NCBI RefSeq assembly: GCF_001704155.1
Contig: NZ_CP016294.1
Location: 3,283,501 to 3,347,500 of the forward strand
Length of the DNA stretch: 64,000 nt
Reading direction: 5' to 3'
Origin: Stenotrophomonas rhizophila
GTDB lineage: Bacteria > Pseudomonadota > Gammaproteobacteria > Xanthomonadales > Xanthomonadaceae
The notes beneath the pieces were generated by a model. It saw only the letters and a list, made by a program, of their open reading frames with translations. It was not told where the DNA came from and did no database searches. Every line of letters starts with the position of its first letter. Within the stretch, counting starts at the first letter, position 1. Shown here piece by piece: positions 1 through 64,000 of this stretch. The translations under genes and the position numbers were made by a program.

Positions 1-316
1 TTTCCAGCAGCACCAGGCAGCGCTTCTGCGCCAGCGGCTCGCCGCCGGTCACGCACACGTGGTGGACGCCCTGGGCCAGCACTTCGCGCACGATCTCGTC
101 GATATCCCACCAGGTGCCGCCGTGGAAGGCGTAGGCGGTGTCGCAGTAGGTGCAGCGCAGCGGGCAGCCGGTCAGGCGCACGAACACGGTCGGCCAGCCG
201 GCGGTATCGGCTTCGCCCTGCAGGGAGGTGAAGATCTCGGTGATCTTCAGCCGTGGCAGGGGCGACTGCACGATCTCGCTAGGGAGCGCGGCGGCGGCGG
301 ACAGGGGGCTGGTCAT
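1..316 (-). CDS. queE: 7-carboxy-7-deazaguanine synthase QueE (3' part outside window)
   Basis: Radical-SAM enzyme that converts 6-carboxytetrahydropterin to 7-carboxy-7-deazaguanine in queuosine and preQ0 synthesis. Reading minus from the ATG at 316, the first ~105 residues are visible. They include the substrate-loop motif EIFTSLQGE and the cluster-binding CX3CX2C motif GCPLRCTYCDT (Cys51, Cys55, Cys58), followed by a CVTGGEPL motif. The C-terminal half lies beyond base 1. It sits downstream of tol-pal-cpoB, separated by a GTAG repeat, as in other Xanthomonadaceae where queE and queC follow cpoB. Family assignment is firm; only the C-terminus is unseen. Confidence 0.93.
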   Translation of the reverse strand, partial: MTSPLSAAAALPSEIVQSPLPRLKITEIFTSLQGEADTAGWPTVFVRLTGCPLRCTYCDTAYAFHGGTWWDIDEIVREVLAQGVHHVCVTGGEPLAQKRCLVLLE

Positions 317-352
317 CGTGGGGGTCTGGTGTGCGGTTACGGAAACGAGAGC

Positions 353-375
353 AGCCAGGCAGGGCCTGGCTCTAC
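353..375 (-). repeat. GTAG palindromic repeat (SMAG/REP-like, CCAGGC subfamily)
   Basis: Arms AGCCAGGC and GCCTGGCT around loop AGG, followed by CTAC, so on the minus strand the unit begins GTAG. It lies in the 116-bp gap between cpoB and queE. The same stem type recurs at 47161-47182. GTAG-ended palindromes of this size are the SMAG repeats known in Stenotrophomonas. Confidence 0.8.
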
Positions 376-432
376 GGTGCCCGAAACAGTCGGGCCAACC
401 TTTGATTATACCGGCCTTGGCCGGTCGGGGCC

Positions 433-1251
433 TCAGCGGATCTGCTGGCCGAGGCGGATGGCCTGCAGACGGTCCTGCGCGGTGCGCGCGGCGTCCGAGC
501 CGGGATAGGTGTTGACGACCTGCTCCAGGGTGGCCTGGGCTTCATCGATCCTGCCTTCGCCGTACTGGGAAAGGCCGATCTTCAACAGGCCACCAGAGGC
601 CTTGTCGTGGGTCGGGTAACGCGCGATGAGGTCGCGGAACTGCGCCTCGGCGAGCGGGAAATTGCGGGTGGCGTAGTAGCTTTCACCCAGCCAGTACAGC
701 GCGTTGGGGGTGTAGACGCCATTGGGATAGAGCTCGAGGAAGCTCAGGAACAGCTGGGCCGAGTCGTCGTACTTGCCGGCCTTGAGCGAATCAAAGGCCA
801 CGTTGTACGCGGTGCGCTCATCGCCACTGGCGGCAAGGCTGCCCGGGTCGCCGTGCACGGAGGGCGGCCGCTCGGTGGCGGCCACTGCCGGTGCGGCGGG
901 CTTGGGGGCAACGGCCGGTGCATTCGCGGCCGGAGCGGCCGGAAGGATCGGGGCCGAGCCACCTTCAATACGGTTCAGACGCCCGTCCAGGTCCAGGTAC
1001 TGGTCCTGCGAGGTCTGCTTGAGCTGGGCGTTTTCGTTCTGGAGCTGCTCAACCGTGCTCTGCAGCTGCTGGATCTGCTGCCGAAGCTGGTTGACCTGGT
1101 TCAACAGGTCCTGGTTGGAGCTGTTGTTGTAGGCCTGCTGCTCGAGCGCGCCAACGCGGTCGGCCAGGCTCTGCCGCTGGGCCTGCGCCGGTGCGGCAGC
1201 CACGAGGGCTGCCGCAACGACCAGCATCAGGGTTTTGATGCCGATGCGCAT
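433..1251 (-). CDS. cpoB: Cell division coordinator CpoB (YbgF), Tol-Pal associated
   Basis: Periplasmic protein of 272 residues that links Tol-Pal function to septal peptidoglycan synthesis. It has a Sec signal peptide ending near APAQA (about residue 24). A Gln-rich coiled coil follows (about 30-100, the trimerisation region), then an Ala/Pro linker and C-terminal TPR repeats (about 145-265; YNVAFDSLKAGKYDDSAQ and ALYWLGESYYATRNF are typical). It begins 3 bp after the pal stop, so the two are co-transcribed. Length and domain order match the family. Confidence 0.93.
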   Translation of the reverse strand: MRIGIKTLMLVVAAALVAAAPAQAQRQSLADRVGALEQQAYNNSSNQDLLNQVNQLRQQIQQLQSTVEQLQNENAQLKQTSQDQYLDLDGRLNRIEGGSAPILPAAPAANAPAVAPKPAAPAVAATERPPSVHGDPGSLAASGDERTAYNVAFDSLKAGKYDDSAQLFLSFLELYPNGVYTPNALYWLGESYYATRNFPLAEAQFRDLIARYPTHDKASGGLLKIGLSQYGEGRIDEAQATLEQVVNTYPGSDAARTAQDRLQAIRLGQQIR

Positions 1252-1254
1252 GGA

Positions 1255-1770
1255 TTACTGCGCGGTGTAGACGATTTCGACGCGACGGTTCTGCGACCAG
1301 CAACCTTCGTTCGACTCGGTGCAGGTCGGACGCTCTTCACCGTAGGACACGACGGTGATCTGGCTGGCCGAACCACCGTTGGCCTGCAGCGCCGAGGACA
1401 CGGCGTTGGCACGACGCTCACCCAGGGCCTGGTTGTAAGCGCGCGAACCGCGCTCGTCGGTGTGACCCTGCAGGGTCATGCGGGCCGACGGACGGTCACG
1501 CAGGTACTTGGCGTGGCAAGCCATCTGGGCCTGGAATTCCGGCTTGATTGCATCCTGGTCCAGGTCGAAGAACACAACGCGCTGGCGCAGGCAGGCGTCG
1601 GTGTCCAGGTCGCCCGGGCCGTACAGGCCGGAGGTCGACGGGCCGGTCGGCTGCGAGGTGCTGCCGGTGTCGACCGGAGCAGCAGGCTGTTCCTTGACCT
1701 TCTTGGAGCAACCGGCCAGAGCGGCCACGGACAGCAGGGAGACAAGCAAAACGCGGGTGGTCTTGTTCAT
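1255..1770 (-). CDS. pal: Peptidoglycan-associated lipoprotein Pal
   Basis: Outer-membrane lipoprotein of 171 residues that anchors the outer membrane to peptidoglycan and partners TolB. The signal peptide ends in lipobox LAGC, giving a mature N-terminal Cys20. The OmpA-like domain (about 60-170) shows VVFFDLDQDAI and the peptidoglycan-binding signature LQGHTDERGSRAYNQALGER. A Shine-Dalgarno-like AAAGGTAA precedes the ATG. Last-but-one gene of the tol operon, 65 bp downstream of tolB. Confidence 0.96.
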   Translation of the reverse strand: MNKTTRVLLVSLLSVAALAGCSKKVKEQPAAPVDTGSTSQPTGPSTSGLYGPGDLDTDACLRQRVVFFDLDQDAIKPEFQAQMACHAKYLRDRPSARMTLQGHTDERGSRAYNQALGERRANAVSSALQANGGSASQITVVSYGEERPTCTESNEGCWSQNRRVEIVYTAQ

Positions 1771-1835
1771 GTAGTTACCTTTGAGGCTCCTAAAGCCGGA
1801 TGTAGGGATGAATACGTGCGGATCTTAACACTCTG

Positions 1836-3158
1836 TTAGCGCTTTGTACGGTATGGCGACCAAGAAGGTTCGCGGACATCACCGTCGGCCAGTACCAGCC
1901 GCTGGCGCACGCGCGCATCAGCCGACACGGCATACAACACTCCACGACCACCCTCGCGGGCGGCATACAGCACCATGCTTGCGTTGGGCGCAAACGTGGG
2001 GGACTCGTCAAGCGAACCCGGCGACAGCGTGCTCCAGCGCGGCGAGCCCAGGCTGCTGTCCATCATCGCGATCTTGTAGGTATTGCCACTGCCCTGCGCC
2101 ACCACCAGCTTCTTGCCGTCGTAGGACATGCTCGGGGTGGCGTTGTAGTTGCCCTGGAAGGTCACGCGCGAGGCGCTGCCACCACTGGAGGAGACCTGGT
2201 AGATCTGCGGGCGGCCGCCACGGTCGGAGGTGAAGTAGACGCTGGAACCGTCTGCGCTCCAGGTCGGCTCGGTGTCGATGGCGAAGTGGTTGGTGAGCTG
2301 GGTGAGCTGCTTGCTGCCCAGGTCCATCACGTAGATTTCCGGGTTGCCGCTGCGCGACAGCGACAGGGCCAGGCGGCGGCCGTCCGGGGAGAACGACGGG
2401 GCGCTGTTGATGCCGCGGAAGCTGGTGACCAGCTCACGGGCGCCGGTGGCGATGTTCTGGATGTAGATCGCCGAATTGCCGCGCTCGAAGCTGACGTAGG
2501 CCAGGCGGTTGCCATCCGGGCTCCACGAGGGCGACAGCAGCGGTTCGGCCGAACGCACGATGGTCTGCGGGTTGAAGCCGTCCGAATCGGCCACCATCAG
2601 CGCGTAGCGCATGGCATCGCCCTTGCCGCTGGCGGTGACATAGGCGATGCGGGTCCAGAAGGCACCGCGCACACCGGTGATCTTTTCGTAGATGGCGTCG
2701 GCCATCTGGTGGGCGACGTCGCGCATGGCATTGCCACGGGCGGTCATCGCCAGGCCCAGCAGGCGCTCGCCCTTGGGCACGTCATACAGCTCATATTCGA
2801 CGCGGTAGGCGCCAGCACCGGCGTCCATGACCCGGCCGACCACGATGTAGTTCTGCTTCAGCGCGCGCCAGGTGGCGAACTGGATCTCGCCGCCACGGGT
2901 TGGCTTTTCGACGATCTGCGCTTCGGGGAGGGTGCGGAACTGGCCCGAACGCTCCAGATCGGCGCGGACCACCTGCGCCACATCGGTCTGCGGGGCGGCG
3001 GCCGAGCCCTGGTAGGGCATGGGCACTACGGTGATGGGCAGCGCGGAGGCGTTGCCGCCGATGATGTCGATGTCCAGGCCCCTCTGCTGCGCAGCGGCGG
3101 CAAGTGGCAGGAACAACAAAGCCGCGAACACGGCAAACCAGCGAGGCATCTTCTTCAT
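1836..3158 (-). CDS. tolB: Tol-Pal system beta-propeller protein TolB
   Basis: Periplasmic protein of 440 residues that binds Pal and TolA during outer-membrane constriction. The start chosen is the ATG at 3158, because it opens a clean signal peptide ([20 protein letters not shown], cleaved after AAA). An in-frame TTG 21 codons upstream would add an unlikely polar extension. An N-terminal alpha/beta domain (about 25-165) is followed by a six-bladed WD40-like propeller with repeats such as [19 protein letters not shown] and [17 protein letters not shown]. No strong Shine-Dalgarno precedes the ATG, and a 19-codon ORF ends just upstream (see findings). Confidence 0.95.
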
Positions 3159-3165
3159 GGGCGCT

Positions 3166-3225
3166 CTATAGGGGGAAAACCAGAACGAGGGATAACAGCA
3201 GTGCGGTGAACGGTTTCGCAATCAT
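3166..3225 (-). CDS. Possible 19-residue hydrophobic leader ORF before tolB
   Basis: An ATG at 3225 opens a 19-codon frame ending in TAG (3166-3168), 7 bp before the tolB ATG. The peptide [19 protein letters not shown] is almost entirely hydrophobic. It fills part of the otherwise empty 154-bp tolA-tolB gap. No Shine-Dalgarno is visible in front of it, so translation is unproven. It could couple translation into tolB, which itself lacks a clear ribosome site, or it may be chance. Confidence 0.25.
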
Positions 3226-3312
3226 GAACCAACCGGGTGTGAAATCCGAGTGGTCATGCTACGAAAAATCACATGTCATTAACGAAATCGGGCACCGCCT
3301 GCCCGCCCGGGA

Positions 3313-4374
3313 TCAGTTGTCCTGGGCGGTAAAGGTGAAGTTGAGCTGGCGCGAGAACACCTCTTCGAAGCCGCGGTACGGCAGCGGCTGGGCGTTGAGC
3401 ACGGCCGCTTCGATCGAACGGCGGCCGGCCTCGTCGAACGGGCAATCCGGGCTGACCTTGGCCGAATTCACGTTGCCGCCGGGCAGCTGCACGATCACGA
3501 TCTTGCAGCGCTGGCCGAACGGCACGTTGTCCGGGCGGGTCCACGCCGCCAGCACCTTCTGCTGGATCGCTGCCGCGTACTTGGCACGCAGGTCATCGCT
3601 GGTACCGCCGCCGCCGGCGGCCGGCTGGGCGGCGCCGCTGGAGCCGGCGGTGGACTGGCCTGCGGCGGCACGCGCGGCAGCCAGCTGGCGCAGCTTCTGC
3701 TCGGCGAGCTTCGCTTCCTTCTCGGCGGCCTCGCGGCGGCTGCGGATCTCGGCGATCTTCTTCTGGCGCTCGGCTTCGGCCTTGACGTCGTTGGCCTTCT
3801 GCTCCTGCTCGGCCAGCTTCTTCTTCCGCGCGGCCTCTTCCTGCTGCTTGGCCAGGCGCAGTTTCTGTTCGGCCTCTTCCACGCGCTTGCGCTCGGTCAG
3901 GTCGATCTGCTCCTGGCGGCGCTTGGCTTCCTGCTCCTGCTTGGCCTTCTCGGCGGAAATCGACATCGCGTTGACCGCGGCCTGGTCGACGGTGTCGGGC
4001 TGGGCGATGCGTTCCTGCGCGTTCTGCTGCTGCGGGGTGGGCGCGTCCTGCGGGCGCGGCTCGGGCAGCGGCTGTGGCGGCGGCACGGTGTCTTCTTCCA
4101 CCGGGGTCGGCTCGGCCACCGGCTCGGGCAGGTCAGGCAGTTTTTCCGAGGCACGCAGCGCCTGGCGTGCCGCAGCGGCTTCCGAGGCCGACAGCTGCAG
4201 GCTGGCTTCAATGGCCGGATCGCCGGCGGCCGCTTCGGTGCTGCGCTGGGGTGACCACAGCCAGGCGGCGATGAACACCAGCGCGAGCAGCACGTGGACC
4301 AGGATCGCAAGTGCGATCGGCAGGCCCCACTCGCCTTCCGGCTGGCGCTGCGGTGGCAGGGCTTCAGCGTGCAT
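3313..4374 (-). CDS. tolA: Cell envelope integrity protein TolA
   Basis: Inner-membrane protein of 353 residues spanning the periplasm to connect TolQR with TolB/Pal. One N-terminal membrane helix (about 19-40, IALAILVHVLLALVFIAAWL) carries the conserved SHxxH-like ILVHVLL segment. A Pro-rich stretch follows, then a long Ala/Lys/Glu/Arg coiled coil (about 135-250). The C-terminal TolA/TonB-like globular domain (about 260-353) contains WTRPDNVPFGQRCKI. The gene overlaps the end of tolR by 11 bp, indicating translational coupling. Confidence 0.95.
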   Translation of the reverse strand: MHAEALPPQRQPEGEWGLPIALAILVHVLLALVFIAAWLWSPQRSTEAAAGDPAIEASLQLSASEAAAARQALRASEKLPDLPEPVAEPTPVEEDTVPPPQPLPEPRPQDAPTPQQQNAQERIAQPDTVDQAAVNAMSISAEKAKQEQEAKRRQEQIDLTERKRVEEAEQKLRLAKQQEEAARKKKLAEQEQKANDVKAEAERQKKIAEIRSRREAAEKEAKLAEQKLRQLAAARAAAGQSTAGSSGAAQPAAGGGGTSDDLRAKYAAAIQQKVLAAWTRPDNVPFGQRCKIVIVQLPGGNVNSAKVSPDCPFDEAGRRSIEAAVLNAQPLPYRGFEEVFSRQLNFTFTAQDN

Positions 4375-4792
4375 CGGTCGCCAGGCCCACCTTTTCCACG
4401 TTGGCGCGCTTGATCACGTCCATCGCCGCGACCACCTTTTCATAGGCCACGGCCTTGTCGGCGGCCACGATCACGCGCAGGTTCTTGTCCTGTGCGGCGA
4501 GCGCGCCGAGCTGGGCCTGCAGCTGGCCGGCGTCCATCGGGGCCGGCTCCTTGGCTTCCGGCAGCTTCAGGCTGAGCTGGCCGTCCAGGCGCACCGAGAC
4601 GATCACCGGGTCCTGCTTGCTCTCCAGCGCCTTGGCCTGCGAACTGGGCAGGTCCACTTCAAAGCTCAGGGTGAGCAGCGGCGCGGTGACCATGAAGATG
4701 ATCAACAGCACCAGCATGACGTCGATGTACGGCACGACGTTGATTTCGGATTTGAGCTTGCGGCGCTTGCGGCGGCCGATGGCAGCGGTCAT
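4364..4792 (-). CDS. tolR: Tol-Pal proton-channel subunit TolR
   Basis: ExbD/TolR family protein of 142 residues. It forms the proton channel with TolQ and energises TolA. The start at 4792 gives MTAAIGRRKRRKLKSEINVV, the usual cytoplasmic head. One membrane helix follows (about 22-42) with the essential Asp in PYIDVMLVLLIIFMV, and a periplasmic domain. Further in-frame sequence upstream belongs to the tolQ tail region and is not part of the protein. Order tolQ-tolR-tolA is conserved. Confidence 0.95.
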   Translation of the reverse strand: MTAAIGRRKRRKLKSEINVVPYIDVMLVLLIIFMVTAPLLTLSFEVDLPSSQAKALESKQDPVIVSVRLDGQLSLKLPEAKEPAPMDAGQLQAQLGALAAQDKNLRVIVAADKAVAYEKVVAAMDVIKRANVEKVGLATDAR

Positions 4793-4815
4793 GGCGTGAT
4801 CCTTGTGCTGGGCGC

Positions 4816-5595
4816 TTACTCGTCGCCCGCGGACTGGCGCTGCAGGATCGAGCTGAACTCTTCGGCGAAGGTCTCGAAGCGGACCGACAGGCGCTCGACG
4901 CGGGTGGTGAAGCGGTTGTAGGCCCACACCGCCGGGATGGCCACGAACAGGCCGATGGCGGTGGCGAACAGGGCTTCGGAAATACCCGGTGCAACCGAGG
5001 CGATACCGGCCTGCTCACCGCTGTTGATCATGTCGTGCATGGTCACCATGATGCCGAACACGGTGCCGACCAGGCCCACGTAGGGGGCGGTGGAACCGAT
5101 GTTGGCCAGCAGCTCCAGGCTGCGCTCCATCTGGTCCACTTCACGGGTGAAGGTGGTGCGCATGGCGCGCTGGGCGCCTTCGAGCTGGGCGCGGCCATCC
5201 AGCCGGCGCTTGTCGCGCAGACGGGTGAATTCGCGGAAACCGGCCTCGAAGATCGCCTCCAGGCCGCCCACCTTGCGGTTGCGGTCGGTGGCAGCGCTGT
5301 ACAGCTTGCCCAGGTCGGCACCGGACCAGAAGCGGCTTTCGAACTCATCGGCTTCGCGGTTGGCGGCGTTGAACACGCGCGCCTTGCGGAAGATGATCAC
5401 CCAGCTGATGAACGAGCCGGCAAGCAGCAGCAGCACGATGATCTTCACCGGCAGGCTGGCCTTGATCATCAGGTCCAGGTAATTGATGCCACCGCCGTGC
5501 GCGGCTTGGGCGACGGTCTGCGACGCGGCGCTGGTGACTTCCTGCGGCAGCGCTTCGACCACCGTGGCCTGCAGGGCCAGGAGCATTCCGATCAT
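4816..5595 (-). CDS. tolQ: Tol-Pal proton-channel subunit TolQ
   Basis: MotA/TolQ/ExbB family inner-membrane protein of 259 residues. Three hydrophobic segments are visible: VKIIVLLLLAGSFISWVIIF near 50-70, LANIGSTAPYVGLVGTVFGI near 165-185, and ISEALFATAIGLFVAIPAVW near 205-225. These match the family topology, including the Gly-rich GLVGTVFGIM. GAGGAAC lies about 6 bp before the ATG at 5595. First gene of the tolQRAB-pal-cpoB run, downstream of ybgC. Confidence 0.95.
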   Translation of the reverse strand: MIGMLLALQATVVEALPQEVTSAASQTVAQAAHGGGINYLDLMIKASLPVKIIVLLLLAGSFISWVIIFRKARVFNAANREADEFESRFWSGADLGKLYSAATDRNRKVGGLEAIFEAGFREFTRLRDKRRLDGRAQLEGAQRAMRTTFTREVDQMERSLELLANIGSTAPYVGLVGTVFGIMVTMHDMINSGEQAGIASVAPGISEALFATAIGLFVAIPAVWAYNRFTTRVERLSVRFETFAEEFSSILQRQSAGDE

Positions 5596-5605
5596 CCGTT
5601 GTTCC

Positions 5606-6037
5606 TCAATATGCGGCTATTTGAATTACGTGGGGTTTCAGCGCGGCGTGGAGAACATCGTCCATGCCGCGCGGCTTGAATGTGGCAGCGTCCAGTGCCG
5701 CGATTTTCACCTGCGCGGTCAGCAGCGTTTCATCGCCGCGACACACCGCCTGGTCGAACACCATGCTGGCGCGCTTGCACTGCACCAGCGTGGCGGTCAC
5801 CGCCAGCGCGTCGTCCAGCCGCGCCGGCTTGAGGAACTCCATGGTCATCGACCGGACCGCGAACACCAGGCCATGCTCGGTGCGGGTGCGTTCCTGGCCG
5901 TAGCCCAGGGCCCGCATCCATTCGGTGCGCGCCCGCTCCATGAAGGCCACGTAGCGGGCGTGGTAGACCACCCCGCCAGCGTCGGTATCTTCCCAATATA
6001 TGCGTGTCGGCCAACTGAACCGCAGGTCAACCGACAT
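5606..6037 (-). CDS. ybgC: Acyl-CoA thioester hydrolase YbgC (tol-pal associated)
   Basis: Cytoplasmic 4-hydroxybenzoyl-CoA-thioesterase-type hot-dog protein of 143 residues. The catalytic signature [20 protein letters not shown] is near the N-terminus, with the acidic residue expected for this family. GGAGG lies 6 bp before the ATG and inside the 3' end of ruvB, and the genes overlap by 11 bp. It is almost always the first gene of the tol-pal operon and may act on phospholipid-derived acyl groups, though its physiological substrate is unsettled. Confidence 0.93.
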
Positions 6038-7067
6038 CCGGCACCTCCGCGAACAGGTCGGCCGGGGGATTCTTCGGCTTCAGGCCCAGGTGGCGGTAGG
6101 CCTTCTGGGTAGCCATGCGGCCGCGCGCGGTGCGCACCAGGAAGCCCTGCTGGATCAGGTAGGGTTCGACCACATCTTCCAGGGTGCCGCGCTCTTCGGA
6201 CAGGGCCGCGGCCATTGATTCCACGCCTACCGGGCCGCCGTCGAAGTAATCGATCAGCGTGCGCAGCATGCGCCGGTCGAGGTCGTCGAAGCCTTCCGGG
6301 TCCACCTTCAGCATCTGCATGGCGGCCTGCGCCACTTCTTGGTCGATATGGCCGGCGGCCTTGACCTGGGCGTAGTCGCGCACCCGGCGCAGCAGCCGGT
6401 TGGCGATACGCGGGGTGCCGCGCGAACGCCGCGCGATTTCCGCCGCGCCATCGGCGGTGCAGTCGATGCCGAGGATGGCCGCCGAGCGCCGGACGATCCT
6501 GGTCAGCTCTTCGGGGGTGTAGAACTCCAGCCGGTGCACGATGCCGAAGCGGTCGCGCAGCGGCGCGGTCAGCAGGCCGGCCCGGGTGGTGGCGCCGATC
6601 AGGGTGAACGGCGGCAGGTCGATCTTGATCGAGCGGGCCGCAGGGCCCTCGCCGATCATGATGTCGATCTGGAAATCTTCCATCGCCGGGTACAGCACTT
6701 CTTCCACCACCGGCGACAGGCGGTGGATTTCATCGATGAACAGCACGTCGTGCGGCTGCAGGTTGGTGAGCAGCGCGGCCAGGTCGCCGGCTTTTTCGAT
6801 CACCGGCCCGGAGGTCACCCGCAGCGCCACGCCCAGCTCGTTGGCGATGACGTGGCTCAGGGTGGTCTTGCCCAAGCCCGGCGGCCCGAAGATCAGCACA
6901 TGGTCCAGCGCATCGCCGCGGGCCTTGGCCGCTTCGATGTAGATCGACAGCTGCTCGCGCACGGGCGCCTGGCCAAGGTAATCGGCCATGCGCTTGGGGC
7001 GGATGCTGGCGTCGGTGGTGTCATCCTCGCGGGTGGCACCGGCGCCGATGATGCGGTCGTCGGTCAT
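6027..7067 (-). CDS. ruvB: Holliday junction branch migration ATPase RuvB
   Basis: Hexameric AAA+ motor of 346 residues that drives branch migration with RuvA. The start at 7067 gives [16 protein letters not shown], and an in-frame upstream extension is not expected for the family. Walker A is GPPGLGKTT, Walker B is [10 protein letters not shown], and sensor motifs are [18 protein letters not shown]. The C-terminal winged helix contains [15 protein letters not shown]. It is separated from ruvA by kup and overlaps ybgC. Confidence 0.97.
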
Positions 7068-7112
7068 TGCCCGATTATGAAGCAATGACGCATGTTTCGG
7101 GGCTTCCTGCGG

Positions 7113-7134
7113 GCCGGCCAACGGCCGGCGCTAC
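7113..7134 (-). repeat. GTAG palindromic repeat (GTT-loop subfamily)
   Basis: Perfect 7-bp arms GCCGGCC and GGCCGGC around AAC, then GCTAC. It reads GTAGC then the stem on the minus strand. It lies 45 bp upstream of the ruvB ATG in the kup-ruvB gap. The rest of that gap (7135-7246) holds small GC hairpins, for example GGGGG AGAG CCCCC near 7150, but no gene. Confidence 0.85.
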
Positions 7135-7246
7135 CGATGACGCGTCTGGGGGAGAGCCCCCTTGTTGTTTAAGGGGGCGCGCCAACGGCGCGGGGATAAG
7201 GTGGAATGCCCCGGGACCCGAGGTTTGCGAAGCAAATCTTGGGCCG

Positions 7247-7281
7247 CAGGTCGAGGTCTGACGCAGTCAGATCTCGACCTG
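7247..7281 (-). terminator. Hairpin containing the kup stop codon
   Basis: Inverted repeat with arms CAGGTCGAGGTCTGAC and GTCAGATCTCGACCTG around GCA, a 16-bp stem with one G-T wobble. The right arm on the plus strand encodes the last residues and stop of kup (minus). There is no T-run, so it could stop polymerase weakly or protect the 3' end of the mRNA. Confidence 0.55.
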
Positions 7282-9186
7282 CGCGCCCAGCTCTACGAGG
7301 CGATTTCCTGGGATCCGGAAGAACCCGGTCGCCGGCGCCGCGTTCCGGTGCATCAGCGCGAACAGCTTGTCGCGCCAGATCGGCATGCCGCGGTTGGCGG
7401 TGGCCACAATGGTCTCGCGGCTGGCGAAGAAGGTGGTGTCCATCGGGTCGAAATAGATCCCGCCGTGGTCGCACGAGCGCATCAGCGCCAGCGGCACGTC
7501 CGGGGTTTCCATGAACCCGAAGCGCACGAACACGCGGTAGAACTCATCGCCCACCGATTCGATCTTCAGGCGCTTGCCTTCCATCGCGTACGGAATGGGC
7601 AGGGTTTCCACGTGCAGGAACACGTTGCGCTCGTGCAGCACCTTGTTGTGCTTGAGGTTGTGCATCAGCGCGTGCGGGGCCACCGAGGGGTCGGCGGTGA
7701 GGAACACCGCCGTGCCCGGCACCCGTACCGGCGGGGCCAGCATCAGCCCGGGCAGGAAGGTATCCAGCCGGATGCCGTCCTTGCGGATCTCATCGCGCAG
7801 CAGCTCGCGGCCACGCCGCCAGGTGCGCATCATGGTGAACAGCACGATGCCCAGCACCACCGGGAACCAGGCGCCCTGCAGCAGCTTGGCACCGTTGGCG
7901 ATCACAAAGCCCAGGTCGATGATGAAGAACACCACGCACAGCGGGATGATCCAGTAACGCGAGGTCGGCCACAGCGCGCGGGCCACCAGCGCCAGCAGCA
8001 GGGTATCGATGAGCATGGTCGCCGACACCGAGATGCCGTAGGCCACCGCCAGGTTGGAGGAGCTGCGGAAGGCCAGCACCAGCCCGATCACCATCACCGC
8101 GATGCCCCAGTTGATGCCGGGGATGTAGATCTGGCCGATGGTGTCGTGCGAGGTATGGGTGATGCGCATGCGCGGGATGTAGCCCAGCTGCATGGCCTGG
8201 CGCGAGACCGAGAACGCGCCGGTGATGACCGACTGCGAGGCGATCACCGCGGCCATGGTGGCCAGGATGATCATCGGATACAGCGCCCACTCCGGCACCG
8301 CTTCGAAGAACGGGTTCTTCACCGCTTCGGGGTTGTTGAGCACCAGCGCGCCCTGCCCCAGGTAGTTCAGCACCAGGCACGGCAGCACGAAGAAGTACCA
8401 GGCGTGGCGGATCGGCTTGGCCCCGAAGTGGCCCATGTCCGCATACAGCGCCTCGCCACCGGTCACCGCCAGCACCACCGCACCGAGGATGAAGATGCCG
8501 TGCCAGCCGTGCTCCATGAAGAAGCGCAGCGCCCACATCGGGTTGAAGGCCTTGAGCACTTCGGGCGAATCCACGATGTTCCAGATGCCGATCGCGGCCA
8601 GCGAAATGAACCAGATCGAGGTGATCGGCCCGAACAACTTGCCGATCTTCTCGGTGCCGAAGCGCTGCACGGCAAACACCGCCAACAGCACCACCACGGT
8701 GATCGGCACGATGAAGGCATGCAGGCCGGGGGCGGCCACCTCCAGGCCCTCCACCGCGCCCAGCACGGAAATGGCCGGGGTGATCACGCCGTCGCCGAAG
8801 AACAGCGAGGCGCCGAAGATGCCCAGGATGCCCACCACATAGGCCGAGCGCGACCCGTGGCGCAGGGTGCGCTGGGTCAGCGCCATCAACGCCATGATGC
8901 CGCCCTCGCCGTCGTTGTCGGCGCGCATGATGATGGTGACGTACTTCAGCGTCACCACGATGTTCAGCGCCCAGAACGCCAGCGACAGCACGCCCAGCAC
9001 GGTGTCGTGGTCGCTGTTGAGGCCGTAATGCGGCGAGAACGCTTCCTTCAGGGTATAGAGCGGGCTGGTACCGATGTCGCCGAACACCACGCCGATGGCG
9101 CCGACGATCAGGGCCAGGCCGCTGGCGGCCGGCGCATGGCCGTGCCCGTGCTGGCCGCTGTCGTGCTGGGTGGAAGAGGTGGACAT
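7267..9186 (-). CDS. kup: Low-affinity potassium transporter Kup
   Basis: KUP/HAK/KT family K+ uptake protein of 639 residues in the inner membrane. The N-terminal signature [20 protein letters not shown] is intact. About 12 membrane helices run to roughly residue 450, including [22 protein letters not shown]-terminal cytoplasmic domain of about 190 residues follows. A His-rich N-terminal tail ([12 protein letters not shown]) is unremarkable. It is inserted between ruvA and ruvB, as in Xanthomonas and relatives. Length fits the family. Confidence 0.95.
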
Positions 9187-9232
9187 GGAACTCCGGGAGG
9201 GCGTCGGTCGGTAGGGAAAAAGGCCGGCGCGC

Positions 9233-9823
9233 TCAGCGCAGCGCGGCCTGCAGGGCCTTGCGGATCACGGTGGCGACATCATCGCCCTCGGCGTTGGCAT
9301 CGCGCGCCATGCGCGCGGCCTCGGTCGGCTTGTAGCCCAGCTGCTGCAGGGCCACGGTGGCTTCGGAGACCGGGTCGGTGGCCGGCGCTGCGCCGGCAAT
9401 GGGTGCACCGCCGCCGCCAAAATTGGCCGCGCGGTCGCGCAGCTCCAGCACCATGCGCTCGGCGGTCTTCTTGCCGATGCCCGGAATGCGGGTCAGCGCG
9501 GTGATGTCACCGGCCTGCACCATCTTCGCGAACTCATCCACGCTCACCCCGGACAGCACCGCCAGCGCGATCTTGGCGCCAATGCCGCTGACCTTCTGCA
9601 CATCGCGGAACAGGCGGCGCTCGCCCTCGCGCAGGAAGCCATACAGCGAGACGCTGTCTTCCTTCTGCGCGTAGTGGGTGAAGAGGGTGACCTCGCGGCC
9701 CAGTTCGGGCAGGTCGTAGAAGGTGCTCATCGGCGCCTCCAGCTCGTAGCCGACGCCGTTGACGTCGATCAGCAGCCACGGCGGCGCCTTGTACGCCACG
9801 ATCCCACGCAGACGACCAATCAT
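9233..9823 (-). CDS. ruvA: Holliday junction DNA helicase subunit RuvA
   Basis: Tetrameric junction-binding protein of 196 residues. An N-terminal OB fold ([20 protein letters not shown]) is followed by helix-hairpin-helix motifs ([19 protein letters not shown]). After a Gly/Ala-rich linker comes the C-terminal domain III that contacts RuvB ([20 protein letters not shown]). It follows ruvC by 10 bp. Confidence 0.97.
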
Positions 9824-9833
9824 GCAGATGTCC

Positions 9834-10355
9834 TCATTTCCGTCCCCAGGCCTGGCGGGTGTTGACGCCCAGGCGCTGCGCGGTTGCCCTTACGTGGGCG
9901 TGGGTGATGGCCACGGCCAACGCATCGGCGGCGTCGGCCTGCAGCCTGGTTTTCAGGTTGAGCATAAGCCCGACCATGTGTTGGACCTGTTGCTTCTCCG
10001 CCCCGCCCCGGCCCACCACCGCCAGCTTGATCTCGCTGGCCGCGTATTCGTGCACCGGCAGGTCGCGCATGACCACCGCCGAGATCGCCGCGCCGCGCGC
10101 CTGGCCCAGCTTCAGGGCCGAATCCGGGTTGCGCGCCATGAACACCTTCTCGATGGCCACTTCGTGCGGGCGGTATTCCTCCACCAGCGCGTTGAGCCCC
10201 AGCACCAGCAGCTTCATGCGGTTGGGGAAGTCGTCGGCGCCCAGCAGCACCAGCGGCAGGTGGTGCACGTGCAGCACCTTGCCGGTGGGGTCCACATCAA
10301 TGATGCCCACCCCGGTGCGTTGCGAACCGGGGTCGATGCCGAGGATGCGGATCAT
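9834..10355 (-). CDS. ruvC: Crossover junction endodeoxyribonuclease RuvC
   Basis: Holliday-junction resolvase. The start chosen at 10355 gives [20 protein letters not shown], 173 residues, the usual family length. In-frame ATGs at 10376 and further upstream would add up to 24 residues. No strong ribosome site separates these choices. Acidic catalytic residues are in GIDPGS, VAIEKVF and [14 protein letters not shown]. Between yebC and ruvA in one minus-strand cluster. Confidence 0.94.
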
Positions 10356-10432
10356 GCGTGGAACGTCGGGAGTCATCATGGTCCGCATTGTCCGCCCCCG
10401 ACGTCGCACTTGGCGAGACGGGGGCATGGACG

Positions 10433-11164
10433 TCAGGCGTAGGCGTCCGCGCCGAGGTCGGCGTTGGAGAAAACGTCCTGCACATCGTCCAGGTCTTCCA
10501 GCATGTCCAGCAGCTTCTTGACCTGCAGGGCGGTGTCGCCCTCGACCTTGATGTCGTTGTCGGCGCGGAAGGTCAGCTCGGCGTGGTCCGGCTTCAGCCC
10601 ACCGGCCTCCAGCGCATCCTTGACCGCGTGGTACATGTCTGCCGCGGTCAGCACGTCGATGGCGCCGTCTTCCGGGTACACCACGATGTCATCGGCGCCG
10701 GCCTCGATGGCCGCCTCGGTCACCGCGTCCTCGTTGGCGCCGCCGGCGAAGTGCAGCACGCCCATGCGCTTGAACATGAAGGACACCGAGCCTTCGGTGC
10801 CCATGTTGCCGCCGCACTTGCTGAACGCGTGGCGGACATCGGCCACGGTGCGCACGCGGTTATCGGTCAGGCAGTCCACGATCACGGCGACGCCACCGGG
10901 GGCATAGCCCTCGTAGCGGATCTCTTCGTATTCAACGCCTTCCAGCTCGCCGGTGGCCTTCTTGATGGCCCGTTCGATCACGTCCTTGGACATGTTCGAG
11001 GCCAGGCCCTTGTCCATGGCCACCCGCAGGCGCGGGTTGTTGTTGGGGTCGCCTCCACCGCCGCGCGCGGCTACGCCGATCTCACGGATGATCTTGGTGA
11101 AAATCTTGCCGCGCTTCGCGTCAGACGCGTTTTTGCGGTTTTCGATGGAAGGGCCTCTACCCAT
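10433..11164 (-). CDS. yebC: YebC/PmpR family transcriptional regulator or translation factor
   Basis: Conserved cytoplasmic protein of 243 residues. The signature N-terminus [18 protein letters not shown] and the [20 protein letters not shown] segment are intact, as is [17 protein letters not shown]. The family was named as DNA-binding regulators, and recent work links some members to ribosome stalling relief. Which applies here cannot be read from sequence. First gene of the ruvC-ruvA-kup-ruvB cluster. Confidence 0.94.
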
Positions 11165-11240
11165 GGGTGTTTCCGTGCTTGCGTCAGGAACAGGGCGCGG
11201 ATTCTACCTGATCGGCCGCCCTCACCGTGTTAGCCGGGGC

Positions 11241-11873
11241 TCAGGCGGCGTGCGCGGCCCGGTCCGGGCGGAAGCAGCCATCGCGCAGGAACGCGGCGGT
11301 CTGGCGGGCGGCGTCCGGGGAAAACACCAGCCCGCTGTGGCTGGCGGCCACCACGCAGTGGTCGGCCAGGCCCGGCAGGCGGGTCTCGTCCAGCGCCACA
11401 GTGCCGTCGGAGGCGTCACCACAGGCACCCAGCAGGCTGCCCAGCCCATGCGGCACGGAACCGGCGATCAGCCCGACCTGCGCCCTGCCCTCCCACGCCG
11501 GCAGGCCATCGAGCAGCAGTTCGCTGCTGCGGCCCAGTGCCAGCGACCAGCCATGTTCGGCCAGCGAACGGGCGGTGCCGCTGCCGCGCAGCGGCGAGCC
11601 CAGGCAGACCACCCGCGACACTGGCAGGTCCGGCTGGCGGCGCAGGGCCTCCAGCGCCACCAGTCCCCCCAGGCTGTGCCCGACCAGCGCTACCGGGCCG
11701 CTGTCCTGCAGCCGCTTCAACAGCTGCGGCACGGCCACGTCGGGGCCGCCGAACACGCTGGCGTAGCCGAAGGTATCCACGCTGAAGCCGCGCGCGCGCA
11801 GGCGCCAGGCCAACGGGCCAACCCAGGCGCGGGCATTCCAGATGCCGTGCAGCAGTAAAACGGGGGGAGTCAT
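11241..11873 (-). CDS. Alpha/beta-fold hydrolase (lipase/esterase-like)
   Basis: Protein of 210 residues. The start at 11873 (MTPPVLLLHGIW) is preferred over an in-frame ATG 14 codons upstream because it begins directly at the first beta strand. The oxyanion motif is LLLHGIW, the nucleophile elbow is VGHSLGGL (Ser), and a candidate catalytic His lies in AASHSGLVF near the C-terminus. No signal peptide is seen. Substrate unknown; PGAP1-like lipases of this size are the closest pattern. Confidence 0.8.
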   Translation of the reverse strand: MTPPVLLLHGIWNARAWVGPLAWRLRARGFSVDTFGYASVFGGPDVAVPQLLKRLQDSGPVALVGHSLGGLVALEALRRQPDLPVSRVVCLGSPLRGSGTARSLAEHGWSLALGRSSELLLDGLPAWEGRAQVGLIAGSVPHGLGSLLGACGDASDGTVALDETRLPGLADHCVVAASHSGLVFSPDAARQTAAFLRDGCFRPDRAAHAA

Positions 11874-11942
11874 GTGCTCAGCGTAGCCGGTGCGAAACCG
11901 TTCCAGAGGTAGCAAACGGTGCCATTAGACAAATGGACGAAG

Positions 11943-11967
11943 GAACGGCGGGTGAAACCCGCCGTTC
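11943..11967 (-). terminator. Hairpin at the end of the GNAT gene
   Basis: Perfect 11-bp arms GAACGGCGGGT and ACCCGCCGTTC around loop GAA. It overlaps the TGA stop of the acetyltransferase gene on the minus strand. No U-run follows on that strand, so termination strength is uncertain. Confidence 0.6.
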
Positions 11968-12487
11968 AGGCCGCCTGAGGCGGGCGGCGCAGGATGAATT
12001 CAAGGTCGCGCACCTGGCCGACCGGGAATTCGTAGGTACCCACCTTGCTGAACCCATAGCGGGCGTAGAAACGCTGGGCGCCGAAGTTTTCCGACCAGAC
12101 CCCCAGCCACAGGGTGCGCGGGCCATTGCGCTCCAGCCAGGTCAGCGCGGTTTCCAGCAGGCGGCTGCCCCAACCGCAGCTCTGCTGTTCCTTGATCAGG
12201 TACAGCCGCTTGAGCTCGCCGTCGCCCGGTTGCACGTCCGGATGCGGCAGGCCACAGGGGCCGGCGGCGGCATGGCCGACCGCCACGCCATCCAGCTCGA
12301 GCAGCCACACCGCGTAATCGGGGTGGGACAGGATCACGCGCTGGCGGTCTTCGGCGTAGGCCTCGTCCAGGAAGTCCTGCAGGTCCTGGGCCGGGTACAG
12401 GTGGCCGAAGGTTTCCACGAAGGTACGGGTGGCCAGCACCGACAGGATCGGTGCGTCATCGGGGCCGGCGCGGCGGATGGTGTACAT
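11966..12487 (-). CDS. GNAT family N-acetyltransferase
   Basis: Protein of 173 residues. GNAT fold landmarks: N-terminal beta strand YTIRRAGPDDAPIL, acetyl-CoA binding region LKRLYLIKEQQSCGWGSRLL (a degenerate Q/RxxGxG/A loop), and C-terminal ENFGAQRFYARYGFSKVGTY. The ETFGHLYPAQDLQDFL segment is common in small-molecule GNATs of the PaiA type. It starts 20 bp after the acidic protein's stop, so the two probably share a transcript. Acceptor substrate unknown. Confidence 0.85.
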   Translation of the reverse strand: MYTIRRAGPDDAPILSVLATRTFVETFGHLYPAQDLQDFLDEAYAEDRQRVILSHPDYAVWLLELDGVAVGHAAAGPCGLPHPDVQPGDGELKRLYLIKEQQSCGWGSRLLETALTWLERNGPRTLWLGVWSENFGAQRFYARYGFSKVGTYEFPVGQVRDLEFILRRPPQAA

Positions 12488-12507
12488 GGACGGGTACGGG
12501 GCAGGCC

Positions 12508-12840
12508 TCAGGCCTGCGTCCCCTTGGCGGCGTCTTCCTCTTCGCCGTCTTCTTCGTCCTCTTCCTCGTACTCCTCCTCGTCTTCCTCGTCCTCTTCGTA
12601 CTCTTCGTCTTCGTCCTCGCCTTCTTCCTCTTCGTCGTCCTCGTAATCCTCGACGCCGAAGTCCTCACCGTCCCAGCGGCCTTCGCCATCGGCGACGAAG
12701 GTCAGCGCCATCGCGGCCGGGTTGGTCCCCACGCGCACCAGCCAGCCGCCGAACACGCGGGCGCGTTCGGTCACCAAGTTGGCATCGGTGCCTTCATTGC
12801 CCAGCTTTTCCCATTCCAATACGAACGCGAACTCGGTCAT
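12508..12840 (-). CDS. Small protein with an extremely acidic C-terminal tail
   Basis: Protein of 110 residues, not assigned to a family. The N-terminal ~55 residues look folded (MTEFAFVLEWEKLGNEGTDA and RVFGGWLVRVG). Residues ~56-103 are nearly all Glu and Asp with scattered Tyr and Gly, giving a very low predicted pI. AGGAG lies about 10 bp before the ATG at 12840. The tail is coded by an imperfect trinucleotide repeat (TCC/TTC/TCG on the plus strand), a possible substrate for replication slippage. Next to aspS and a GNAT gene. Confidence 0.75.
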   Translation of the reverse strand: MTEFAFVLEWEKLGNEGTDANLVTERARVFGGWLVRVGTNPAAMALTFVADGEGRWDGEDFGVEDYEDDEEEEGEDEDEEYEEDEEDEEEYEEEDEEDGEEEDAAKGTQA

Positions 12841-12876
12841 TACCTGGATCTCCTGAGCGATGTGACGGTGAGGGGG

Positions 12877-12898
12877 GCCGGCCAACGGCCGGCGCTAC
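12877..12898 (-). repeat. GTAG palindromic repeat (GTT-loop subfamily)
   Basis: Arms GCCGGCC and GGCCGGC around AAC followed by GCTAC, identical to the unit at 7113-7134. It fills most of the 87-bp gap between aspS and the acidic-protein gene. Confidence 0.85.
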
Positions 12899-12927
12899 CG
12901 GGAGGGTGCGATCGGTCGATCGCGGAA

Positions 12928-14679
12928 TCAGTTTTTCCGCGGGCGGACCTGGATGTGCACTTCGGCCAGCTGCTCGTCCGGGATCGGCGACGGGGCGCCG
13001 GTCATCAGGCACTGCGCGCCGGTGGTCTTCGGGAACGGGATCACGTCGCGGATCGATTCGGTGCCGGCCATCAGCGCGGCGATGCGGTCGATGCCGAAGG
13101 CGATGCCGCCGTGCGGCGGCGCGCCGAAACGCAGCGCGTCAAGCAGGAAGCCGAACTTGGCCTCAGCCTCTTCCGCACCGATGCCCAGCAGCTCGAACAC
13201 CGTGCTCTGCATGTCCGAGCGGTGGATACGGATCGAACCGCCGCCGATCTCGTTGCCGTTGAGCACCATGTCGTAGCCGCGCGACACGGCCGTTTTCGCA
13301 TTGGCGCGCAGGTCGGCGATGTCATCCACCGCCGGGGCGGTGAAGGGGTGATGCAGGGCGACGTAGCGCTGGGCTTCGTCGTCGTACTCGAACATCGGGA
13401 AGTCGGTGACCCACAGCGGCGCCCAGCCGTCGGCGACCAGGTTGAAGTCCTTGCCGGCCTTCAGGCGCAGCGCGCCCATGAAGTCGGACACCTTGTTGTA
13501 GCCGCCGGCACCGAAGAAGACGATGTCGCCGTTACCGGCGCCGACGTGGGCGACCAGCGCGGCGAAGGCCTCTTCGCTGAAGAACTTGGCGATGGGCGAG
13601 CTGACTTCGCCGTTCTCGGCGATCTTGATGTAGGCCAGGCCCTTGGCGCCGTACTTGGCGGCGTGCGCGGCGTACTCATCGATCTGCTTGCGCGACAGGC
13701 TGGCACCGCCCGAGATGCGCAGCGCGGCGACGCGGCCGTCGGCATCATTGGCGGCGGCGGTGAACACCGGGAATTCGCTGGCCTTGACCAGCTCGGCCAC
13801 GTCCACCAGCTCCAGCGCGATGCGCAGGTCCGGCTTGTCCGAGCCATAGCGACGCATCGCCTCGGCCCAGGTCATGCGCGGGAAGCTGGCAGCCAGCTCC
13901 ACGTCGACCACTTCCTTGAAGATCGCGCGGATCATGCCTTCCACGTAGTCCTGCACGTCGCGCTCGCGCACGAAGGCGAATTCCATGTCCAGCTGGGTGA
14001 ATTCCAGCTGGCGGTCGGCGCGCAGCGCTTCGTCGCGGAAGCAGCGCGCGATCTGGTAGTAGCGGTCGAAGCCGGCCACCATCAGGATCTGCTTGAACAG
14101 CTGCGGGGACTGCGGCAGGGCGTAGAACTCGCCCGGGTGCATGCGCGCCGGCACCAGGAAGTCGCGTGCGCCTTCCGGGGTGGCCTTGGTCAGGATCGGG
14201 GTTTCGATGTCCTGGAAGCCGTCGCCATCGAGGTGGCGGCGCAGCGCCTGTACCAGCTTGATGCGGGTGCGCTGCATGCGCTGCATTTCCGGGCGGCGCA
14301 GGTCCAGGTAACGGTACTTCAGGCGGGTTTCTTCGCCCGGGTTCTCGTGGGCGTGGAACGGCAGCGGTTCGGCCTTGTTGAGCACGGTGATGCGGGTGGC
14401 GACGATCTCGACCTGGCCGGTACGGATCTTGTCGTTCACCGCATGGCGCCTGCGCACCACGCCTTCCACCTGCAGCACGTCCTCGTAGCCGAGGCTGGCG
14501 GCGACCTTGAACACTTCCGCGTTCTCAGGCTCCACCGTCACCTGCACGATGCCCTCATGATCGCGAAGATCGATGAAGCACACGCCGCCCAGGTTGCGGG
14601 CAACGTCGGTCCAGCCGGCGAGGGTGACAGTCTGGCCAATCAGGGTCTCGTCGACCAGGCCACAGAAGTGGGTACGCAT
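12928..14679 (-). CDS. aspS: Aspartate--tRNA ligase
   Basis: Class II aminoacyl-tRNA synthetase of 583 residues, charging tRNA-Asp in the cytoplasm. The start at 14679 gives [20 protein letters not shown], the usual bacterial N-terminus. Domains: OB-fold anticodon-binding (about 1-110), catalytic core with motif 2 [20 protein letters not shown], a bacterial GAD insertion (about 280-410), and motif 3 GIAFGIDR. Complete and typical in length. Confidence 0.97.
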
Positions 14680-14837
14680 GGGGGTAAAGCTCCGCAGGAG
14701 ATTGCCGGCGCCAGGCGGCACCGGTCAGCCCGTTATTCTGCGGCCGGCGACCCGATCGGGCAAATCCGGACGGTCACACGGGCTTAATACGACCCGTACC
14801 TATAGTCCGCGCACCACCATGCGCAAGGGGATTTGCC

Positions 14838-15767
14838 ATGAACCGCCTCGCTGTCGCTTGTTTCACCGCCCTGCTGGCCTGCGGCGCCCCGTCGCTGCCG
14901 GCCCAGGCCCAGGTCAATGCCCGGGCCTACGCCCCGGAGAACCTCCGCACCCTGTCGGTCCAGGACCAGCAGCGGGTCATTGCCCAGGAATACGCCGAAC
15001 AGTCCGGGGGGCGGCGCATCCCCGACGACCAGATGCGCTTCTACCTGGACCAGGTGAACCGCTCGTCCTGGGGCTTTTCCCGGATCAAGCAGGACATCGC
15101 CACCTCGCTGGGCGGCTCCGGCGGCGGCTGGAACCCCGGCGGCGGCAACAATGGGGTGATCCGCTGCGAAAGCAACGACAACCGCCAGCGGGTCTGCACC
15201 ACCGGCTGGCGCAGCGCGCGCCTGTCCCGGCAGATCTCCGGCACCCGCTGCGTGGAAGGCAACAACTGGGGCTCGCGCAATGGCCAGGTCTGGGTCAGCG
15301 GCGGCTGCCGGGCCGAATTCGTCGAGGGCCGTGGGGGCGGCTGGGGGCCGGGTACCGGCGGCCCCGGCACCACCATCCGCTGCGAAAGCAACGACAACCG
15401 CGAGCGCAGCTGCCCTACCCCGTGGCGCAATGCCGCACTGGTGCGGCAGATCTCCGGCTCGGCCTGCGTGCAGAACCAGACCTGGGGCATGCGCGGCAAC
15501 GCCATCTGGGTCACCCGCGGCTGCCGCGGCGAATTCGCCGAATCGCGCGGCAACTGGGGCGGCGGCGGAGGCGGCAGCAACTACAGCGTGACCTGCAGCA
15601 GCAACGGCAACCGCCAGCAGACCTGCGCGTGGGATTCACGCCAGGGCCGGCCGGTGCTGCTGGAGCAGCTGTCGGGCAGCAGCTGTGTCGAGAACCGCAG
15701 CTGGGGCTATCGGCCGAGCATGGTGTGGGTCAGCAACGGGTGCCGGGCGAGGTTCGGCGCGCGTTGA
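14838..15767 (+). CDS. Secreted DUF3011 triple-repeat protein
   Basis: Exported protein of 309 residues with a Sec signal peptide cleaved near LPAQAQ (residue ~25). Three repeats of about 60 residues follow (roughly 105-165, 180-240, 250-308). Each has the pattern RCESNDNRxRxC ... QISGxxC ... WG ... WVxxGCRxEF, which matches DUF3011. Cys positions are regular, suggesting disulfides. Gly-rich linkers join repeats. AAGGGGA precedes the ATG. Function of DUF3011 is unknown. Confidence 0.85.
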   Translation: MNRLAVACFTALLACGAPSLPAQAQVNARAYAPENLRTLSVQDQQRVIAQEYAEQSGGRRIPDDQMRFYLDQVNRSSWGFSRIKQDIATSLGGSGGGWNPGGGNNGVIRCESNDNRQRVCTTGWRSARLSRQISGTRCVEGNNWGSRNGQVWVSGGCRAEFVEGRGGGWGPGTGGPGTTIRCESNDNRERSCPTPWRNAALVRQISGSACVQNQTWGMRGNAIWVTRGCRGEFAESRGNWGGGGGGSNYSVTCSSNGNRQQTCAWDSRQGRPVLLEQLSGSSCVENRSWGYRPSMVWVSNGCRARFGAR

Positions 15768-15776
15768 CGGGAACGC

Positions 15777-15801
15777 GGCCCGACCAACGGTCGGGCCCTA
15801 C
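15777..15801 (-). repeat. GTAG palindromic repeat between convergent genes
   Basis: Perfect 9-bp arms GGCCCGACC and GGTCGGGCC around AAC, then CTAC. It sits between the convergent DUF3011 and lipoprotein genes and could act as a bidirectional stop for transcription. Confidence 0.85.
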
Positions 15802-15809
15802 CGGCGCGG

Positions 15810-16451
15810 CTATTTGTTGGTCGGTTCGGTGTCCGCGCCCCAGGGCGCGGGCGGCAACGCCACCGGGTGCGAGAGGTCGAACACCACCTGGAACCGGCGT
15901 CCACCCGGGCGGGTGAGCTCGTACACGAACGTCTTGTCCGGCTCGATTTCCATCGCCCACGTATTGGTCACCGACGCCTCCATGCCGGCCTTGCGGAACA
16001 TCGCCACCGAATCGGCATCCACTGGGAACGACTGGCGCTGCGCGGTGCCGGGCGGTGCACTGTCGCCACCGTACATCGTGACCGCGTCCGGACTGCCATC
16101 TGCATGGCGGTGATCGTGCTTGAGGCGCAGGCCGGTATCGGTACGGCTCAGCACCCAGGTGCGCGAATGATCGTCACCCACATGGAAGGGAATGCGCAGC
16201 GTATGCGAGGCGTCATCGCAGCCGCGCACATGCATCACCAGGCGCTTGCCGTCGAACGGGTCAGGCCCGGTGCCCTTCGGCTCGTTGACGGCGATTTGGC
16301 CTTCAAACGCCTTGCCGCAATGCGCGGCGACAGCAGCGAGAAACGCGTCGGCCGGGGCCATCGCAACATCGTGGGCCACGCTGTCACGCTGGCCACCACA
16401 CGCGGCGAGCAACGACGCAGCCGCGAGCGGCAGGAACTTGTACACAGTCAT
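15810..16451 (-). CDS. Putative lipoprotein of unknown family
   Basis: Protein of 213 residues. The signal peptide MTVYKFLPLAAASLLAACGG contains lipobox LAAC, so a lipid anchor at Cys18 is likely. The body is soluble, with recognisable but unassigned blocks (DPFDGKRLVMHVRGCDD, HTLRIPFHVGDDHSRTW, LRLKHDHRHADGSPD). Many Xanthomonadaceae encode similar periplasmic lipoproteins annotated as hypothetical. Divergent from the MFS gene downstream on the plus strand. Confidence 0.75.
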   Translation of the reverse strand: MTVYKFLPLAAASLLAACGGQRDSVAHDVAMAPADAFLAAVAAHCGKAFEGQIAVNEPKGTGPDPFDGKRLVMHVRGCDDASHTLRIPFHVGDDHSRTWVLSRTDTGLRLKHDHRHADGSPDAVTMYGGDSAPPGTAQRQSFPVDADSVAMFRKAGMEASVTNTWAMEIEPDKTFVYELTRPGGRRFQVVFDLSHPVALPPAPWGADTEPTNK

Positions 16452-16574
16452 GCGGACACCGTAGCCCGCATGGGCGTAATGCGCAAATCCGCGCCAACCG
16501 CGACAAAGGATTAATCACGTCTGTGTTAGGGTCGTTGTCGTGACCGGTTCGCCTTCCCCACGAAGGTCGCACGC

Positions 16575-17846
16575 GTGTTGCGGCTGACCGCCCTGCTGAC
16601 GGGAGTAGCGCTGCTGTTGACCGGCAGCGGGCTTCTGGGCACCTTGCTGGCGGTAAGCGGCGGTGAAGCCGGCTTCGGTGCCGGTACGTTGGGCCTGGTG
16701 ATGTCCGGTTATTTCGCCGGCTTCTTCATGGGCACCTTCTTCGCCCCGTCGCTGATCGGCCGTATCGGGCATATCCGTGCGTTCGCCTTCTTTGCCGCCC
16801 TCGCCGCCATCGCGGTGCTGCTGCATCCGCTGTGGCTCAACGCCTGGCTGTGGGGGCTGCTGCGCATCATCACCGGCATCGCGCTGGTGGGCCTGTACAC
16901 GGTGATCGAAAGCTGGCTCAACGCCGAACCCGACCCGCGCCAGCGCAGCCGTGCGTTCTCGCTGTACATGGTGGTCAATCTTTCCGCGCTGGCACTGGGC
17001 CAGATCCTGCTGATGGTCAGCAACGCGCCGGCCATGTCGATGTTCATGCTGATCGCCATGCTGGTCTGCGCCGCGGTGCTGCCGATCACCGCCACCCGGC
17101 TCACCCCACCGGAGGTGCCGTCGGTGCCGCGCCTGACGCTGTCGCGGCTGTACGCGATGGCGCCGGTGGCCACGGTCGCCGCCGGGCTGTCGGGCCTGGC
17201 GATGGGCGCGTTCTGGGGCCTGCTCCCGGTGTATGCCGGCGAGGTGGGCCTCGACAATGACGGCGTGGCCCGCTTCATGCTCACCGCCATTGCCGGCGGC
17301 GCGCTGCTGCAGTGGCCGCTGGGGCACATCAGCGACGGCCATGACCGGCGCGTCGGGCTGGTGGCGCTGTGCCTGGCCGCCGCCGGCATCGCCCTGGTGG
17401 CCGCGATGCCGATGATCCAACAGCAGACCTGGCTGTTGTTCGGGCTGTTCTTCTTCTATGGCGGCCTGGCGTTCGCACTGTATCCCTTCGCGGTGGCGCA
17501 CATGCTCGATTACCTGCCGCGCCAGGACCTGCTGTCGGGCTGCTCCAGCCTGCTGCTGGTGCACGGCGTGGGCGCGGCGCTCGGCCCGGCGCTGGCCGGG
17601 GCGGCCATGCAGCAGTTCGGCCCGGCCGCCCTGCCCCTGTACTTCGCCGTGGTGCTCGGCGTGCTGGCCCTGTTCACCACCGCGCGCCTGCTCAGCTTCG
17701 ACCGGCTGCGCACACACCCGGTGGTGTTCCGGCTGATGCTGCGCACCACGCCGGCGGCATTGGAATTGATGCCGGAAACGGACGTCGCTCCGCCGCCGGA
17801 CACCCCTTCTCCCTCACCCAACGACACCGATAAGGAAGTGCATTGA
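16575..17846 (+). CDS. MFS transporter, YcaD-like, in the glucosylglycerol operon
   Basis: Major facilitator of 423 residues with about 12 membrane helices. YcaD-like blocks include GLVMSGYFAGFFMGTFFAP, LVGLYTVIESWLN and LQWPLGHISDGHDRR. The start is a GTG at 16575 preceded by GAAGG; no ATG suits. Its TGA stop overlaps the TTG start of ggpPS, so the two are translationally coupled. I recall a ycaD-type transporter being noted next to the glucosylglycerol gene in S. rhizophila, and solute or precursor transport is the natural inference. Substrate not shown by sequence. Confidence 0.88.
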   Translation: MLRLTALLTGVALLLTGSGLLGTLLAVSGGEAGFGAGTLGLVMSGYFAGFFMGTFFAPSLIGRIGHIRAFAFFAALAAIAVLLHPLWLNAWLWGLLRIITGIALVGLYTVIESWLNAEPDPRQRSRAFSLYMVVNLSALALGQILLMVSNAPAMSMFMLIAMLVCAAVLPITATRLTPPEVPSVPRLTLSRLYAMAPVATVAAGLSGLAMGAFWGLLPVYAGEVGLDNDGVARFMLTAIAGGALLQWPLGHISDGHDRRVGLVALCLAAAGIALVAAMPMIQQQTWLLFGLFFFYGGLAFALYPFAVAHMLDYLPRQDLLSGCSSLLLVHGVGAALGPALAGAAMQQFGPAALPLYFAVVLGVLALFTTARLLSFDRLRTHPVVFRLMLRTTPAALELMPETDVAPPPDTPSPSPNDTDKEVH

Positions 17847-20152
17847 CTGTTTTGACACCCAACCCGTCCACCTCATCCCGCACGCCGGCGGCTCCCCCGG
17901 CCCAGCAACTGATTCTCGCCACCGACCTGGATGGCACCTTTCTCGCCGGCGATGCCGCCGCGCGCCACCGTCTGTACCGGCTGGTCGACCAGCACCCCGG
18001 TATCCGCCTGATCTTCATCACCGGCCGCGGCCTGGAAGCGGTGATGCCGCTGCTCTCCGATCCCGCCATTCCGCGCCCCGATTACGTTGTCTGCGATGTC
18101 GGCGCGACCGTGGTCGATGGCCACACCCTGCAGCCGCTGCAGCCCCTGCAATCGATGATCGACGCGCACTGGCCCGGCGAACAGGTGGTGGCGGCCGCGA
18201 TGCGGCGGTTCACTGCACTGCAGCGCCAGGACGTGCCGCAGGAGCGGCGCTGCTCCTACTTCTGCGACCCGGCCACGCTGGCGCCGCTGCGCGCGCAGAT
18301 CCAGGCGGCCGCGCAGGCACTGGGCTGCGATGTGCTGTATTCGGCCGACCGCTACCTGGACATTCTGCCGCCGGACACCGACAAGGGCCGCACCCTGGCT
18401 GCGCTGGCGCGCCTGCTGGACCTGCCGCGTGACCGCATCCTGGTGGCTGGCGATACCCTCAACGACCTCTCGATGTACACCGCTGGCTTCCGCGGCGTAT
18501 GCGTGGGCGACTCAGAACCGGCGCTCACCGCCGCTACCACCGGGCTGGCGCACACCTACCATGCGCAGGCGCCGGGCTGCGGCGGCATCCTGGAGGCGAT
18601 CGAGCACTTCGCCCTGCTGCCGGCCGATGATGCGTGGCTGAAGCCGCCTGCAGCCACGCGCGCCGAAGGCGCCGACCTGGTGATGCTTTACCACCGCATG
18701 CCCTTCGACGAAGTGATGGAAGACGGCGTGCTGGTGCAGCGCCCACCGCGCTCGCCCAACGGCATCATTCCCTCGCTGCTGAGCTTCTTCCAGGGCGGCC
18801 AGACCGGTTCATGGGTGGCCTGGGGCATCGACGACCCCAAGCGCGGCCCGTTCCAGACCCATATGGCGGTGGACGCCGAGCGCTACCCCACGCTGACGGC
18901 CGCGCGCGTGCCACTGACCCGGCAGGAAGTGGACATCTTCTACAAGCGCTTCTCCAAGGAAGCGTTCTGGCCGATGCTGCATGTGTTCTGGGAACGCGCG
19001 CGCTTCCGCGAGGACGACTGGCAGGTCTTCCTGAAGGTCAACCGGCGCTTCGCCGAAGCCACCGCCGCCGAAGCTGCGCATGGCGCCACCGTGTGGATCC
19101 ACGACTACAACCTGTGGATGGTGCCGGCCACCCTGCGCGAGCTGCGCCCTGACCTGAAGATCGCCTTCTTCCACCACACCTACTTTCCGTCGGCTGATGT
19201 GTTCAACGTGGTGCCGTGGCGCCGCGAGATCATCGGCAGCCTGCTCTGCTGCGATTACATCGGCTTCCACATCCCGCGCCAGGTGGAGAACTTCGTGGAT
19301 GTCGTGCGCGGCGCGATGCCGGCGGAGCGGTTGTCCTGGGAAAGCTGCGCGCCACGCTTCCTGACCTACGGCTGCGCGGTGGGGCTGGATACCATGACCA
19401 CGCGCATCCGGGTCGGAGACCGTGAGGTGGCACTGGGTGCGCACCCGGTCGGCACGGATCTACGCCGCATCCACGATGTGCTGGCCCGGCCCAGCGTGCG
19501 CAACGACATCTTCAAGCTGCGCCGTGAGATCGGTGCGCGCAAGCTGGTGCTGTCGGTGGAGCGGCTGGATTACACCAAGGGTACGCTGGCCAAGCTGGAA
19601 GCGTTCGAGCGCTTGCTGGAGCAGCATCCGGACCGCCAGGGCAAGGTCACCCTGCTGATGGTGTGCGTGCCGGCCGCGCGCGAGATGACCGTGTACCGCA
19701 CGCTGCAGAACCAGATCGAACAAGCGGTGGGCCGTATCAACGGGCGCTTCTCGCGGCTGGACTGGACCCCCGTGCGCTTCTTCGCACAGGCATTGCCGTT
19801 CGAAGAAGTGGTGGCGCATTACGCGGCCGCGCAGGTGATGTGGATCACCCCGCTGCGCGATGGCCTGAACCTGGTGGCCAAGGAATTCGTGGCCACCCAT
19901 GGCATCGAAGGCAGCAATGGCGTGCTGGTGCTGAGTGAATTCGCTGGCGCGGCGGCCGAGTTGAAGGGCGCGGTACTGACCAACCCGCACGACCCGGCCG
20001 ATCTGACCGCCGGGCTGCTGCAGGCGCTGTCGATGCCGGAAGAGGAGGCAGGCGGGCGCATGCGCCAGTTGTTCGGCAGCGTGGAGTATTACGACGTGGA
20101 CCGCTGGGGGCGCGAGTTCCTTGGTGCGGTCAAGGAAACCGGCACCGCCTGA
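17843..20152 (+). CDS. ggpPS: Bifunctional glucosylglycerol-phosphate synthase/phosphatase (GgpPS)
   Basis: Fusion protein of 769 residues. The N-terminal HAD phosphatase has DxD motif ATDLDGTF (Asp28/Asp30) and GDTLNDLSMY near residue 203. The C-terminal GT20 glycosyltransferase (about 285-765) has WIHDYNLWMVP, VERLDYTKG near 571 and TPLRDGLNLVAKE. A phosphatase-first GT20 fusion is the architecture of the S. rhizophila enzyme that makes the compatible solute glucosylglycerol from ADP-glucose and glycerol-3-phosphate. A separate canonical otsA/otsB pair in this window argues against trehalose. The start is TTG at 17843 with AAGGAAG in front, overlapping the transporter stop. Confidence 0.88.
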   Translation: MTVLTPNPSTSSRTPAAPPAQQLILATDLDGTFLAGDAAARHRLYRLVDQHPGIRLIFITGRGLEAVMPLLSDPAIPRPDYVVCDVGATVVDGHTLQPLQPLQSMIDAHWPGEQVVAAAMRRFTALQRQDVPQERRCSYFCDPATLAPLRAQIQAAAQALGCDVLYSADRYLDILPPDTDKGRTLAALARLLDLPRDRILVAGDTLNDLSMYTAGFRGVCVGDSEPALTAATTGLAHTYHAQAPGCGGILEAIEHFALLPADDAWLKPPAATRAEGADLVMLYHRMPFDEVMEDGVLVQRPPRSPNGIIPSLLSFFQGGQTGSWVAWGIDDPKRGPFQTHMAVDAERYPTLTAARVPLTRQEVDIFYKRFSKEAFWPMLHVFWERARFREDDWQVFLKVNRRFAEATAAEAAHGATVWIHDYNLWMVPATLRELRPDLKIAFFHHTYFPSADVFNVVPWRREIIGSLLCCDYIGFHIPRQVENFVDVVRGAMPAERLSWESCAPRFLTYGCAVGLDTMTTRIRVGDREVALGAHPVGTDLRRIHDVLARPSVRNDIFKLRREIGARKLVLSVERLDYTKGTLAKLEAFERLLEQHPDRQGKVTLLMVCVPAAREMTVYRTLQNQIEQAVGRINGRFSRLDWTPVRFFAQALPFEEVVAHYAAAQVMWITPLRDGLNLVAKEFVATHGIEGSNGVLVLSEFAGAAAELKGAVLTNPHDPADLTAGLLQALSMPEEEAGGRMRQLFGSVEYYDVDRWGREFLGAVKETGTA

Positions 20153-20160
20153 CGCCGCAG

Positions 20161-20190
20161 TGATCAGCGCGCGTGCGCGCTGATCATTTT
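20161..20190. terminator. Bidirectional terminator between ggpPS and bla
   Basis: Perfect 12-bp arms TGATCAGCGCGC and GCGCGCTGATCA around GT, followed by TTTT on the plus strand. It starts 8 bp after the ggpPS stop and overlaps the last codons and stop of bla on the minus strand. Confidence 0.8.
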
Positions 20191-21072
20191 CTCGGCGATC
20201 ACCGCCACCTGGCGCAGTGTGTCGTTGCGCCCGGCATCATCCACCGTGGCGCCCTGCAGGTAGCTGGCCAGCACCCACGGGGCGCCGCCGGCCAGTGGCC
20301 ACAGGATGGCGATGTCGTTGGTGGTGTCCTCGCCATTGCTGCCGGTCTTGTCGCCCACCCGCCACGCCGGCGACAGCCCGGCACGCAGCCGCGTGTCACC
20401 GGTTTCGTTGTCGATCAGCCAGTCGGCCAGCTGCAGCCGCGAGGCTGGCGTGAGCACCTCCCCCAGCACGAACCGCTGCAGGCTGGCGGCCATCGCGGCG
20501 GGGCTGGTGGTATCGCGCGGATCATCGGGCGCGAACCGGTTCATGTCCGGCTCCAGGCGATCGTTGCGGGTCACCGCATCGCCATTGGCGCGCAGGAACG
20601 CAGTCACCCCTGCCGGTCCACCGACCACCCCCAACAGCAGGTTCGCCGCCGGGTTGTCGCTGGTGACCATGGTCGCGCGGCACAGGTCGCGCACGGTCAG
20701 GTCCTTGCCCACGTGGCGCTTGGTCACCGGTGCGTGGGAGAGCATGTCCTGCTGGCGCACCGGCAGCCGCCGGTCCAGCGACAGCGTGCCCTGGTCGGCC
20801 AGATGCAGCACCGTCGCCGAGAGCGCGAACTTGAAGGTGCTGCACATCGGGAAGCGCTCGTCCTGGCGATGGCCGATGCGGCGGCCGCTGGCCGTGTCGA
20901 GCAGGGTCACGCCGAGCCGCCCGCCACTGGCTTTTTCCAAGGCGGCGAAATCGGCTGCCTGCGGCTTGTCACCCGCCAGTGCGGTCGGCGGCGTCTTGGC
21001 CAACACGGTAGCGGCCAAGGCGGAAGCTGCGGCGGCACCGGTCATCTGGAGGAACTGGCGGCGGGCGAGCAT
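20164..21072 (-). CDS. Class A beta-lactamase, L2-like
   Basis: Periplasmic serine beta-lactamase of 302 residues. The start at 21072 (MLARRQFLQMTG) opens a twin-arginine-type signal, as in L2 of S. maltophilia; longer in-frame starts would bury it. Active-site motifs are all present: STFK (Ser78), SDN in MVTSDNPAAN, the general-base Glu in RLEPDMNRF, and the KTG triad in GDKTGSNG. The gene is divergent from an ampR-type regulator, the arrangement for beta-lactam induction. The exact substrate spectrum cannot be read from sequence. Confidence 0.92.
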   Translation of the reverse strand: MLARRQFLQMTGAAAASALAATVLAKTPPTALAGDKPQAADFAALEKASGGRLGVTLLDTASGRRIGHRQDERFPMCSTFKFALSATVLHLADQGTLSLDRRLPVRQQDMLSHAPVTKRHVGKDLTVRDLCRATMVTSDNPAANLLLGVVGGPAGVTAFLRANGDAVTRNDRLEPDMNRFAPDDPRDTTSPAAMAASLQRFVLGEVLTPASRLQLADWLIDNETGDTRLRAGLSPAWRVGDKTGSNGEDTTNDIAILWPLAGGAPWVLASYLQGATVDDAGRNDTLRQVAVIAEKMISAHAR

Positions 21073-21212
21073 TGGGTATCTCCGGGGCTGGGAAGTGGCC
21101 ATGGAAGCATTTCGGGCCACAGGCCACCAGCGAGTATTCTCAACGGGAGGCATGAGCAGGATTCATGGCATGGTGCTAAAGGCAGGGTTACCTCGCATGG
21201 CGTCCACCCGTG

Positions 21213-21240
21213 GTAGCGCCGACCGCAGGCCCTGCCGGCG
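21213..21240 (+). repeat. Degenerate GTAG repeat in the bla-ampR intergenic region
   Basis: GTAG is followed by an imperfect stem: outer arms CGCCG and CGGCG, inner arms GCAGG and CCTGC, with a three-base bulge. It lies within the 204-bp regulatory gap between bla and ampR, close to the ampR start, where the AmpR operator is also expected. Confidence 0.4.
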
Positions 21241-21276
21241 TTACCATTACCCATCAAGATTCCTCACGACTCGCCC

Positions 21277-22140
21277 ATGCTTCGTCCCCAGCTCCCGCTC
21301 AACGCGTTGCGTGCCTTCGAGGCCGCCGCGCGCCATCAGAACTTCACCCGCGCCGCGCTGGAGCTGTGCGTGAGCCAGGCTGCGCTGAGTCACCAGATCC
21401 GTGGGCTGGAAGAGCGGCTGGGCGCGGTGCTGTTCCACCGGCTGCCGCGAGGGGTGGCCTTGACCGACGAAGGGGCGCGCCTGTATCCGGTGCTGAACGA
21501 GGCCTTCGACCGCATCGCGGTGAGCCTGGACCGGTTCGTGGGCGGGCATTTCCGCGAAGTGCTCGGGGTCGGCGTAGTGGGCACGTTCGCCACCGGTTGG
21601 CTGCTGCCGCGGCTGGCCGACTTCAACGCACGGCACCCCGATATCGAGCTGCGCCTGCAGACCCACAACAACCGCATCGACCTGGCCGGCGAAGGGTTGG
21701 ACTTGGCGATCCGCTTCGGCGATGGCGACTGGCAGGGCCAGGTGTGCACCCCGGTGCTGGCGGCGCCCTTCGCACCGGTGTGCGCGCCGGCACTGGCGCG
21801 GACGCTGCGGCAACCGCGCGACCTGGCCAGCGTGGCACTGCTGCGCTCCTACCGCAGTGATGAGTGGCCGCAGTGGCTGCAGGCTGCTGGCGTGGCCGAG
21901 TTGGAGGCGCGCGGGCCGGTGTTTGATTCGTCATTGACGCTGGCCAGCGCGGCCGCCGCCGGTGCCGGCGTGGCGTTGCTGCCATTGAGAATGTTCGAAC
22001 AGGACCTGGCGCAGGGACGGTTGGTGCAGCCGTTCGCGCAGACGCTGGAGCTGGGGAGTTATTGGCTGACGCGGTTGCGTTCGCGGGCGGAGAGCGAGGC
22101 AGGCAAGCGTTTCAGGGTGTGGCTGGAAGCGCAGGCGTAG
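21277..22140 (+). CDS. ampR: LysR-type regulator AmpR
   Basis: Protein of 287 residues with an N-terminal winged helix-turn-helix (LNALRAFEAAARHQNFTRAA, then VSQAALSHQIRGLEERLG) and a C-terminal effector domain (about 90-285). AmpR proteins read muropeptide levels and switch the divergent beta-lactamase on. Sequence and divergent placement next to an L2-like gene support AmpR rather than a generic LysR. Its TAG stop is formed by the GTAG end of the repeat that begins at 22137. Confidence 0.9.
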   Translation: MLRPQLPLNALRAFEAAARHQNFTRAALELCVSQAALSHQIRGLEERLGAVLFHRLPRGVALTDEGARLYPVLNEAFDRIAVSLDRFVGGHFREVLGVGVVGTFATGWLLPRLADFNARHPDIELRLQTHNNRIDLAGEGLDLAIRFGDGDWQGQVCTPVLAAPFAPVCAPALARTLRQPRDLASVALLRSYRSDEWPQWLQAAGVAELEARGPVFDSSLTLASAAAAGAGVALLPLRMFEQDLAQGRLVQPFAQTLELGSYWLTRLRSRAESEAGKRFRVWLEAQA

Positions 22141-22159
22141 GGGCACGCCATGCGTGTCC
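22137..22159 (+). repeat. GTAG repeat overlapping the ampR stop (GACACGC subfamily)
   Basis: GTAG, then GGGCACGCC and ATGCGTGTCC, an imperfect palindrome centred on GCCATGCG. The TAG of its GTAG is the ampR stop codon. An inverted copy lies 22 bp downstream, forming a pair with GTAG ends pointing outward. Confidence 0.8.
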
Positions 22160-22181
22160 GGGTTTCGTTCGGGCATTCCGT

Positions 22182-22204
22182 GGACACGCATGGCGTGTCG
22201 CTAC
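22182..22204 (-). repeat. GTAG repeat, inverted partner (GACACGC subfamily)
   Basis: GGACACGCATGGCGTGTCG followed by CTAC; minus-strand reading starts GTAGCGACACGCC. Together with the unit at 22137 it forms an inverted dimer between the convergent ampR and ABC-F genes. Confidence 0.82.
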
Positions 22205-22216
22205 GCGGGCAGGTTT

Positions 22217-22237
22217 GTGCCGACCAATGGTCGGCAC
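22217..22237. repeat. Perfect hairpin without GTAG, repeat-derived
   Basis: Arms GTGCCGACC and GGTCGGCAC around AAT, a 9-bp stem. The stem core CCGACC/GGTCGG matches the GTT-loop repeat subfamily but no GTAG flanks it. It ends 6 bp before the ABC-F stop (minus) and probably helps terminate that transcript. Confidence 0.65.
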
Positions 22238-22243
22238 GGGCCT

Positions 22244-24097
22244 TCAGGCCATCAATTCCATCCACGCGGCTTCGGCTTTTTCCAGCTGCTGCGCGGTGGT
22301 TTCGCGGTCGCGGCCGAGCACCGCCATGCGGGTGGCGTCGGCGTAGTTGACCGGGTCGGCCAGTTGGCGGTCCAGCTCGGCCAAGCGAGCTTCCAGCTCG
22401 TTGACCTTGGCTTCGGCGCTGGCCAGCTTCACCGGGTTGACGGTCTTCTTCGGCGGCAGCGGCGGGGTTGGCGGCACCGGCTCCGGCGCGGCAGCGGCCA
22501 TCTTCTGTTTGGTGCCCTGCGCGGCCGGGCGCGAACGCAGCCACGCTGCGTACTCGTCCAGGTCGCCGTCGAACGGCTCCACCACACCGTCAGCCACGCG
22601 CCAGAAGGTGTCGCAGACCAGGCCGATCAGGTGGCGGTCGTGCGAGACCATCACGATCGCCCCTTCGAAGGTCGCCAGCGCTTCGGCCAGCGCTTCGCGC
22701 ATTTCCAGGTCAAGGTGGTTGGTCGGTTCGTCGAGCAGCAGCACGTTCGGCTGCTGCCAGGCAATCATCGCCAGCGCCAGGCGCGCGCGCTCACCACCGG
22801 AGAAACCATCCACCGGCTCGAACGCACGGTCGCCGGCGAAGTTCCACTTGCCGAGGAAATCGCGGAAGGACTGGTTGCTGCCATCCGGGGAGATGTCCCG
22901 GAAGTGGTCCATCGGCGACTGGCCTTCATGCAGCGACTCCACCGTGTGCTGGGCGAAGTAGCCGATGCGCAGGTCCGGGTGCGCCGAGCGATCGCCGGAC
23001 ACCGGGTCCAGCTCACCGACCAGGGTCCGCACCAGCGTGGTCTTGCCCGCGCCGTTGGGTCCCAGCAGGCCGATGCGCTGCCCCGCCTCCAGGCCGAAGC
23101 CCACGTTGTGCAGGATCACCGCGTCCGGGCTGTAACCGGCATCCACATCGTTGAGGCGGATCAGCGAGAACGGCAGCTTGGCCGGCGGCGCGAACTCGAT
23201 GCGGAACTCGCGCTCGGCGCGCACCGCTTCGGTGCCGGTCAGTTTGGCCAGGCGCTTCATGCGGCTCTGTGCCTGCGTTGCCTTGCTGGCCAGCGCCTTG
23301 AACCGGTCGATGAAGCTCTGCAGGTGGGCGCGCTCGGCCTGTTCCTTCTCGTGCGCGATCTGCTGCTGGCGCAGCTGTTCGGCGCGCTGGCGCTCGAAGT
23401 CGGTGTAGCCGCCCGGGTACAGCTTGGCGCCGCCGCCATGCAGGTGCAGGGTGTGGGTGGCCACGTTGTCGAGGAACTCGCGGTCATGCGAGATCAGCAG
23501 CAGCGTGCCCGGGTACTTGAGCAGCCATTGTTCCAGCCAGAACACCGCGTCCAGGTCGAGGTGGTTGGTCGGTTCGTCGAGCAGCAGCAGGTCGCTGGGC
23601 ATCATCAGCGCGCGCGCCAGGTTCAGTCGCGCGCGCCAGCCACCGGAGAACGTCGCCACCGGCCGTGAATGGGTATCGGACGGGAAGCCCAGGCCATGCA
23701 GCAGCTTGCCCGCACGGGATTCGGCATCGTACGCACCGATCTCGGCCATCTTCTGGTGCGCATTGGCCACCGCTTCCCAGTCCTCGCGCGCGGTCGCCTC
23801 GGCTTCCTCGCGCAGCACGGCCGCCACTTCGGTGTCGCCTTCCAGCACGAACTGCAGCGCCGGGTCCTGCAGCGCCGGGGTTTCCTGGGCCACGCTGGCG
23901 ATGCGGATCTTGCCGGGCAGGTCCACATCGCCCTTGTCGGCCTCCAGCTCGCCCTGCACGGCCGCGAACAGGCTGGACTTGCCGGCTCCGTTGCGGCCGA
24001 CCACGCCCACGCGGTAGCCCGCATGCAGGGTCAGGTCGACATTGGACAACAGCAGCCGCTCGCCGCGGCGCAAGGCGAAGTTACGAAGGGAAATCAT
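22244..24097 (-). CDS. ABC-F family ATP-binding protein (YheS-like)
   Basis: Cytoplasmic twin-ATPase of 617 residues without membrane segments. The start at 24097 (MISLRNFALRRGERLL) fits the family; an in-frame ATG 14 codons upstream is less likely. Two cassettes: Walker A GRNGAGKSS and GPNGAGKTT, ABC signatures FSGGWRARL and FSGGERARL, Walker B LLLLDEPTNHLDLD and VLLLDEPTNHLDLE. The linker between them is long and charged (PtIM). The C-terminal region (about 510-617) has a Pro-rich stretch then a coiled coil. ABC-F proteins act on ribosomes; the YheS group is translation-related. Confidence 0.92.
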   Translation of the reverse strand: MISLRNFALRRGERLLLSNVDLTLHAGYRVGVVGRNGAGKSSLFAAVQGELEADKGDVDLPGKIRIASVAQETPALQDPALQFVLEGDTEVAAVLREEAEATAREDWEAVANAHQKMAEIGAYDAESRAGKLLHGLGFPSDTHSRPVATFSGGWRARLNLARALMMPSDLLLLDEPTNHLDLDAVFWLEQWLLKYPGTLLLISHDREFLDNVATHTLHLHGGGAKLYPGGYTDFERQRAEQLRQQQIAHEKEQAERAHLQSFIDRFKALASKATQAQSRMKRLAKLTGTEAVRAEREFRIEFAPPAKLPFSLIRLNDVDAGYSPDAVILHNVGFGLEAGQRIGLLGPNGAGKTTLVRTLVGELDPVSGDRSAHPDLRIGYFAQHTVESLHEGQSPMDHFRDISPDGSNQSFRDFLGKWNFAGDRAFEPVDGFSGGERARLALAMIAWQQPNVLLLDEPTNHLDLEMREALAEALATFEGAIVMVSHDRHLIGLVCDTFWRVADGVVEPFDGDLDEYAAWLRSRPAAQGTKQKMAAAAPEPVPPTPPLPPKKTVNPVKLASAEAKVNELEARLAELDRQLADPVNYADATRMAVLGRDRETTAQQLEKAEAAWMELMA

Positions 24098-24278
24098 CTG
24101 GGGGGTCCATATAACGGAATGGAATGTGCTGGTGAGCACCTTTCCTGCGACGCAATTCTAGCGTTAACGAATACTTGACGCGCCCCGGGATGCGCGGCAG
24201 GCCTCGTCTCTCTCCCACGAACCTGCCTGCGCTTTCCCCGGGACCCTCCCCCGCCTGATTGACCGAATCTTGCTAAAC

Positions 24279-24300
24279 CGTTGCTTTTGCAACGTTTTTT
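24279..24300 (+). terminator. Short intrinsic terminator upstream of the TonB receptor
   Basis: Arms CGTTGC and GCAACG around TTTT, followed by six T. It reads as a small intrinsic terminator on the plus strand. It ends just before a TTGACA element, so it would block read-through into the receptor gene. The whole 24098-24430 gap between divergent genes holds this, the promoter and a leader of about 95 bp, and nothing else recognisable. Confidence 0.6.
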
Positions 24301-24304
24301 CAAT

Positions 24305-24333
24305 TTGACAGTCAGTAAAAATACCGTTAATCC
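24305..24333 (+). promoter_or_regulatory. Putative sigma-70 promoter of the first TonB receptor
   Basis: TTGACA at 24305-24310, a 17-bp spacer that is AT-rich for this genome, and TAATCC at 24328-24333 as a poor -10. The -35 match is perfect and the spacing ideal; the -10 is weak, suggesting an activator or a shifted -10. The ATG at 24431 follows about 95 bp later. Confidence 0.45.
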
Positions 24334-24430
24334 GTTACTTGCGCACCGCAACACCCGCCCTCGCTGACCCGCTTTGCCGAAGTCGTGATGTCGCCCGGTG
24401 CCGCCTTGTCCCAACCGGAGCCACATCCTG

Positions 24431-26824
24431 ATGAACCGCAAGACCCGTACGCTTGCCGCCGCTGTTGCCGTCGCCCTCGGGGCCTCCGCCTTCAGTGTCG
24501 CCGCCCAGGACGCCCCTGCCCGCGCCACCGCCAACACCCTGGATACGGTCATCGTGACCGGCACCCGCGTGGCCGACCGCACCGTGGCCGAGTCGCAGTC
24601 GCCGATCGACATCATCACCCCCGAGGCGCTGCAGTCCACCGGCACCACCGAACTGGCCACCGCGCTGGCGCGTGCCCTGCCCTCGCTGAACTTTCCGCGC
24701 CCGGCGCTGACCGATGGCACCAGTGGCATCCGCCCGGCGCAGCTGCGCGGCCTGTCCCCGGACCAGGTACTGGTGCTGGTCAACGGCAAGCGCCGCCACA
24801 CCTCGGCCCAGATCAACGTCAACGGCAGCATTGGCCGCGGCTCGTCGGCGGTGGACATCAACGCCATTCCGATCGCCTCCATCGAGCGCGTCGAAGTGCT
24901 GCGCGACGGCGCCTCGGCGCAGTACGGCTCGGACGCCATCGCCGGCGTGATCAACATCGTGCTCAAGGGCTCCAGCGCGGGCGGCAGCCTGGCCCTGGAT
25001 GCCGGCCAGTACTCGGCCGGCGACGGCAACAAGTACCAGCTCTCCGGCGATACCGGCATCGGCTTCGCCGACGGCCGCGGCAGCGTGCACGTGGCCGGCC
25101 AGATCACCCAGCAGGACGAAAGCAACCGCGCCGGGCCCTACCAGGGCACCACGCCGAACACCGGCAACTTCCCCAGCGTGGGCCAGACCACCTTCGTGGT
25201 CGGCGACCCGCAGGTGGATGCCACCGCCGCCTCGGCCAATGCCAGCTTCCAGTTCAGCGACCACGTGTCGGCCTACGCCACCGCGCTGGCCAGCAACCGT
25301 GACATCACCTCGTTCGCGTTCTACCGCTCGCGCACCAACAGCGGCCAGGGCGCGCTGCTGGCGCAGACCTACCCGGACGGCTTCGTGCCGGAAATCAACC
25401 AGTATTCCAAGGACCGTTCGCTGGTGGCCGGCGTGAAGGGCGACACCGAAAGCGGCTGGACCTGGGACGTGAGCTACAATCACGGCACCAACAAGATCGA
25501 CTTCCACACCCGCAACAGCATCAACTACGCGTTGGGCGTGGACAGCCCGCGTTCGTTCTACGCCGGTGCGCTGGAATACACCCAGGACATCGGCAACGTA
25601 GACATCACCAAGCAGCTGGACTGGGGCCTGGCCTACCCGGTCACGCTGTCCTTCGGCGGTGAGTACCGCCGTGAGAAGTGGGAACAGAGCGCGGGCGAGC
25701 CCAATTCCTACTTCGGCACCGGTGCGCAGGGCTTCGGCGGTTTCACCCCGCTCAATGCCGTCGATGCCGACCGCGACAACTACGCCGTCTACGCCGGCCT
25801 GGAAGCGGACCTGACCGACAAGTTCTCGGCCGGCGTCACCGGCCGCTATGAGGATTACTCGGACTTCGGCGACAAGTTCTCCGGCAAGCTGTCGGCCCGC
25901 TACGCCTTCACCGACAAGGTCGCGCTACGTGCCACCGCCTCGTCCGGCTTCCGCGCCCCGTCGCTTGCCCAGCAGAGCTACCAGGCGGTGACCAGCACCA
26001 TCGTCAACGGCGTGTTTGTCGAACGCGGCACCTTCCCCACCACCAGCACCGCCGCGCAGGCGCTGGGCGCCAGCCCGCTGAAGGCCGAAAGCTCCACCTC
26101 CTACAGCGTGGGCCTGGTGCTGCAGCCGATCGACCGCCTCTACCTGACCGTGGATGCGTACCAGATCGACATCGACGACCGCATCATCCTGTCCACCAAC
26201 ATCACCACCAACGCTGCCACCAATGCGCTGCTGGCCGACCTGGGCCTCCCGCAAGTCACCGCGTTCTCCTACTTCACCAACGGCGTGGATACCCGCACCC
26301 GCGGCGTGGACGCGGTGTCCAGCTACACCATCCCGTTCAGTGCCAGCTCGCTGGAACTGACCGCGGCCTACAGCTACAACGACACCGAGGTGAAGAAGTT
26401 CATCGCCTCCCCGGCCGTGTTCGGCTCGCTGGGCCTGACCCAGTCGCTGATCGGCCGCGATGAAGTGGGCCGCATCGAAGACAGCTACCCGCGTGACAAG
26501 ACCATCCTGAGCGGCACCTGGCGTTCGGACCACTGGGACCTGAACCTGGCCGCCACCCGCTACGGCTCGTTCACCGTGCGCAATTCGGCGACCCCGACCC
26601 GCGACCAGACCTACGATGCCTCGTGGGTGCTCGATGCCTCGGTGGCCTACAAGCCCAGCGAGAACTGGACCCTGACCCTGGGTGCGGACAACCTGCTGGA
26701 CGAGTACCCCGACCGCACCGTGGACCTGCAGAACTCCACCTGGGGCATGCTCCCGTACAGCAACTACTCGCCGTACGGCTTCAATGGCGCTTACGTGTAC
26801 GGCCGCGTGACCTATAAGTGGTGA
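24431..26824 (+). CDS. TonB-dependent outer-membrane receptor
   Basis: Protein of 797 residues. Signal peptide MNRKTRTLAAAVAVALGASA is cleaved near SVAAQ. A TonB-box-like LDTVIVTGTR follows, then the plug domain (about 45-165, with LRGLSPDQVLVLVNGKRRH and QYGSDAIAGVINIVL) and a 22-strand barrel ending in an aromatic terminus VYGRVTYKW. The start at 24431 is the ATG that opens the signal peptide. Ligand unknown. Closely paralogous to the receptor at 44702. Confidence 0.92.
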   Translation: MNRKTRTLAAAVAVALGASAFSVAAQDAPARATANTLDTVIVTGTRVADRTVAESQSPIDIITPEALQSTGTTELATALARALPSLNFPRPALTDGTSGIRPAQLRGLSPDQVLVLVNGKRRHTSAQINVNGSIGRGSSAVDINAIPIASIERVEVLRDGASAQYGSDAIAGVINIVLKGSSAGGSLALDAGQYSAGDGNKYQLSGDTGIGFADGRGSVHVAGQITQQDESNRAGPYQGTTPNTGNFPSVGQTTFVVGDPQVDATAASANASFQFSDHVSAYATALASNRDITSFAFYRSRTNSGQGALLAQTYPDGFVPEINQYSKDRSLVAGVKGDTESGWTWDVSYNHGTNKIDFHTRNSINYALGVDSPRSFYAGALEYTQDIGNVDITKQLDWGLAYPVTLSFGGEYRREKWEQSAGEPNSYFGTGAQGFGGFTPLNAVDADRDNYAVYAGLEADLTDKFSAGVTGRYEDYSDFGDKFSGKLSARYAFTDKVALRATASSGFRAPSLAQQSYQAVTSTIVNGVFVERGTFPTTSTAAQALGASPLKAESSTSYSVGLVLQPIDRLYLTVDAYQIDIDDRIILSTNITTNAATNALLADLGLPQVTAFSYFTNGVDTRTRGVDAVSSYTIPFSASSLELTAAYSYNDTEVKKFIASPAVFGSLGLTQSLIGRDEVGRIEDSYPRDKTILSGTWRSDHWDLNLAATRYGSFTVRNSATPTRDQTYDASWVLDASVAYKPSENWTLTLGADNLLDEYPDRTVDLQNSTWGMLPYSNYSPYGFNGAYVYGRVTYKW

Positions 26825-26840
26825 TGATCGGCTGACACCG

Positions 26841-26873
26841 GATCCGGCAGGCCGCAGCGCGGTTTGCCGGATC
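26841..26873 (+). terminator. Hairpin after the first TonB receptor
   Basis: Arms GATCCGGCAGGCCGC and GCGGTTTGCCGGATC around AGC, a 15-bp stem with two G-T pairs. It starts 17 bp after the receptor stop. No clear T-run follows. Confidence 0.6.
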
Positions 26874-26920
26874 GGGCCGCATCGGTGAAAATCGGGGCAT
26901 CCCCCAAGTTGCGAGCCCCG

Positions 26921-28621
26921 ATGCACCATGACACCGACCTGATCAACATCGTCGCCGTTGGCCTTGGGCTCGCCTTCATCCTGGGTGCGCTGGCCAACAA
27001 GCTGCGTTTGTCTCCGCTGGTCGGTTACCTGGTTGCGGGCATCTGCGTAGGACCGTTCACTCCCGGCTTCGTCGCCGACCAGGCGTTGGCCAACCAGCTG
27101 GCCGAAATCGGCGTGATGCTGCTGATGTTCGGTGTCGGCCTGCACTTCTCATTGAAAGACCTGATGGCGGTCAAGGCGATCGCCATTCCCGGCGCGGTCG
27201 GCCAGATCCTGGTCGCCACCCTGCTGGGCTGGGGCCTTGCCTGGCTGATGGGCTGGCCGGTGATCCACGGCGTGGTGTTCGGCTTCGCGTTGGCCACCGC
27301 CAGTACCGTGGTGCTGCTGCGCGCAATGGAAGAACGCCGCCTGCTGGAAACCCAGCGCGGCAAGATCGCGGTCGGCTGGCTGATCGTCGAAGACCTGGCC
27401 TGCGTGCTGGCCCTGGTGATGATGCCGGTGCTGGCCGGCGTGTTCGGCCCGGATGCCGCCAATGAAACCCACACCGTCGGCAGCGTGCTGGCCAGCATCG
27501 GCTGGACCTTCGTGCAGCTGGGCCTGTTCGTGGCGGTGATGCTGGTGGTCGGCCGGCGGGTCATTCCGTGGATCCTGGAGCGCATTGCCGGTACCGGCTC
27601 GCGCGAACTGTTCACCCTTGCGGTGCTGGCCATCGCACTGGGCGTGGCGTTCGGCTCGGCCATGCTGTTCGGCGTGTCGTTCGCGCTGGGCGCGTTCTTC
27701 GCCGGCATGCTGCTCAACGAATCCGAGCTCAGCCACAAGGCCGCCAACGATTCACTGCCGCTGCGCGATGCTTTCGCGGTGCTGTTCTTCGTCTCGGTGG
27801 GCATGCTGTTCAACCCGGCCATCCTGGTCGAACACCCGTGGCAGGTGCTGGCCACCGCCGCCATCATCATGTTCGGCAAGTCCGCTGCCGCGTTTTTCAT
27901 CGTGCGTGCGTTCGGCCACCCCAACGGCACCGCGCTGACCATTTCGGCCAGCCTGGCGCAGATCGGCGAGTTCGCCTTCATCATCGCCGGCCTGGGCGTG
28001 AGCCTGAAGATCCTGCCGCCCACCGGCCAGGCACTGGTGCTGGCCGGCGCGCTGATCTCGATCATGCTCAACCCGCTGGTGTTCGGCCTGCTCGACCGCT
28101 GGCTGGTGAAGCACCAGGAGACCCCCGCCGCCGCCGTGGAAACCGAATTGCCGCCCGGCCCCTCGCTGGACCTGCACGACCACGCCATCGTGATCGGCTA
28201 CGGCCGGGTCGGCAGCGCGCTGGCGCAGGTGCTGCGTGACCGCGGCGTGCCGGTGCTGGTGATCGATGACAACAAGGAGCATGTGGCCGAAGCACACGCC
28301 GCCGGGCTGCCGGCGATCCGTGGCAGTGCCGCCTCCGACCGCGTGCTGGCCGAAGCCCATCCCGAACGCGCCAAGATCGCGGTGCTGGCCATTCCGCAGC
28401 CGCTGGAGGCGGGCGAAACCCTGGCCAAGCTGCGCGCGCTCAACCCGGGCCTGACCCTGCTGGCGCGGGCGCACAGCGACGCCGAGGTCAAGCACCTGCT
28501 CGAACACGGCGCCGACGGCACGGTGATGGCCGAACGCGAACTGGCGTACTCGCTGGCCGAAATGGTCATGGCCACCCCGCCCTACCGCAACATCGGCAAG
28601 CACACCATTCCGGTGGTTTAA
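26921..28621 (+). CDS. ybaL: YbaL-type cation:proton antiporter (CPA2 family)
   Basis: Inner-membrane protein of 566 residues. The start is the ATG at 26921 (MHHDTDLINIVAVGLGLAFI). About 12 membrane helices occupy residues 8-395, with CPA2 landmarks LSPLVGYLVAGICVGPFTPG, MLLMFGVGLHFSLKDL and SASLAQIGEFAFIIAGLG. A C-terminal RCK/TrkA-N nucleotide-binding domain begins at HAIVIGYGRVGSALAQVL, with the GxGxxG pattern. Related to KefB/KefC; ion specificity not determinable here. Confidence 0.9.
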   Translation: MHHDTDLINIVAVGLGLAFILGALANKLRLSPLVGYLVAGICVGPFTPGFVADQALANQLAEIGVMLLMFGVGLHFSLKDLMAVKAIAIPGAVGQILVATLLGWGLAWLMGWPVIHGVVFGFALATASTVVLLRAMEERRLLETQRGKIAVGWLIVEDLACVLALVMMPVLAGVFGPDAANETHTVGSVLASIGWTFVQLGLFVAVMLVVGRRVIPWILERIAGTGSRELFTLAVLAIALGVAFGSAMLFGVSFALGAFFAGMLLNESELSHKAANDSLPLRDAFAVLFFVSVGMLFNPAILVEHPWQVLATAAIIMFGKSAAAFFIVRAFGHPNGTALTISASLAQIGEFAFIIAGLGVSLKILPPTGQALVLAGALISIMLNPLVFGLLDRWLVKHQETPAAAVETELPPGPSLDLHDHAIVIGYGRVGSALAQVLRDRGVPVLVIDDNKEHVAEAHAAGLPAIRGSAASDRVLAEAHPERAKIAVLAIPQPLEAGETLAKLRALNPGLTLLARAHSDAEVKHLLEHGADGTVMAERELAYSLAEMVMATPPYRNIGKHTIPVV

Positions 28622-28770
28622 CGGGCCGCCAGCGGCACGCAGATATCGGCGCGCAGGATCGTCTCGGGGACGTCCTCAGGGTCGTCCAGATCCGCAGCGC
28701 GTGTCGGATCTTGCGCACCTGAGGGCGGATCGTAGCGCTTCGGCGTCCTCCGGTGTGATGGCGATCCGGT
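28618..28770 (-). pseudogene. Possible remnant of a GyrI-like effector domain
   Basis: The 304-bp gap between ybaL and the M28 peptidase contains, on the minus strand, a frame ending DDPEDVPETILRADICVPLA. This resembles the usual C-terminus of GyrI-like/AraC effector-binding domains (aspartate-proline pair, then RxDxCVP). Upstream in the frame nothing fits the rest of the domain and no start codon with a ribosome site is seen, so at most a decayed fragment is present. The assignment rests on about 20 residues and is weak. The remainder of the gap shows no gene. Confidence 0.3.
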
Positions 28771-28925
28771 CCGTAATGAGCACCGCGTTGCGGAAGCGGG
28801 CCCGGGTCTGGCAAACGCAACTACTCCCATGGGCAACTTCGGCACGCGCGTGCACTGTGCATCGCACCGGCGCCCCGCCACCTGCACCGCAGCGGCCACG
28901 GCGCTCCCTCAACGAGGAGGTTGTT

Positions 28926-30812
28926 ATGCCGCTCGATATTTCGTTGGTCCGCCGCGCCCAGGGCGAGTTCAACAACAGGATCGCGCAGCCTCGCGGCGTG
29001 CAGGCGCTGCCAGGCCGGACGGGCCCGCTGACGGTACGAAACGGCCAGCAATGGCTGGTTGCCGCACTGGCCCTATCCTCGGCGATGGCCATCGGTCGCA
29101 TGCCGCCGCGCGGCGTGAGGGCGCCGGCGGGCGACCCGATGCCATTGCCGGGCGCCAGGGCGCAGGGGGGCATCGATCACCAGGCCGTGCCGATGCTCGG
29201 CGATGCGCCAACGGCGCCCGTGGTCGCACTCGAACATATCGCCAATGGCGCCACGCTCGGCTGCATCGCGTCCCCCCGGCACTGTCCGCAGACGCTGGCC
29301 GCCAGCCTGCTGACCTACGGAGCGCTGACGGCCAGCACGATAGGAAGCGGTGTGTTGGGCTACGCACTGGGGCGTTCCACTGCGCCCGCAGCCGGCACCG
29401 AAGCGTCGCGAGAGTCATCCCCGTCCCTGCCGCAGTCGCTGTATGCGCTGCTGCCGGACGAGCAGCGCATGCAGCTGCTGCAGATCGTCCGCGACTGCGG
29501 CACCGATGCGGCGGCCTGCACCGCCCCGGCGATCCGGTCGCTGCTGCAGGAACTCCCTGAAGCCACCCGTCGGCAGATCATGGTGACGCTGGGCGTGGCC
29601 CGCCATGCTGAAACGCACACGCACGGCGGCTGGCCCGCCGGTGCCGACGCGGCCGCACTGGCGCCCATGCTGTCTTGGGTGGATTGGGCGGCGGACCTGC
29701 TGGGCAGCGTGGTGAGCCCGGCGCAGGCATGCTTCCAGCTGGATCTGGAGCAGATCGCACAGGCCACACTGGAGGCACAACAGCCGGGCATGACCGGTGC
29801 ACAGCGCGAGGTAGCCGCCAACATCGCGCGTTTCGACACGCTTCGTGCGCTGTTCCGGCGCGACGGGCACACGCTGCAGCAGCTGCCGTTCTCCGGCAGC
29901 ACCCGCGACTCCTTCGGCTTCGACCGGACCTATAACGGCTGCAATCTGATGTTGGAGTTTGCCGGCGCCGGCACCCCCCGACGCACGTTGATGGTGCTCG
30001 CCCATGGCGACATGACCGGCGCGCGCGAAGGCTCCAGCGGTGCCAGCGACAACGGCACCGGGCTGGCCACACTGCTGGCGCTGGCACGGAAGCTGGGCGC
30101 GGCAACGCTGCCCGACGGCGTTCGCGTCCAACTGCTGGTGTCGGATCTGGAGGAGCACGGCATGCTCGGCGCCAAAGCCTTCGTCGAACGATGCCTGGCG
30201 CAGGCCAGCTGCCCCGATGTGGCGCTCAATCTGGACATGACCGGGCGCGGCGACGGCATGACGTTGTCCGGCTCGGACCGCCACCACTTCTACATGGACG
30301 GTGATTCGCGTGCGCTGCAGCCACCGCCGGCTCCGGTCACCGCCGCCGAAGCGCAGCTGCGTGGGCTGCTCGAAGCCGCTGCCGGCCAGGTCGGCCTGAC
30401 CGTGCATGACAGCGCGGGCTGGGTAATGCAGTCCGACCATATTCCCTTCCAGCGCGACGGCGTGCCGGCGCTGGGAATGAACCTGGCCGATGCGGCCGAC
30501 ATCACGCTTGAACGCGACATGCAGCAGGCGCGTACGCGGTTGTGGCTGGCCAATGCGGAGGTGGACTGGAGCCGGTTCGAGCACTACCTCAATGGCACCC
30601 TGGGACCGGATGAGACGCAGGCGATGGAAACGCGGATGGACGCCATGGAACACGCCATGCACACCTACAAGGCGTTGCCACTGTCACGCGCGATGGCCAA
30701 CATCCACAACCGCCACGACCAGCTCGACCAGGTCGACCCGCGTCGCGCCATGGCCGCGCTCGCCGTGATCGAGAATGCCATCGACGCGTGGGTGCACGCG
30801 CCGGCGCCCTGA
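28926..30812 (+). CDS. M28-family zinc metallopeptidase with an unusual N-terminal module
   Basis: Protein of 628 residues; GAGGAGG sits 5 bp before the ATG at 28926. The catalytic domain (about 335-535) has all M28 ligands: His360 (AHGD), Asp375 (SDNGTG), Glu409/Glu410 (EEHG), Asp437 (NLDMTGRGD) and His505 (SDHIPF). The N-terminal ~155 residues are not a classic signal peptide. A polar head with RRAQGEF is followed by a hydrophobic stretch (43-57), then GCIASPRHCPQ and a Gly-rich hydrophobic segment ending VLGYALG (about 124-149). The same module begins the M13 protease at 32372. Residues ~160-335 are unassigned. Likely exported or membrane-anchored; substrate unknown. Confidence 0.82.
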   Translation: MPLDISLVRRAQGEFNNRIAQPRGVQALPGRTGPLTVRNGQQWLVAALALSSAMAIGRMPPRGVRAPAGDPMPLPGARAQGGIDHQAVPMLGDAPTAPVVALEHIANGATLGCIASPRHCPQTLAASLLTYGALTASTIGSGVLGYALGRSTAPAAGTEASRESSPSLPQSLYALLPDEQRMQLLQIVRDCGTDAAACTAPAIRSLLQELPEATRRQIMVTLGVARHAETHTHGGWPAGADAAALAPMLSWVDWAADLLGSVVSPAQACFQLDLEQIAQATLEAQQPGMTGAQREVAANIARFDTLRALFRRDGHTLQQLPFSGSTRDSFGFDRTYNGCNLMLEFAGAGTPRRTLMVLAHGDMTGAREGSSGASDNGTGLATLLALARKLGAATLPDGVRVQLLVSDLEEHGMLGAKAFVERCLAQASCPDVALNLDMTGRGDGMTLSGSDRHHFYMDGDSRALQPPPAPVTAAEAQLRGLLEAAAGQVGLTVHDSAGWVMQSDHIPFQRDGVPALGMNLADAADITLERDMQQARTRLWLANAEVDWSRFEHYLNGTLGPDETQAMETRMDAMEHAMHTYKALPLSRAMANIHNRHDQLDQVDPRRAMAALAVIENAIDAWVHAPAP

Positions 30813-30819
30813 TGAAAAC

Positions 30820-30851
30820 CCACCCCGGCCGGCCCGCACCGGCCGGGGTGG
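30820..30851. terminator. Bidirectional hairpin between the M28 gene and metY
   Basis: Perfect 13-bp arms CCACCCCGGCCGG and CCGGCCGGGGTGG around CCCGCA. It lies 7 bp after the M28 stop and 7 bp before the convergent metY stop. On the minus strand the hairpin is followed by TTTTCATC, a short U-run. Confidence 0.75.
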
Positions 30852-30858
30852 TCCCGCC

Positions 30859-32160
30859 TCACGCCTTGGCCAGCGCCTGCTCCAGATCGGCCAGCAGGTC
30901 GTCAACGTGTTCGATGCCGATCGACAACCGCACGGTGTCTTCGCTCACCCCGGCGCGTTCCAGTTCCGCCGCGTCCAGCTGGCGGTGCGTGGTCGATGCC
31001 GGATGGGTGGCCAGCGACTTGGCATCGCCCAGGTTCACCAACCGGGTAAACAGCCGCAGGGCATCCAGGAAGCGCGCACCCGCCGCGCGGCCACCCGGCA
31101 GGCCGAAGGTCAGCACACCCGAGCCATGCCCGCGCAGGTAACGCTGCACCAGCGCGTGCTCGGGGTGATCGGGCAGCGCTGCGTAGTTCACCCACGCCAC
31201 CTTGGCGTGGTCGCGCAGGAAACCGGCAATGGCGAGCGCGTTGGCATTGATCCGGTCCAGCCGCAGCGCCAGCGTTTCGATGCCCTGCAGGATCAGGAAG
31301 GCATTGAACGGCGACAGTGCCGCGCCGGTATTGCGCAGCGGCACCACCCGGGCACGCCCGATGTAGGCCGCAGGACCCAGCGCCTCGGTATAGACCACGC
31401 CGTGGTAGCTCACGTCCGGCTCGTTGAGGCGGCGGAAGCGCTGCTTGTGTTCGGCCCACGGGAACCGGCCCGAATCCACGATCGCCCCGCCGACGCTGGT
31501 GCCGTGCCCGCCCAGGTATTTGGTCAGCGAGTGCACCACGATGTCGGCGCCGAAGTCGAACGAGCGCTGCAGGTACGGGGTGGCCACCGTGTTGTCGACG
31601 ATCAGCGGCACCCCGTGCGCATGCGCGATGTCGGCCACCGCCTGGATGTCGGTGATGTTGCCGCGCGGGTTGCCGATGGATTCGACGAACACCGCCTTGG
31701 TGCGGTCATCGATGAGGCCGGCGAACGCATCCGGGTCGCGGTAATCGGCGAACCGGGTCTGGATGCCGAACTGCGGCAGGGTGTGCGCGAACAGGTTGTA
31801 GGTGCCTCCATACAACGCGCTGGACGCCACGATGTTGTCGCCCGCTTCGGCGATGGTCTGGATCGCATAGGTGATGGCCGCCTGCCCCGATGCCAGCGCC
31901 AGTGCGCCGATGCCGCCTTCCAGCGCCGCCAGGCGCTGCTCCAGCACGTCGGTGGTCGGGTTCATGATGCGCGTGTAGATGTTGCCTGGCACCTTGAGGT
32001 CGAACAGGTCCGCCGCGTGCTGGGTATCGTCGAATGCGTAGGCCACGGTCTGGTAGATCGGCACCGCCACCGCGCGCGTGGTCGGGTCCGGGCGATACCC
32101 GCCATGCACGGCGATGGTTTCCGCTTTCCACGGCGGCAGCGAGGTGTCCGGTTCCGACAT
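30859..32160 (-). CDS. metY: O-acetylhomoserine aminocarboxypropyltransferase (O-acetylhomoserine sulfhydrylase)
   Basis: PLP enzyme of 433 residues in the Cys/Met metabolism family, forming homocysteine from O-acetylhomoserine and sulfide. The start at 32160 gives MSEPDTSLPPWKAETIAVHG. Signature blocks: GNIYTRIMNPTTDVLEQRLA, ALASGQAAITYAIQTI, the PLP lysine in VVHSLTKYLGGHGTSVGG, and C-terminal SIGIEHVDDLLADLEQAL. The length and the TxAVHxG start favour MetY over MetB or MetZ, but specificity between these relatives is inferred. Confidence 0.88.
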   Translation of the reverse strand: MSEPDTSLPPWKAETIAVHGGYRPDPTTRAVAVPIYQTVAYAFDDTQHAADLFDLKVPGNIYTRIMNPTTDVLEQRLAALEGGIGALALASGQAAITYAIQTIAEAGDNIVASSALYGGTYNLFAHTLPQFGIQTRFADYRDPDAFAGLIDDRTKAVFVESIGNPRGNITDIQAVADIAHAHGVPLIVDNTVATPYLQRSFDFGADIVVHSLTKYLGGHGTSVGGAIVDSGRFPWAEHKQRFRRLNEPDVSYHGVVYTEALGPAAYIGRARVVPLRNTGAALSPFNAFLILQGIETLALRLDRINANALAIAGFLRDHAKVAWVNYAALPDHPEHALVQRYLRGHGSGVLTFGLPGGRAAGARFLDALRLFTRLVNLGDAKSLATHPASTTHRQLDAAELERAGVSEDTVRLSIGIEHVDDLLADLEQALAKA

Positions 32161-32371
32161 CGTGAGGTCTCCGCGCACGGTGCGTGCGAAAACGCACCAT
32201 AGCCGAGCCTCACCGCGCCCTGTCATGCCGGTTGCTCATGAGCACCGTCGCTGCGGTGATGTGCAGGGTGCGTTTCGTACCAATCCTATGTGCGTTCTGC
32301 GCGCCCGTGGTCATGATCGCGCTCCGCCTGCGACGGCAGGCACCCACACGACTGATAGTGGAGGTCACGCC

Positions 32372-34855
32372 ATGCGTGCCGATGCCGTACAACAACACCG
32401 CCGCAGCGTGGGCGAATTTCATCGGTCGCTGCGCGGCCAACAGCCCGCGCAGGATCACGCCCGGCACCAGCGGTTCGGTAGCGCCCATCCACCGCTGCTG
32501 CGCGTTGGCAACGCGGGCGTGCTCACCCTTGCCGCGCTCTCCAGCCTGATCGTACCGGCGTCCGCGTCGGCCGCGGCGCGCGCGGATTCGACGCCGCCGG
32601 TACGGCCGGCGCTGCTGCCTGGTGCGGGCGCGTCGCGGGGCGAGGCGTACCTGGCCGTGCCGGCGCAGGATCCATTGAACGGAATTGCTTCAGCGACCGC
32701 TGCAGGCTGCCTGTCGCGACCCCGCCAGTGTCCGCAACTCCTCGCCGGTGCCGCCGTCACCGCGCTGGGCGGTGCGCTCGTCGGCGGGTGGTTGGGCTAC
32801 CAGGCTGGCCACCGCGCAGCCCGGGACGAGTGCGATACACGCTTCGCGGGTCTCCCTGCCGCCGACTCGCAGGTTCAGACGCCGGAGACCGCCGATGGCC
32901 TACCCCCGCCGATGCGCTTCAGCCCGGCCGACCTCGATCCTGCCCACTCGCCGTGCGACTCGCTGTACGACCATGTCAATGCGCGTTGGCACGCCACCGC
33001 AACCCGGCCGGACGACCAGTCGCGCTGGGACGTACCGGCCATGCTGCAGGATCGATCCCTGGCCCTGCAGCGGCGGTTGGCCGAGCAGGCGGCAAGGCTT
33101 GAGCTGCCTACGCCTGCCGAAAGAATCGTCGCCGATCTCTGGACGACCGGCATGAACCAGCACCGGATCAACGCCGAAGGCATCTCCCCTTTGCGCGATG
33201 AACTCGCCGCGATCGACGGGCTTCAGTCACCCGCCCAGATCGAGGCCCATCTGCATGCACTCACCGCCGCCGGGATCAACCCGGTGTTCGGCTTTGGCGT
33301 GGACCGCGACATGGACGCGCGCGATACGCAGATCGCCTACGCCTTCCAGGGCGGCCTCGGGATGCCGGATCGCAGCTACTACCTGACGGACGACCACGTC
33401 GAAGCCGCGCTGGGCTACCGCGCGCATGTTGCCCATGTGCTGCGCCTGGCCGGAGACGCACCGGCCGACGCCGAACGCCAGGCCGATGCGGTATTGGCGC
33501 TGGAACGCCGGTTCGCCAATGCGTCCACTCCATGGGAGGAGTTGAACGCCAACCTCACCCATTACTACCATCCGGTCAGCCTGGCAGAGGCCGACGCGCT
33601 GACGCCCGGGTTCCGCTGGAGCGCGCTGTTCCAGTCGCTGGGCGTGGCCCCTCCCGACCGCTTCTCGCTGCCCACGCCCGGATTCCACCAGGAGGTCGCT
33701 GCGGCCCTGACCACGGAGGATCCGGCCACCTGGCGCGCCTACCTGCGCTTCCATACGCTGGATTCGGCCAGCCCGTTCCTGGGCGACGACTTCGTGCGTG
33801 CGCACCACGCCTTCCACGCGCGCACGCTGCAGGGCCAGGATGCGATGCCACCGCGCTGGAAGCAGGTGCTGGCCGCCATCGAGCGGGTGGCGGGCGAAGC
33901 GATCAGCGAGCTGTATGTGCCGGTCGCATTTCCCACCGAAACGCGCGAGGCCGTCAATGCGCTGGTCGAGCAGATCACCGCTGCATTGAAACGCCGCCTG
34001 CAGGTCGTGCCCTGGATGGACCCCGATACCCGCGCCACGGCCCTGCGCAAGGCGGACCGGCTTCGTACCCGCATCGGCCACCCCGAGCACTGGCCCGACT
34101 GGTCCGGACTGCACACCGAATCCTGCGGCTACCTGCGCAACCTGCGCCGGGCAACCGCTTTCGTACAGCGCAGGGAACTGGCGCGACTGGGCGCGCCGGT
34201 GGACCCTTCAACCTGGCGGATGACCGCGCAGACCGTCGACGGTTACTACGACATGCTGGAGGAAGAACCCTACATCGCCCTCTCGGCGGCGCTGCTGCAG
34301 CCGCCCTACTTCGACATCGACGCCGGTCCCGTCAACTACGGTGCGATCGGGGTGGTGATCGGGCATGAGCTGTCGCATGCGTTCTCCGCCGAATCCAGCC
34401 AGTTCGGCATCGACGGCGGCCTGCAGGGGTGGTGGAGCGACGCCGACCACCAGCGCTACGCCGCGCTGTCAGCGCGCTTGGCGGCACAGTTCGACCAGCA
34501 GCAGGTCGACGGCGTGGCGATCAACGGACAGCTGACAGCCAGCGAGAACATGGCCGATCTGGGCGGACTGTCCATTGCCCTGGACGCGCTGCTGCATGTC
34601 ACGGACAACCAGACCGATCCGGTGCCGGACAGGCTGGGCATCGTGCGGGACTTCTTCGTGGGCGGGGCCGTTACCCACCGCCGCCTGCACACCGCCCAGC
34701 GGTTGCGGCAGGACGCGGAAACCGACGTCCACGCCTTCGGCGCCCCGCGCGCCAATGTGGGCCCGGCCAATCTGCCGGCCTATGCCCAAGCCTTCAACTG
34801 CACGCCGGGAACACCGATGACCCGCACCGATGCGGAACGGGTGGTCTACCTCTGA
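32372..34855 (+). CDS. M13-family (neprilysin/PepO-like) metallopeptidase with the same N-terminal module
   Basis: Protein of 827 residues; GGAGGT lies 6 bp before the ATG at 32372. The M13 N-domain begins near residue 180 (CDSLYDHVNARWHA). Zinc motif HELSH is at 665-669, the third ligand ENMAD at 725-729, and the C-terminus CTPGTPMTRTDAERVVYL is the family ending. The first ~150 residues are unlike M13 proteins: polar head with RRSVGEF, hydrophobic stretch (48-62), GCLSRPRQCPQ and a Gly-rich hydrophobic segment ending WLGYQAG. This matches the M28 protein at 28926. Probably exported or anchored; endopeptidase acting outside the cytoplasm. Confidence 0.88.
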   Translation: MRADAVQQHRRSVGEFHRSLRGQQPAQDHARHQRFGSAHPPLLRVGNAGVLTLAALSSLIVPASASAAARADSTPPVRPALLPGAGASRGEAYLAVPAQDPLNGIASATAAGCLSRPRQCPQLLAGAAVTALGGALVGGWLGYQAGHRAARDECDTRFAGLPAADSQVQTPETADGLPPPMRFSPADLDPAHSPCDSLYDHVNARWHATATRPDDQSRWDVPAMLQDRSLALQRRLAEQAARLELPTPAERIVADLWTTGMNQHRINAEGISPLRDELAAIDGLQSPAQIEAHLHALTAAGINPVFGFGVDRDMDARDTQIAYAFQGGLGMPDRSYYLTDDHVEAALGYRAHVAHVLRLAGDAPADAERQADAVLALERRFANASTPWEELNANLTHYYHPVSLAEADALTPGFRWSALFQSLGVAPPDRFSLPTPGFHQEVAAALTTEDPATWRAYLRFHTLDSASPFLGDDFVRAHHAFHARTLQGQDAMPPRWKQVLAAIERVAGEAISELYVPVAFPTETREAVNALVEQITAALKRRLQVVPWMDPDTRATALRKADRLRTRIGHPEHWPDWSGLHTESCGYLRNLRRATAFVQRRELARLGAPVDPSTWRMTAQTVDGYYDMLEEEPYIALSAALLQPPYFDIDAGPVNYGAIGVVIGHELSHAFSAESSQFGIDGGLQGWWSDADHQRYAALSARLAAQFDQQQVDGVAINGQLTASENMADLGGLSIALDALLHVTDNQTDPVPDRLGIVRDFFVGGAVTHRRLHTAQRLRQDAETDVHAFGAPRANVGPANLPAYAQAFNCTPGTPMTRTDAERVVYL

Positions 34856-34992
34856 TCCGTCTGGAGCGGGGACCGCAACTCACATTTCAAACTGCCAGCT
34901 GAACGTGCATACTCCGCGACGGTCGCCCGGGAAGCTTCCGGCGACGTCGCAGCAGGGGCGGGGTCCCTGCGATTGTCACCAAGGGACGGAAC

Positions 34993-35607
34993 ATGCGCTT
35001 TGCCTTACGCACACTGCTGGCGGCTGCGCTGCTGTCGGGCAGCTTCGCCTGCCTGGCCCAGACGGCCACCGGCACGCTGGTCATGGAAGTGGACAAGCTG
35101 CAATCGGAAGTACCGCTCAGCAAGGAACTGCAGGAACTGATCCGCACCGGCGGCGTGGACTGGGGCATCAAGGGCAACGAACTGGTGCTCACCGTGGTCG
35201 ATACCCGGTACCTCGACTTCGACTACGGCTTCACCACCCGCTATGGGTACCGGCACGCGTTGCAGCTGCCGGTGGGCAACTACCGGATCACCGCCGTGAG
35301 CCGGGAACCCCGCCGCAGCTACAGCGAACAGCGGCTGCTGGACCGGGCGACGTTCGTGAACCGCAACGTGGCGTCTTTCACGATCGAAGCCGGCAAGACC
35401 GTCACCGTGCAGGTGGGGCCCGTGATCATGGATGAGGACGCCCTCAATCCGGCGGTATTCATCCCCACCCTGTTCGCCAGCGTGTCCAGCGCGGACGGCG
35501 GCGCACCGGGCGGCGCAGCGCCCCGGCGTAAAGCAGTCACCCTGCGCGACAACAGCTCCACCGCCTGGCCGGATTACCGCGGCCCCATCAAGTTCATTCC
35601 ACGCTGA
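34993..35607 (+). CDS. Secreted protein of unknown family, tandem copy 1
   Basis: Protein of 204 residues with signal peptide MRFALRTLLAAALLSGSFAC, cleaved near LAQ. AAGGGA precedes the ATG. The body is soluble and beta-rich in character: TGTLVMEVDKLQSEVPLSKE, VLTVVDTRYLDFDYGFTTRY, LQLPVGNYRITAVSREP. It ends SSTAWPDYRGPIKFIPR. The next gene, 13 bp downstream, encodes a clear paralogue with the same layout. I do not recognise the family. Confidence 0.85.
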   Translation: MRFALRTLLAAALLSGSFACLAQTATGTLVMEVDKLQSEVPLSKELQELIRTGGVDWGIKGNELVLTVVDTRYLDFDYGFTTRYGYRHALQLPVGNYRITAVSREPRRSYSEQRLLDRATFVNRNVASFTIEAGKTVTVQVGPVIMDEDALNPAVFIPTLFASVSSADGGAPGGAAPRRKAVTLRDNSSTAWPDYRGPIKFIPR

Positions 35608-35620
35608 CCAAGGACGACAT

Positions 35621-36244
35621 ATGCGTTTTGCCATCCGTTTTGCATTGGCTTCGGTGCTGCTGCTGGGCAGCTTCACCAGCTCGGCCGAATCCGAAACCGG
35701 TACCGGTACGCTGGTACTGGATCTCAAGCCGTTCCGTTCCGAAGTGGCACTCAAGCCCAAGATCGAATCGCAGCTCAAGACCGGCGGCATCGAGTGGGGG
35801 CTGCGTGATGGGCAGATGGTGGTCACCCTGCTCAACAAGCGCTTCGTCGATTTCGATGTGAACTACATGACCCGTTACGGCAGCACCCAGACGCTGCAGC
35901 TGCCTGCCGGCACCTACCGCCTGACCACGGTCGGGTTCGAACCGCACACCGGTTTCAGCGTGGAGAAAGTGCTGGCCAAGGGTGCCTACGTGAACCCGGA
36001 CGTCCTGTCATTCACGGTGGAGGCCGGCAAGACCACCACGATGACCATGGAGCCGCTGATCGTCGACGAAGAGCGCACGCTGTTCGCCACCTTCTTCACT
36101 CCCACGCTGTTCACCACCGTGGCGGTGGAAGGCAGCGCCGACACCACGGCAGCGCCCGCCGAGCCGGTGGCGCTCAACGTGCGCGACGAGCGGTCCATCT
36201 CGTGGCCCGATTACAAGGGGCCGCTGAAGTTCGTCGCCAAGTAA
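35621..36244 (+). CDS. Secreted protein of unknown family, tandem copy 2
   Basis: Protein of 207 residues, signal peptide MRFAIRFALASVLLLGSFTS. AAGGA lies before the ATG at 35621. It parallels copy 1 block by block: TGTLVLDLKPFRSEVALKPK, TGGIEWGLRDGQMVVTLLNK, TLQLPAGTYRLTTVGFEP, SFTVEAGKTTTMTMEPLIVD and a terminal SISWPDYKGPLKFVAK. The pair reads as a local duplication within one operon, ending at a strong terminator. Function unknown. Confidence 0.85.
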   Translation: MRFAIRFALASVLLLGSFTSSAESETGTGTLVLDLKPFRSEVALKPKIESQLKTGGIEWGLRDGQMVVTLLNKRFVDFDVNYMTRYGSTQTLQLPAGTYRLTTVGFEPHTGFSVEKVLAKGAYVNPDVLSFTVEAGKTTTMTMEPLIVDEERTLFATFFTPTLFTTVAVEGSADTTAAPAEPVALNVRDERSISWPDYKGPLKFVAK

Positions 36245-36251
36245 CGAAAAA

Positions 36252-36275
36252 AAGGCCCCGGGAAACCGGGGCCTT
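36252..36275. terminator. Bidirectional intrinsic terminator
   Basis: Arms AAGGCCCCGG and CCGGGGCCTT around the tetraloop GAAA, with an A-run in front and TT/CTGTTT behind. It lies between the tandem paralogue operon and the convergent clpB gene and should stop both. Confidence 0.88.
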
Positions 36276-36296
36276 CTGTTTGGATCACATCGCCAC

Positions 36297-38882
<2,586 letters not shown>

Positions 38883-38930
38883 GGGGGTGTCCTCGATATG
38901 TTGCCGCTGGCCGAGCCAGCACTATCTGAC

Positions 38931-38958
38931 AGATGCGGTTATGCAGGCGTGTTTCAAG
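38931..38958 (-). promoter_or_regulatory. Heat-shock (sigma-32) promoter of clpB
   Basis: On the minus strand CTTGAAA (38958-38952), a 13-bp spacer, then CCGCATCT (38938-38931). This fits the RpoH consensus CTTGAAA-N13/14-CCCCATNT with one mismatch in the -10. It lies about 50 bp upstream of the clpB ATG. Confidence 0.75.
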
Positions 38959-39067
38959 GGGGGATGAGAACGCATTCAGGCCCCGGACGACGTGGCAGCG
39001 ACATCGCCATCACGCCTGCTTGGCAGCGCAGGCGGGAGGCTGGGCGCTCCTGTCGCGGAGCTTGCGC

Positions 39068-39778
39068 ATGCATTACGAGCTGTACTACTGGACCGGCATC
39101 CAGGGCCGGGGCGAGTTCATCCGGCTGGCGCTGGAAGATGCTGGCGCCTCCTATACGGACATGGCGCGGGTGCACGGCGACGAGGTGATGCAGCCGTTCC
39201 TGGACGGCAAGGCCGAGGGGTTGCGCCCGTTCGCGCCGCCGTTCTTGGTCAGCGGCCGACAGGTGATCGCGCAGGTGGGCACGATCCTCGATCATCTGGG
39301 GCCGGAGCTGGGGCTGGTACCCGAAGCCGCCTCACGCCGGGTGCAGGCATTGCAGCTGCAGCTGACCATCGCCGACCTGGTCGCGGAGGTCCACGACACC
39401 CACCATCCCATTGCGGCCTCGAAGTACTACGAAGACCAGAAGAAGGAAGCCAAGGCGCGCGCCGCGTCGATGCGGGACGAGCGGTTGCCGAAGTTTCTGG
39501 GCTGGTTTGAAAGCGTGCTGGAGGCCAATGGCGGCCTGCACCCGCTGCGCGAGCACTCGTACGTGGACCTGTCGCTGTTCCAGCTGCTGAGCGGGCTGGA
39601 CTACATGTTCCCGCGCCGCATGCAGGCACTGCGGCCGTCGCTGCCGCTGCTGCATGCACTGAAGGACCGGGTGGAACGGCGACCGAACATCGCCGCATAC
39701 CTGGCCTCGGAACGCCGCTTGGCGTTCAACACCAACGGGATCTTTCGCCACTACCCGGAATTGGACGCGGACGCGTGA
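39068..39778 (+). CDS. Glutathione S-transferase family protein
   Basis: Protein of 236 residues. The start at 39068 (MHYELYYWTGIQGRGEFIRL) begins at the first strand of the thioredoxin-like domain and carries the candidate catalytic Tyr. GSH-site residues fall in PPFLVSGRQVIAQVGTILDHL. The all-helical C-terminal domain runs from about 90 to the end. An upstream extension in frame lacks support. Resembles sigma/mu-type GSTs common in proteobacteria; the electrophile is unknown. Confidence 0.88.
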   Translation: MHYELYYWTGIQGRGEFIRLALEDAGASYTDMARVHGDEVMQPFLDGKAEGLRPFAPPFLVSGRQVIAQVGTILDHLGPELGLVPEAASRRVQALQLQLTIADLVAEVHDTHHPIAASKYYEDQKKEAKARAASMRDERLPKFLGWFESVLEANGGLHPLREHSYVDLSLFQLLSGLDYMFPRRMQALRPSLPLLHALKDRVERRPNIAAYLASERRLAFNTNGIFRHYPELDADA

Positions 39779-39789
39779 CGCATTCCTTG

Positions 39790-39812
39790 GGCCGACCAAC
39801 GGTCGGCGCTAC
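39790..39812 (-). repeat. GTAG repeat, first half of an inverted pair
   Basis: Arms GCCGACC and GGTCGGC around AAC, then GCTAC. It begins 11 bp after the gst stop. The mirror copy at 39841 is an exact inverse of the same sequence, so the two GTAG ends face each other across a 28-bp spacer. Confidence 0.88.
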
Positions 39813-39840
39813 GGAGCGCCTCGGACGGAGGCCTGTCCCG

Positions 39841-39864
39841 GTAGCGCCGACCGTTGGTCGGCCC
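39841..39864 (+). repeat. GTAG repeat, second half of an inverted pair
   Basis: GTAGCGCCGACC, GTT, GGTCGGCCC. It lies 7 bp before the stop of the convergent permease gene. The pair 39790/39841 could fold as one long cruciform in the convergent gap. Confidence 0.88.
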
Positions 39865-39871
39865 AGGCGGT

Positions 39872-41488
39872 CTACGCCGCGTCCTTTTCCCGTGCGGGCA
39901 CCGGAATAACCGACAATAGGGCCAACAGCACCGCCAGCGCCACATACGCGCCCGCGAACTGCCACATGATCTGCTCCGGCAAGCCTTCCAGTGTCCACGG
40001 CAGGTAGATCCCACCGCGCGGATCGACCGAGTGGATCAGCCCGAACAGGGTAAGCGCCGCAGCCACCAGCAGGATCCCGGAAGAGCGCAGCAGCCTGCCG
40101 TCGATCATCGCCACCACCGCGGCAATCCACAGCATCGAGGTGATGATGAAGCCATTGCCCAAGGTGAAGATCACCGCCAGCTCCGGCAGCCCATGCCCAT
40201 CGAGCGTGGTGGTCATCGCCGCCAGCTGCTCGGGCGGGATCCAGCCCGGCGCCTTGATCGCCAGCAGGTAGGCCACCGAAGGAAGGAACCCCAGCACCAT
40301 CGCACCGGCATGCTCGCGCGGCGTTGCCTGGAACGCCTGGGTGGTGATGTCGATGGCCACGTACACGATGATCGGCGCCAGCACCGCCAGCGGCAGCCAC
40401 TGCACCAACCCGGAAATCACCCCCAGCATGCCGCCGATGCCCACGAACAGCCCGGTCAGCAGCGTGTAGCCGCTGCGCGCGCCCATGTGCTTGTACGCCG
40501 GCTGGCCGATGTACGGCGTGGTCTGCGCCACGCCGCCGCACAGGCCAGCCACCAGCGTGGCCACCGCCTCCACCAGCAGGATGTCGCGGGTGCGGTAGTC
40601 ATCACCGGCCGCACGTGCGCTTTCAGAGACGTTGATGCCGCCCACCACCATCAGCAGGCCGAACGGCAGCAGCAGCGGCAGGTAGGTGATCGCGGTGGGC
40701 AGGCCATCGATGAAGCCCAGCGTCGGCCACGGCAGCACCATCTGCAGCGGGGTCCACTCGGGCACCTTGAAGCCCGGTGCACCCAGCCCGGCCAGGCCGA
40801 GCCCGTAGTACAGCACCGTGCCGAACACGAAGGCCACCAGCACGCCCGGGGCGCGGATCGGCAGCTTGCGCTTGGCCACCAGCACGTACAACAGCAGGCC
40901 CAGCGTGACGAAGCCGACCACCGGCGAGCGCAGCGTTTCCAGCAGCGGCAGGAAGCCCATCAGCACGATCGCGATGCCGGCGATGGAGCCCAGCAGCGAG
41001 GCGCGCGGCAGCGCGCGGGTGACCGCTTCGCCGAAGAACGAGAGCACGGTCTTGAGCACGCCCATGATCACCAGCGAGGCCATGCCCAGCTGCCAGGTGG
41101 CAATGGCCGCATCGTGCGGAGCCAACCCCTGCGCCTTGAAGGCCAGGAACGCCGGGCCCAGCACCAGCAGCGCCATGCCGATGCTGGTCGGCGCATCCAG
41201 GCCGAGCGGCATGGCGGTGACGCCATCGCGGCCGGTGCGCGCGGCCAGCCGCCGTGCCATCCAGGTGTAGAGCACGTTGCCGACCAGCACGCCGAAGGCG
41301 GTGCCGGGGAACATGCGCCCGAACACCACGTCGGCGGGGAACTGGAAGATGCCGACCAGCGCCATCGCGATGAAGCCCAGGATCGACAGGTTGTCGACCA
41401 CCAGGCCGAAAAAGCCGTTGAGATCGCCGGCGACGAACCAGCGGGGGCGACCGGAGACAGGAGCGGATGCAGGCATGCGAGGGGGCAC
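39872..41488 (-). CDS. Putative xanthine/uracil-type permease (NCS2/AzgA-like fold)
   Basis: Integral membrane protein of 538 residues with about 12-14 hydrophobic segments. Features of the NCS2-like family include ITYLPLLLPFGLLMVVGGIN, SYIGQ-like TTPYIGQPAYKHMGARSGYT and a Gly-rich IGGMLGVISGLVQWLPLAVL. The N-terminus GDLNGFFGLVVDNLSILGFI also fits. Start at 41488, or the ATG 4 codons later. Substrate (nucleobase, sulfate or other anion) cannot be decided from sequence. Confidence 0.75.
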   Translation of the reverse strand: MPPRMPASAPVSGRPRWFVAGDLNGFFGLVVDNLSILGFIAMALVGIFQFPADVVFGRMFPGTAFGVLVGNVLYTWMARRLAARTGRDGVTAMPLGLDAPTSIGMALLVLGPAFLAFKAQGLAPHDAAIATWQLGMASLVIMGVLKTVLSFFGEAVTRALPRASLLGSIAGIAIVLMGFLPLLETLRSPVVGFVTLGLLLYVLVAKRKLPIRAPGVLVAFVFGTVLYYGLGLAGLGAPGFKVPEWTPLQMVLPWPTLGFIDGLPTAITYLPLLLPFGLLMVVGGINVSESARAAGDDYRTRDILLVEAVATLVAGLCGGVAQTTPYIGQPAYKHMGARSGYTLLTGLFVGIGGMLGVISGLVQWLPLAVLAPIIVYVAIDITTQAFQATPREHAGAMVLGFLPSVAYLLAIKAPGWIPPEQLAAMTTTLDGHGLPELAVIFTLGNGFIITSMLWIAAVVAMIDGRLLRSSGILLVAAALTLFGLIHSVDPRGGIYLPWTLEGLPEQIMWQFAGAYVALAVLLALLSVIPVPAREKDAA

Positions 41489-41565
41489 GGGGTGGGGGGT
41501 ACCCGATGGTAGGCGTTCATTGCGCCGGGCGACAGACGCATGCGTGGAACACCGGGGCGCGCCCT

Positions 41566-41590
41566 GTACCGACCAACGGTCGGTACCTAC
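41566..41590 (-). repeat. GTAG repeat upstream of the permease
   Basis: Perfect 9-bp arms GTACCGACC and GGTCGGTAC around AAC, then CTAC. First of two units in the same orientation between the poxB stop and the permease start. Confidence 0.85.
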
Positions 41591-41601
41591 CGGCGCGGCA
41601 G

Positions 41602-41629
41602 GTCACGACCGTTGGTCGTGACGCCCTAC
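41602..41629 (-). repeat. GTAG repeat supplying the poxB stop codon
   Basis: Perfect 9-bp arms GTCACGACC and GGTCGTGAC around GTT, then GCCCTAC. On the minus strand the GTAG at 41629-41626 provides the TAG that ends poxB. Confidence 0.82.
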
Positions 41630-43347
41630 GGCTTGTTGAGGAAATTGTTGGCCAGCAGGTCGCGCACGTCCCCTACCCGCCCGTGCAGCAGCGCCTTGGC
41701 CGCATACAGGGCGGTCCCGGCCACCTGCTTGGCCTCCACCTGCGGCGGCATCACCAGCTCGGTGGGGCTGGTATGCACGTCCAGCAGCGCCGGGCCGGGG
41801 TGGGCCAGCACGTCCTGCACCGCCTGCTCCAGGTCTTCGCTGCGGGTCACGGTGCGACCGTAGAAGCCGATCACCTCGGCCAGGCGGCCGAAGTCGGGGT
41901 TTTTCAGATCGGTGTAGTTGTCCAGCAGGCCCTGCACCTTCTGCTCCAGCTCCACGAAGTTCAGCGAGCTGTTGTTGTAGACCACCACCTTGATCGGCAG
42001 GTTCTCCTGCACGGCGGTGAGCAGCTCGCCGAGAAGCATCGCGATGCCGCCATCGCCGCACATCGCGATCACCTGCCGGCCCGGGAACGCCTTCTGCAGG
42101 CCCAGCGCCTGCGGCAGGGCATTGGCCATCGTGCCGTGCAGCAGGCTGGTCAGCGTGCGGCGGCGACCATTGGTGCGGATATGGCGCAGGATCCACACCA
42201 TCGGCGAACCGCAGTCGGCGGTAAACAGCGCATCGTCATCGCCATGCCGGTCGAGCAGCGCGGTGAGATGCTGCGGATGGATCAGCTCGCCCTCGCCCGG
42301 GTACTCCTCCTTCGCGCGGGTCTCCAGCGCCTTCTCGCGGTGGCCGATGCACTCGTCCAGAAAGCTGCGGTCCTCGCGTTCCGGCAGCAGCGGCAGCAGC
42401 GCCTCCAGGGTCGGGCCGATGTCGCCCACCACGCCCAGCTGCACCGGGTGGCGCCGGCCCAGGTGGCTGCCATCGCGGTCGACCTGGATCAACGTCGCCT
42501 TGTCCGGATAGTACTGGCCCCAGGCGAAATCCGCACCGAGCAGCAGCAGCGTGTCGCACGCCATCAGCGTGTGGTAGCCCGACTCAATGCCGAAAATACC
42601 GGTCATGCCCATGTTGTACGGGTTGTCATGCTCCACGAAATCCTTGGCCCGCGAAGTGTGCGCGATCGGCGCCTTGAGGTGCGCGGCCAGCGCGACAAGT
42701 TGATCGTGCGCGTGCTCGCAGCCGGCACCGGCATAAATGCCGATGCGCTTGCCCGCGCCGATCAGCGCCGCGATGCGCTGCAGTTCGTCGTCGTTGGGGC
42801 GCAGTACTGGCTGGGTGTAGTGCACGGAAAACGGCTGATCGTCCTTGACCTCGGCTTCAGCAATGTCGGCCGGCAGGATCAGCACCGCCACGCCGCGCCG
42901 GCTGATCGCCGCCTGGCAGGCCAGGGTCGCCATCCGCCGCGCCTGCGCCGGGGTGCACACCTGCTCGCAGAACACGCTGCAGCTGGCGTACACCGCCTTG
43001 AAGTCGACTTCCTGCGGGAACTCCATGCCCAGCTCGGTGGTGACCACCTGGCTGGCGATCAGCACCAGCGGCGTGCGGTTGCGGTTGGCCTCGAAGATGC
43101 CGTTGATGAAATGCAGCCCGCCCGGGCCGCAGGAGCCGGCGCAGGCGGTGAGCTGGCCACTGATCAGCGAATCGGCACCGGCCGCGAACGCCGCAGCCTC
43201 TTCATGGCGCACGTGCACCCAGTCGATGTCACTGCGATGGATCGCATCGGTGACATGGTTGAGGGTGTCGCCGACGATCCCGTAGCAGTGCCGCACACCG
43301 GCGGCCTGCAGGGTATCGACGACGATTTCGGCAACGCGCTTGCTCAT
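41626..43347 (-). CDS. poxB: Pyruvate dehydrogenase (quinone), PoxB-type ThDP enzyme
   Basis: Thiamine-diphosphate/FAD flavoprotein of 573 residues, oxidising pyruvate to acetate with electrons to ubiquinone at the membrane. Pyr domain at the N-terminus with the catalytic Glu in VRHEEAAAFAAGADS. The ThDP motif is in CGDGGIAMLLGELLTAVQEN followed by VVVYNNSSLNFVELE, typical of PoxB. The C-terminal ~25 residues (LLHGRVGDVRDLLANNFLNK) could be the membrane-docking peptide. Its stop codon is formed by a GTAG repeat. Confidence 0.9.
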   Translation of the reverse strand: MSKRVAEIVVDTLQAAGVRHCYGIVGDTLNHVTDAIHRSDIDWVHVRHEEAAAFAAGADSLISGQLTACAGSCGPGGLHFINGIFEANRNRTPLVLIASQVVTTELGMEFPQEVDFKAVYASCSVFCEQVCTPAQARRMATLACQAAISRRGVAVLILPADIAEAEVKDDQPFSVHYTQPVLRPNDDELQRIAALIGAGKRIGIYAGAGCEHAHDQLVALAAHLKAPIAHTSRAKDFVEHDNPYNMGMTGIFGIESGYHTLMACDTLLLLGADFAWGQYYPDKATLIQVDRDGSHLGRRHPVQLGVVGDIGPTLEALLPLLPEREDRSFLDECIGHREKALETRAKEEYPGEGELIHPQHLTALLDRHGDDDALFTADCGSPMVWILRHIRTNGRRRTLTSLLHGTMANALPQALGLQKAFPGRQVIAMCGDGGIAMLLGELLTAVQENLPIKVVVYNNSSLNFVELEQKVQGLLDNYTDLKNPDFGRLAEVIGFYGRTVTRSEDLEQAVQDVLAHPGPALLDVHTSPTELVMPPQVEAKQVAGTALYAAKALLHGRVGDVRDLLANNFLNKP

Positions 43348-43441
43348 GGCGGCACTTCCACGTTCGGGGGAAGTACCAGCCTAGACCTGCGAGGGTGACA
43401 CCGGCGTGCGAATCAGCGCGTACCCGGGTCATACGTTGGTG

Positions 43442-43846
43442 TTATTCCCGTTCGGCTGCCTTTGCCTGGGCGAGCAGCCGGGGGAAGGCGTCCAACGCGT
43501 CGGAATTGCGTCGAATCTGGGCAAGCAGCATGCCTACCTGCTGAGGGGTGCCGGATTGCATGTAAACCTCCGCCTGGATCTCCCTTGGCATGTACCCCTC
43601 GGACACCATCAGTTCCATGAAAGTGCGGAAAGCCCGCGGAGAAGACCGTTCCAGTGCCACACCGACAGGGTCCTGGGGGGCAGGACACGTCGGAGCAGCG
43701 GCTGCGGCTTCCGCCGGGCGGTTGCTGATTTCAGCGACGGACAGCGTCTGCGTGCCGATCGTTGCCTGCTGCTTGTCGTTGGTCTGCGACGCGACCGCTT
43801 GCCGCGCGACCGACGCCTGCGAGGAACTGGAACCTACGGAATGCAC
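43442..43846 (-). CDS. Small Ser/Ala/Gln-rich protein of unknown function
   Basis: Protein of 134 residues. The GTG at 43846 is preferred because AGGGAG sits 5 bp in front; upstream in-frame ATGs lack such a site. The N-terminal ~70 residues are low-complexity and polar (MHSVGSSSSQASVARQAVAS), with no signal peptide. A helical C-terminal half follows (SPRAFRTFMELMVSEGYMPR, GMLLAQIRRNSDALDAFPRL). Family not recognised. The disordered Ser-rich start is like that of proteins delivered by specialised secretion systems, but no such system is visible here. Confidence 0.6.
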   Translation of the reverse strand: MHSVGSSSSQASVARQAVASQTNDKQQATIGTQTLSVAEISNRPAEAAAAAPTCPAPQDPVGVALERSSPRAFRTFMELMVSEGYMPREIQAEVYMQSGTPQQVGMLLAQIRRNSDALDAFPRLLAQAKAAERE

Positions 43847-43929
43847 GGCAACTCCCTGGAATCGATGGTTCCCCATTTTTCGCCATGCCCATTGCATGTG
43901 CTTCCAGAAAAACATCGCTCCAGGCGTCG

Positions 43930-43962
43930 CAAAACGACTTCACCTGCTGCGATCAAAACGAC
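43930..43962 (-). repeat. 24-bp-period direct repeat upstream of the small protein gene
   Basis: On the minus strand GTCGTTTTG occurs twice, separated by 15 bp, 84 bp before the GTG start at 43846. One copy overlaps the last codons of the DUF3574 gene. Direct repeats of this kind can be activator sites. Confidence 0.4.
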
Positions 43963-44429
43963 ACTTCCACCGCCTGCTGTGACCACAGCACCGACTGGTG
44001 CTTCGTCGCCTGCTTCCATGCCAGGCGGATCGCCTCGATATCCGCGCGCCGCTGCGGGGTGTTTTCGTGCAGCACCACCAGCACCTTGGTGCGCAGGCGA
44101 TTGGGCTCCTTGGCGCCGCGGAACAGCCACTGGCCGTAGGCATCGAACACGGTCAGGCCATCCGGGAAGCGCGGGGTGACCTGCTTGTCCAGGAAGTCGC
44201 GCCACTGCGCCTCGCTGATCGCATCGGTCTGCTCGCGATCAGAGGCACCGCTTTCCTCGCCCACGCCGAAGTACAGCTCGCTGCGCACCCAGTTGGTCGC
44301 CGCATCCGGACGGGCGGCATCGCCCTGGAGGGTGGCGGTGGCGGATTCGGGCGCGCGCGGGGTCGGGGTAGCGGTGGCGCAGCCGCCGAGGGCGAGCAAG
44401 GCGGCCAGGAGGAGGGGGGAAAGCTTCAT
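43953..44429 (-). CDS. DUF3574 domain lipoprotein
   Basis: Protein of 158 residues. The start at 44429 opens signal peptide MKLSPLLLAALLALGGCATA with lipobox LGGC (lipidation at Cys17). The body matches DUF3574: SELYFGVGEESG, SEAQWRDFLDKQVTPRFPDG, LTVFDAYGQWLFRG and RLRTKVLVVLHENT. Function of the domain is unknown. A longer in-frame start would disrupt the signal peptide. Confidence 0.85.
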   Translation of the reverse strand: MKLSPLLLAALLALGGCATATPTPRAPESATATLQGDAARPDAATNWVRSELYFGVGEESGASDREQTDAISEAQWRDFLDKQVTPRFPDGLTVFDAYGQWLFRGAKEPNRLRTKVLVVLHENTPQRRADIEAIRLAWKQATKHQSVLWSQQAVEVSF

Positions 44430-44464
44430 GGTGCAGGGGGCTCCGGGTGCTGCGAGGGTTCCGT

Positions 44465-44487
44465 GGACATGCATGGCGTGTCGCTAC
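44465..44487 (-). repeat. GTAG repeat (GACACGC subfamily)
   Basis: GGACATGCATGGCGTGTCG followed by CTAC, differing by one base from the unit at 22182-22204. It lies in the gap between the divergent DUF3574 lipoprotein and second TonB receptor genes. Confidence 0.78.
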
Positions 44488-44641
44488 GCGGTGGACAGGG
44501 TGACGGATTCCGGCATCGCCGCAGATCACGTCCGGTTATGTGCTGATAGCCGTCGGTACTGGGACTTGCATCACAGGCCGGGTTCACGCCAAGATAATAT
44601 ATCGCTTCATCCGGATGGAACAATAGTTTCATCTGGGACCA

Positions 44642-44658
44642 GCCGGGCAACGCCCGGC
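44642..44658. repeat. Hairpin just before the poly-C tract
   Basis: Arms GCCGGGC and GCCCGGC around AAC. The stem has the AAC loop of the GTT-loop repeats but lacks the GTAG terminus. It is 7 bp from the run of 15 C. Confidence 0.6.
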
Positions 44659-44665
44659 ACCCCTG

Positions 44666-44680
44666 CCCCCCCCCCCCCCC
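44666..44680 (+). promoter_or_regulatory. Run of 15 C in the leader of the second TonB receptor
   Basis: Fifteen uninterrupted C between 44666 and 44680, ending 21 bp before the ATG at 44702. CTGGAG (44691-44696) is the likely ribosome site between them. Homopolymer runs this long in front of surface-protein genes are classic slippage sites. An AT-rich AAGATAATATAT at 44591-44602 is the likely -10 region upstream. Confidence 0.6.
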
Positions 44681-44701
44681 GTTCTTGCTGCTGGAGCCCG
44701 C

Positions 44702-47149
44702 ATGTCCCGTCCGTCCGCGTCGCGCCTTGGCCTTGCCATTGCCATGGTCCTGTCCTCTCCCCTTCTCGCCCGGGACCTCCATGCGCAGGACGCGCCCGCC
44801 TCCGCCACCACGCTGGACACGGTGATTGTCACCGGCACCCGCGCCATCGACCGCACCGTGCTCGAATCGACCTCGCCGGTGGACGTTCTCACCGCCGAGG
44901 ACATCCGCCGCGCCGGCGTGGTCAATGGCGAGCTGGGCAGCGCGCTGCAGGCGCTGCTGCCTTCGTTCAACTTCCCGCGCCAGTCCAACTCCGGCGGTGC
45001 CGACCACGTGCGCGCCGCCCAGCTGCGCGGGCTGTCGCCCGACCAGGTACTGGTGCTGGTGAACGGCAAGCGCCGCCACACCAGCGCGCTGGTGAACACC
45101 GACAGCAAGATCGGCAAAGGCACCACGCCGGTCGACTTCAACTCCATTCCGGTCAGCGCCATCAAGCGCATCGAAGTACTGCGCGACGGCGCCGGCGCGC
45201 TCTACGGCTCGGATGCGGTGGCCGGTGTGATCAACGTGATCCTGGATGACGCCCCGGAAGGCGGCGCCATCGAAGCCAGCTTCGGTGCCAACCACACCGA
45301 CCTCAAGCCGATCGACCGCACGCTCACCGATGGCCAGACCAGCTTCGCCAGCGCCAAGGTCGGCACCGCGCTGGGCGAAGACGGCGGCTTCCTGCGCGTG
45401 GGCCTGGAGCTGAAGAACCGCGAAGGCACCAACCGCGCCGGCTTCGACCAGATTCCGCCGTGGGACCAGACCGATGCGAACCTGGCCCTGCAGGGCCAGC
45501 GCAACTACGTGCTCGGCGATGGCAAGACCAAGGACCTCAACGCCTGGATCAACACCGAACTGCCGTTCGGTGAAACCTCGAAGTTCTACTTCTTCAGCAC
45601 CTTCAACCAGCGCGACACCGAAGGCGCCAACTACTTCCGTTACCCCGACAGCGACGCCAACTGGACCGAGCTGTACCCCAACGGCTACCGCCCGGTTTCC
45701 GAAGGCGAGAACCGCGACGTGCAGGCCGTGGCCGGAGCCAAGGGCCAGTGGGGCGAGTGGAACTACGACGCCAGCCTGGATTACGGCTTCAATGACTTCA
45801 CTTACCGCCTGCGCAACTCGCTCAACGCCTCGCTGGGCCCAGGCAGCCCGACCCGGTTCAAGACTGGCGATTACCGCAATGAACTGACCGTGGGCAACTT
45901 CGACCTCGGCCGGGTGTTCACCCAGGGCGACAACACCCACAGCCTCGGCCTGGGCCTGGAAGCGCGCCGCGACCACTTCCAGACTCGCCCCGGTGACCCC
46001 GCCAGCTACGCCGCCGGCCCCTACACCGACCGCCCGACTGGCTCGCAGGCCGGTGGTGGGCTGACCCCGCAGGACGCCACCTCGCTCCGCCGCGACGTGA
46101 CCAGTGCGTATGCCAGCCTGTCCAGCCAATTCGGCGAACACTTCTCCAGCGACCTGGCCGCACGCTACGAGCACAGCGACGATTACGGCGGCGAACTCAC
46201 CGGCAAGCTGGGCCTGCGCTATGAGTTCACCCCGGCGTTCGCACTGCGTGGCGCGATCTCCAACAACTTCCGCGCGCCGTCGCTGGCGCAGATCGGCTAT
46301 GAATCCACCTCCACCGGTTACAACGCCGCCGGCCAGCTCGTGCAGGGCCGCACGCTGTCGGTGAACAACCCGATCGCGCGCGGGCTGGGTGCCACCGACC
46401 TGAAGCCGGAAAAGTCGGTCAACACCAGCCTGGGCTTCACCAGCCGCATCGGCGACCACTTCGACCTGTCGCTGGACTTCTACCAGATCGATATCGATGA
46501 CCGCATCGCGCTGTCGGAGAGCATCACCGGCGATGCGCTCACCGATTACGTGCAGCAGCAGTTCGGCGTGGCCGGGCTGCAGAGCGCCAATTTCTTCGTC
46601 AACGCCGCCGATACCCGCACGCGCGGCGCCGAGCTGGTGACCAACTGGCGGCAAGGGCTGGGCGATGGGGAACTGGTGCTGACCGGCACCTACGCCTACA
46701 ACAAGACCACGTTGAAGAACGTGCTGGCCACGCCGGCGAGCCTGTTGGCGCTGGATCCGGACTACGTGCTGTTCGGCCTGGAAGAGACCAACACCCTGAC
46801 CGATGCCACGCCGCGCACGCGGGCGCAGCTGGCGGCGACCTGGGCCAATGACCGCTGGACGTTGAGCAGCCGCCTGAGTCGTTACGGCAGCGTGACCCGG
46901 GTGTTCAACTTCGGCGATGGGTATGTGCCGCGGCAGACCTACGGGGCCGAGTGGCAGCTGGATGCCGAGGTGGAGTACCGGATCACGCCGCAGTGGAGCG
47001 TGGCGCTGGGTGGGCAGAACCTGACCGACAATTATTCGGATCTGTCCAACGAGGACATCTATTACTTCGGCAATCTGCCGTATGACGTGCTGTCGCCGAT
47101 TGGCAGCAATGGTGCCTATTATTACGGGCGCGTTCGTTACACGTTCTGA
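44702..47149 (+). CDS. TonB-dependent outer-membrane receptor (second paralogue)
   Basis: Protein of 815 residues. Signal peptide MSRPSASRLGLAIAMVLSSP is cleaved near LHAQ. TonB-box-like LDTVIVTGTR precedes the plug (AAQLRGLSPDQVLVLVNGKR, LYGSDAVAGVINVIL) and a beta barrel that ends in aromatic YYYGRVRYTF. It shares the plug signature and much of the barrel with the receptor at 24431. Ligand unknown. The leader contains a poly-C tract, so expression may vary. Confidence 0.92.
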   Translation: MSRPSASRLGLAIAMVLSSPLLARDLHAQDAPASATTLDTVIVTGTRAIDRTVLESTSPVDVLTAEDIRRAGVVNGELGSALQALLPSFNFPRQSNSGGADHVRAAQLRGLSPDQVLVLVNGKRRHTSALVNTDSKIGKGTTPVDFNSIPVSAIKRIEVLRDGAGALYGSDAVAGVINVILDDAPEGGAIEASFGANHTDLKPIDRTLTDGQTSFASAKVGTALGEDGGFLRVGLELKNREGTNRAGFDQIPPWDQTDANLALQGQRNYVLGDGKTKDLNAWINTELPFGETSKFYFFSTFNQRDTEGANYFRYPDSDANWTELYPNGYRPVSEGENRDVQAVAGAKGQWGEWNYDASLDYGFNDFTYRLRNSLNASLGPGSPTRFKTGDYRNELTVGNFDLGRVFTQGDNTHSLGLGLEARRDHFQTRPGDPASYAAGPYTDRPTGSQAGGGLTPQDATSLRRDVTSAYASLSSQFGEHFSSDLAARYEHSDDYGGELTGKLGLRYEFTPAFALRGAISNNFRAPSLAQIGYESTSTGYNAAGQLVQGRTLSVNNPIARGLGATDLKPEKSVNTSLGFTSRIGDHFDLSLDFYQIDIDDRIALSESITGDALTDYVQQQFGVAGLQSANFFVNAADTRTRGAELVTNWRQGLGDGELVLTGTYAYNKTTLKNVLATPASLLALDPDYVLFGLEETNTLTDATPRTRAQLAATWANDRWTLSSRLSRYGSVTRVFNFGDGYVPRQTYGAEWQLDAEVEYRITPQWSVALGGQNLTDNYSDLSNEDIYYFGNLPYDVLSPIGSNGAYYYGRVRYTF

Positions 47150-47160
47150 TGATTGGTACC

Positions 47161-47182
47161 GCCAGGCAGGGCCTGGCGCTAC
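47161..47182 (-). repeat. GTAG repeat (CCAGGC subfamily)
   Basis: Arms GCCAGGC and GCCTGGC around AGG, then GCTAC. It starts 12 bp after the receptor stop and matches the unit at 353-375. Confidence 0.82.
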
Positions 47183-47197
47183 CGGGCGCGTTTGAAT

Positions 47198-47232
47198 GGA
47201 AGCGTGATCGTCTACTGGACGATCACGCTTCC
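47198..47232. promoter_or_regulatory. 15-bp perfect hairpin upstream of otsB
   Basis: Arms GGAAGCGTGATCGTC and GACGATCACGCTTCC around TACTG. It ends 17 bp before the otsB ATG. There is no T-run, so a simple intrinsic terminator for the receptor gene is not obvious. It could be a dimeric regulator operator, an mRNA structure, or a terminator of weak type. Confidence 0.5.
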
Positions 47233-47249
47233 GGTGGCATGTTGGCAGC

Positions 47250-48020
47250 ATGGCCAACGACTACCCCCTCCGTCCGCCGCCACCACTGCTGGACAATGCG
47301 TGCGCGCTGTTCCTGGACGTGGATGGCACCCTCATTGAATTTGCCGACGACCCCGAGGCCGTCACCCTGCTGCCCGAGGTGCGCGAGGCCATCGGCCGCA
47401 TCAGCGACCGGCTCGACGGTGCGGTTGCCCTGATCAGCGGGCGACCGCTGGCCCAGCTGGACCGCCTGTTCGCGCCACTGCACCTGCCCGCCGCTGGCCT
47501 GCACGGCCACCAGGTGCGTGGCATGGGCGGTGACACCCACGCCGTAGACGGCCGCACCGCCACTGACAGCGACACCAGCGAATGGCTGCACGCCGTGCAC
47601 CAGCAGGCCATGCGGTTCGCGCATGGCCATCCCGGCGTGCTGGTCGAAGACAAGGGCCGCAGCCTGGCCCTGCATTGGCGTGGCGCGCCGCATGCCGCCA
47701 ACGAAGTGCGTGCGTTCGCCGAACGCCACATCGGCGGCAACACCGGGTACCGGCTGCAGCCCGGCGACCACGTGGTGGAATTCATTCCCGAAGGCAGCGA
47801 CAAGGGCCGCGCGATCCGCCAGCTCATGCAGCAGCAGCCCTTCCGCGGCCGCATTCCCGTGTTCCTGGGCGACGACCTGACCGACGAGTACGGCTTCGAT
47901 GCCGCCAACACCCTGCATGGCTGGAGCGTGCTGGTGGGCGAACGCGAGCCCAGTGCCGCGGTCTTCGCCCTGCCGCGTGTGCGCGACGTACACGGATGGC
48001 TGCAGGAAAACGCTTACTGA
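47250..48020 (+). CDS. otsB: Trehalose-6-phosphate phosphatase
   Basis: HAD-superfamily phosphatase of 256 residues, removing phosphate from trehalose-6-phosphate. Motif I LFLDVDGTLIEF carries the nucleophile Asp. Motif II is LISGRPLAQLDRLF, and the C-terminal GDDLTDEYGFDAAN is motif IV. First gene of the otsB-GH15-otsA cluster; 22 bp separate it from the GH15 gene. Confidence 0.94.
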   Translation: MANDYPLRPPPPLLDNACALFLDVDGTLIEFADDPEAVTLLPEVREAIGRISDRLDGAVALISGRPLAQLDRLFAPLHLPAAGLHGHQVRGMGGDTHAVDGRTATDSDTSEWLHAVHQQAMRFAHGHPGVLVEDKGRSLALHWRGAPHAANEVRAFAERHIGGNTGYRLQPGDHVVEFIPEGSDKGRAIRQLMQQQPFRGRIPVFLGDDLTDEYGFDAANTLHGWSVLVGEREPSAAVFALPRVRDVHGWLQENAY

Positions 48021-48042
48021 TGTACCCAGAGACCCCCACCCC

Positions 48043-49824
48043 ATGACTGATTCCAACCTGGACCTTGGCGTGGTCGGCAACGGCAGCTTCGGCGCGCTGA
48101 TCGACCGCCACGCGCGCGTCGTGTGGAGCTGCCTGCCCACCTTCGACGGCGACCCCACCTTCTGCGCACTGCTGCAGCCCAACCAGCAGGTCGGTGGCGA
48201 TTTCGCCATTGAACTGGAAGACATGGTCAGCAGCGAACAGAGCTACCTGACCAACACCGCCATCCTGCGCACCGTACTGCACGACAAGCACGGCGGCTCG
48301 CTGGAAATCATCGATTTCGCCCCGCGCTGGCGCCAGAACGATCGTTTCTACCGGCCGGTCAGCCTGATCCGCCAGGTGCGCCCGCTGGGTGGCAACCCGC
48401 GCATCATCGTGCGCGCCCGCCCGCTGGCGGACTGGGGCGCGCGCGTGCCCGAGGCCACCTGGGGCAGCAACCACATCCGCTGGGTACTGCCCGACCACGT
48501 GCTGCGCCTGACCACCGACGTACCGCTGCGCTTCGTGCGCGATGAGCTGCCGTTCGTGCTCAGCCACCCGGTGCACCTGGTGCTGGGCGTGGACGAATCG
48601 CTGAACCGTTCGCTCAGCGGCTATGTGCAGGAATCCTTCCAGCGCACGCGCGATTACTGGCGCGAATGGGTGCGCTACCTGTCCATTCCGCTTGAATGGC
48701 AGGACGCGGTGATCCGCAGTGCGATCACCCTCAAGCTGTGCCAGTACGAAGACAGTGGTGCCATCATCGCCGCCATGACCACCTCCATTCCCGAGGCGCC
48801 GGGCAGCATCCGCAACTGGGATTACCGCTACTGCTGGCTGCGCGATGCCGCCTTCGTGGTGCGCGCGCTCAACCGCCTCGGTGCCACCCGCACCATGGAA
48901 CAGTTCCTGGGCTACATCTTCAATCTCGCCACCGGCGATGGCAGCCTGCAGCCGCTGTACGGCATCGGCTTCGAGGCCAAGCTGGAAGAAAGCGAAGTGG
49001 CCTCCCTCGATGGCTACCGTGGCATGGGCCCGGTGCGGCGCGGCAACCTGGCCTGGGTGCAGCGCCAGCACGATGTGTACGGCAGCGTGGTGCTGGCGTC
49101 CACCCAGCTGTTCTTCGACCGCCGCCTGCAGGACCCCGGCGACGCCCACACCTTCGCGCGGCTGGAACCGCTGGGCGAACAGGCCTTCGCCCTGCACGAC
49201 GTGCCCGACGCCGGCCTGTGGGAATTCCGCGGCCGCACCGAAGTGCATACCTACACCAGCGCGATGTGCTGGGCCGCCTGCGACCGCCTGTGCAAGATCG
49301 CCGTGCGCCTGAAGCTGGACCACCGTGCCGAGTACTGGCGCGACCGCGCCAACACCATCCACGCGCGCATCCTGCGCGAGTCCTGGAGCGACGAGCTGGG
49401 CCACTTCACCGACACCTACGGCGGCCACCGCCTGGATGCCTCGCTGCTGCTGCTGGCCGACATCGGCTTCATCGCCGCCGACGATGCGCGTTTCGTCGCC
49501 ACCGTCGAGGCCATCGGCCGTGACCTCAAGCACGGCAACGCGCTGTACCGCTACGTGGCGCCGGATGATTTCGGCGAGCCGGAAACCAGCTTCACCATCT
49601 GCACGTTCTGGTACATCGACGCATTGGCTGCCATCGGCCGCCTGGACGAAGCGCGCGAGATGTTCGAAATGCTGCTCGAACGCCGCAACCACCTCGGCCT
49701 GCTCTCCGAAGACCTGGCCTTCGATAATGGCGAGGCCTGGGGCAACTTCCCGCAGACCTATTCGCACGTGGGCCTGGTCACCGCCGCCATGCGGCTGTCG
49801 CGTAGCTGGCAGGAGGCCTCATGA
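48043..49824 (+). CDS. GH15 family glycoside hydrolase (glucoamylase/trehalase type)
   Basis: Cytoplasmic protein of 593 residues without a signal peptide; the start is ATG 48043. An N-terminal super-beta-sandwich domain (about 1-230) precedes the (alpha/alpha)6 barrel. GH15 motifs are GSIRNWDYRYCWLRDAAFVV and HLGLLSED ... GNFPQTYSHVGLV, which contain the catalytic Glu positions. Bacterial GH15 enzymes linked to ots genes may hydrolyse trehalose or maltose-type glucans. It overlaps otsA by 4 bp (ATGA). Confidence 0.9.
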   Translation: MTDSNLDLGVVGNGSFGALIDRHARVVWSCLPTFDGDPTFCALLQPNQQVGGDFAIELEDMVSSEQSYLTNTAILRTVLHDKHGGSLEIIDFAPRWRQNDRFYRPVSLIRQVRPLGGNPRIIVRARPLADWGARVPEATWGSNHIRWVLPDHVLRLTTDVPLRFVRDELPFVLSHPVHLVLGVDESLNRSLSGYVQESFQRTRDYWREWVRYLSIPLEWQDAVIRSAITLKLCQYEDSGAIIAAMTTSIPEAPGSIRNWDYRYCWLRDAAFVVRALNRLGATRTMEQFLGYIFNLATGDGSLQPLYGIGFEAKLEESEVASLDGYRGMGPVRRGNLAWVQRQHDVYGSVVLASTQLFFDRRLQDPGDAHTFARLEPLGEQAFALHDVPDAGLWEFRGRTEVHTYTSAMCWAACDRLCKIAVRLKLDHRAEYWRDRANTIHARILRESWSDELGHFTDTYGGHRLDASLLLLADIGFIAADDARFVATVEAIGRDLKHGNALYRYVAPDDFGEPETSFTICTFWYIDALAAIGRLDEAREMFEMLLERRNHLGLLSEDLAFDNGEAWGNFPQTYSHVGLVTAAMRLSRSWQEAS

Positions 49825-51188
49825 GCCGCCTTGTCGTGGTGTCCAACCGCGTGGCCGCGCCCGGCGTGGCCGCCCCGGGTGGGCTGGCAGTGGGACTGCT
49901 GGCCGCGCTGAAGGAACGCGGTGGGCTGTGGTTCGGCTGGAGCGGCAAATCCGTGCGCGATGACAGCGGCGAGCTGCACGAGCAGACCGAGGGTGACATC
50001 CGCTACGTCACCATGGACCTGAACAAGCGCGACGTCGACGGCTACTACAACGGCTTCGCCAACCGCACCCTGTGGCCGCTGCTGCACTTCCGGCTGGACC
50101 TGGTGGACTATGACCGCGCCACCCGCGAAACCTACCGCCGGGTCAACGCGCTGTTCGCCGAAAAGCTGGCGCCGCTGCTGCGCGAAGACGACATCGTGTG
50201 GATCCACGATTACCACCTGATCCCGCTGGCCTCGCTGCTGCGCGAACGTGGCATCGGCTGCCGCATCGGCTTCTTCCTGCACGTGCCGATGCCATCGGCC
50301 GACCTGCTGCAGGCCATGCCCGACCACCTGCGGCTGTTCTCCAGCCTGTACGCCTACGACCTGGTCGGGTTCCAGACCCAGCGCGACGCCGACCGCTTCC
50401 AGTCCTACGTGCGCCTGTTCGCTGGCGGCAAGGTGCTGCCCGATGGCATGCTGGAAGCCCCCGGCGGTCGCCGTTTCCGCGCCGCCGCGTTCCCGATCGG
50501 CATCGACACTGCGCACATCGAACGCCAGGCCAAGGCCGGTGCCAACAAGCCGGCCGTGCGCGACCTGCGCAACAGCCTGCGCGACCGCCAGCTGGCGATC
50601 GGCGTGGACCGGCTGGACTACTCCAAGGGTCTGCCCGAACGCTTCCAGGGTTTCGAGCGCTACCTGCAACGCCACCCTGACCAGCGTGGCAGCCTCACCT
50701 ACCTGCAGATCGCCCCGGTGTCGCGCGGCGATGTCACCGAGTACCGGCAGCTGCGCAGCCAGCTGGAACAGATCGCCGGCCACATCAACGGCGGCTTTGC
50801 CGAACCGGACTGGACCCCGCTGCGCTACGTGAACCAGAACTTCGCGCATGCCACCCTCACCGGCTTCTACCGCGCCGCTGCCGTCGGCCTGGTCACTCCG
50901 CTGCGCGATGGCATGAACCTGGTGGCCAAGGAGTACGTGGCCTCGCAGGACCCGGAAAACCCCGGTGTGCTGGTGTTGTCGCTGCTGGCCGGCGCGGCCG
51001 ACGAAATGAAGCAGGCGTTGCTGGTGAATCCGCACGACCTGGATGGCGTGGCCGATGCCATCGCCACCGCCGCCACCATGCCGCTGCGCAAACGCGTGGA
51101 GCGCTGGCAGGCGATGATGGATCACCTGCGCGCCCATGACATCAACCACTGGCGCCAGAGCTATCTGGAGGCACTGGAAAACGGCTGA
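49821..51188 (+). CDS. otsA: Alpha,alpha-trehalose-6-phosphate synthase
   Basis: GT20 enzyme of 455 residues making trehalose-6-phosphate from UDP-glucose and glucose-6-phosphate. Landmarks: [49 protein letters not shown] and [19 protein letters not shown]. Coupled by ATGA overlap to the GH15 gene. Unlike the GT20 part of ggpPS it lacks a fused phosphatase, and otsB supplies that step. Confidence 0.95.
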
Positions 51189-51204
51189 TTACGACATGCT
51201 GTCG

Positions 51205-51229
51205 GGCCAGAAATCTGTCGCTTCTGGCC
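51205..51229. terminator. Hairpin after otsA
   Basis: Arms GGCCAGAA and TTCTGGCC around a 9-base loop, 16 bp after the otsA stop, without a T-run. The rest of 51230-51485 contains a TTGACA at 51412-51417, a possible -35 for the next gene, and no other recognisable element. Confidence 0.5.
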
Positions 51230-51485
51230 TGAACTCGTACCCGCTATGCGCATCATCCGCCGTGATGCGCTCGTTTTAGGAGTGTGTCGCTTTCTGCACT
51301 TCCCGCCGTGGAAATCCCGATAAGCGCAGCGTGCCATTTCGATAGGCCTCCTAAATCGTCGGAAACTACGACCGATTCGCAACCTGGGGCGCGCGCAACT
51401 TTCATTTTTCGTTGACAGGCCGTTCCGACATTGACTCCCGCAACGCCCGTGCATGCCGCAGGGGCTGGAACCGGGAATCGGATTG

Positions 51486-52754
51486 ATGTCACTGCTGGAT
51501 CGCTTCATCGAAGACACCGCCCTGCACATGGGCCTTGGCCACCGCGCGCGCAACCTGGTGGACGTGCTGGTCGATTACATCCGCGGCCTGCCGGGCGGCA
51601 TCCATGGCCTGCGCCGTCGTTTCGATGCCGTGGGCCTGGGCAGCCGTTTTCCCGGTGATGAACGGCCCTCGCGGCTGCTGGCCAGCCAGCTGGAATGCGT
51701 GATCGGCCGCGAGGAGCTGGCCGTGCTGGCGCGGCGGGCCGCCTTCCCCACCGGCATGTTCGCGGTGGTGGCCTCCGACCTGCTGCCGGGCCTGCTGGAT
51801 GTCCTGGAGCAGGAAGCCCGCAGCGCGCAGGCGCCCCATCCCGTGAAGCAGGCAGTGCCGCGAAGCCCTACCCTGCGCCTGGTACGGGGCACCGCCGCGC
51901 GCGGGCTGCTGTGGGTGATGGTTGCCGGCGTGCTGCTGTGCCTGACCGGCTGGATCCACCAGAAGACCCGGGTGAGTACCGGTGCCGCGCCGACCTATGC
52001 CGACCAGCAGCACCCGCCCCGGCTGTCGCTGGTGAACAGCGGCGGCGTGATCGACGTACGCGGCCGCCTGCCAGGCGAGGCCGACCGCCGCCGGGTATGG
52101 AGCGCGCTGGTGGCCCAGTACGGCCAGGGCGGGGTCACCGGCGACATCCTGCGCGACCCACAGGCACAGGCCCCGCGTTGGCTGGACCGACTGGTTACGT
52201 TGGCCCCGGTGCTGCGCCATCCCGGGCTTTCGCTATCGTTTACCGGTGATGCGCTGCACGTGGACATGACCCGGCTGCCGGAAGGGGACCGGATCGCGGT
52301 GTCCAATACCCTGCGCCGCGCGTTTGGCCACCTGCAGGTGAGCGGGCTGTGGGACGCGGGCCGGATCGCGCTGGCGCAGCTGCCGGCCCAGCCCGAACCG
52401 CACGCGCTGGTGGCGGCGTTGAACCAGGGCAAGGTCGGGTTCGAGCACAAGTCGCCAGTGCTGCGGGCCGATGGGCGCGACATGCTGCGGGCCAGTGCGC
52501 AGTCGATCCTAGCCGCCGGGCCCGGTGTGCGCCTCGAAGTGGGCGGGCATACCGACAGCCTGGGGGCTGCCGAAACCAACCTGCAGCTGAGCCAGCAACG
52601 CGCGGATGTGGTGGTGGCGGAACTGCAGGCGCTGGGGGTGCCGGCAAGTGCGCTGGAGCCGCGTGGTTATGGCGAAGAACATCCGGTGGCCGACAACCGG
52701 TTGGAAAGTGGGCGGGATCGTAATCGGCGGATTGAATACAGCGTTCTTCGATGA
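51486..52754 (+). CDS. YidB-like/OmpA fusion membrane protein
   Basis: Protein of 422 residues, start ATG 51486. The N-terminal ~110 residues resemble the YidB/DUF937 domain (LPGGIHGLRRRFDAVGLGSR, QLECVIGREELAVLARRAAF). A membrane helix spans about 140-157 (GLLWVMVAGVLLCLTGWI). A periplasmic middle region (about 180-310) with BON-like blocks follows. The C-terminal OmpA domain (about 318-422) has the peptidoglycan signature VGGHTDSLGAAETNLQLSQQ. The fold order means a cytoplasmic YidB part and a peptidoglycan-binding end. Precise role unknown. Confidence 0.8.
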   Translation: MSLLDRFIEDTALHMGLGHRARNLVDVLVDYIRGLPGGIHGLRRRFDAVGLGSRFPGDERPSRLLASQLECVIGREELAVLARRAAFPTGMFAVVASDLLPGLLDVLEQEARSAQAPHPVKQAVPRSPTLRLVRGTAARGLLWVMVAGVLLCLTGWIHQKTRVSTGAAPTYADQQHPPRLSLVNSGGVIDVRGRLPGEADRRRVWSALVAQYGQGGVTGDILRDPQAQAPRWLDRLVTLAPVLRHPGLSLSFTGDALHVDMTRLPEGDRIAVSNTLRRAFGHLQVSGLWDAGRIALAQLPAQPEPHALVAALNQGKVGFEHKSPVLRADGRDMLRASAQSILAAGPGVRLEVGGHTDSLGAAETNLQLSQQRADVVVAELQALGVPASALEPRGYGEEHPVADNRLESGRDRNRRIEYSVLR

Positions 52755-52769
52755 CGTGCGCGTCCGCAT

Positions 52770-52796
52770 GCCGGCCAAACCATCGGTACCGGCTAC
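52770..52796 (-). repeat. Degenerate GTAG repeat between convergent genes
   Basis: Outer arms GCCGG and CCGGC, inner arms ACC and GGT around ATC, then TAC so that CTAC is present at 52793-52796. Bulges interrupt the stem. It lies between the OmpA fusion and pgeF genes. Confidence 0.5.
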
Positions 52797-52806
52797 GCGT
52801 CGGGGC

Positions 52807-53616
52807 TCACGGCGCCATCCATGCCAACGTCGCCATCCGCCCGGTCCGTCGATCCCGCCGATGCGAATAGAACCGCCCCGGCTCGGCAATCGTGCTCAGC
52901 TGCCCACCACTAATTCCGCCCGGGTCCACCCCGGCCGCCACCAGCCGCCGCCGCGCCAGCGCGTACAGATCCACCTTCCAATGCCCCGGGCGGGTGGCCA
53001 CGAAGGCCTCCGCCGCCCCCGCATCCAGGTCCACGAACGCCGCGAACACGTCCGCCCCGATCTCGTACTCGGCCGGCCCGGCCGCCGGCCCCAGCCACGC
53101 CTGCAACCCGCCCGGCGGCGTACGCATCGCCGCCACCGTGGCTTCCAGCATGCCGTCGGCCAAGCCACGCCAACCGGCATGGGCGGCCCCGATCTCGCGG
53201 CCATCGCGCGCGGCCAGCACCACCGGCAGGCAGTCGGCGGTCAGGATCGCCAGCACCACCCCGGGCACCGAGGTGACCGCCGCATCGGCGGTGGGTTCGG
53301 CGTCAATGCCGCCCTCCACGGGCGGCGCATCAAACCGCAGCACCCCCGTGCCATGCACCTGGCGCAGCCAGTGGGGTGCCGAGGGCAGGCCCAGCCCGGC
53401 CTGCAGCAGCGCGCGGTTGCGCGCCACCTGGTCCGGGTCGTCGCCGTCGGCGGCGGTGCGGTTGCCCATGTTGAACTGGTCAAATGGCGCCTTCGAGCCG
53501 CCTGCGCCGTGGCGCAGGGTGGTCAGCGCATGCACCCCGGGCGCGGCCGCCCAGTCGGCGGCCAGCACCGGCAGCAGCGCGGCGTGCGGCGAATCAGGGG
53601 CCACGGGCGCAGCCAT
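52807..53616 (-). CDS. pgeF: Peptidoglycan editing factor PgeF (laccase-domain, YfiH family)
   Basis: Cytoplasmic protein of 269 residues. Family signature blocks with metal ligands: WLRQVHGTGVLRFD, LAILTADCLPVVL, and IGAAHAGWRGLADGMLEATV. Members are reported to act on purine nucleosides and, in E. coli, to prevent L-Ser misincorporation into peptidoglycan. The ATG overlaps the rluD stop (TGATG). Confidence 0.9.
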   Translation of the reverse strand: MAAPVAPDSPHAALLPVLAADWAAAPGVHALTTLRHGAGGSKAPFDQFNMGNRTAADGDDPDQVARNRALLQAGLGLPSAPHWLRQVHGTGVLRFDAPPVEGGIDAEPTADAAVTSVPGVVLAILTADCLPVVLAARDGREIGAAHAGWRGLADGMLEATVAAMRTPPGGLQAWLGPAAGPAEYEIGADVFAAFVDLDAGAAEAFVATRPGHWKVDLYALARRRLVAAGVDPGGISGGQLSTIAEPGRFYSHRRDRRTGRMATLAWMAP

Positions 53617-54611
53617 CAGCGGCGACCGCGTTCCAGCTCGGTGAACCGCTTGGTGTCTTCACGCAGCGCGTCCAGCAGCGCCACCATGTCGGCCGGCAGC
53701 GGCGCGCTGTTGCGGATCGGCTCACCGGTGATCGGGTGGGCGAACTCCAGCGTTTCAGCATGCAGCGCCTGGCGCTTGAAGCCGCGCAGCTGCGCGACCA
53801 GCTCGTCGGTGGCGCCCTTGGGCAGCTTCAGCGCGCCGCCGTACAGCGAATCGCCCACGATGGCGTGCTTGAGGTGCGCCATGTGCACGCGGATCTGGTG
53901 GGTACGCCCGGTTTCCAGGCGGCACTCCAGCGCGGTGTGGGCGCGGAAGCGTTCGCGAAGGCGGTAATGGGTCACCGCATCCTTGCCGTCCTCGCGCACC
54001 GCCATGCGGATGCGGTCGCGCGGGTGGCGGTCGATCGGCGCATCGGCGGTACCGCCGGAGACCAGCGCGCCCACCACCACTGCCAGGTACTGGCGGTGGA
54101 CGTTGCGCGCGGCCAGCTGCTCCACCAGCGCGGTCTGCGCCTGGATGGTGCGGGCCACCACCATCACGCCGCTGGTGTCTTTGTCCAGGCGGTGCACGAT
54201 GCCCGCGCGCGGCAGCACCGACAGGCCCGGGTCGCGGAACAGCAGCGCGTTGACCAGGGTGCCGGTGGGGTTGCCCGCACCGGGGTGGACCACCAGGCCG
54301 ACCGGCTTGTTGATCACATAAACGTGTTCATCCTCGTACAGGATGTCCAGCGGGATGTCCTCGGGCTCGGCGTGGGTCTGGGTGTCGAGCACGACATGCA
54401 GGCTGGCCACCTCGCCGCCGCGGACCGGGTCGCGCCCGCGCACGGGTTCGCCGTCCAGCAGCACGTCCCCGGACTTGATCCACTCGCTCAGCTTGGAGCG
54501 GGAGAATTCGGGGAACAGGTCGGCCAGCACGGCGTCAAAGCGCCGCCCGGCGGCGGTATCGGGCACGACGGCCTGACGGGTGGATTCGGTTTCAGAAGCG
54601 TTATCGGACAT
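53616..54611 (-). CDS. rluD: 23S rRNA pseudouridine(1911/1915/1917) synthase RluD
   Basis: Protein of 331 residues. The start at 54611 gives [11 protein letters not shown]. An S4 RNA-binding domain ([19 protein letters not shown]) is followed by the catalytic domain with [17 protein letters not shown], which holds the catalytic Asp, and [20 protein letters not shown]. Position next to bamD (divergent) and pgeF (downstream) is the usual gammaproteobacterial arrangement. Confidence 0.94.
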
Positions 54612-54727
54612 GGGGAGCACACCGCAGGAAGACAAATTGGGGGTCCCGGCGACCAGTTTCAGTCGCAGGACAGGCCACTAGGCTATCATCGACCCTTCGT
54701 ATTCCAGCCGCGTCCCGCCCTGACCCC

Positions 54728-55612
54728 ATGATCCGACGCTCTTCCCTGCTGTCCGCGCCCGTCCGCACCGCGGCCCTGATGCTGGTCCTGGCCCTCGTTT
54801 CCACCGGCTGCCACCGTGGCGCCAAGGGTGACAACCCGGAAGAAGGCCAGCCTGTCGAAACGATCTACGACAAGAGCCACGGCCTGATGCAGAAGGGCAA
54901 CTGGAGTGGCGCCGAAGCCACCTTCCGCCGCCTGATCGCCCAGTACCCGTACGGCCCGTACACCGAGCAGGCGATGATCGAAACCGCCTACGCCCAGTAC
55001 AAGGCCGGCAAGCACGATGACGCGGTGTCGAGCATCGACCGCTTCATCCGCACCTACCCGACCCACCGCAACATCGCCTACATGTACTACCTGCGTGGCC
55101 TGGCCAACAGCAACCGCAACACGGTGTTCCTGCGCCGCGTGTGGTCGCTGGACCCGAGCCGCCGCGACCTGTCCACCCCGCGCCAGGCCTACGCCGACTT
55201 CAACATCGTGGTCGAGCGTTACCCCAACAGCCGCTACGCTGCCGATGCACGCAGCCGCATGCTGGAGCTGCGCGACGTGTTCGCCCAGCATGAGCTGGAC
55301 AACGCGCTGTACTACCTGCGCCGCGAGGCCTACGTCTCCGCCGCCGGCCGGGCCAACTACCTGCTGGATACCTACCCGCAGAGCGCGTTCCAGTACGACG
55401 CCGTGGCCGCCTTGGGCGAGGCCTACACCCACCTGGGCAACAAGACCCTGGCCGACGACGCCCGCCGCGTGCTGGAGCTGAACCAGCCCGAGCACCCGTG
55501 GCTGCAGGGCAACTGGCCGAAGTACCCGTGGATGATCCGCAAGCTGAACCCGTTCGCCGGCGAGAAGTCCGCCAGCACCGGCCAGCGCAATGCCACGATG
55601 AATCGCCGCTGA
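54728..55612 (+). CDS. bamD: Outer membrane protein assembly factor BamD
   Basis: Lipoprotein of 294 residues; the signal peptide ends in lipobox VSTGC. TPR-type helical repeats run through residues ~45-250 (YDKSHGLMQKGNWSGAEATF, AMIETAYAQYKAGKHDDAVS). Essential partner of BamA in beta-barrel insertion. Divergent from rluD, as in many gammaproteobacteria. Confidence 0.95.
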   Translation: MIRRSSLLSAPVRTAALMLVLALVSTGCHRGAKGDNPEEGQPVETIYDKSHGLMQKGNWSGAEATFRRLIAQYPYGPYTEQAMIETAYAQYKAGKHDDAVSSIDRFIRTYPTHRNIAYMYYLRGLANSNRNTVFLRRVWSLDPSRRDLSTPRQAYADFNIVVERYPNSRYAADARSRMLELRDVFAQHELDNALYYLRREAYVSAAGRANYLLDTYPQSAFQYDAVAALGEAYTHLGNKTLADDARRVLELNQPEHPWLQGNWPKYPWMIRKLNPFAGEKSASTGQRNATMNRR

Positions 55613-55634
55613 TACCAGCGCGGTGCTGAAACAG

Positions 55635-55663
55635 AAAAGGGTCCCTTGCGGGACCCTTTTTTT
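55635..55663 (+). terminator. Intrinsic terminator of bamD
   Basis: Arms AAAAGGGTCCC and GGGACCCTTTT around TTGC, with seven T in a row at the 3' side. The A-run on the left makes it bidirectional, so it can also end the small minus-strand gene at 55674. Confidence 0.93.
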
Positions 55664-55673
55664 GTTCGCGGCT

Positions 55674-55925
55674 TCAGGAGATCGAGCGAGTATCCGGCGC
55701 CGGGATGGCATCCCGGGGCTCGGCCTGTCGCACCGTGACGTTGGCCACCTGGAAGCGCCCGACCGCGTAGCTCATCGGCGCTACGGTCGTTGCGGTCCGC
55801 GCCATGTGCGCATTGGCGATGGACGCCGGCACGGGGCGGTCAGCCACGGTGGCCGTTCGCGCCTGCGTCGGGACCGGGTAAGGGCTATGGCCGACGTTTC
55901 GCGTCTCGATGGAAGGAACATGCAT
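55674..55925 (-). CDS. Small protein of unknown function
   Basis: Protein of 83 residues, MHVPSIETRNVGHSPYPVPT at the start and RQAEPRDAIPAPDTRSIS at the end. GGAG lies 8 bp before the ATG at 55925 (GGAGACACCCTT). It is rich in Ala, Thr, Val and Pro, with no signal peptide or membrane helix. It follows nadE on the same strand by 136 bp and ends at the bamD terminator. No family recognised; the good ribosome site and terminator support a real gene. Confidence 0.55.
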   Translation of the reverse strand: MHVPSIETRNVGHSPYPVPTQARTATVADRPVPASIANAHMARTATTVAPMSYAVGRFQVANVTVRQAEPRDAIPAPDTRSIS

Positions 55926-56061
55926 AAGGGTGTCTCCGTAGGAAAACCCTGACTCTAGTCACCGTCCGCGGATGCGCTTCCGTGTTTCGCTCAGCCCCGG
56001 AGATCGTCACGGGTCTCCGCAACAGGGCGCGCTTGCCGCGCCCGGTCATGCAGCCGTTCGC

Positions 56062-57696
56062 TCAGCCCTTGTAGCCGTTGCTGATCGGGTAGCGGCGTTC
56101 GCGGCCGAATGCGCGGCGCGACACCTTCGGGCCGGGTGCGGCCTGGTGGCGCTTCCACTCGCTGGTGCGTACCAGCCGCAGCACGCGGTCCACCACCTCG
56201 GCGGCGTAACCGGCGGCCACGATCTCCTCGCGCGACTGCTCCTGGTCCACGTAGCGGTACAGGATGCCGTCCAGCACGTCGTAGGCCGGCAGCGAATCCT
56301 GGTCGGTCTGGTTGGCACGAAGTTCGGCCGACGGCGGCCGGGCGATCACTGCCGGCGGGATCACCGGCGCGCCGCCCACGGTGTTGCGCCACTTGGACAG
56401 GCCGAATACCTCGGTCTTGTACAGGTCCTTCAGCGGCGCGTAGCCACCGCACATGTCGCCGTAGATGGTGGCGTAGCCGACCGCGTATTCGCTCTTGTTG
56501 CCGGTGGTGAGCAGCAGCCCGCCGAACTTGTTGGACAGCGCCATCAGGATCACCCCGCGCGCGCGCGACTGCAGGTTCTCCTCGGTCACATCCGCGGGCT
56601 GGCCCTCGAACATCGGGCCGAGCGCGGTCATCAGGCCTTCGAACACCGGCTCGATCGATACCGCTTCGAGCTTCACGCCCAGCGCGCGGCACTGCTCGGC
56701 GGCCAGGTCGTTGGACATGTCGGCGGTATAGCGCGAGGGCAGCCGTACCGCAGTGACGTTGTCCGCGCCCAGCGCGTCCACCGCCATCGCCAGCACCAGC
56801 GCCGAATCGATGCCGCCGGACAGCCCCAACCACACCTTCTTGAAGCCGTTCTTGCCGCAGTAATCGCGGATGCCGCGGGTCACCGCGCGCCAGGCCAGCG
56901 CATCCATGCTCTCGTCGCCGTCGTCCATCCACTCGCGCGGCAGGAAGCGGCGGCTTTCGGCGTCGTAGTCCACCACCAGCCACTGGTCGGTGAAGGCCGC
57001 TGCGGCCGGGTGCACGGTGCCATCGCCATCGGCCACGACCGAGGCGCCATCGAAGGTGAGCGCGTCCTGCCCGCCGACCATGTTGACGTACAGCAGCGCC
57101 GCCCCGGTTTCGCGGGTGCGCTCGGCCAGCAGCGCGTCGCGCTGGGCGTGCTTGCCGCGTTCGTATGGGGACGCATTGGGGATCACCACCAGCTCGGCAC
57201 CGTTGCGCACGGTATCGGCCAGGGGTTCGGGGAACCACAGGTCCTCGCAGACCAGCACGCCCACCGGCACGCCCTTCAGCTCGAACACGCAGCTGCCGCC
57301 GTCCGGGTCGATATCGAAGTAACGGCGTTCATCGAACACCGCATAGTTGGGCAGTTCGCGCTTGCGGTAGGTGTGCAGCACCTCGCCGTCGCGCAGCACG
57401 CTGGCGGCGTTGTAGACCACTGCCCCGGTGGCCTCGGGCCAGCCAACCACCGCAGTGATGCCATGGGTGGATTCGGCGATTCGGCCCATGGCCACCTGGC
57501 AGTCGTAGAGGAAACGCGGGCGCAGCAGCAGGTCTTCGGGCGGGTAGCCACTGATGGCCAGCTCCGGGAACACCACCAGTTCGGCGCCGAACTCATCGCG
57601 CGCCTCGGCGATCATCGCGATGATGTTGTCGGTGTTCTGCGCGACCGCGCCCACCGGAAAATCGAACTGGGCCATCGCGATGCGGATCGACGTCAT
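56062..57696 (-). CDS. nadE: Glutamine-dependent NAD+ synthetase
   Basis: Two-domain enzyme of 544 residues. The N-terminal nitrilase-type amidase (about 1-270) yields ammonia from glutamine, with Glu in VFPELAISGY and the nucleophile Cys in GVLVCEDLWFPEP. The C-terminal NAD synthase domain has P-loop GLSGGIDSALVLAMAVDALG. The start at 57696 (MTSIRIAMAQFDFPVG) fits the domain's first strand. Last step of NAD synthesis, in the cytoplasm. Confidence 0.95.
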   Translation of the reverse strand: MTSIRIAMAQFDFPVGAVAQNTDNIIAMIAEARDEFGAELVVFPELAISGYPPEDLLLRPRFLYDCQVAMGRIAESTHGITAVVGWPEATGAVVYNAASVLRDGEVLHTYRKRELPNYAVFDERRYFDIDPDGGSCVFELKGVPVGVLVCEDLWFPEPLADTVRNGAELVVIPNASPYERGKHAQRDALLAERTRETGAALLYVNMVGGQDALTFDGASVVADGDGTVHPAAAAFTDQWLVVDYDAESRRFLPREWMDDGDESMDALAWRAVTRGIRDYCGKNGFKKVWLGLSGGIDSALVLAMAVDALGADNVTAVRLPSRYTADMSNDLAAEQCRALGVKLEAVSIEPVFEGLMTALGPMFEGQPADVTEENLQSRARGVILMALSNKFGGLLLTTGNKSEYAVGYATIYGDMCGGYAPLKDLYKTEVFGLSKWRNTVGGAPVIPPAVIARPPSAELRANQTDQDSLPAYDVLDGILYRYVDQEQSREEIVAAGYAAEVVDRVLRLVRTSEWKRHQAAPGPKVSRRAFGRERRYPISNGYKG

Positions 57697-57759
57697 GGGG
57701 TGAAGCCTGTGGTTGCGATGGCCCATTGTAGCGCTGGTGGTTCGGCGGACTGCAAAAGC

Positions 57760-57789
57760 AGAAAAGCCGCCCCTTGGGGCGGCTTTTCT
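57760..57789 (-). terminator. Intrinsic terminator of sucCD
   Basis: Arms AGAAAAGCCGCCCC and GGGGCGGCTTTTCT around TT, with runs of A and T on both sides. On the minus strand it comes about 55 bp after the sucD stop. Confidence 0.9.
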
Positions 57790-57792
57790 TTT

Positions 57793-57814
57793 GCCGACTA
57801 ACAGTCGGCGCTAC
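57793..57814 (-). repeat. GTAG palindromic repeat next to the sucCD terminator
   Basis: Arms GCCGACT and AGTCGGC around AAC, then GCTAC. It lies between the sucD stop and the terminator, so it is part of the sucCD mRNA tail. Confidence 0.85.
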
Positions 57815-57844
57815 GCGTTGTCAGCCGCGTTGCGGCTGGCGCGC

Positions 57845-58720
57845 TTATTTCACCAGCTTGGCGATGGCAGCGCCCAGGTCGCCCGGCGAGCGGACGGTGA
57901 CCACACCGGCAGCTTCCATGGCGGCGAACTTGCCTTCAGCGGTGCCCTTGCCGCCCGATGCGATCGCACCGGCGTGGCCCATGCGCTTGCCGGCCGGAGC
58001 CGAAGCGCCCGCGATGAAGCCGACGACCGGCTTCTTCACGTGGTTCTTGATGTACTCCGCACCGGCTTCCTCGGCGTCGCCGCCGATTTCGCCGACCATG
58101 ATGATGCCTTCGGTCTGCGGGTCTTCGTTGAACAGCTTGAGGCAGTCAACGAAGTTCAGGCCGTTGATCGGGTCGCCACCGATACCGATGCAGGTCGACT
58201 GGCCCAGGCCCACTTCCGTGGTCTGCTTGACCGCTTCATAGGTCAGGGTGCCCGAACGCGACACGATGCCGATCTTGCCCGGCTTGTGGATGTGGCCCGG
58301 CATGATGCCGATCTTGCACTCGCCCGGGGTGATCACGCCGGGGCAGTTCGGCCCGATCAGCACGGTGTCCGGATGCGAACGGGTCAGCACGTTCTTCACG
58401 CGCAGCATGTCCAGCACCGGAATGCCTTCGGTGATGCACACGATGACCTTGATGCCGGCAGCCGCAGCTTCCAGGATCGCGTCAGCCGCGTACGGCGGCG
58501 GCACGTAGATAACCGAAGCGTTGGCGCCGGTGCTCTGCACGGCGTCGGCAACGGTGTTGAAGACCGGCAGGTCGATGTGGGTCGTGCCGCCCTTGCCCGG
58601 GGTCACGCCGCCAACAACCTGGGTGCCGTACTCGATCATCTGAGTGGCGTGGAAGGTACCCTGCTGGCCGGTGAAGCCCTGCACGATCACCTTGGTGTTC
58701 TTATTGATCAAAACAGACAT
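57845..58720 (-). CDS. sucD: Succinate--CoA ligase subunit alpha
   Basis: Protein of 291 residues, partner of SucC in the TCA-cycle step from succinyl-CoA to succinate with nucleotide phosphorylation. CoA-binding fold at the N-terminus ([20 protein letters not shown]). The phosphorylated His is in [20 protein letters not shown]. It follows sucC by 21 bp on the same transcript. Confidence 0.97.
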
Positions 58721-58741
58721 TGTTATTCCTTCGGTGTCGGA

Positions 58742-59911
<1,170 letters not shown>

Positions 59912-60154
59912 GCGTCACCGTGGGAATAGGAACGACCGCACGCACGGACCGCGGCGGGCCCACTATTGTGGACGACCCGGCGGCGCGGCGCAAAGAAACC
60001 GGGGCCCGGGCGTGAAGAGGGGGAGATTTCCACCTTCATTCAGGCAGTTGCGCCCGGGCCGCCCCGCCGGGGGTGGGTCGGGAATGGTCAAAATGCGCGG
60101 CTCGGGGCCCAAACCTATGCCTATACTGGGCCCAGCCAGAAGGGGAGTTCCGGC

Positions 60155-61768
60155 GTGTCACCCAGTGCTTCATTGATCGACCGCATCGAGTCCATGCCGA
60201 AGCGGGAGCTGTACTTTTTCGCCCTCTACCGGGTCCTGATCGCAGCGGTCATCGCCGCCCTGCTGTTCAGCCCGTTGAGTGCATTGGTGGGCGAATCCAC
60301 CCACCCGCAGCTGGCTGCGGTGGTCAGCGGCAGCTACCTGGCGCTGTCGCTGCTGATCCTGGTGGCCGGCCGCAACGACCGCTGGCTGCGCCCGATCGTG
60401 GTGGGCAGCGTGCTCATCGACATCGTCGCCACCGTCCTACTGGCCCACGCCCTGCCCGGCGCCAGCGCCGGCCTGTCCATGGCCCTGCTGTTCAACATCG
60501 CCGCTGCGGCCACCCTGCTGCCGTTGTCGCTGGGCCTGAGCCTGGCCCTAACCGCCAGCGCCGCCACCGCCGGCGAATACGTCTGGAATCTGCTCGAGAA
60601 CGGCGAGCCCAACCGCACCCTGGCCGAACTGGCCATGTTCATCACCAGCTTCCTGGCCCTGGCCTTCGTCAGCTACCAGGTGGGCAACCGCGCCCGCCGC
60701 AACCAGCAGTTGGCCAACCAGCGCGGCGCCGAAGTCGCCAACCTGTTCGAGATCAACGAACTGATCATCCGCCGCATGCGCACCGGCGTGCTGGTGGTCG
60801 ATGGCGCCAACCGCATCACCCTGGCCAATGAGGCGGCCGCCACCCTGATCGGCGACAACGACGGCAACAGCGGCAGCGGCCTGCTGGAACTGGGCAGCGC
60901 CGCGCCCGACCTGAGCCGCCGCCTGCAGCGCTGGCGAAATGGCTGGACCAACGAAGAAACCCCCCTGCAGCTGTCGCCCGACCAGCCCGAAGTGCAGCCG
61001 CGCTTTGCCCGCCTGCTGGCCGGCAGCGACCTGACCCTGGTGTTCCTGGACGATTCCACCGTGGTCTCGCGCCGCGCCGAATCGCTCACCCTCTCGGCCA
61101 TGGGCCGGTTCTCGGCCAGCCTGGCCCATGAGATCCGCAATCCGCTGGCAGCCATCAACTACGCCGCCCAGCTGCTGGAGGAATCCACCGCCATTGGCGA
61201 TACCGACCGCCGCCTGCTGCAGATCATCCACCAGCAGTGCCAGCGCACCAACGGCATCGTGGAAAGCGTGCTGGGCCTGGCCCGGCGCGAGCGGGCCAAC
61301 CCGGAGAACCTGGACCTGGCCGCCTTCGTGCGCCGCTTCGTGCTGGAGTACAAGCAGAGCCTCACGCTGGAAACCGACAGCATCGAGCCGATCATCAGCG
61401 AGTCTTCCGTGCATGGGCTGGTGGACCCGCGCCACCTGCACCAGATCCTCACCGTGCTGGTGCACAACGCCTTGAAGTATGGCCGCACCGGCCAGGACCC
61501 GGCCCGCGTACGCCTGCGTGTGGCCCGCCAGGACCGCAATGCGGTGATCGACGTGATGGACCGGGGCCCGGGCATTCCCGAATCGGTTGCCAGCCAGCTG
61601 TTCCGCCCGTTCTACACCACCTCCGAACACGGCACCGGGCTGGGCCTGTATATCGCCCGTGAGCTGTGCAAGGGCAACCAGGCAAGCCTGGAGTACGTCT
61701 CGGTACCTGCCGGCGGCGCCTGCTTCCGGTTGGTACTGCCCGGGCCGCACACCATGCGGCCGCAATGA
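60155..61768 (+). CDS. pilS: Sensor histidine kinase PilS
   Basis: Membrane kinase of 537 residues controlling type IV pilin transcription with PilR. The start is GTG at 60155 with AGGGGAG 7 bp in front. Six hydrophobic segments run from about 25 to 185. A PAS-like region follows (MRTGVLVVDGANRITLANEA). The H-box is SLAHEIRNPLAAINYA, the N-box QILTVLVHNALKYG, and the G-boxes are DRGPGIP and GTGLGLYIAREL. Downstream pilR confirms the pair. Confidence 0.93.
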   Translation: MSPSASLIDRIESMPKRELYFFALYRVLIAAVIAALLFSPLSALVGESTHPQLAAVVSGSYLALSLLILVAGRNDRWLRPIVVGSVLIDIVATVLLAHALPGASAGLSMALLFNIAAAATLLPLSLGLSLALTASAATAGEYVWNLLENGEPNRTLAELAMFITSFLALAFVSYQVGNRARRNQQLANQRGAEVANLFEINELIIRRMRTGVLVVDGANRITLANEAAATLIGDNDGNSGSGLLELGSAAPDLSRRLQRWRNGWTNEETPLQLSPDQPEVQPRFARLLAGSDLTLVFLDDSTVVSRRAESLTLSAMGRFSASLAHEIRNPLAAINYAAQLLEESTAIGDTDRRLLQIIHQQCQRTNGIVESVLGLARRERANPENLDLAAFVRRFVLEYKQSLTLETDSIEPIISESSVHGLVDPRHLHQILTVLVHNALKYGRTGQDPARVRLRVARQDRNAVIDVMDRGPGIPESVASQLFRPFYTTSEHGTGLGLYIARELCKGNQASLEYVSVPAGGACFRLVLPGPHTMRPQ

Positions 61769-61832
61769 CGCGCTACCCTGCAGGCGTCAATAGTTTGTCG
61801 TTTTCAACCGCACTCGGCTATCTTTCCCCCAT

Positions 61833-63218
61833 ATGAACGAAAACCGCAGCGCCCTCGTCGTCGACGACGAACGCGACATCCGCGAACTGCTGGTACTGAC
61901 CCTGGGCCGCATGGGCCTGCGCATCAGCACCGCGGCCAACCTCGCCGAAGCGCGCGAGCTGCTGGCCAGCAACCCCTACGACCTGTGCATCACCGACATG
62001 CGGCTGCCCGACGGCAACGGCATCGAGCTGGTCACTGAAATCGCCCAGCACTACCCGCGCACCCCGGTGGCGATGATCACCGCGTTCGGCAGCATGGACC
62101 TGGCGGTGGAAGCGTTGAAGGCCGGCGCGTTCGATTTCGTCAGCAAGCCGGTGGACATCTCGGTGCTGCGCGGGCTGGTCAAGCACGCGCTGGAACTCAA
62201 CAACACCGAACGCCCCGCCCCGCCGCCGCTGACCAGCGACACCACCGCACGCCTGCTGGGCGAATCGGCGGCGATGGATGGCCTGCGCGCCACCATCACC
62301 AAGGTCGCCCGCAGCCAGGCGCCGGTGTACATCCTGGGCGAATCGGGCGTGGGCAAGGAACTGGTGGCCCGCACCATCCACGGCCAGAGCGCACGTGCGG
62401 CCGGCCCGTTCGTGCCGGTAAACTGCGGCGCCATTCCATCGGAGCTGATGGAAAGCGAATTCTTCGGGCACAAGAAGGGCAGCTTCAGCGGCGCCCATGC
62501 CGACAAGCCGGGCCTGTTCCAGGCCGCGCATGGCGGCACCCTGTTCCTGGATGAAGTGGCCGAACTGCCGCTGCAGATGCAGGTGAAGCTGCTGCGTGCG
62601 ATCCAGGAGAAATCGATCCGCCCGGTGGGCGCGGCCACCGAAGTGCCGGTGGATGTGCGCATTCTTTCTGCCACCCACAAGGATCTGGGCGACTTGGTGG
62701 AAGATGGGCGGTTCCGCCACGATCTGTATTACCGCATCAATGTGATCGAACTGCGCGTGCCGCCGCTGCGCGAGCGCCGTAGTGATCTGCCGCAGTTGGC
62801 AGCTTCGATCCTGGCCCGGTTGGCCCGCACGCATGGGCGGCCCACTCCGCTGCTGGCGCCGTCGGCGTTGGAGGCGATGGGCACGTATCACTTCCCGGGC
62901 AACGTGCGCGAACTGGAGAACATCCTGGAGCGCGCGTTGGCGCTGGCCGAGGGTGACACCATCGGGGCGAGCGATCTTCGGTTGCCGCAGCAGGGTGTGC
63001 CGCGGCATGGTGGGGCGCCGGTGGCGGCGCATGAGGAAGCGGTGGTGGATCTGCCGGCGGGGAGCGGCGCGCTGCCTTCGTATATCGAGCAGATGGAACG
63101 CACCGCGATCCAGAAGGCGCTGGAAGAGAACCGCTGGAACAAGACGCGGACAGCCGCGCAGTTGGGCATCACCTTCCGCGCGTTGAGGTACAAGCTGAAA
63201 AAGCTGGGAATGGACTAA
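61833..63218 (+). CDS. pilR: Sigma-54-dependent response regulator PilR
   Basis: Protein of 461 residues. Receiver domain (about 7-120) with phospho-acceptor Asp in ITDMRLPDG. AAA+ domain (about 145-380): Walker A GESGVGKE, the sigma-54 contact loop GSFSGA (usual GAFTGA), Walker B GGTLFLDEVAELP, and RFRHDLYYRINVIELRVPPL. Fis-type HTH at the end (NKTRTAAQLGITFRALRYKL). Activates pilA in relatives. 64 bp after pilS. Confidence 0.94.
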   Translation: MNENRSALVVDDERDIRELLVLTLGRMGLRISTAANLAEARELLASNPYDLCITDMRLPDGNGIELVTEIAQHYPRTPVAMITAFGSMDLAVEALKAGAFDFVSKPVDISVLRGLVKHALELNNTERPAPPPLTSDTTARLLGESAAMDGLRATITKVARSQAPVYILGESGVGKELVARTIHGQSARAAGPFVPVNCGAIPSELMESEFFGHKKGSFSGAHADKPGLFQAAHGGTLFLDEVAELPLQMQVKLLRAIQEKSIRPVGAATEVPVDVRILSATHKDLGDLVEDGRFRHDLYYRINVIELRVPPLRERRSDLPQLAASILARLARTHGRPTPLLAPSALEAMGTYHFPGNVRELENILERALALAEGDTIGASDLRLPQQGVPRHGGAPVAAHEEAVVDLPAGSGALPSYIEQMERTAIQKALEENRWNKTRTAAQLGITFRALRYKLKKLGMD

Positions 63219-63259
63219 ACCCGGAATCGGGTTGAATTCAACGTTGCGGCAATGAAACC

Positions 63260-63282
63260 GTAGAGCCACGCCCTGCGTGGCT
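63260..63282 (+). repeat. GTAG palindromic repeat (GCCACGC subfamily)
   Basis: GTAG, then arms AGCCACGC and GCGTGGCT around CCT. First of several repeat units in the otherwise gene-free stretch after pilR. Confidence 0.82.
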
Positions 63283-63346
63283 GCAATGCAGAACGACGCC
63301 GGGCACCCGAGCGGTCCACGCGTAACGTGTCGCCGGACACCGCGAT

Positions 63347-63369
63347 GGACACGCATGGCGTGTCACTAC
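63347..63369 (-). repeat. GTAG repeat (GACACGC subfamily)
   Basis: GGACACGCATGGCGTGTCA followed by CTAC; minus-strand reading GTAGTGACACGCC. Same subfamily as 22182-22204. A degenerate copy without the GTAG, GGACACGCCCGGCATGTCG then CAAC, lies at 63397-63419. Confidence 0.82.
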
Positions 63370-63433
63370 CGATTACCTCCACGCCAGAATCTCGCTGGAC
63401 ACGCCCGGCATGTCGCAACAGGCACAAACCCGC

Positions 63434-63456
63434 GTAGCGACACGCCATGCGTGTCC
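63434..63456 (+). repeat. GTAG repeat (GACACGC subfamily)
   Basis: GTAGCGACACGCC, then ATGCGTGTCC. Opposite orientation to the unit at 63347, with the degenerate copy between them. The rest of 63457-63759 shows no gene and no element I recognise; it is less GC-biased than its surroundings. Confidence 0.82.
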
Positions 63457-63759
63457 CACGTAACACCAGACACCCTGTCGCCAACACCCCAACAAAACCG
63501 CACCGCCGTCGCACTACCGCCCCCACCCGGGCCGCTAGCGACAACCTGTTGGCATCGCCTATCAAACCCGGCAAAACCAACAGACAGAATCGATTGGCTA
63601 CCGACCTCACCACGGCGCATGGTGGGGACGGAGCTTCAAATCTCCGAGTGGATGCAAAATTATGGACGTCCCATGTCGGGAGGGTGGCTAATACAAGACC
63701 CCTCAACCGGGGAAATACTCCACGCCGCATGCATCCACGCGGATTTGAACCTCCCGGCT

Positions 63760-63780
63760 CCCTTGCCCTACCGGCAAGGG
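63760..63780. promoter_or_regulatory. Hairpin in the leader of the symE-like gene
   Basis: Arms CCCTTGCC and GGCAAGGG around CTACC, an 8-bp stem ending 22 bp before the ATG. It precedes GGAGG at 63793-63797. It could shield the ribosome site or belong to an antisense RNA. Confidence 0.45.
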
Positions 63781-63802
63781 AGATTTCCCCTTGGAGGCTC
63801 CC

Positions 63803-64000
63803 ATGCGCTCGCCACGCAACACTCACCTCTTCCCAGAACTGCTGCTGCCCACGGCCGACCGACCGCGCCACTACACTGTGCGCGCACACACCTACGCCTG
63901 GATGGACACCTTCGACGGCGGCACAGTCCCATGCCTATCGATACACGGCCGTTGGCTGGAGAACGCCGGCTTCAAAGTCGGCGCAAGCGTGAGCATTGAA
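63803..64000 (+). CDS. SymE-family toxin-like protein (3' end outside window)
   Basis: Start ATG 63803 with GGAGG 5 bp in front; 66 codons are visible. The N-terminal ~45 residues are variable (MRSPRNTHLFPELLLPTADR). They are followed by the SymE-type core PCLSIHGRWLENAGFKVGAS and a terminal VSIE, where the protein leaves the window. SymE proteins have an AbrB-like fold and are type I toxins or RNA/DNA-binding proteins, regulated by antisense SymR in E. coli. Family call from the GRWLExAGFxxG pattern; the C-terminus is unseen. Confidence 0.75.
   Translation, partial: MRSPRNTHLFPELLLPTADRPRHYTVRAHTYAWMDTFDGGTVPCLSIHGRWLENAGFKVGASVSIE

Follow-up and report, generated by a model that had tools for sequence, protein, structure and literature searches.

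A run of 15 C in the leader of a Stenotrophomonas rhizophila TonB-dependent receptor: probable slippage expansion of an old C-rich stretch

A homopolymer of 15 C lies in the leader of a TonB-dependent receptor gene of Stenotrophomonas rhizophila, within a window of 64,000 nucleotides (the whole stretch of DNA that was analysed). We consider the probable explanation to be a species-specific slippage expansion of an old C-rich leader under a predicted SamR operator, with a graded effect on the receptor at most. The original prediction had proposed that this tract, C15, is a candidate phase-variation switch. Part of that proposal stood: the tract has a length expected to slip, and the run at the same spot varies from 4 to 9 C in relatives. 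The other part did not. The usual ON/OFF routes are closed, since C15 lies outside the predicted promoter hexamers, the spacer between the Shine-Dalgarno sequence (SD) and the ATG, and any receptor-entering frame, and no ortholog with a long tract was found.

Results

Position and rarity of the C15 tract

The 15 C occupy positions 44666-44680 of the forward strand, 5' of the receptor ATG at 44702, so that 21 bases separate tract and ATG; GTTCTTGCTGCTGGAGCCCGC stands directly 3' of the run and is followed by the ATG. These coordinates, and the placement of the run between a hairpin and the ribosome site, agreed exactly with what had been claimed. From 5' to 3', the leader consists of a promoter-like site, an ATC-N10-GAT box, an 11-bp stem-loop, a REP palindrome, C15, GGAG and the ATG. 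The features of the region are as follows:

43953-44429, reverse strand: divergent upstream gene with a DUF3574 domain (domain search) and a lipoprotein-like N-terminus (sequence read by eye)
44570-44598, forward strand: sigma-70-like promoter ATCACA-17-GATAAT, 9 of 12 matches, predicted by consensus scan only
44599-44619, forward strand: conserved box ATATCGCTTCATCCGGATGGA (ATC-N10-GAT), a predicted SamR operator, from leader comparison and a published motif rule (PMC4239095)
44611-44636, forward strand: predicted 11-bp stem-loop CCGGATGGAAC-AATA-GTTTCATCTGG, overlapping the operator, from fold prediction only
44642-44658, forward strand: palindrome of REP/SMAG type, GCCGGGC-AAC-GCCCGGC, whose side towards the tract bears a degenerate GTAG tag, assigned from its exact-stem copies
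44666-44680, forward strand: homopolymer of 15 C, read as G15 on the template strand; no other C/G run in the genome is as long
44693-44696, forward strand: Shine-Dalgarno-like GGAG, 5 nt before the ATG, read from the sequence
44702-47149, forward strand: TonB-dependent receptor of 815 aa with Plug and beta-barrel (domain search)

Within the window, the runner-up C run and the longest G run each have a length of 6. The genome, a single contig of 4,198,652 bp, contains only five C/G runs of at least 9, with lengths of 9, 9, 9, 11 and 15. According to a first-order Markov estimate, approximately 0.0003 C runs of at least 15 would be expected per window and approximately 0.04 per genome on both strands. 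This genome-wide rarity, together with the low expectation, sets C15 apart as a genuine outlier of the assembly. The absence of such a run at the paralogous receptor near 24431 had also been stated, and indeed none was found upstream of that gene. When the neighbour genes of the other long C/G runs in this genome were inspected, no tie to surface genes appeared. The second longest C run (11, at 3351442-3351452) is intergenic, lies about 4 kb past the end of the window and does not precede an evident surface-protein gene.

A homopolymer of 15 C is long enough to gain and lose C's by slippage at high frequency, the slippage rate itself being taken from established knowledge. On this general knowledge of such tracts, instability of C15 at the present day is very likely.

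C runs in orthologous leaders

Leaders were gathered from 91 genomes of the genus, with one genome per species, and from 80 named loci, yielding 69 distinct leader sequences. A variable-gap pattern was too narrow for the genus-wide search, and a box search (ATC-N10-GAT) was used instead. The longest C run was 4 in 7 of the distinct leaders, 5 in 34, 6 in 18, 7 in 4, 8 in 4 and 9 in 1, and 15 in the focal leader only. None of the other 68 distinct leaders exceeded 9 C, and the long tract is not maintained in relatives. Judged by the 69 distinct leader sequences, the length of 15 C is private to this genome. The comparison of tract length across related genomes therefore speaks on both sides of the proposed switch, with runs at the site that vary between 4 and 9 C but no long tract in any ortholog.

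A C run of at least 5 occurred in 62 of the 69 leaders, which are not independent sequences, compared with 2.7% of the background 60-mers in the window. On the strength of this difference, a C-rich stretch at this spot of the leader is, as far as the compared sequences tell, an old feature of the genus. The 29 distinct S. maltophilia-type leaders, of the form ATCT(C)nTTCC, allowed the run to be followed between near-identical flanks: n was 5 in 20 of them and 4, 6, 7, 8 or 9 in the rest. Length drift from 4 to 9 between such flanks is the pattern that slippage would give, in this case between species. In the Xanthomonas orthologs, the box was mostly kept and the C runs were only 3-6 long. One contig in the collection (L048) bears the title Bacillus subtilis SK7B5 but contains this gene of Stenotrophomonas; the record is either mislabelled or contaminated.

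We also surveyed C/G runs of at least 11 in other genomes of the genus, setting contig-end runs aside. The internal runs sampled were mostly intergenic and beside unrelated genes; one example is a 15-C run between a reductase-like gene and another gene. Since long runs elsewhere lie mostly by unrelated genes, the picture favours a sporadic, species-specific expansion over selection for a contingency locus. Very long C/G runs (35 and 52 bases, in L120 and L124) and hundreds of poly-C/G 11-mers occur in some genomes of the genus, and poly-C/G runs stand at contig ends in G009, G070 and G107. The very long runs, some of them at contig ends, are probably sequencing artefacts, which calls for caution in homopolymer surveys.

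The hairpin beside the tract is a dispersed repeat

The exact stem of GCCGGGC-AAC-GCCCGGC was found in 37 copies in the genome and in none in a reversed-sequence control, and many of the 37 copies carry a CTAC/GTAG tag. A REP family with this GTAG/CTAC tag is known in S. maltophilia as SMAG (PMC3733652). The focal hairpin reads GGGGTGCCGGGC, with the tag lost; the corresponding hairpins in two close relatives (L004 and L006) keep CTAC. Given the many copies of its stem, the hairpin beside C15 is, by its sequence, a copy of a dispersed REP/SMAG-type repeat that landed in the leader.

The idea that the adjacent hairpin could promote slippage found no support. In other species, runs of 7-9 C occur in leaders that lack the hairpin, and those with 8-9 C are without it throughout; 15 other REP loci that were sampled had no long run nearby. 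Both observations exclude the hairpin as a necessary cause of the C run, whose growth does not require it. In another clade (leaders L008-L011 and L042-L046), a forward-oriented GTAG palindrome occupies the same place in the leader; the sequences suggest repeated REP insertion at one leader site.

The usual ON/OFF routes are probably closed

The predicted promoter hexamers end at 44598, and the SD at 44693 lies 3' of the tract. A single ATG occurs in the leader upstream of the receptor start, and its frame (M-E-Q-stop) ends after three codons, which excludes frameshift switching via an upstream ORF; among the leader frames checked, none enters the receptor from upstream of C15. With the promoter as predicted, C15 does not lie between -35 and -10, as a FetA-type tract would. 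On present evidence, it belongs to leader RNA that is not translated and lies clear of the reading frame and of the promoter and SD-ATG spacers. We infer that a FetA-like or frameshift ON/OFF switch at C15 is unlikely.

A further route would be control of SD accessibility by the length of the C run. In an RNA fold comparison that took natural leaders only, SD pairing showed no correlation with C-run length (Spearman -0.05, p 0.68), and on this basis the route was rejected. The C-rich stretch was predicted to be mostly unpaired. A scan of the leader revealed no intrinsic terminator at the REP hairpin, and an Rfam search of the leader gave no element, its sole match (SNORD99) being a chance one below threshold. 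No partner RNA for the C-tract was found, and we know of no C-tract-binding sRNA for this leader. A search of the leader sequence in viral contigs returned no matches. The 11-bp inverted repeat at 44611-44636 is strong, and the right half of the operator forms its left arm; the repeat is shared by this genome and the relatives closest to it (GGAACAATAGTTTC) and differs in other species.

A predicted SamR-type operator upstream of the receptor

The best-conserved part of the receptor leader is the ATC-N10-GAT box. It follows the published motif rule of SamR, which is predicted to be a methionine/SAM regulator in Xanthomonadales (Leyn et al. 2014, PMC4239095). In this genome, the box also precedes metX-metB (L164, approximately 2510-2540); these gene names come from reading the translations, and a Pfam scan of the first gene gave alpha/beta hydrolase only. 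A second TonB receptor, elsewhere in the genome, is preceded by two weaker tandem boxes (L163, 1501-1548). Directly upstream of the split metH1-metH2 lies a gene that fuses an ArsR-type HTH with a methyltransferase (L252:505-1431), with an ATC-N10-GAT motif approximately 28 bp upstream of its start. Judged by its domains, this gene beside metH is likely to be SamR. Overall, the box is conserved upstream of the receptor and common to met genes, and the main control of the receptor is probably exerted by SamR, itself a predicted regulator.

Discussion

The explanation that we favour can be laid out as a series of steps. A TonB-dependent receptor with a predicted SamR (methionine/SAM) operator would long have had a C-rich stretch in its 5' untranslated leader, and replication slippage would then have expanded this stretch to 15 C in this species, a length at which frequent gain and loss of C's is to be expected. 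Since C15 stands 3' of the promoter-like site, 5' of the Shine-Dalgarno sequence and outside receptor-entering frames, such changes should not act through promoter spacing or frameshift to turn the receptor on and off. At most, they would alter an unstructured RNA spacer between the REP hairpin and the ribosome site, leading to a gradual change of expression; in terms of this model, a graded length effect is the most that may be expected. C15 is thus most likely a hypermutable but incidental microsatellite derived from an ancestral C-rich leader. Against this explanation, a second, tract-dependent promoter is also conceivable, the promoter being known by consensus scan. Moreover, pure noise would not yield so consistent a C-rich stretch throughout the genus, which suggests some function of the leader that 15 C might affect.

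We weighed several other readings against it. C15 could mark a true phase-variable (contingency) locus, in which tract length acts as a rheostat and is kept by selection for heterogeneity of a surface receptor. The gene does encode a surface receptor, the tract is very long and the longest in the genome, and the C-over-G content of the leader, taken over 60 nt, ranks among the top 0.15% of the window. There is also precedent for graded control by 5'-UTR homopolymers in tlpB/RepG of Helicobacter (PMC8295292). Possible means for such a rheostat are the structure of the leader RNA, a partner RNA, Rho loading and a G-quadruplex in the G15 template strand. Nevertheless, no tract above 9 was seen in other species, among the five longest runs of this genome there is no pattern of placement ahead of surface genes, the long runs of relatives are mostly by unrelated genes, and predicted SD accessibility is unaffected, so that we regard a contingency locus as unlikely, if not negligibly so. 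Still less probable, in our judgment, is a C-tract rheostat under SamR control, in which stochastic changes of length would determine how high the expression of a methionine-regulated receptor can rise. Its mechanism would be independent of frame and promoter spacing and would act through the RNA spacer, Rho loading or a G-quadruplex of the template strand. A stretch of G15 is about the minimum length for a G-quadruplex.

The C-rich leader might itself be functional, for Rho loading, as a ribosome standby/S1 site or as an RNA target, with 15 C as a tolerated variant. A C-rich, G-poor stretch does persist at this place in those 62 of the 69 leaders despite drift of the exact sequence, and the stretch is predicted to be mostly unpaired. 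However, it is not conserved in the Xanthomonas orthologs despite their mostly kept box, and no terminator, Rfam element or partner RNA was found; we give this reading a small probability. Smaller again is the chance that, in a genuine run, an error of sequencing or assembly produced the exact length or a part of it. Long-read assemblies are at their weakest in the length of homopolymers, and in many drafts of the genus the contig ends show artefactual-looking poly-C/G. Yet this genome is a single contig with only two runs of at least 11 in 4.2 Mb and no general excess of long homopolymers, and the tract lies mid-chromosome with conserved flanks intact on both sides.

If the tract were shown to vary and to tune expression, the genus would gain a homopolymer contingency locus, in this case in a 5'-UTR, where we found none described; in the open-access literature, no description of homopolymer phase variation in Stenotrophomonas was found. 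As it stands, C15 exemplifies the drift of a C-rich leader towards a long microsatellite. Of more lasting value, as a side result, is the presence of SamR-type operators at the focal receptor and at the second TonB receptor, which suggest that TonB receptors serve methionine- or B12-related uptake in Xanthomonadaceae.

Comparison with known systems

The closest likeness is to fetA/frpB of Neisseria, where a poly-C of 10-14 stands in front of a TonB-dependent outer-membrane receptor and where the gonococcal fetA tract ranges over C10-C14 from one strain to another (PMC5320596). By contrast, the fetA tract lies between -35 and -10 and alters promoter spacing, whereas C15 lies approximately 67 bp downstream of the -10-like hexamer. 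Strain-to-strain tract variation has been shown for fetA, whereas the focal C15 is known from one genome. The tlpB/hp0102 system of Helicobacter pylori resembles C15 in having a long homopolymer in the 5'-UTR before the coding start, with graded action only (PMC8295292). That homopolymer is a G-repeat that works with the sRNA RepG, and its strain variation and effect have been shown; C15 consists of C and is described from sequence alone.

With the SMAG or GTAG-REP palindromes, the focal hairpin shares the stem of the 36 other copies, its tag being partly lost. It differs only in its position, in a 5' leader beside a homopolymer; the other sampled copies are not beside long runs. As for the SamR regulon, the focal genome is alike in carrying ATC-N10-GAT at the receptor promoter and at metX-metB, and an ArsR-methyltransferase gene by metH1-metH2. 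The targets named in the main text of the SamR paper (Leyn et al. 2014, PMC4239095) are biosynthetic genes only, and TonB receptors are not mentioned there. Therefore, the membership of TonB receptors in the SamR regulon, to which the boxes in this genome point, may be an unreported extension of that regulon to outer-membrane uptake.
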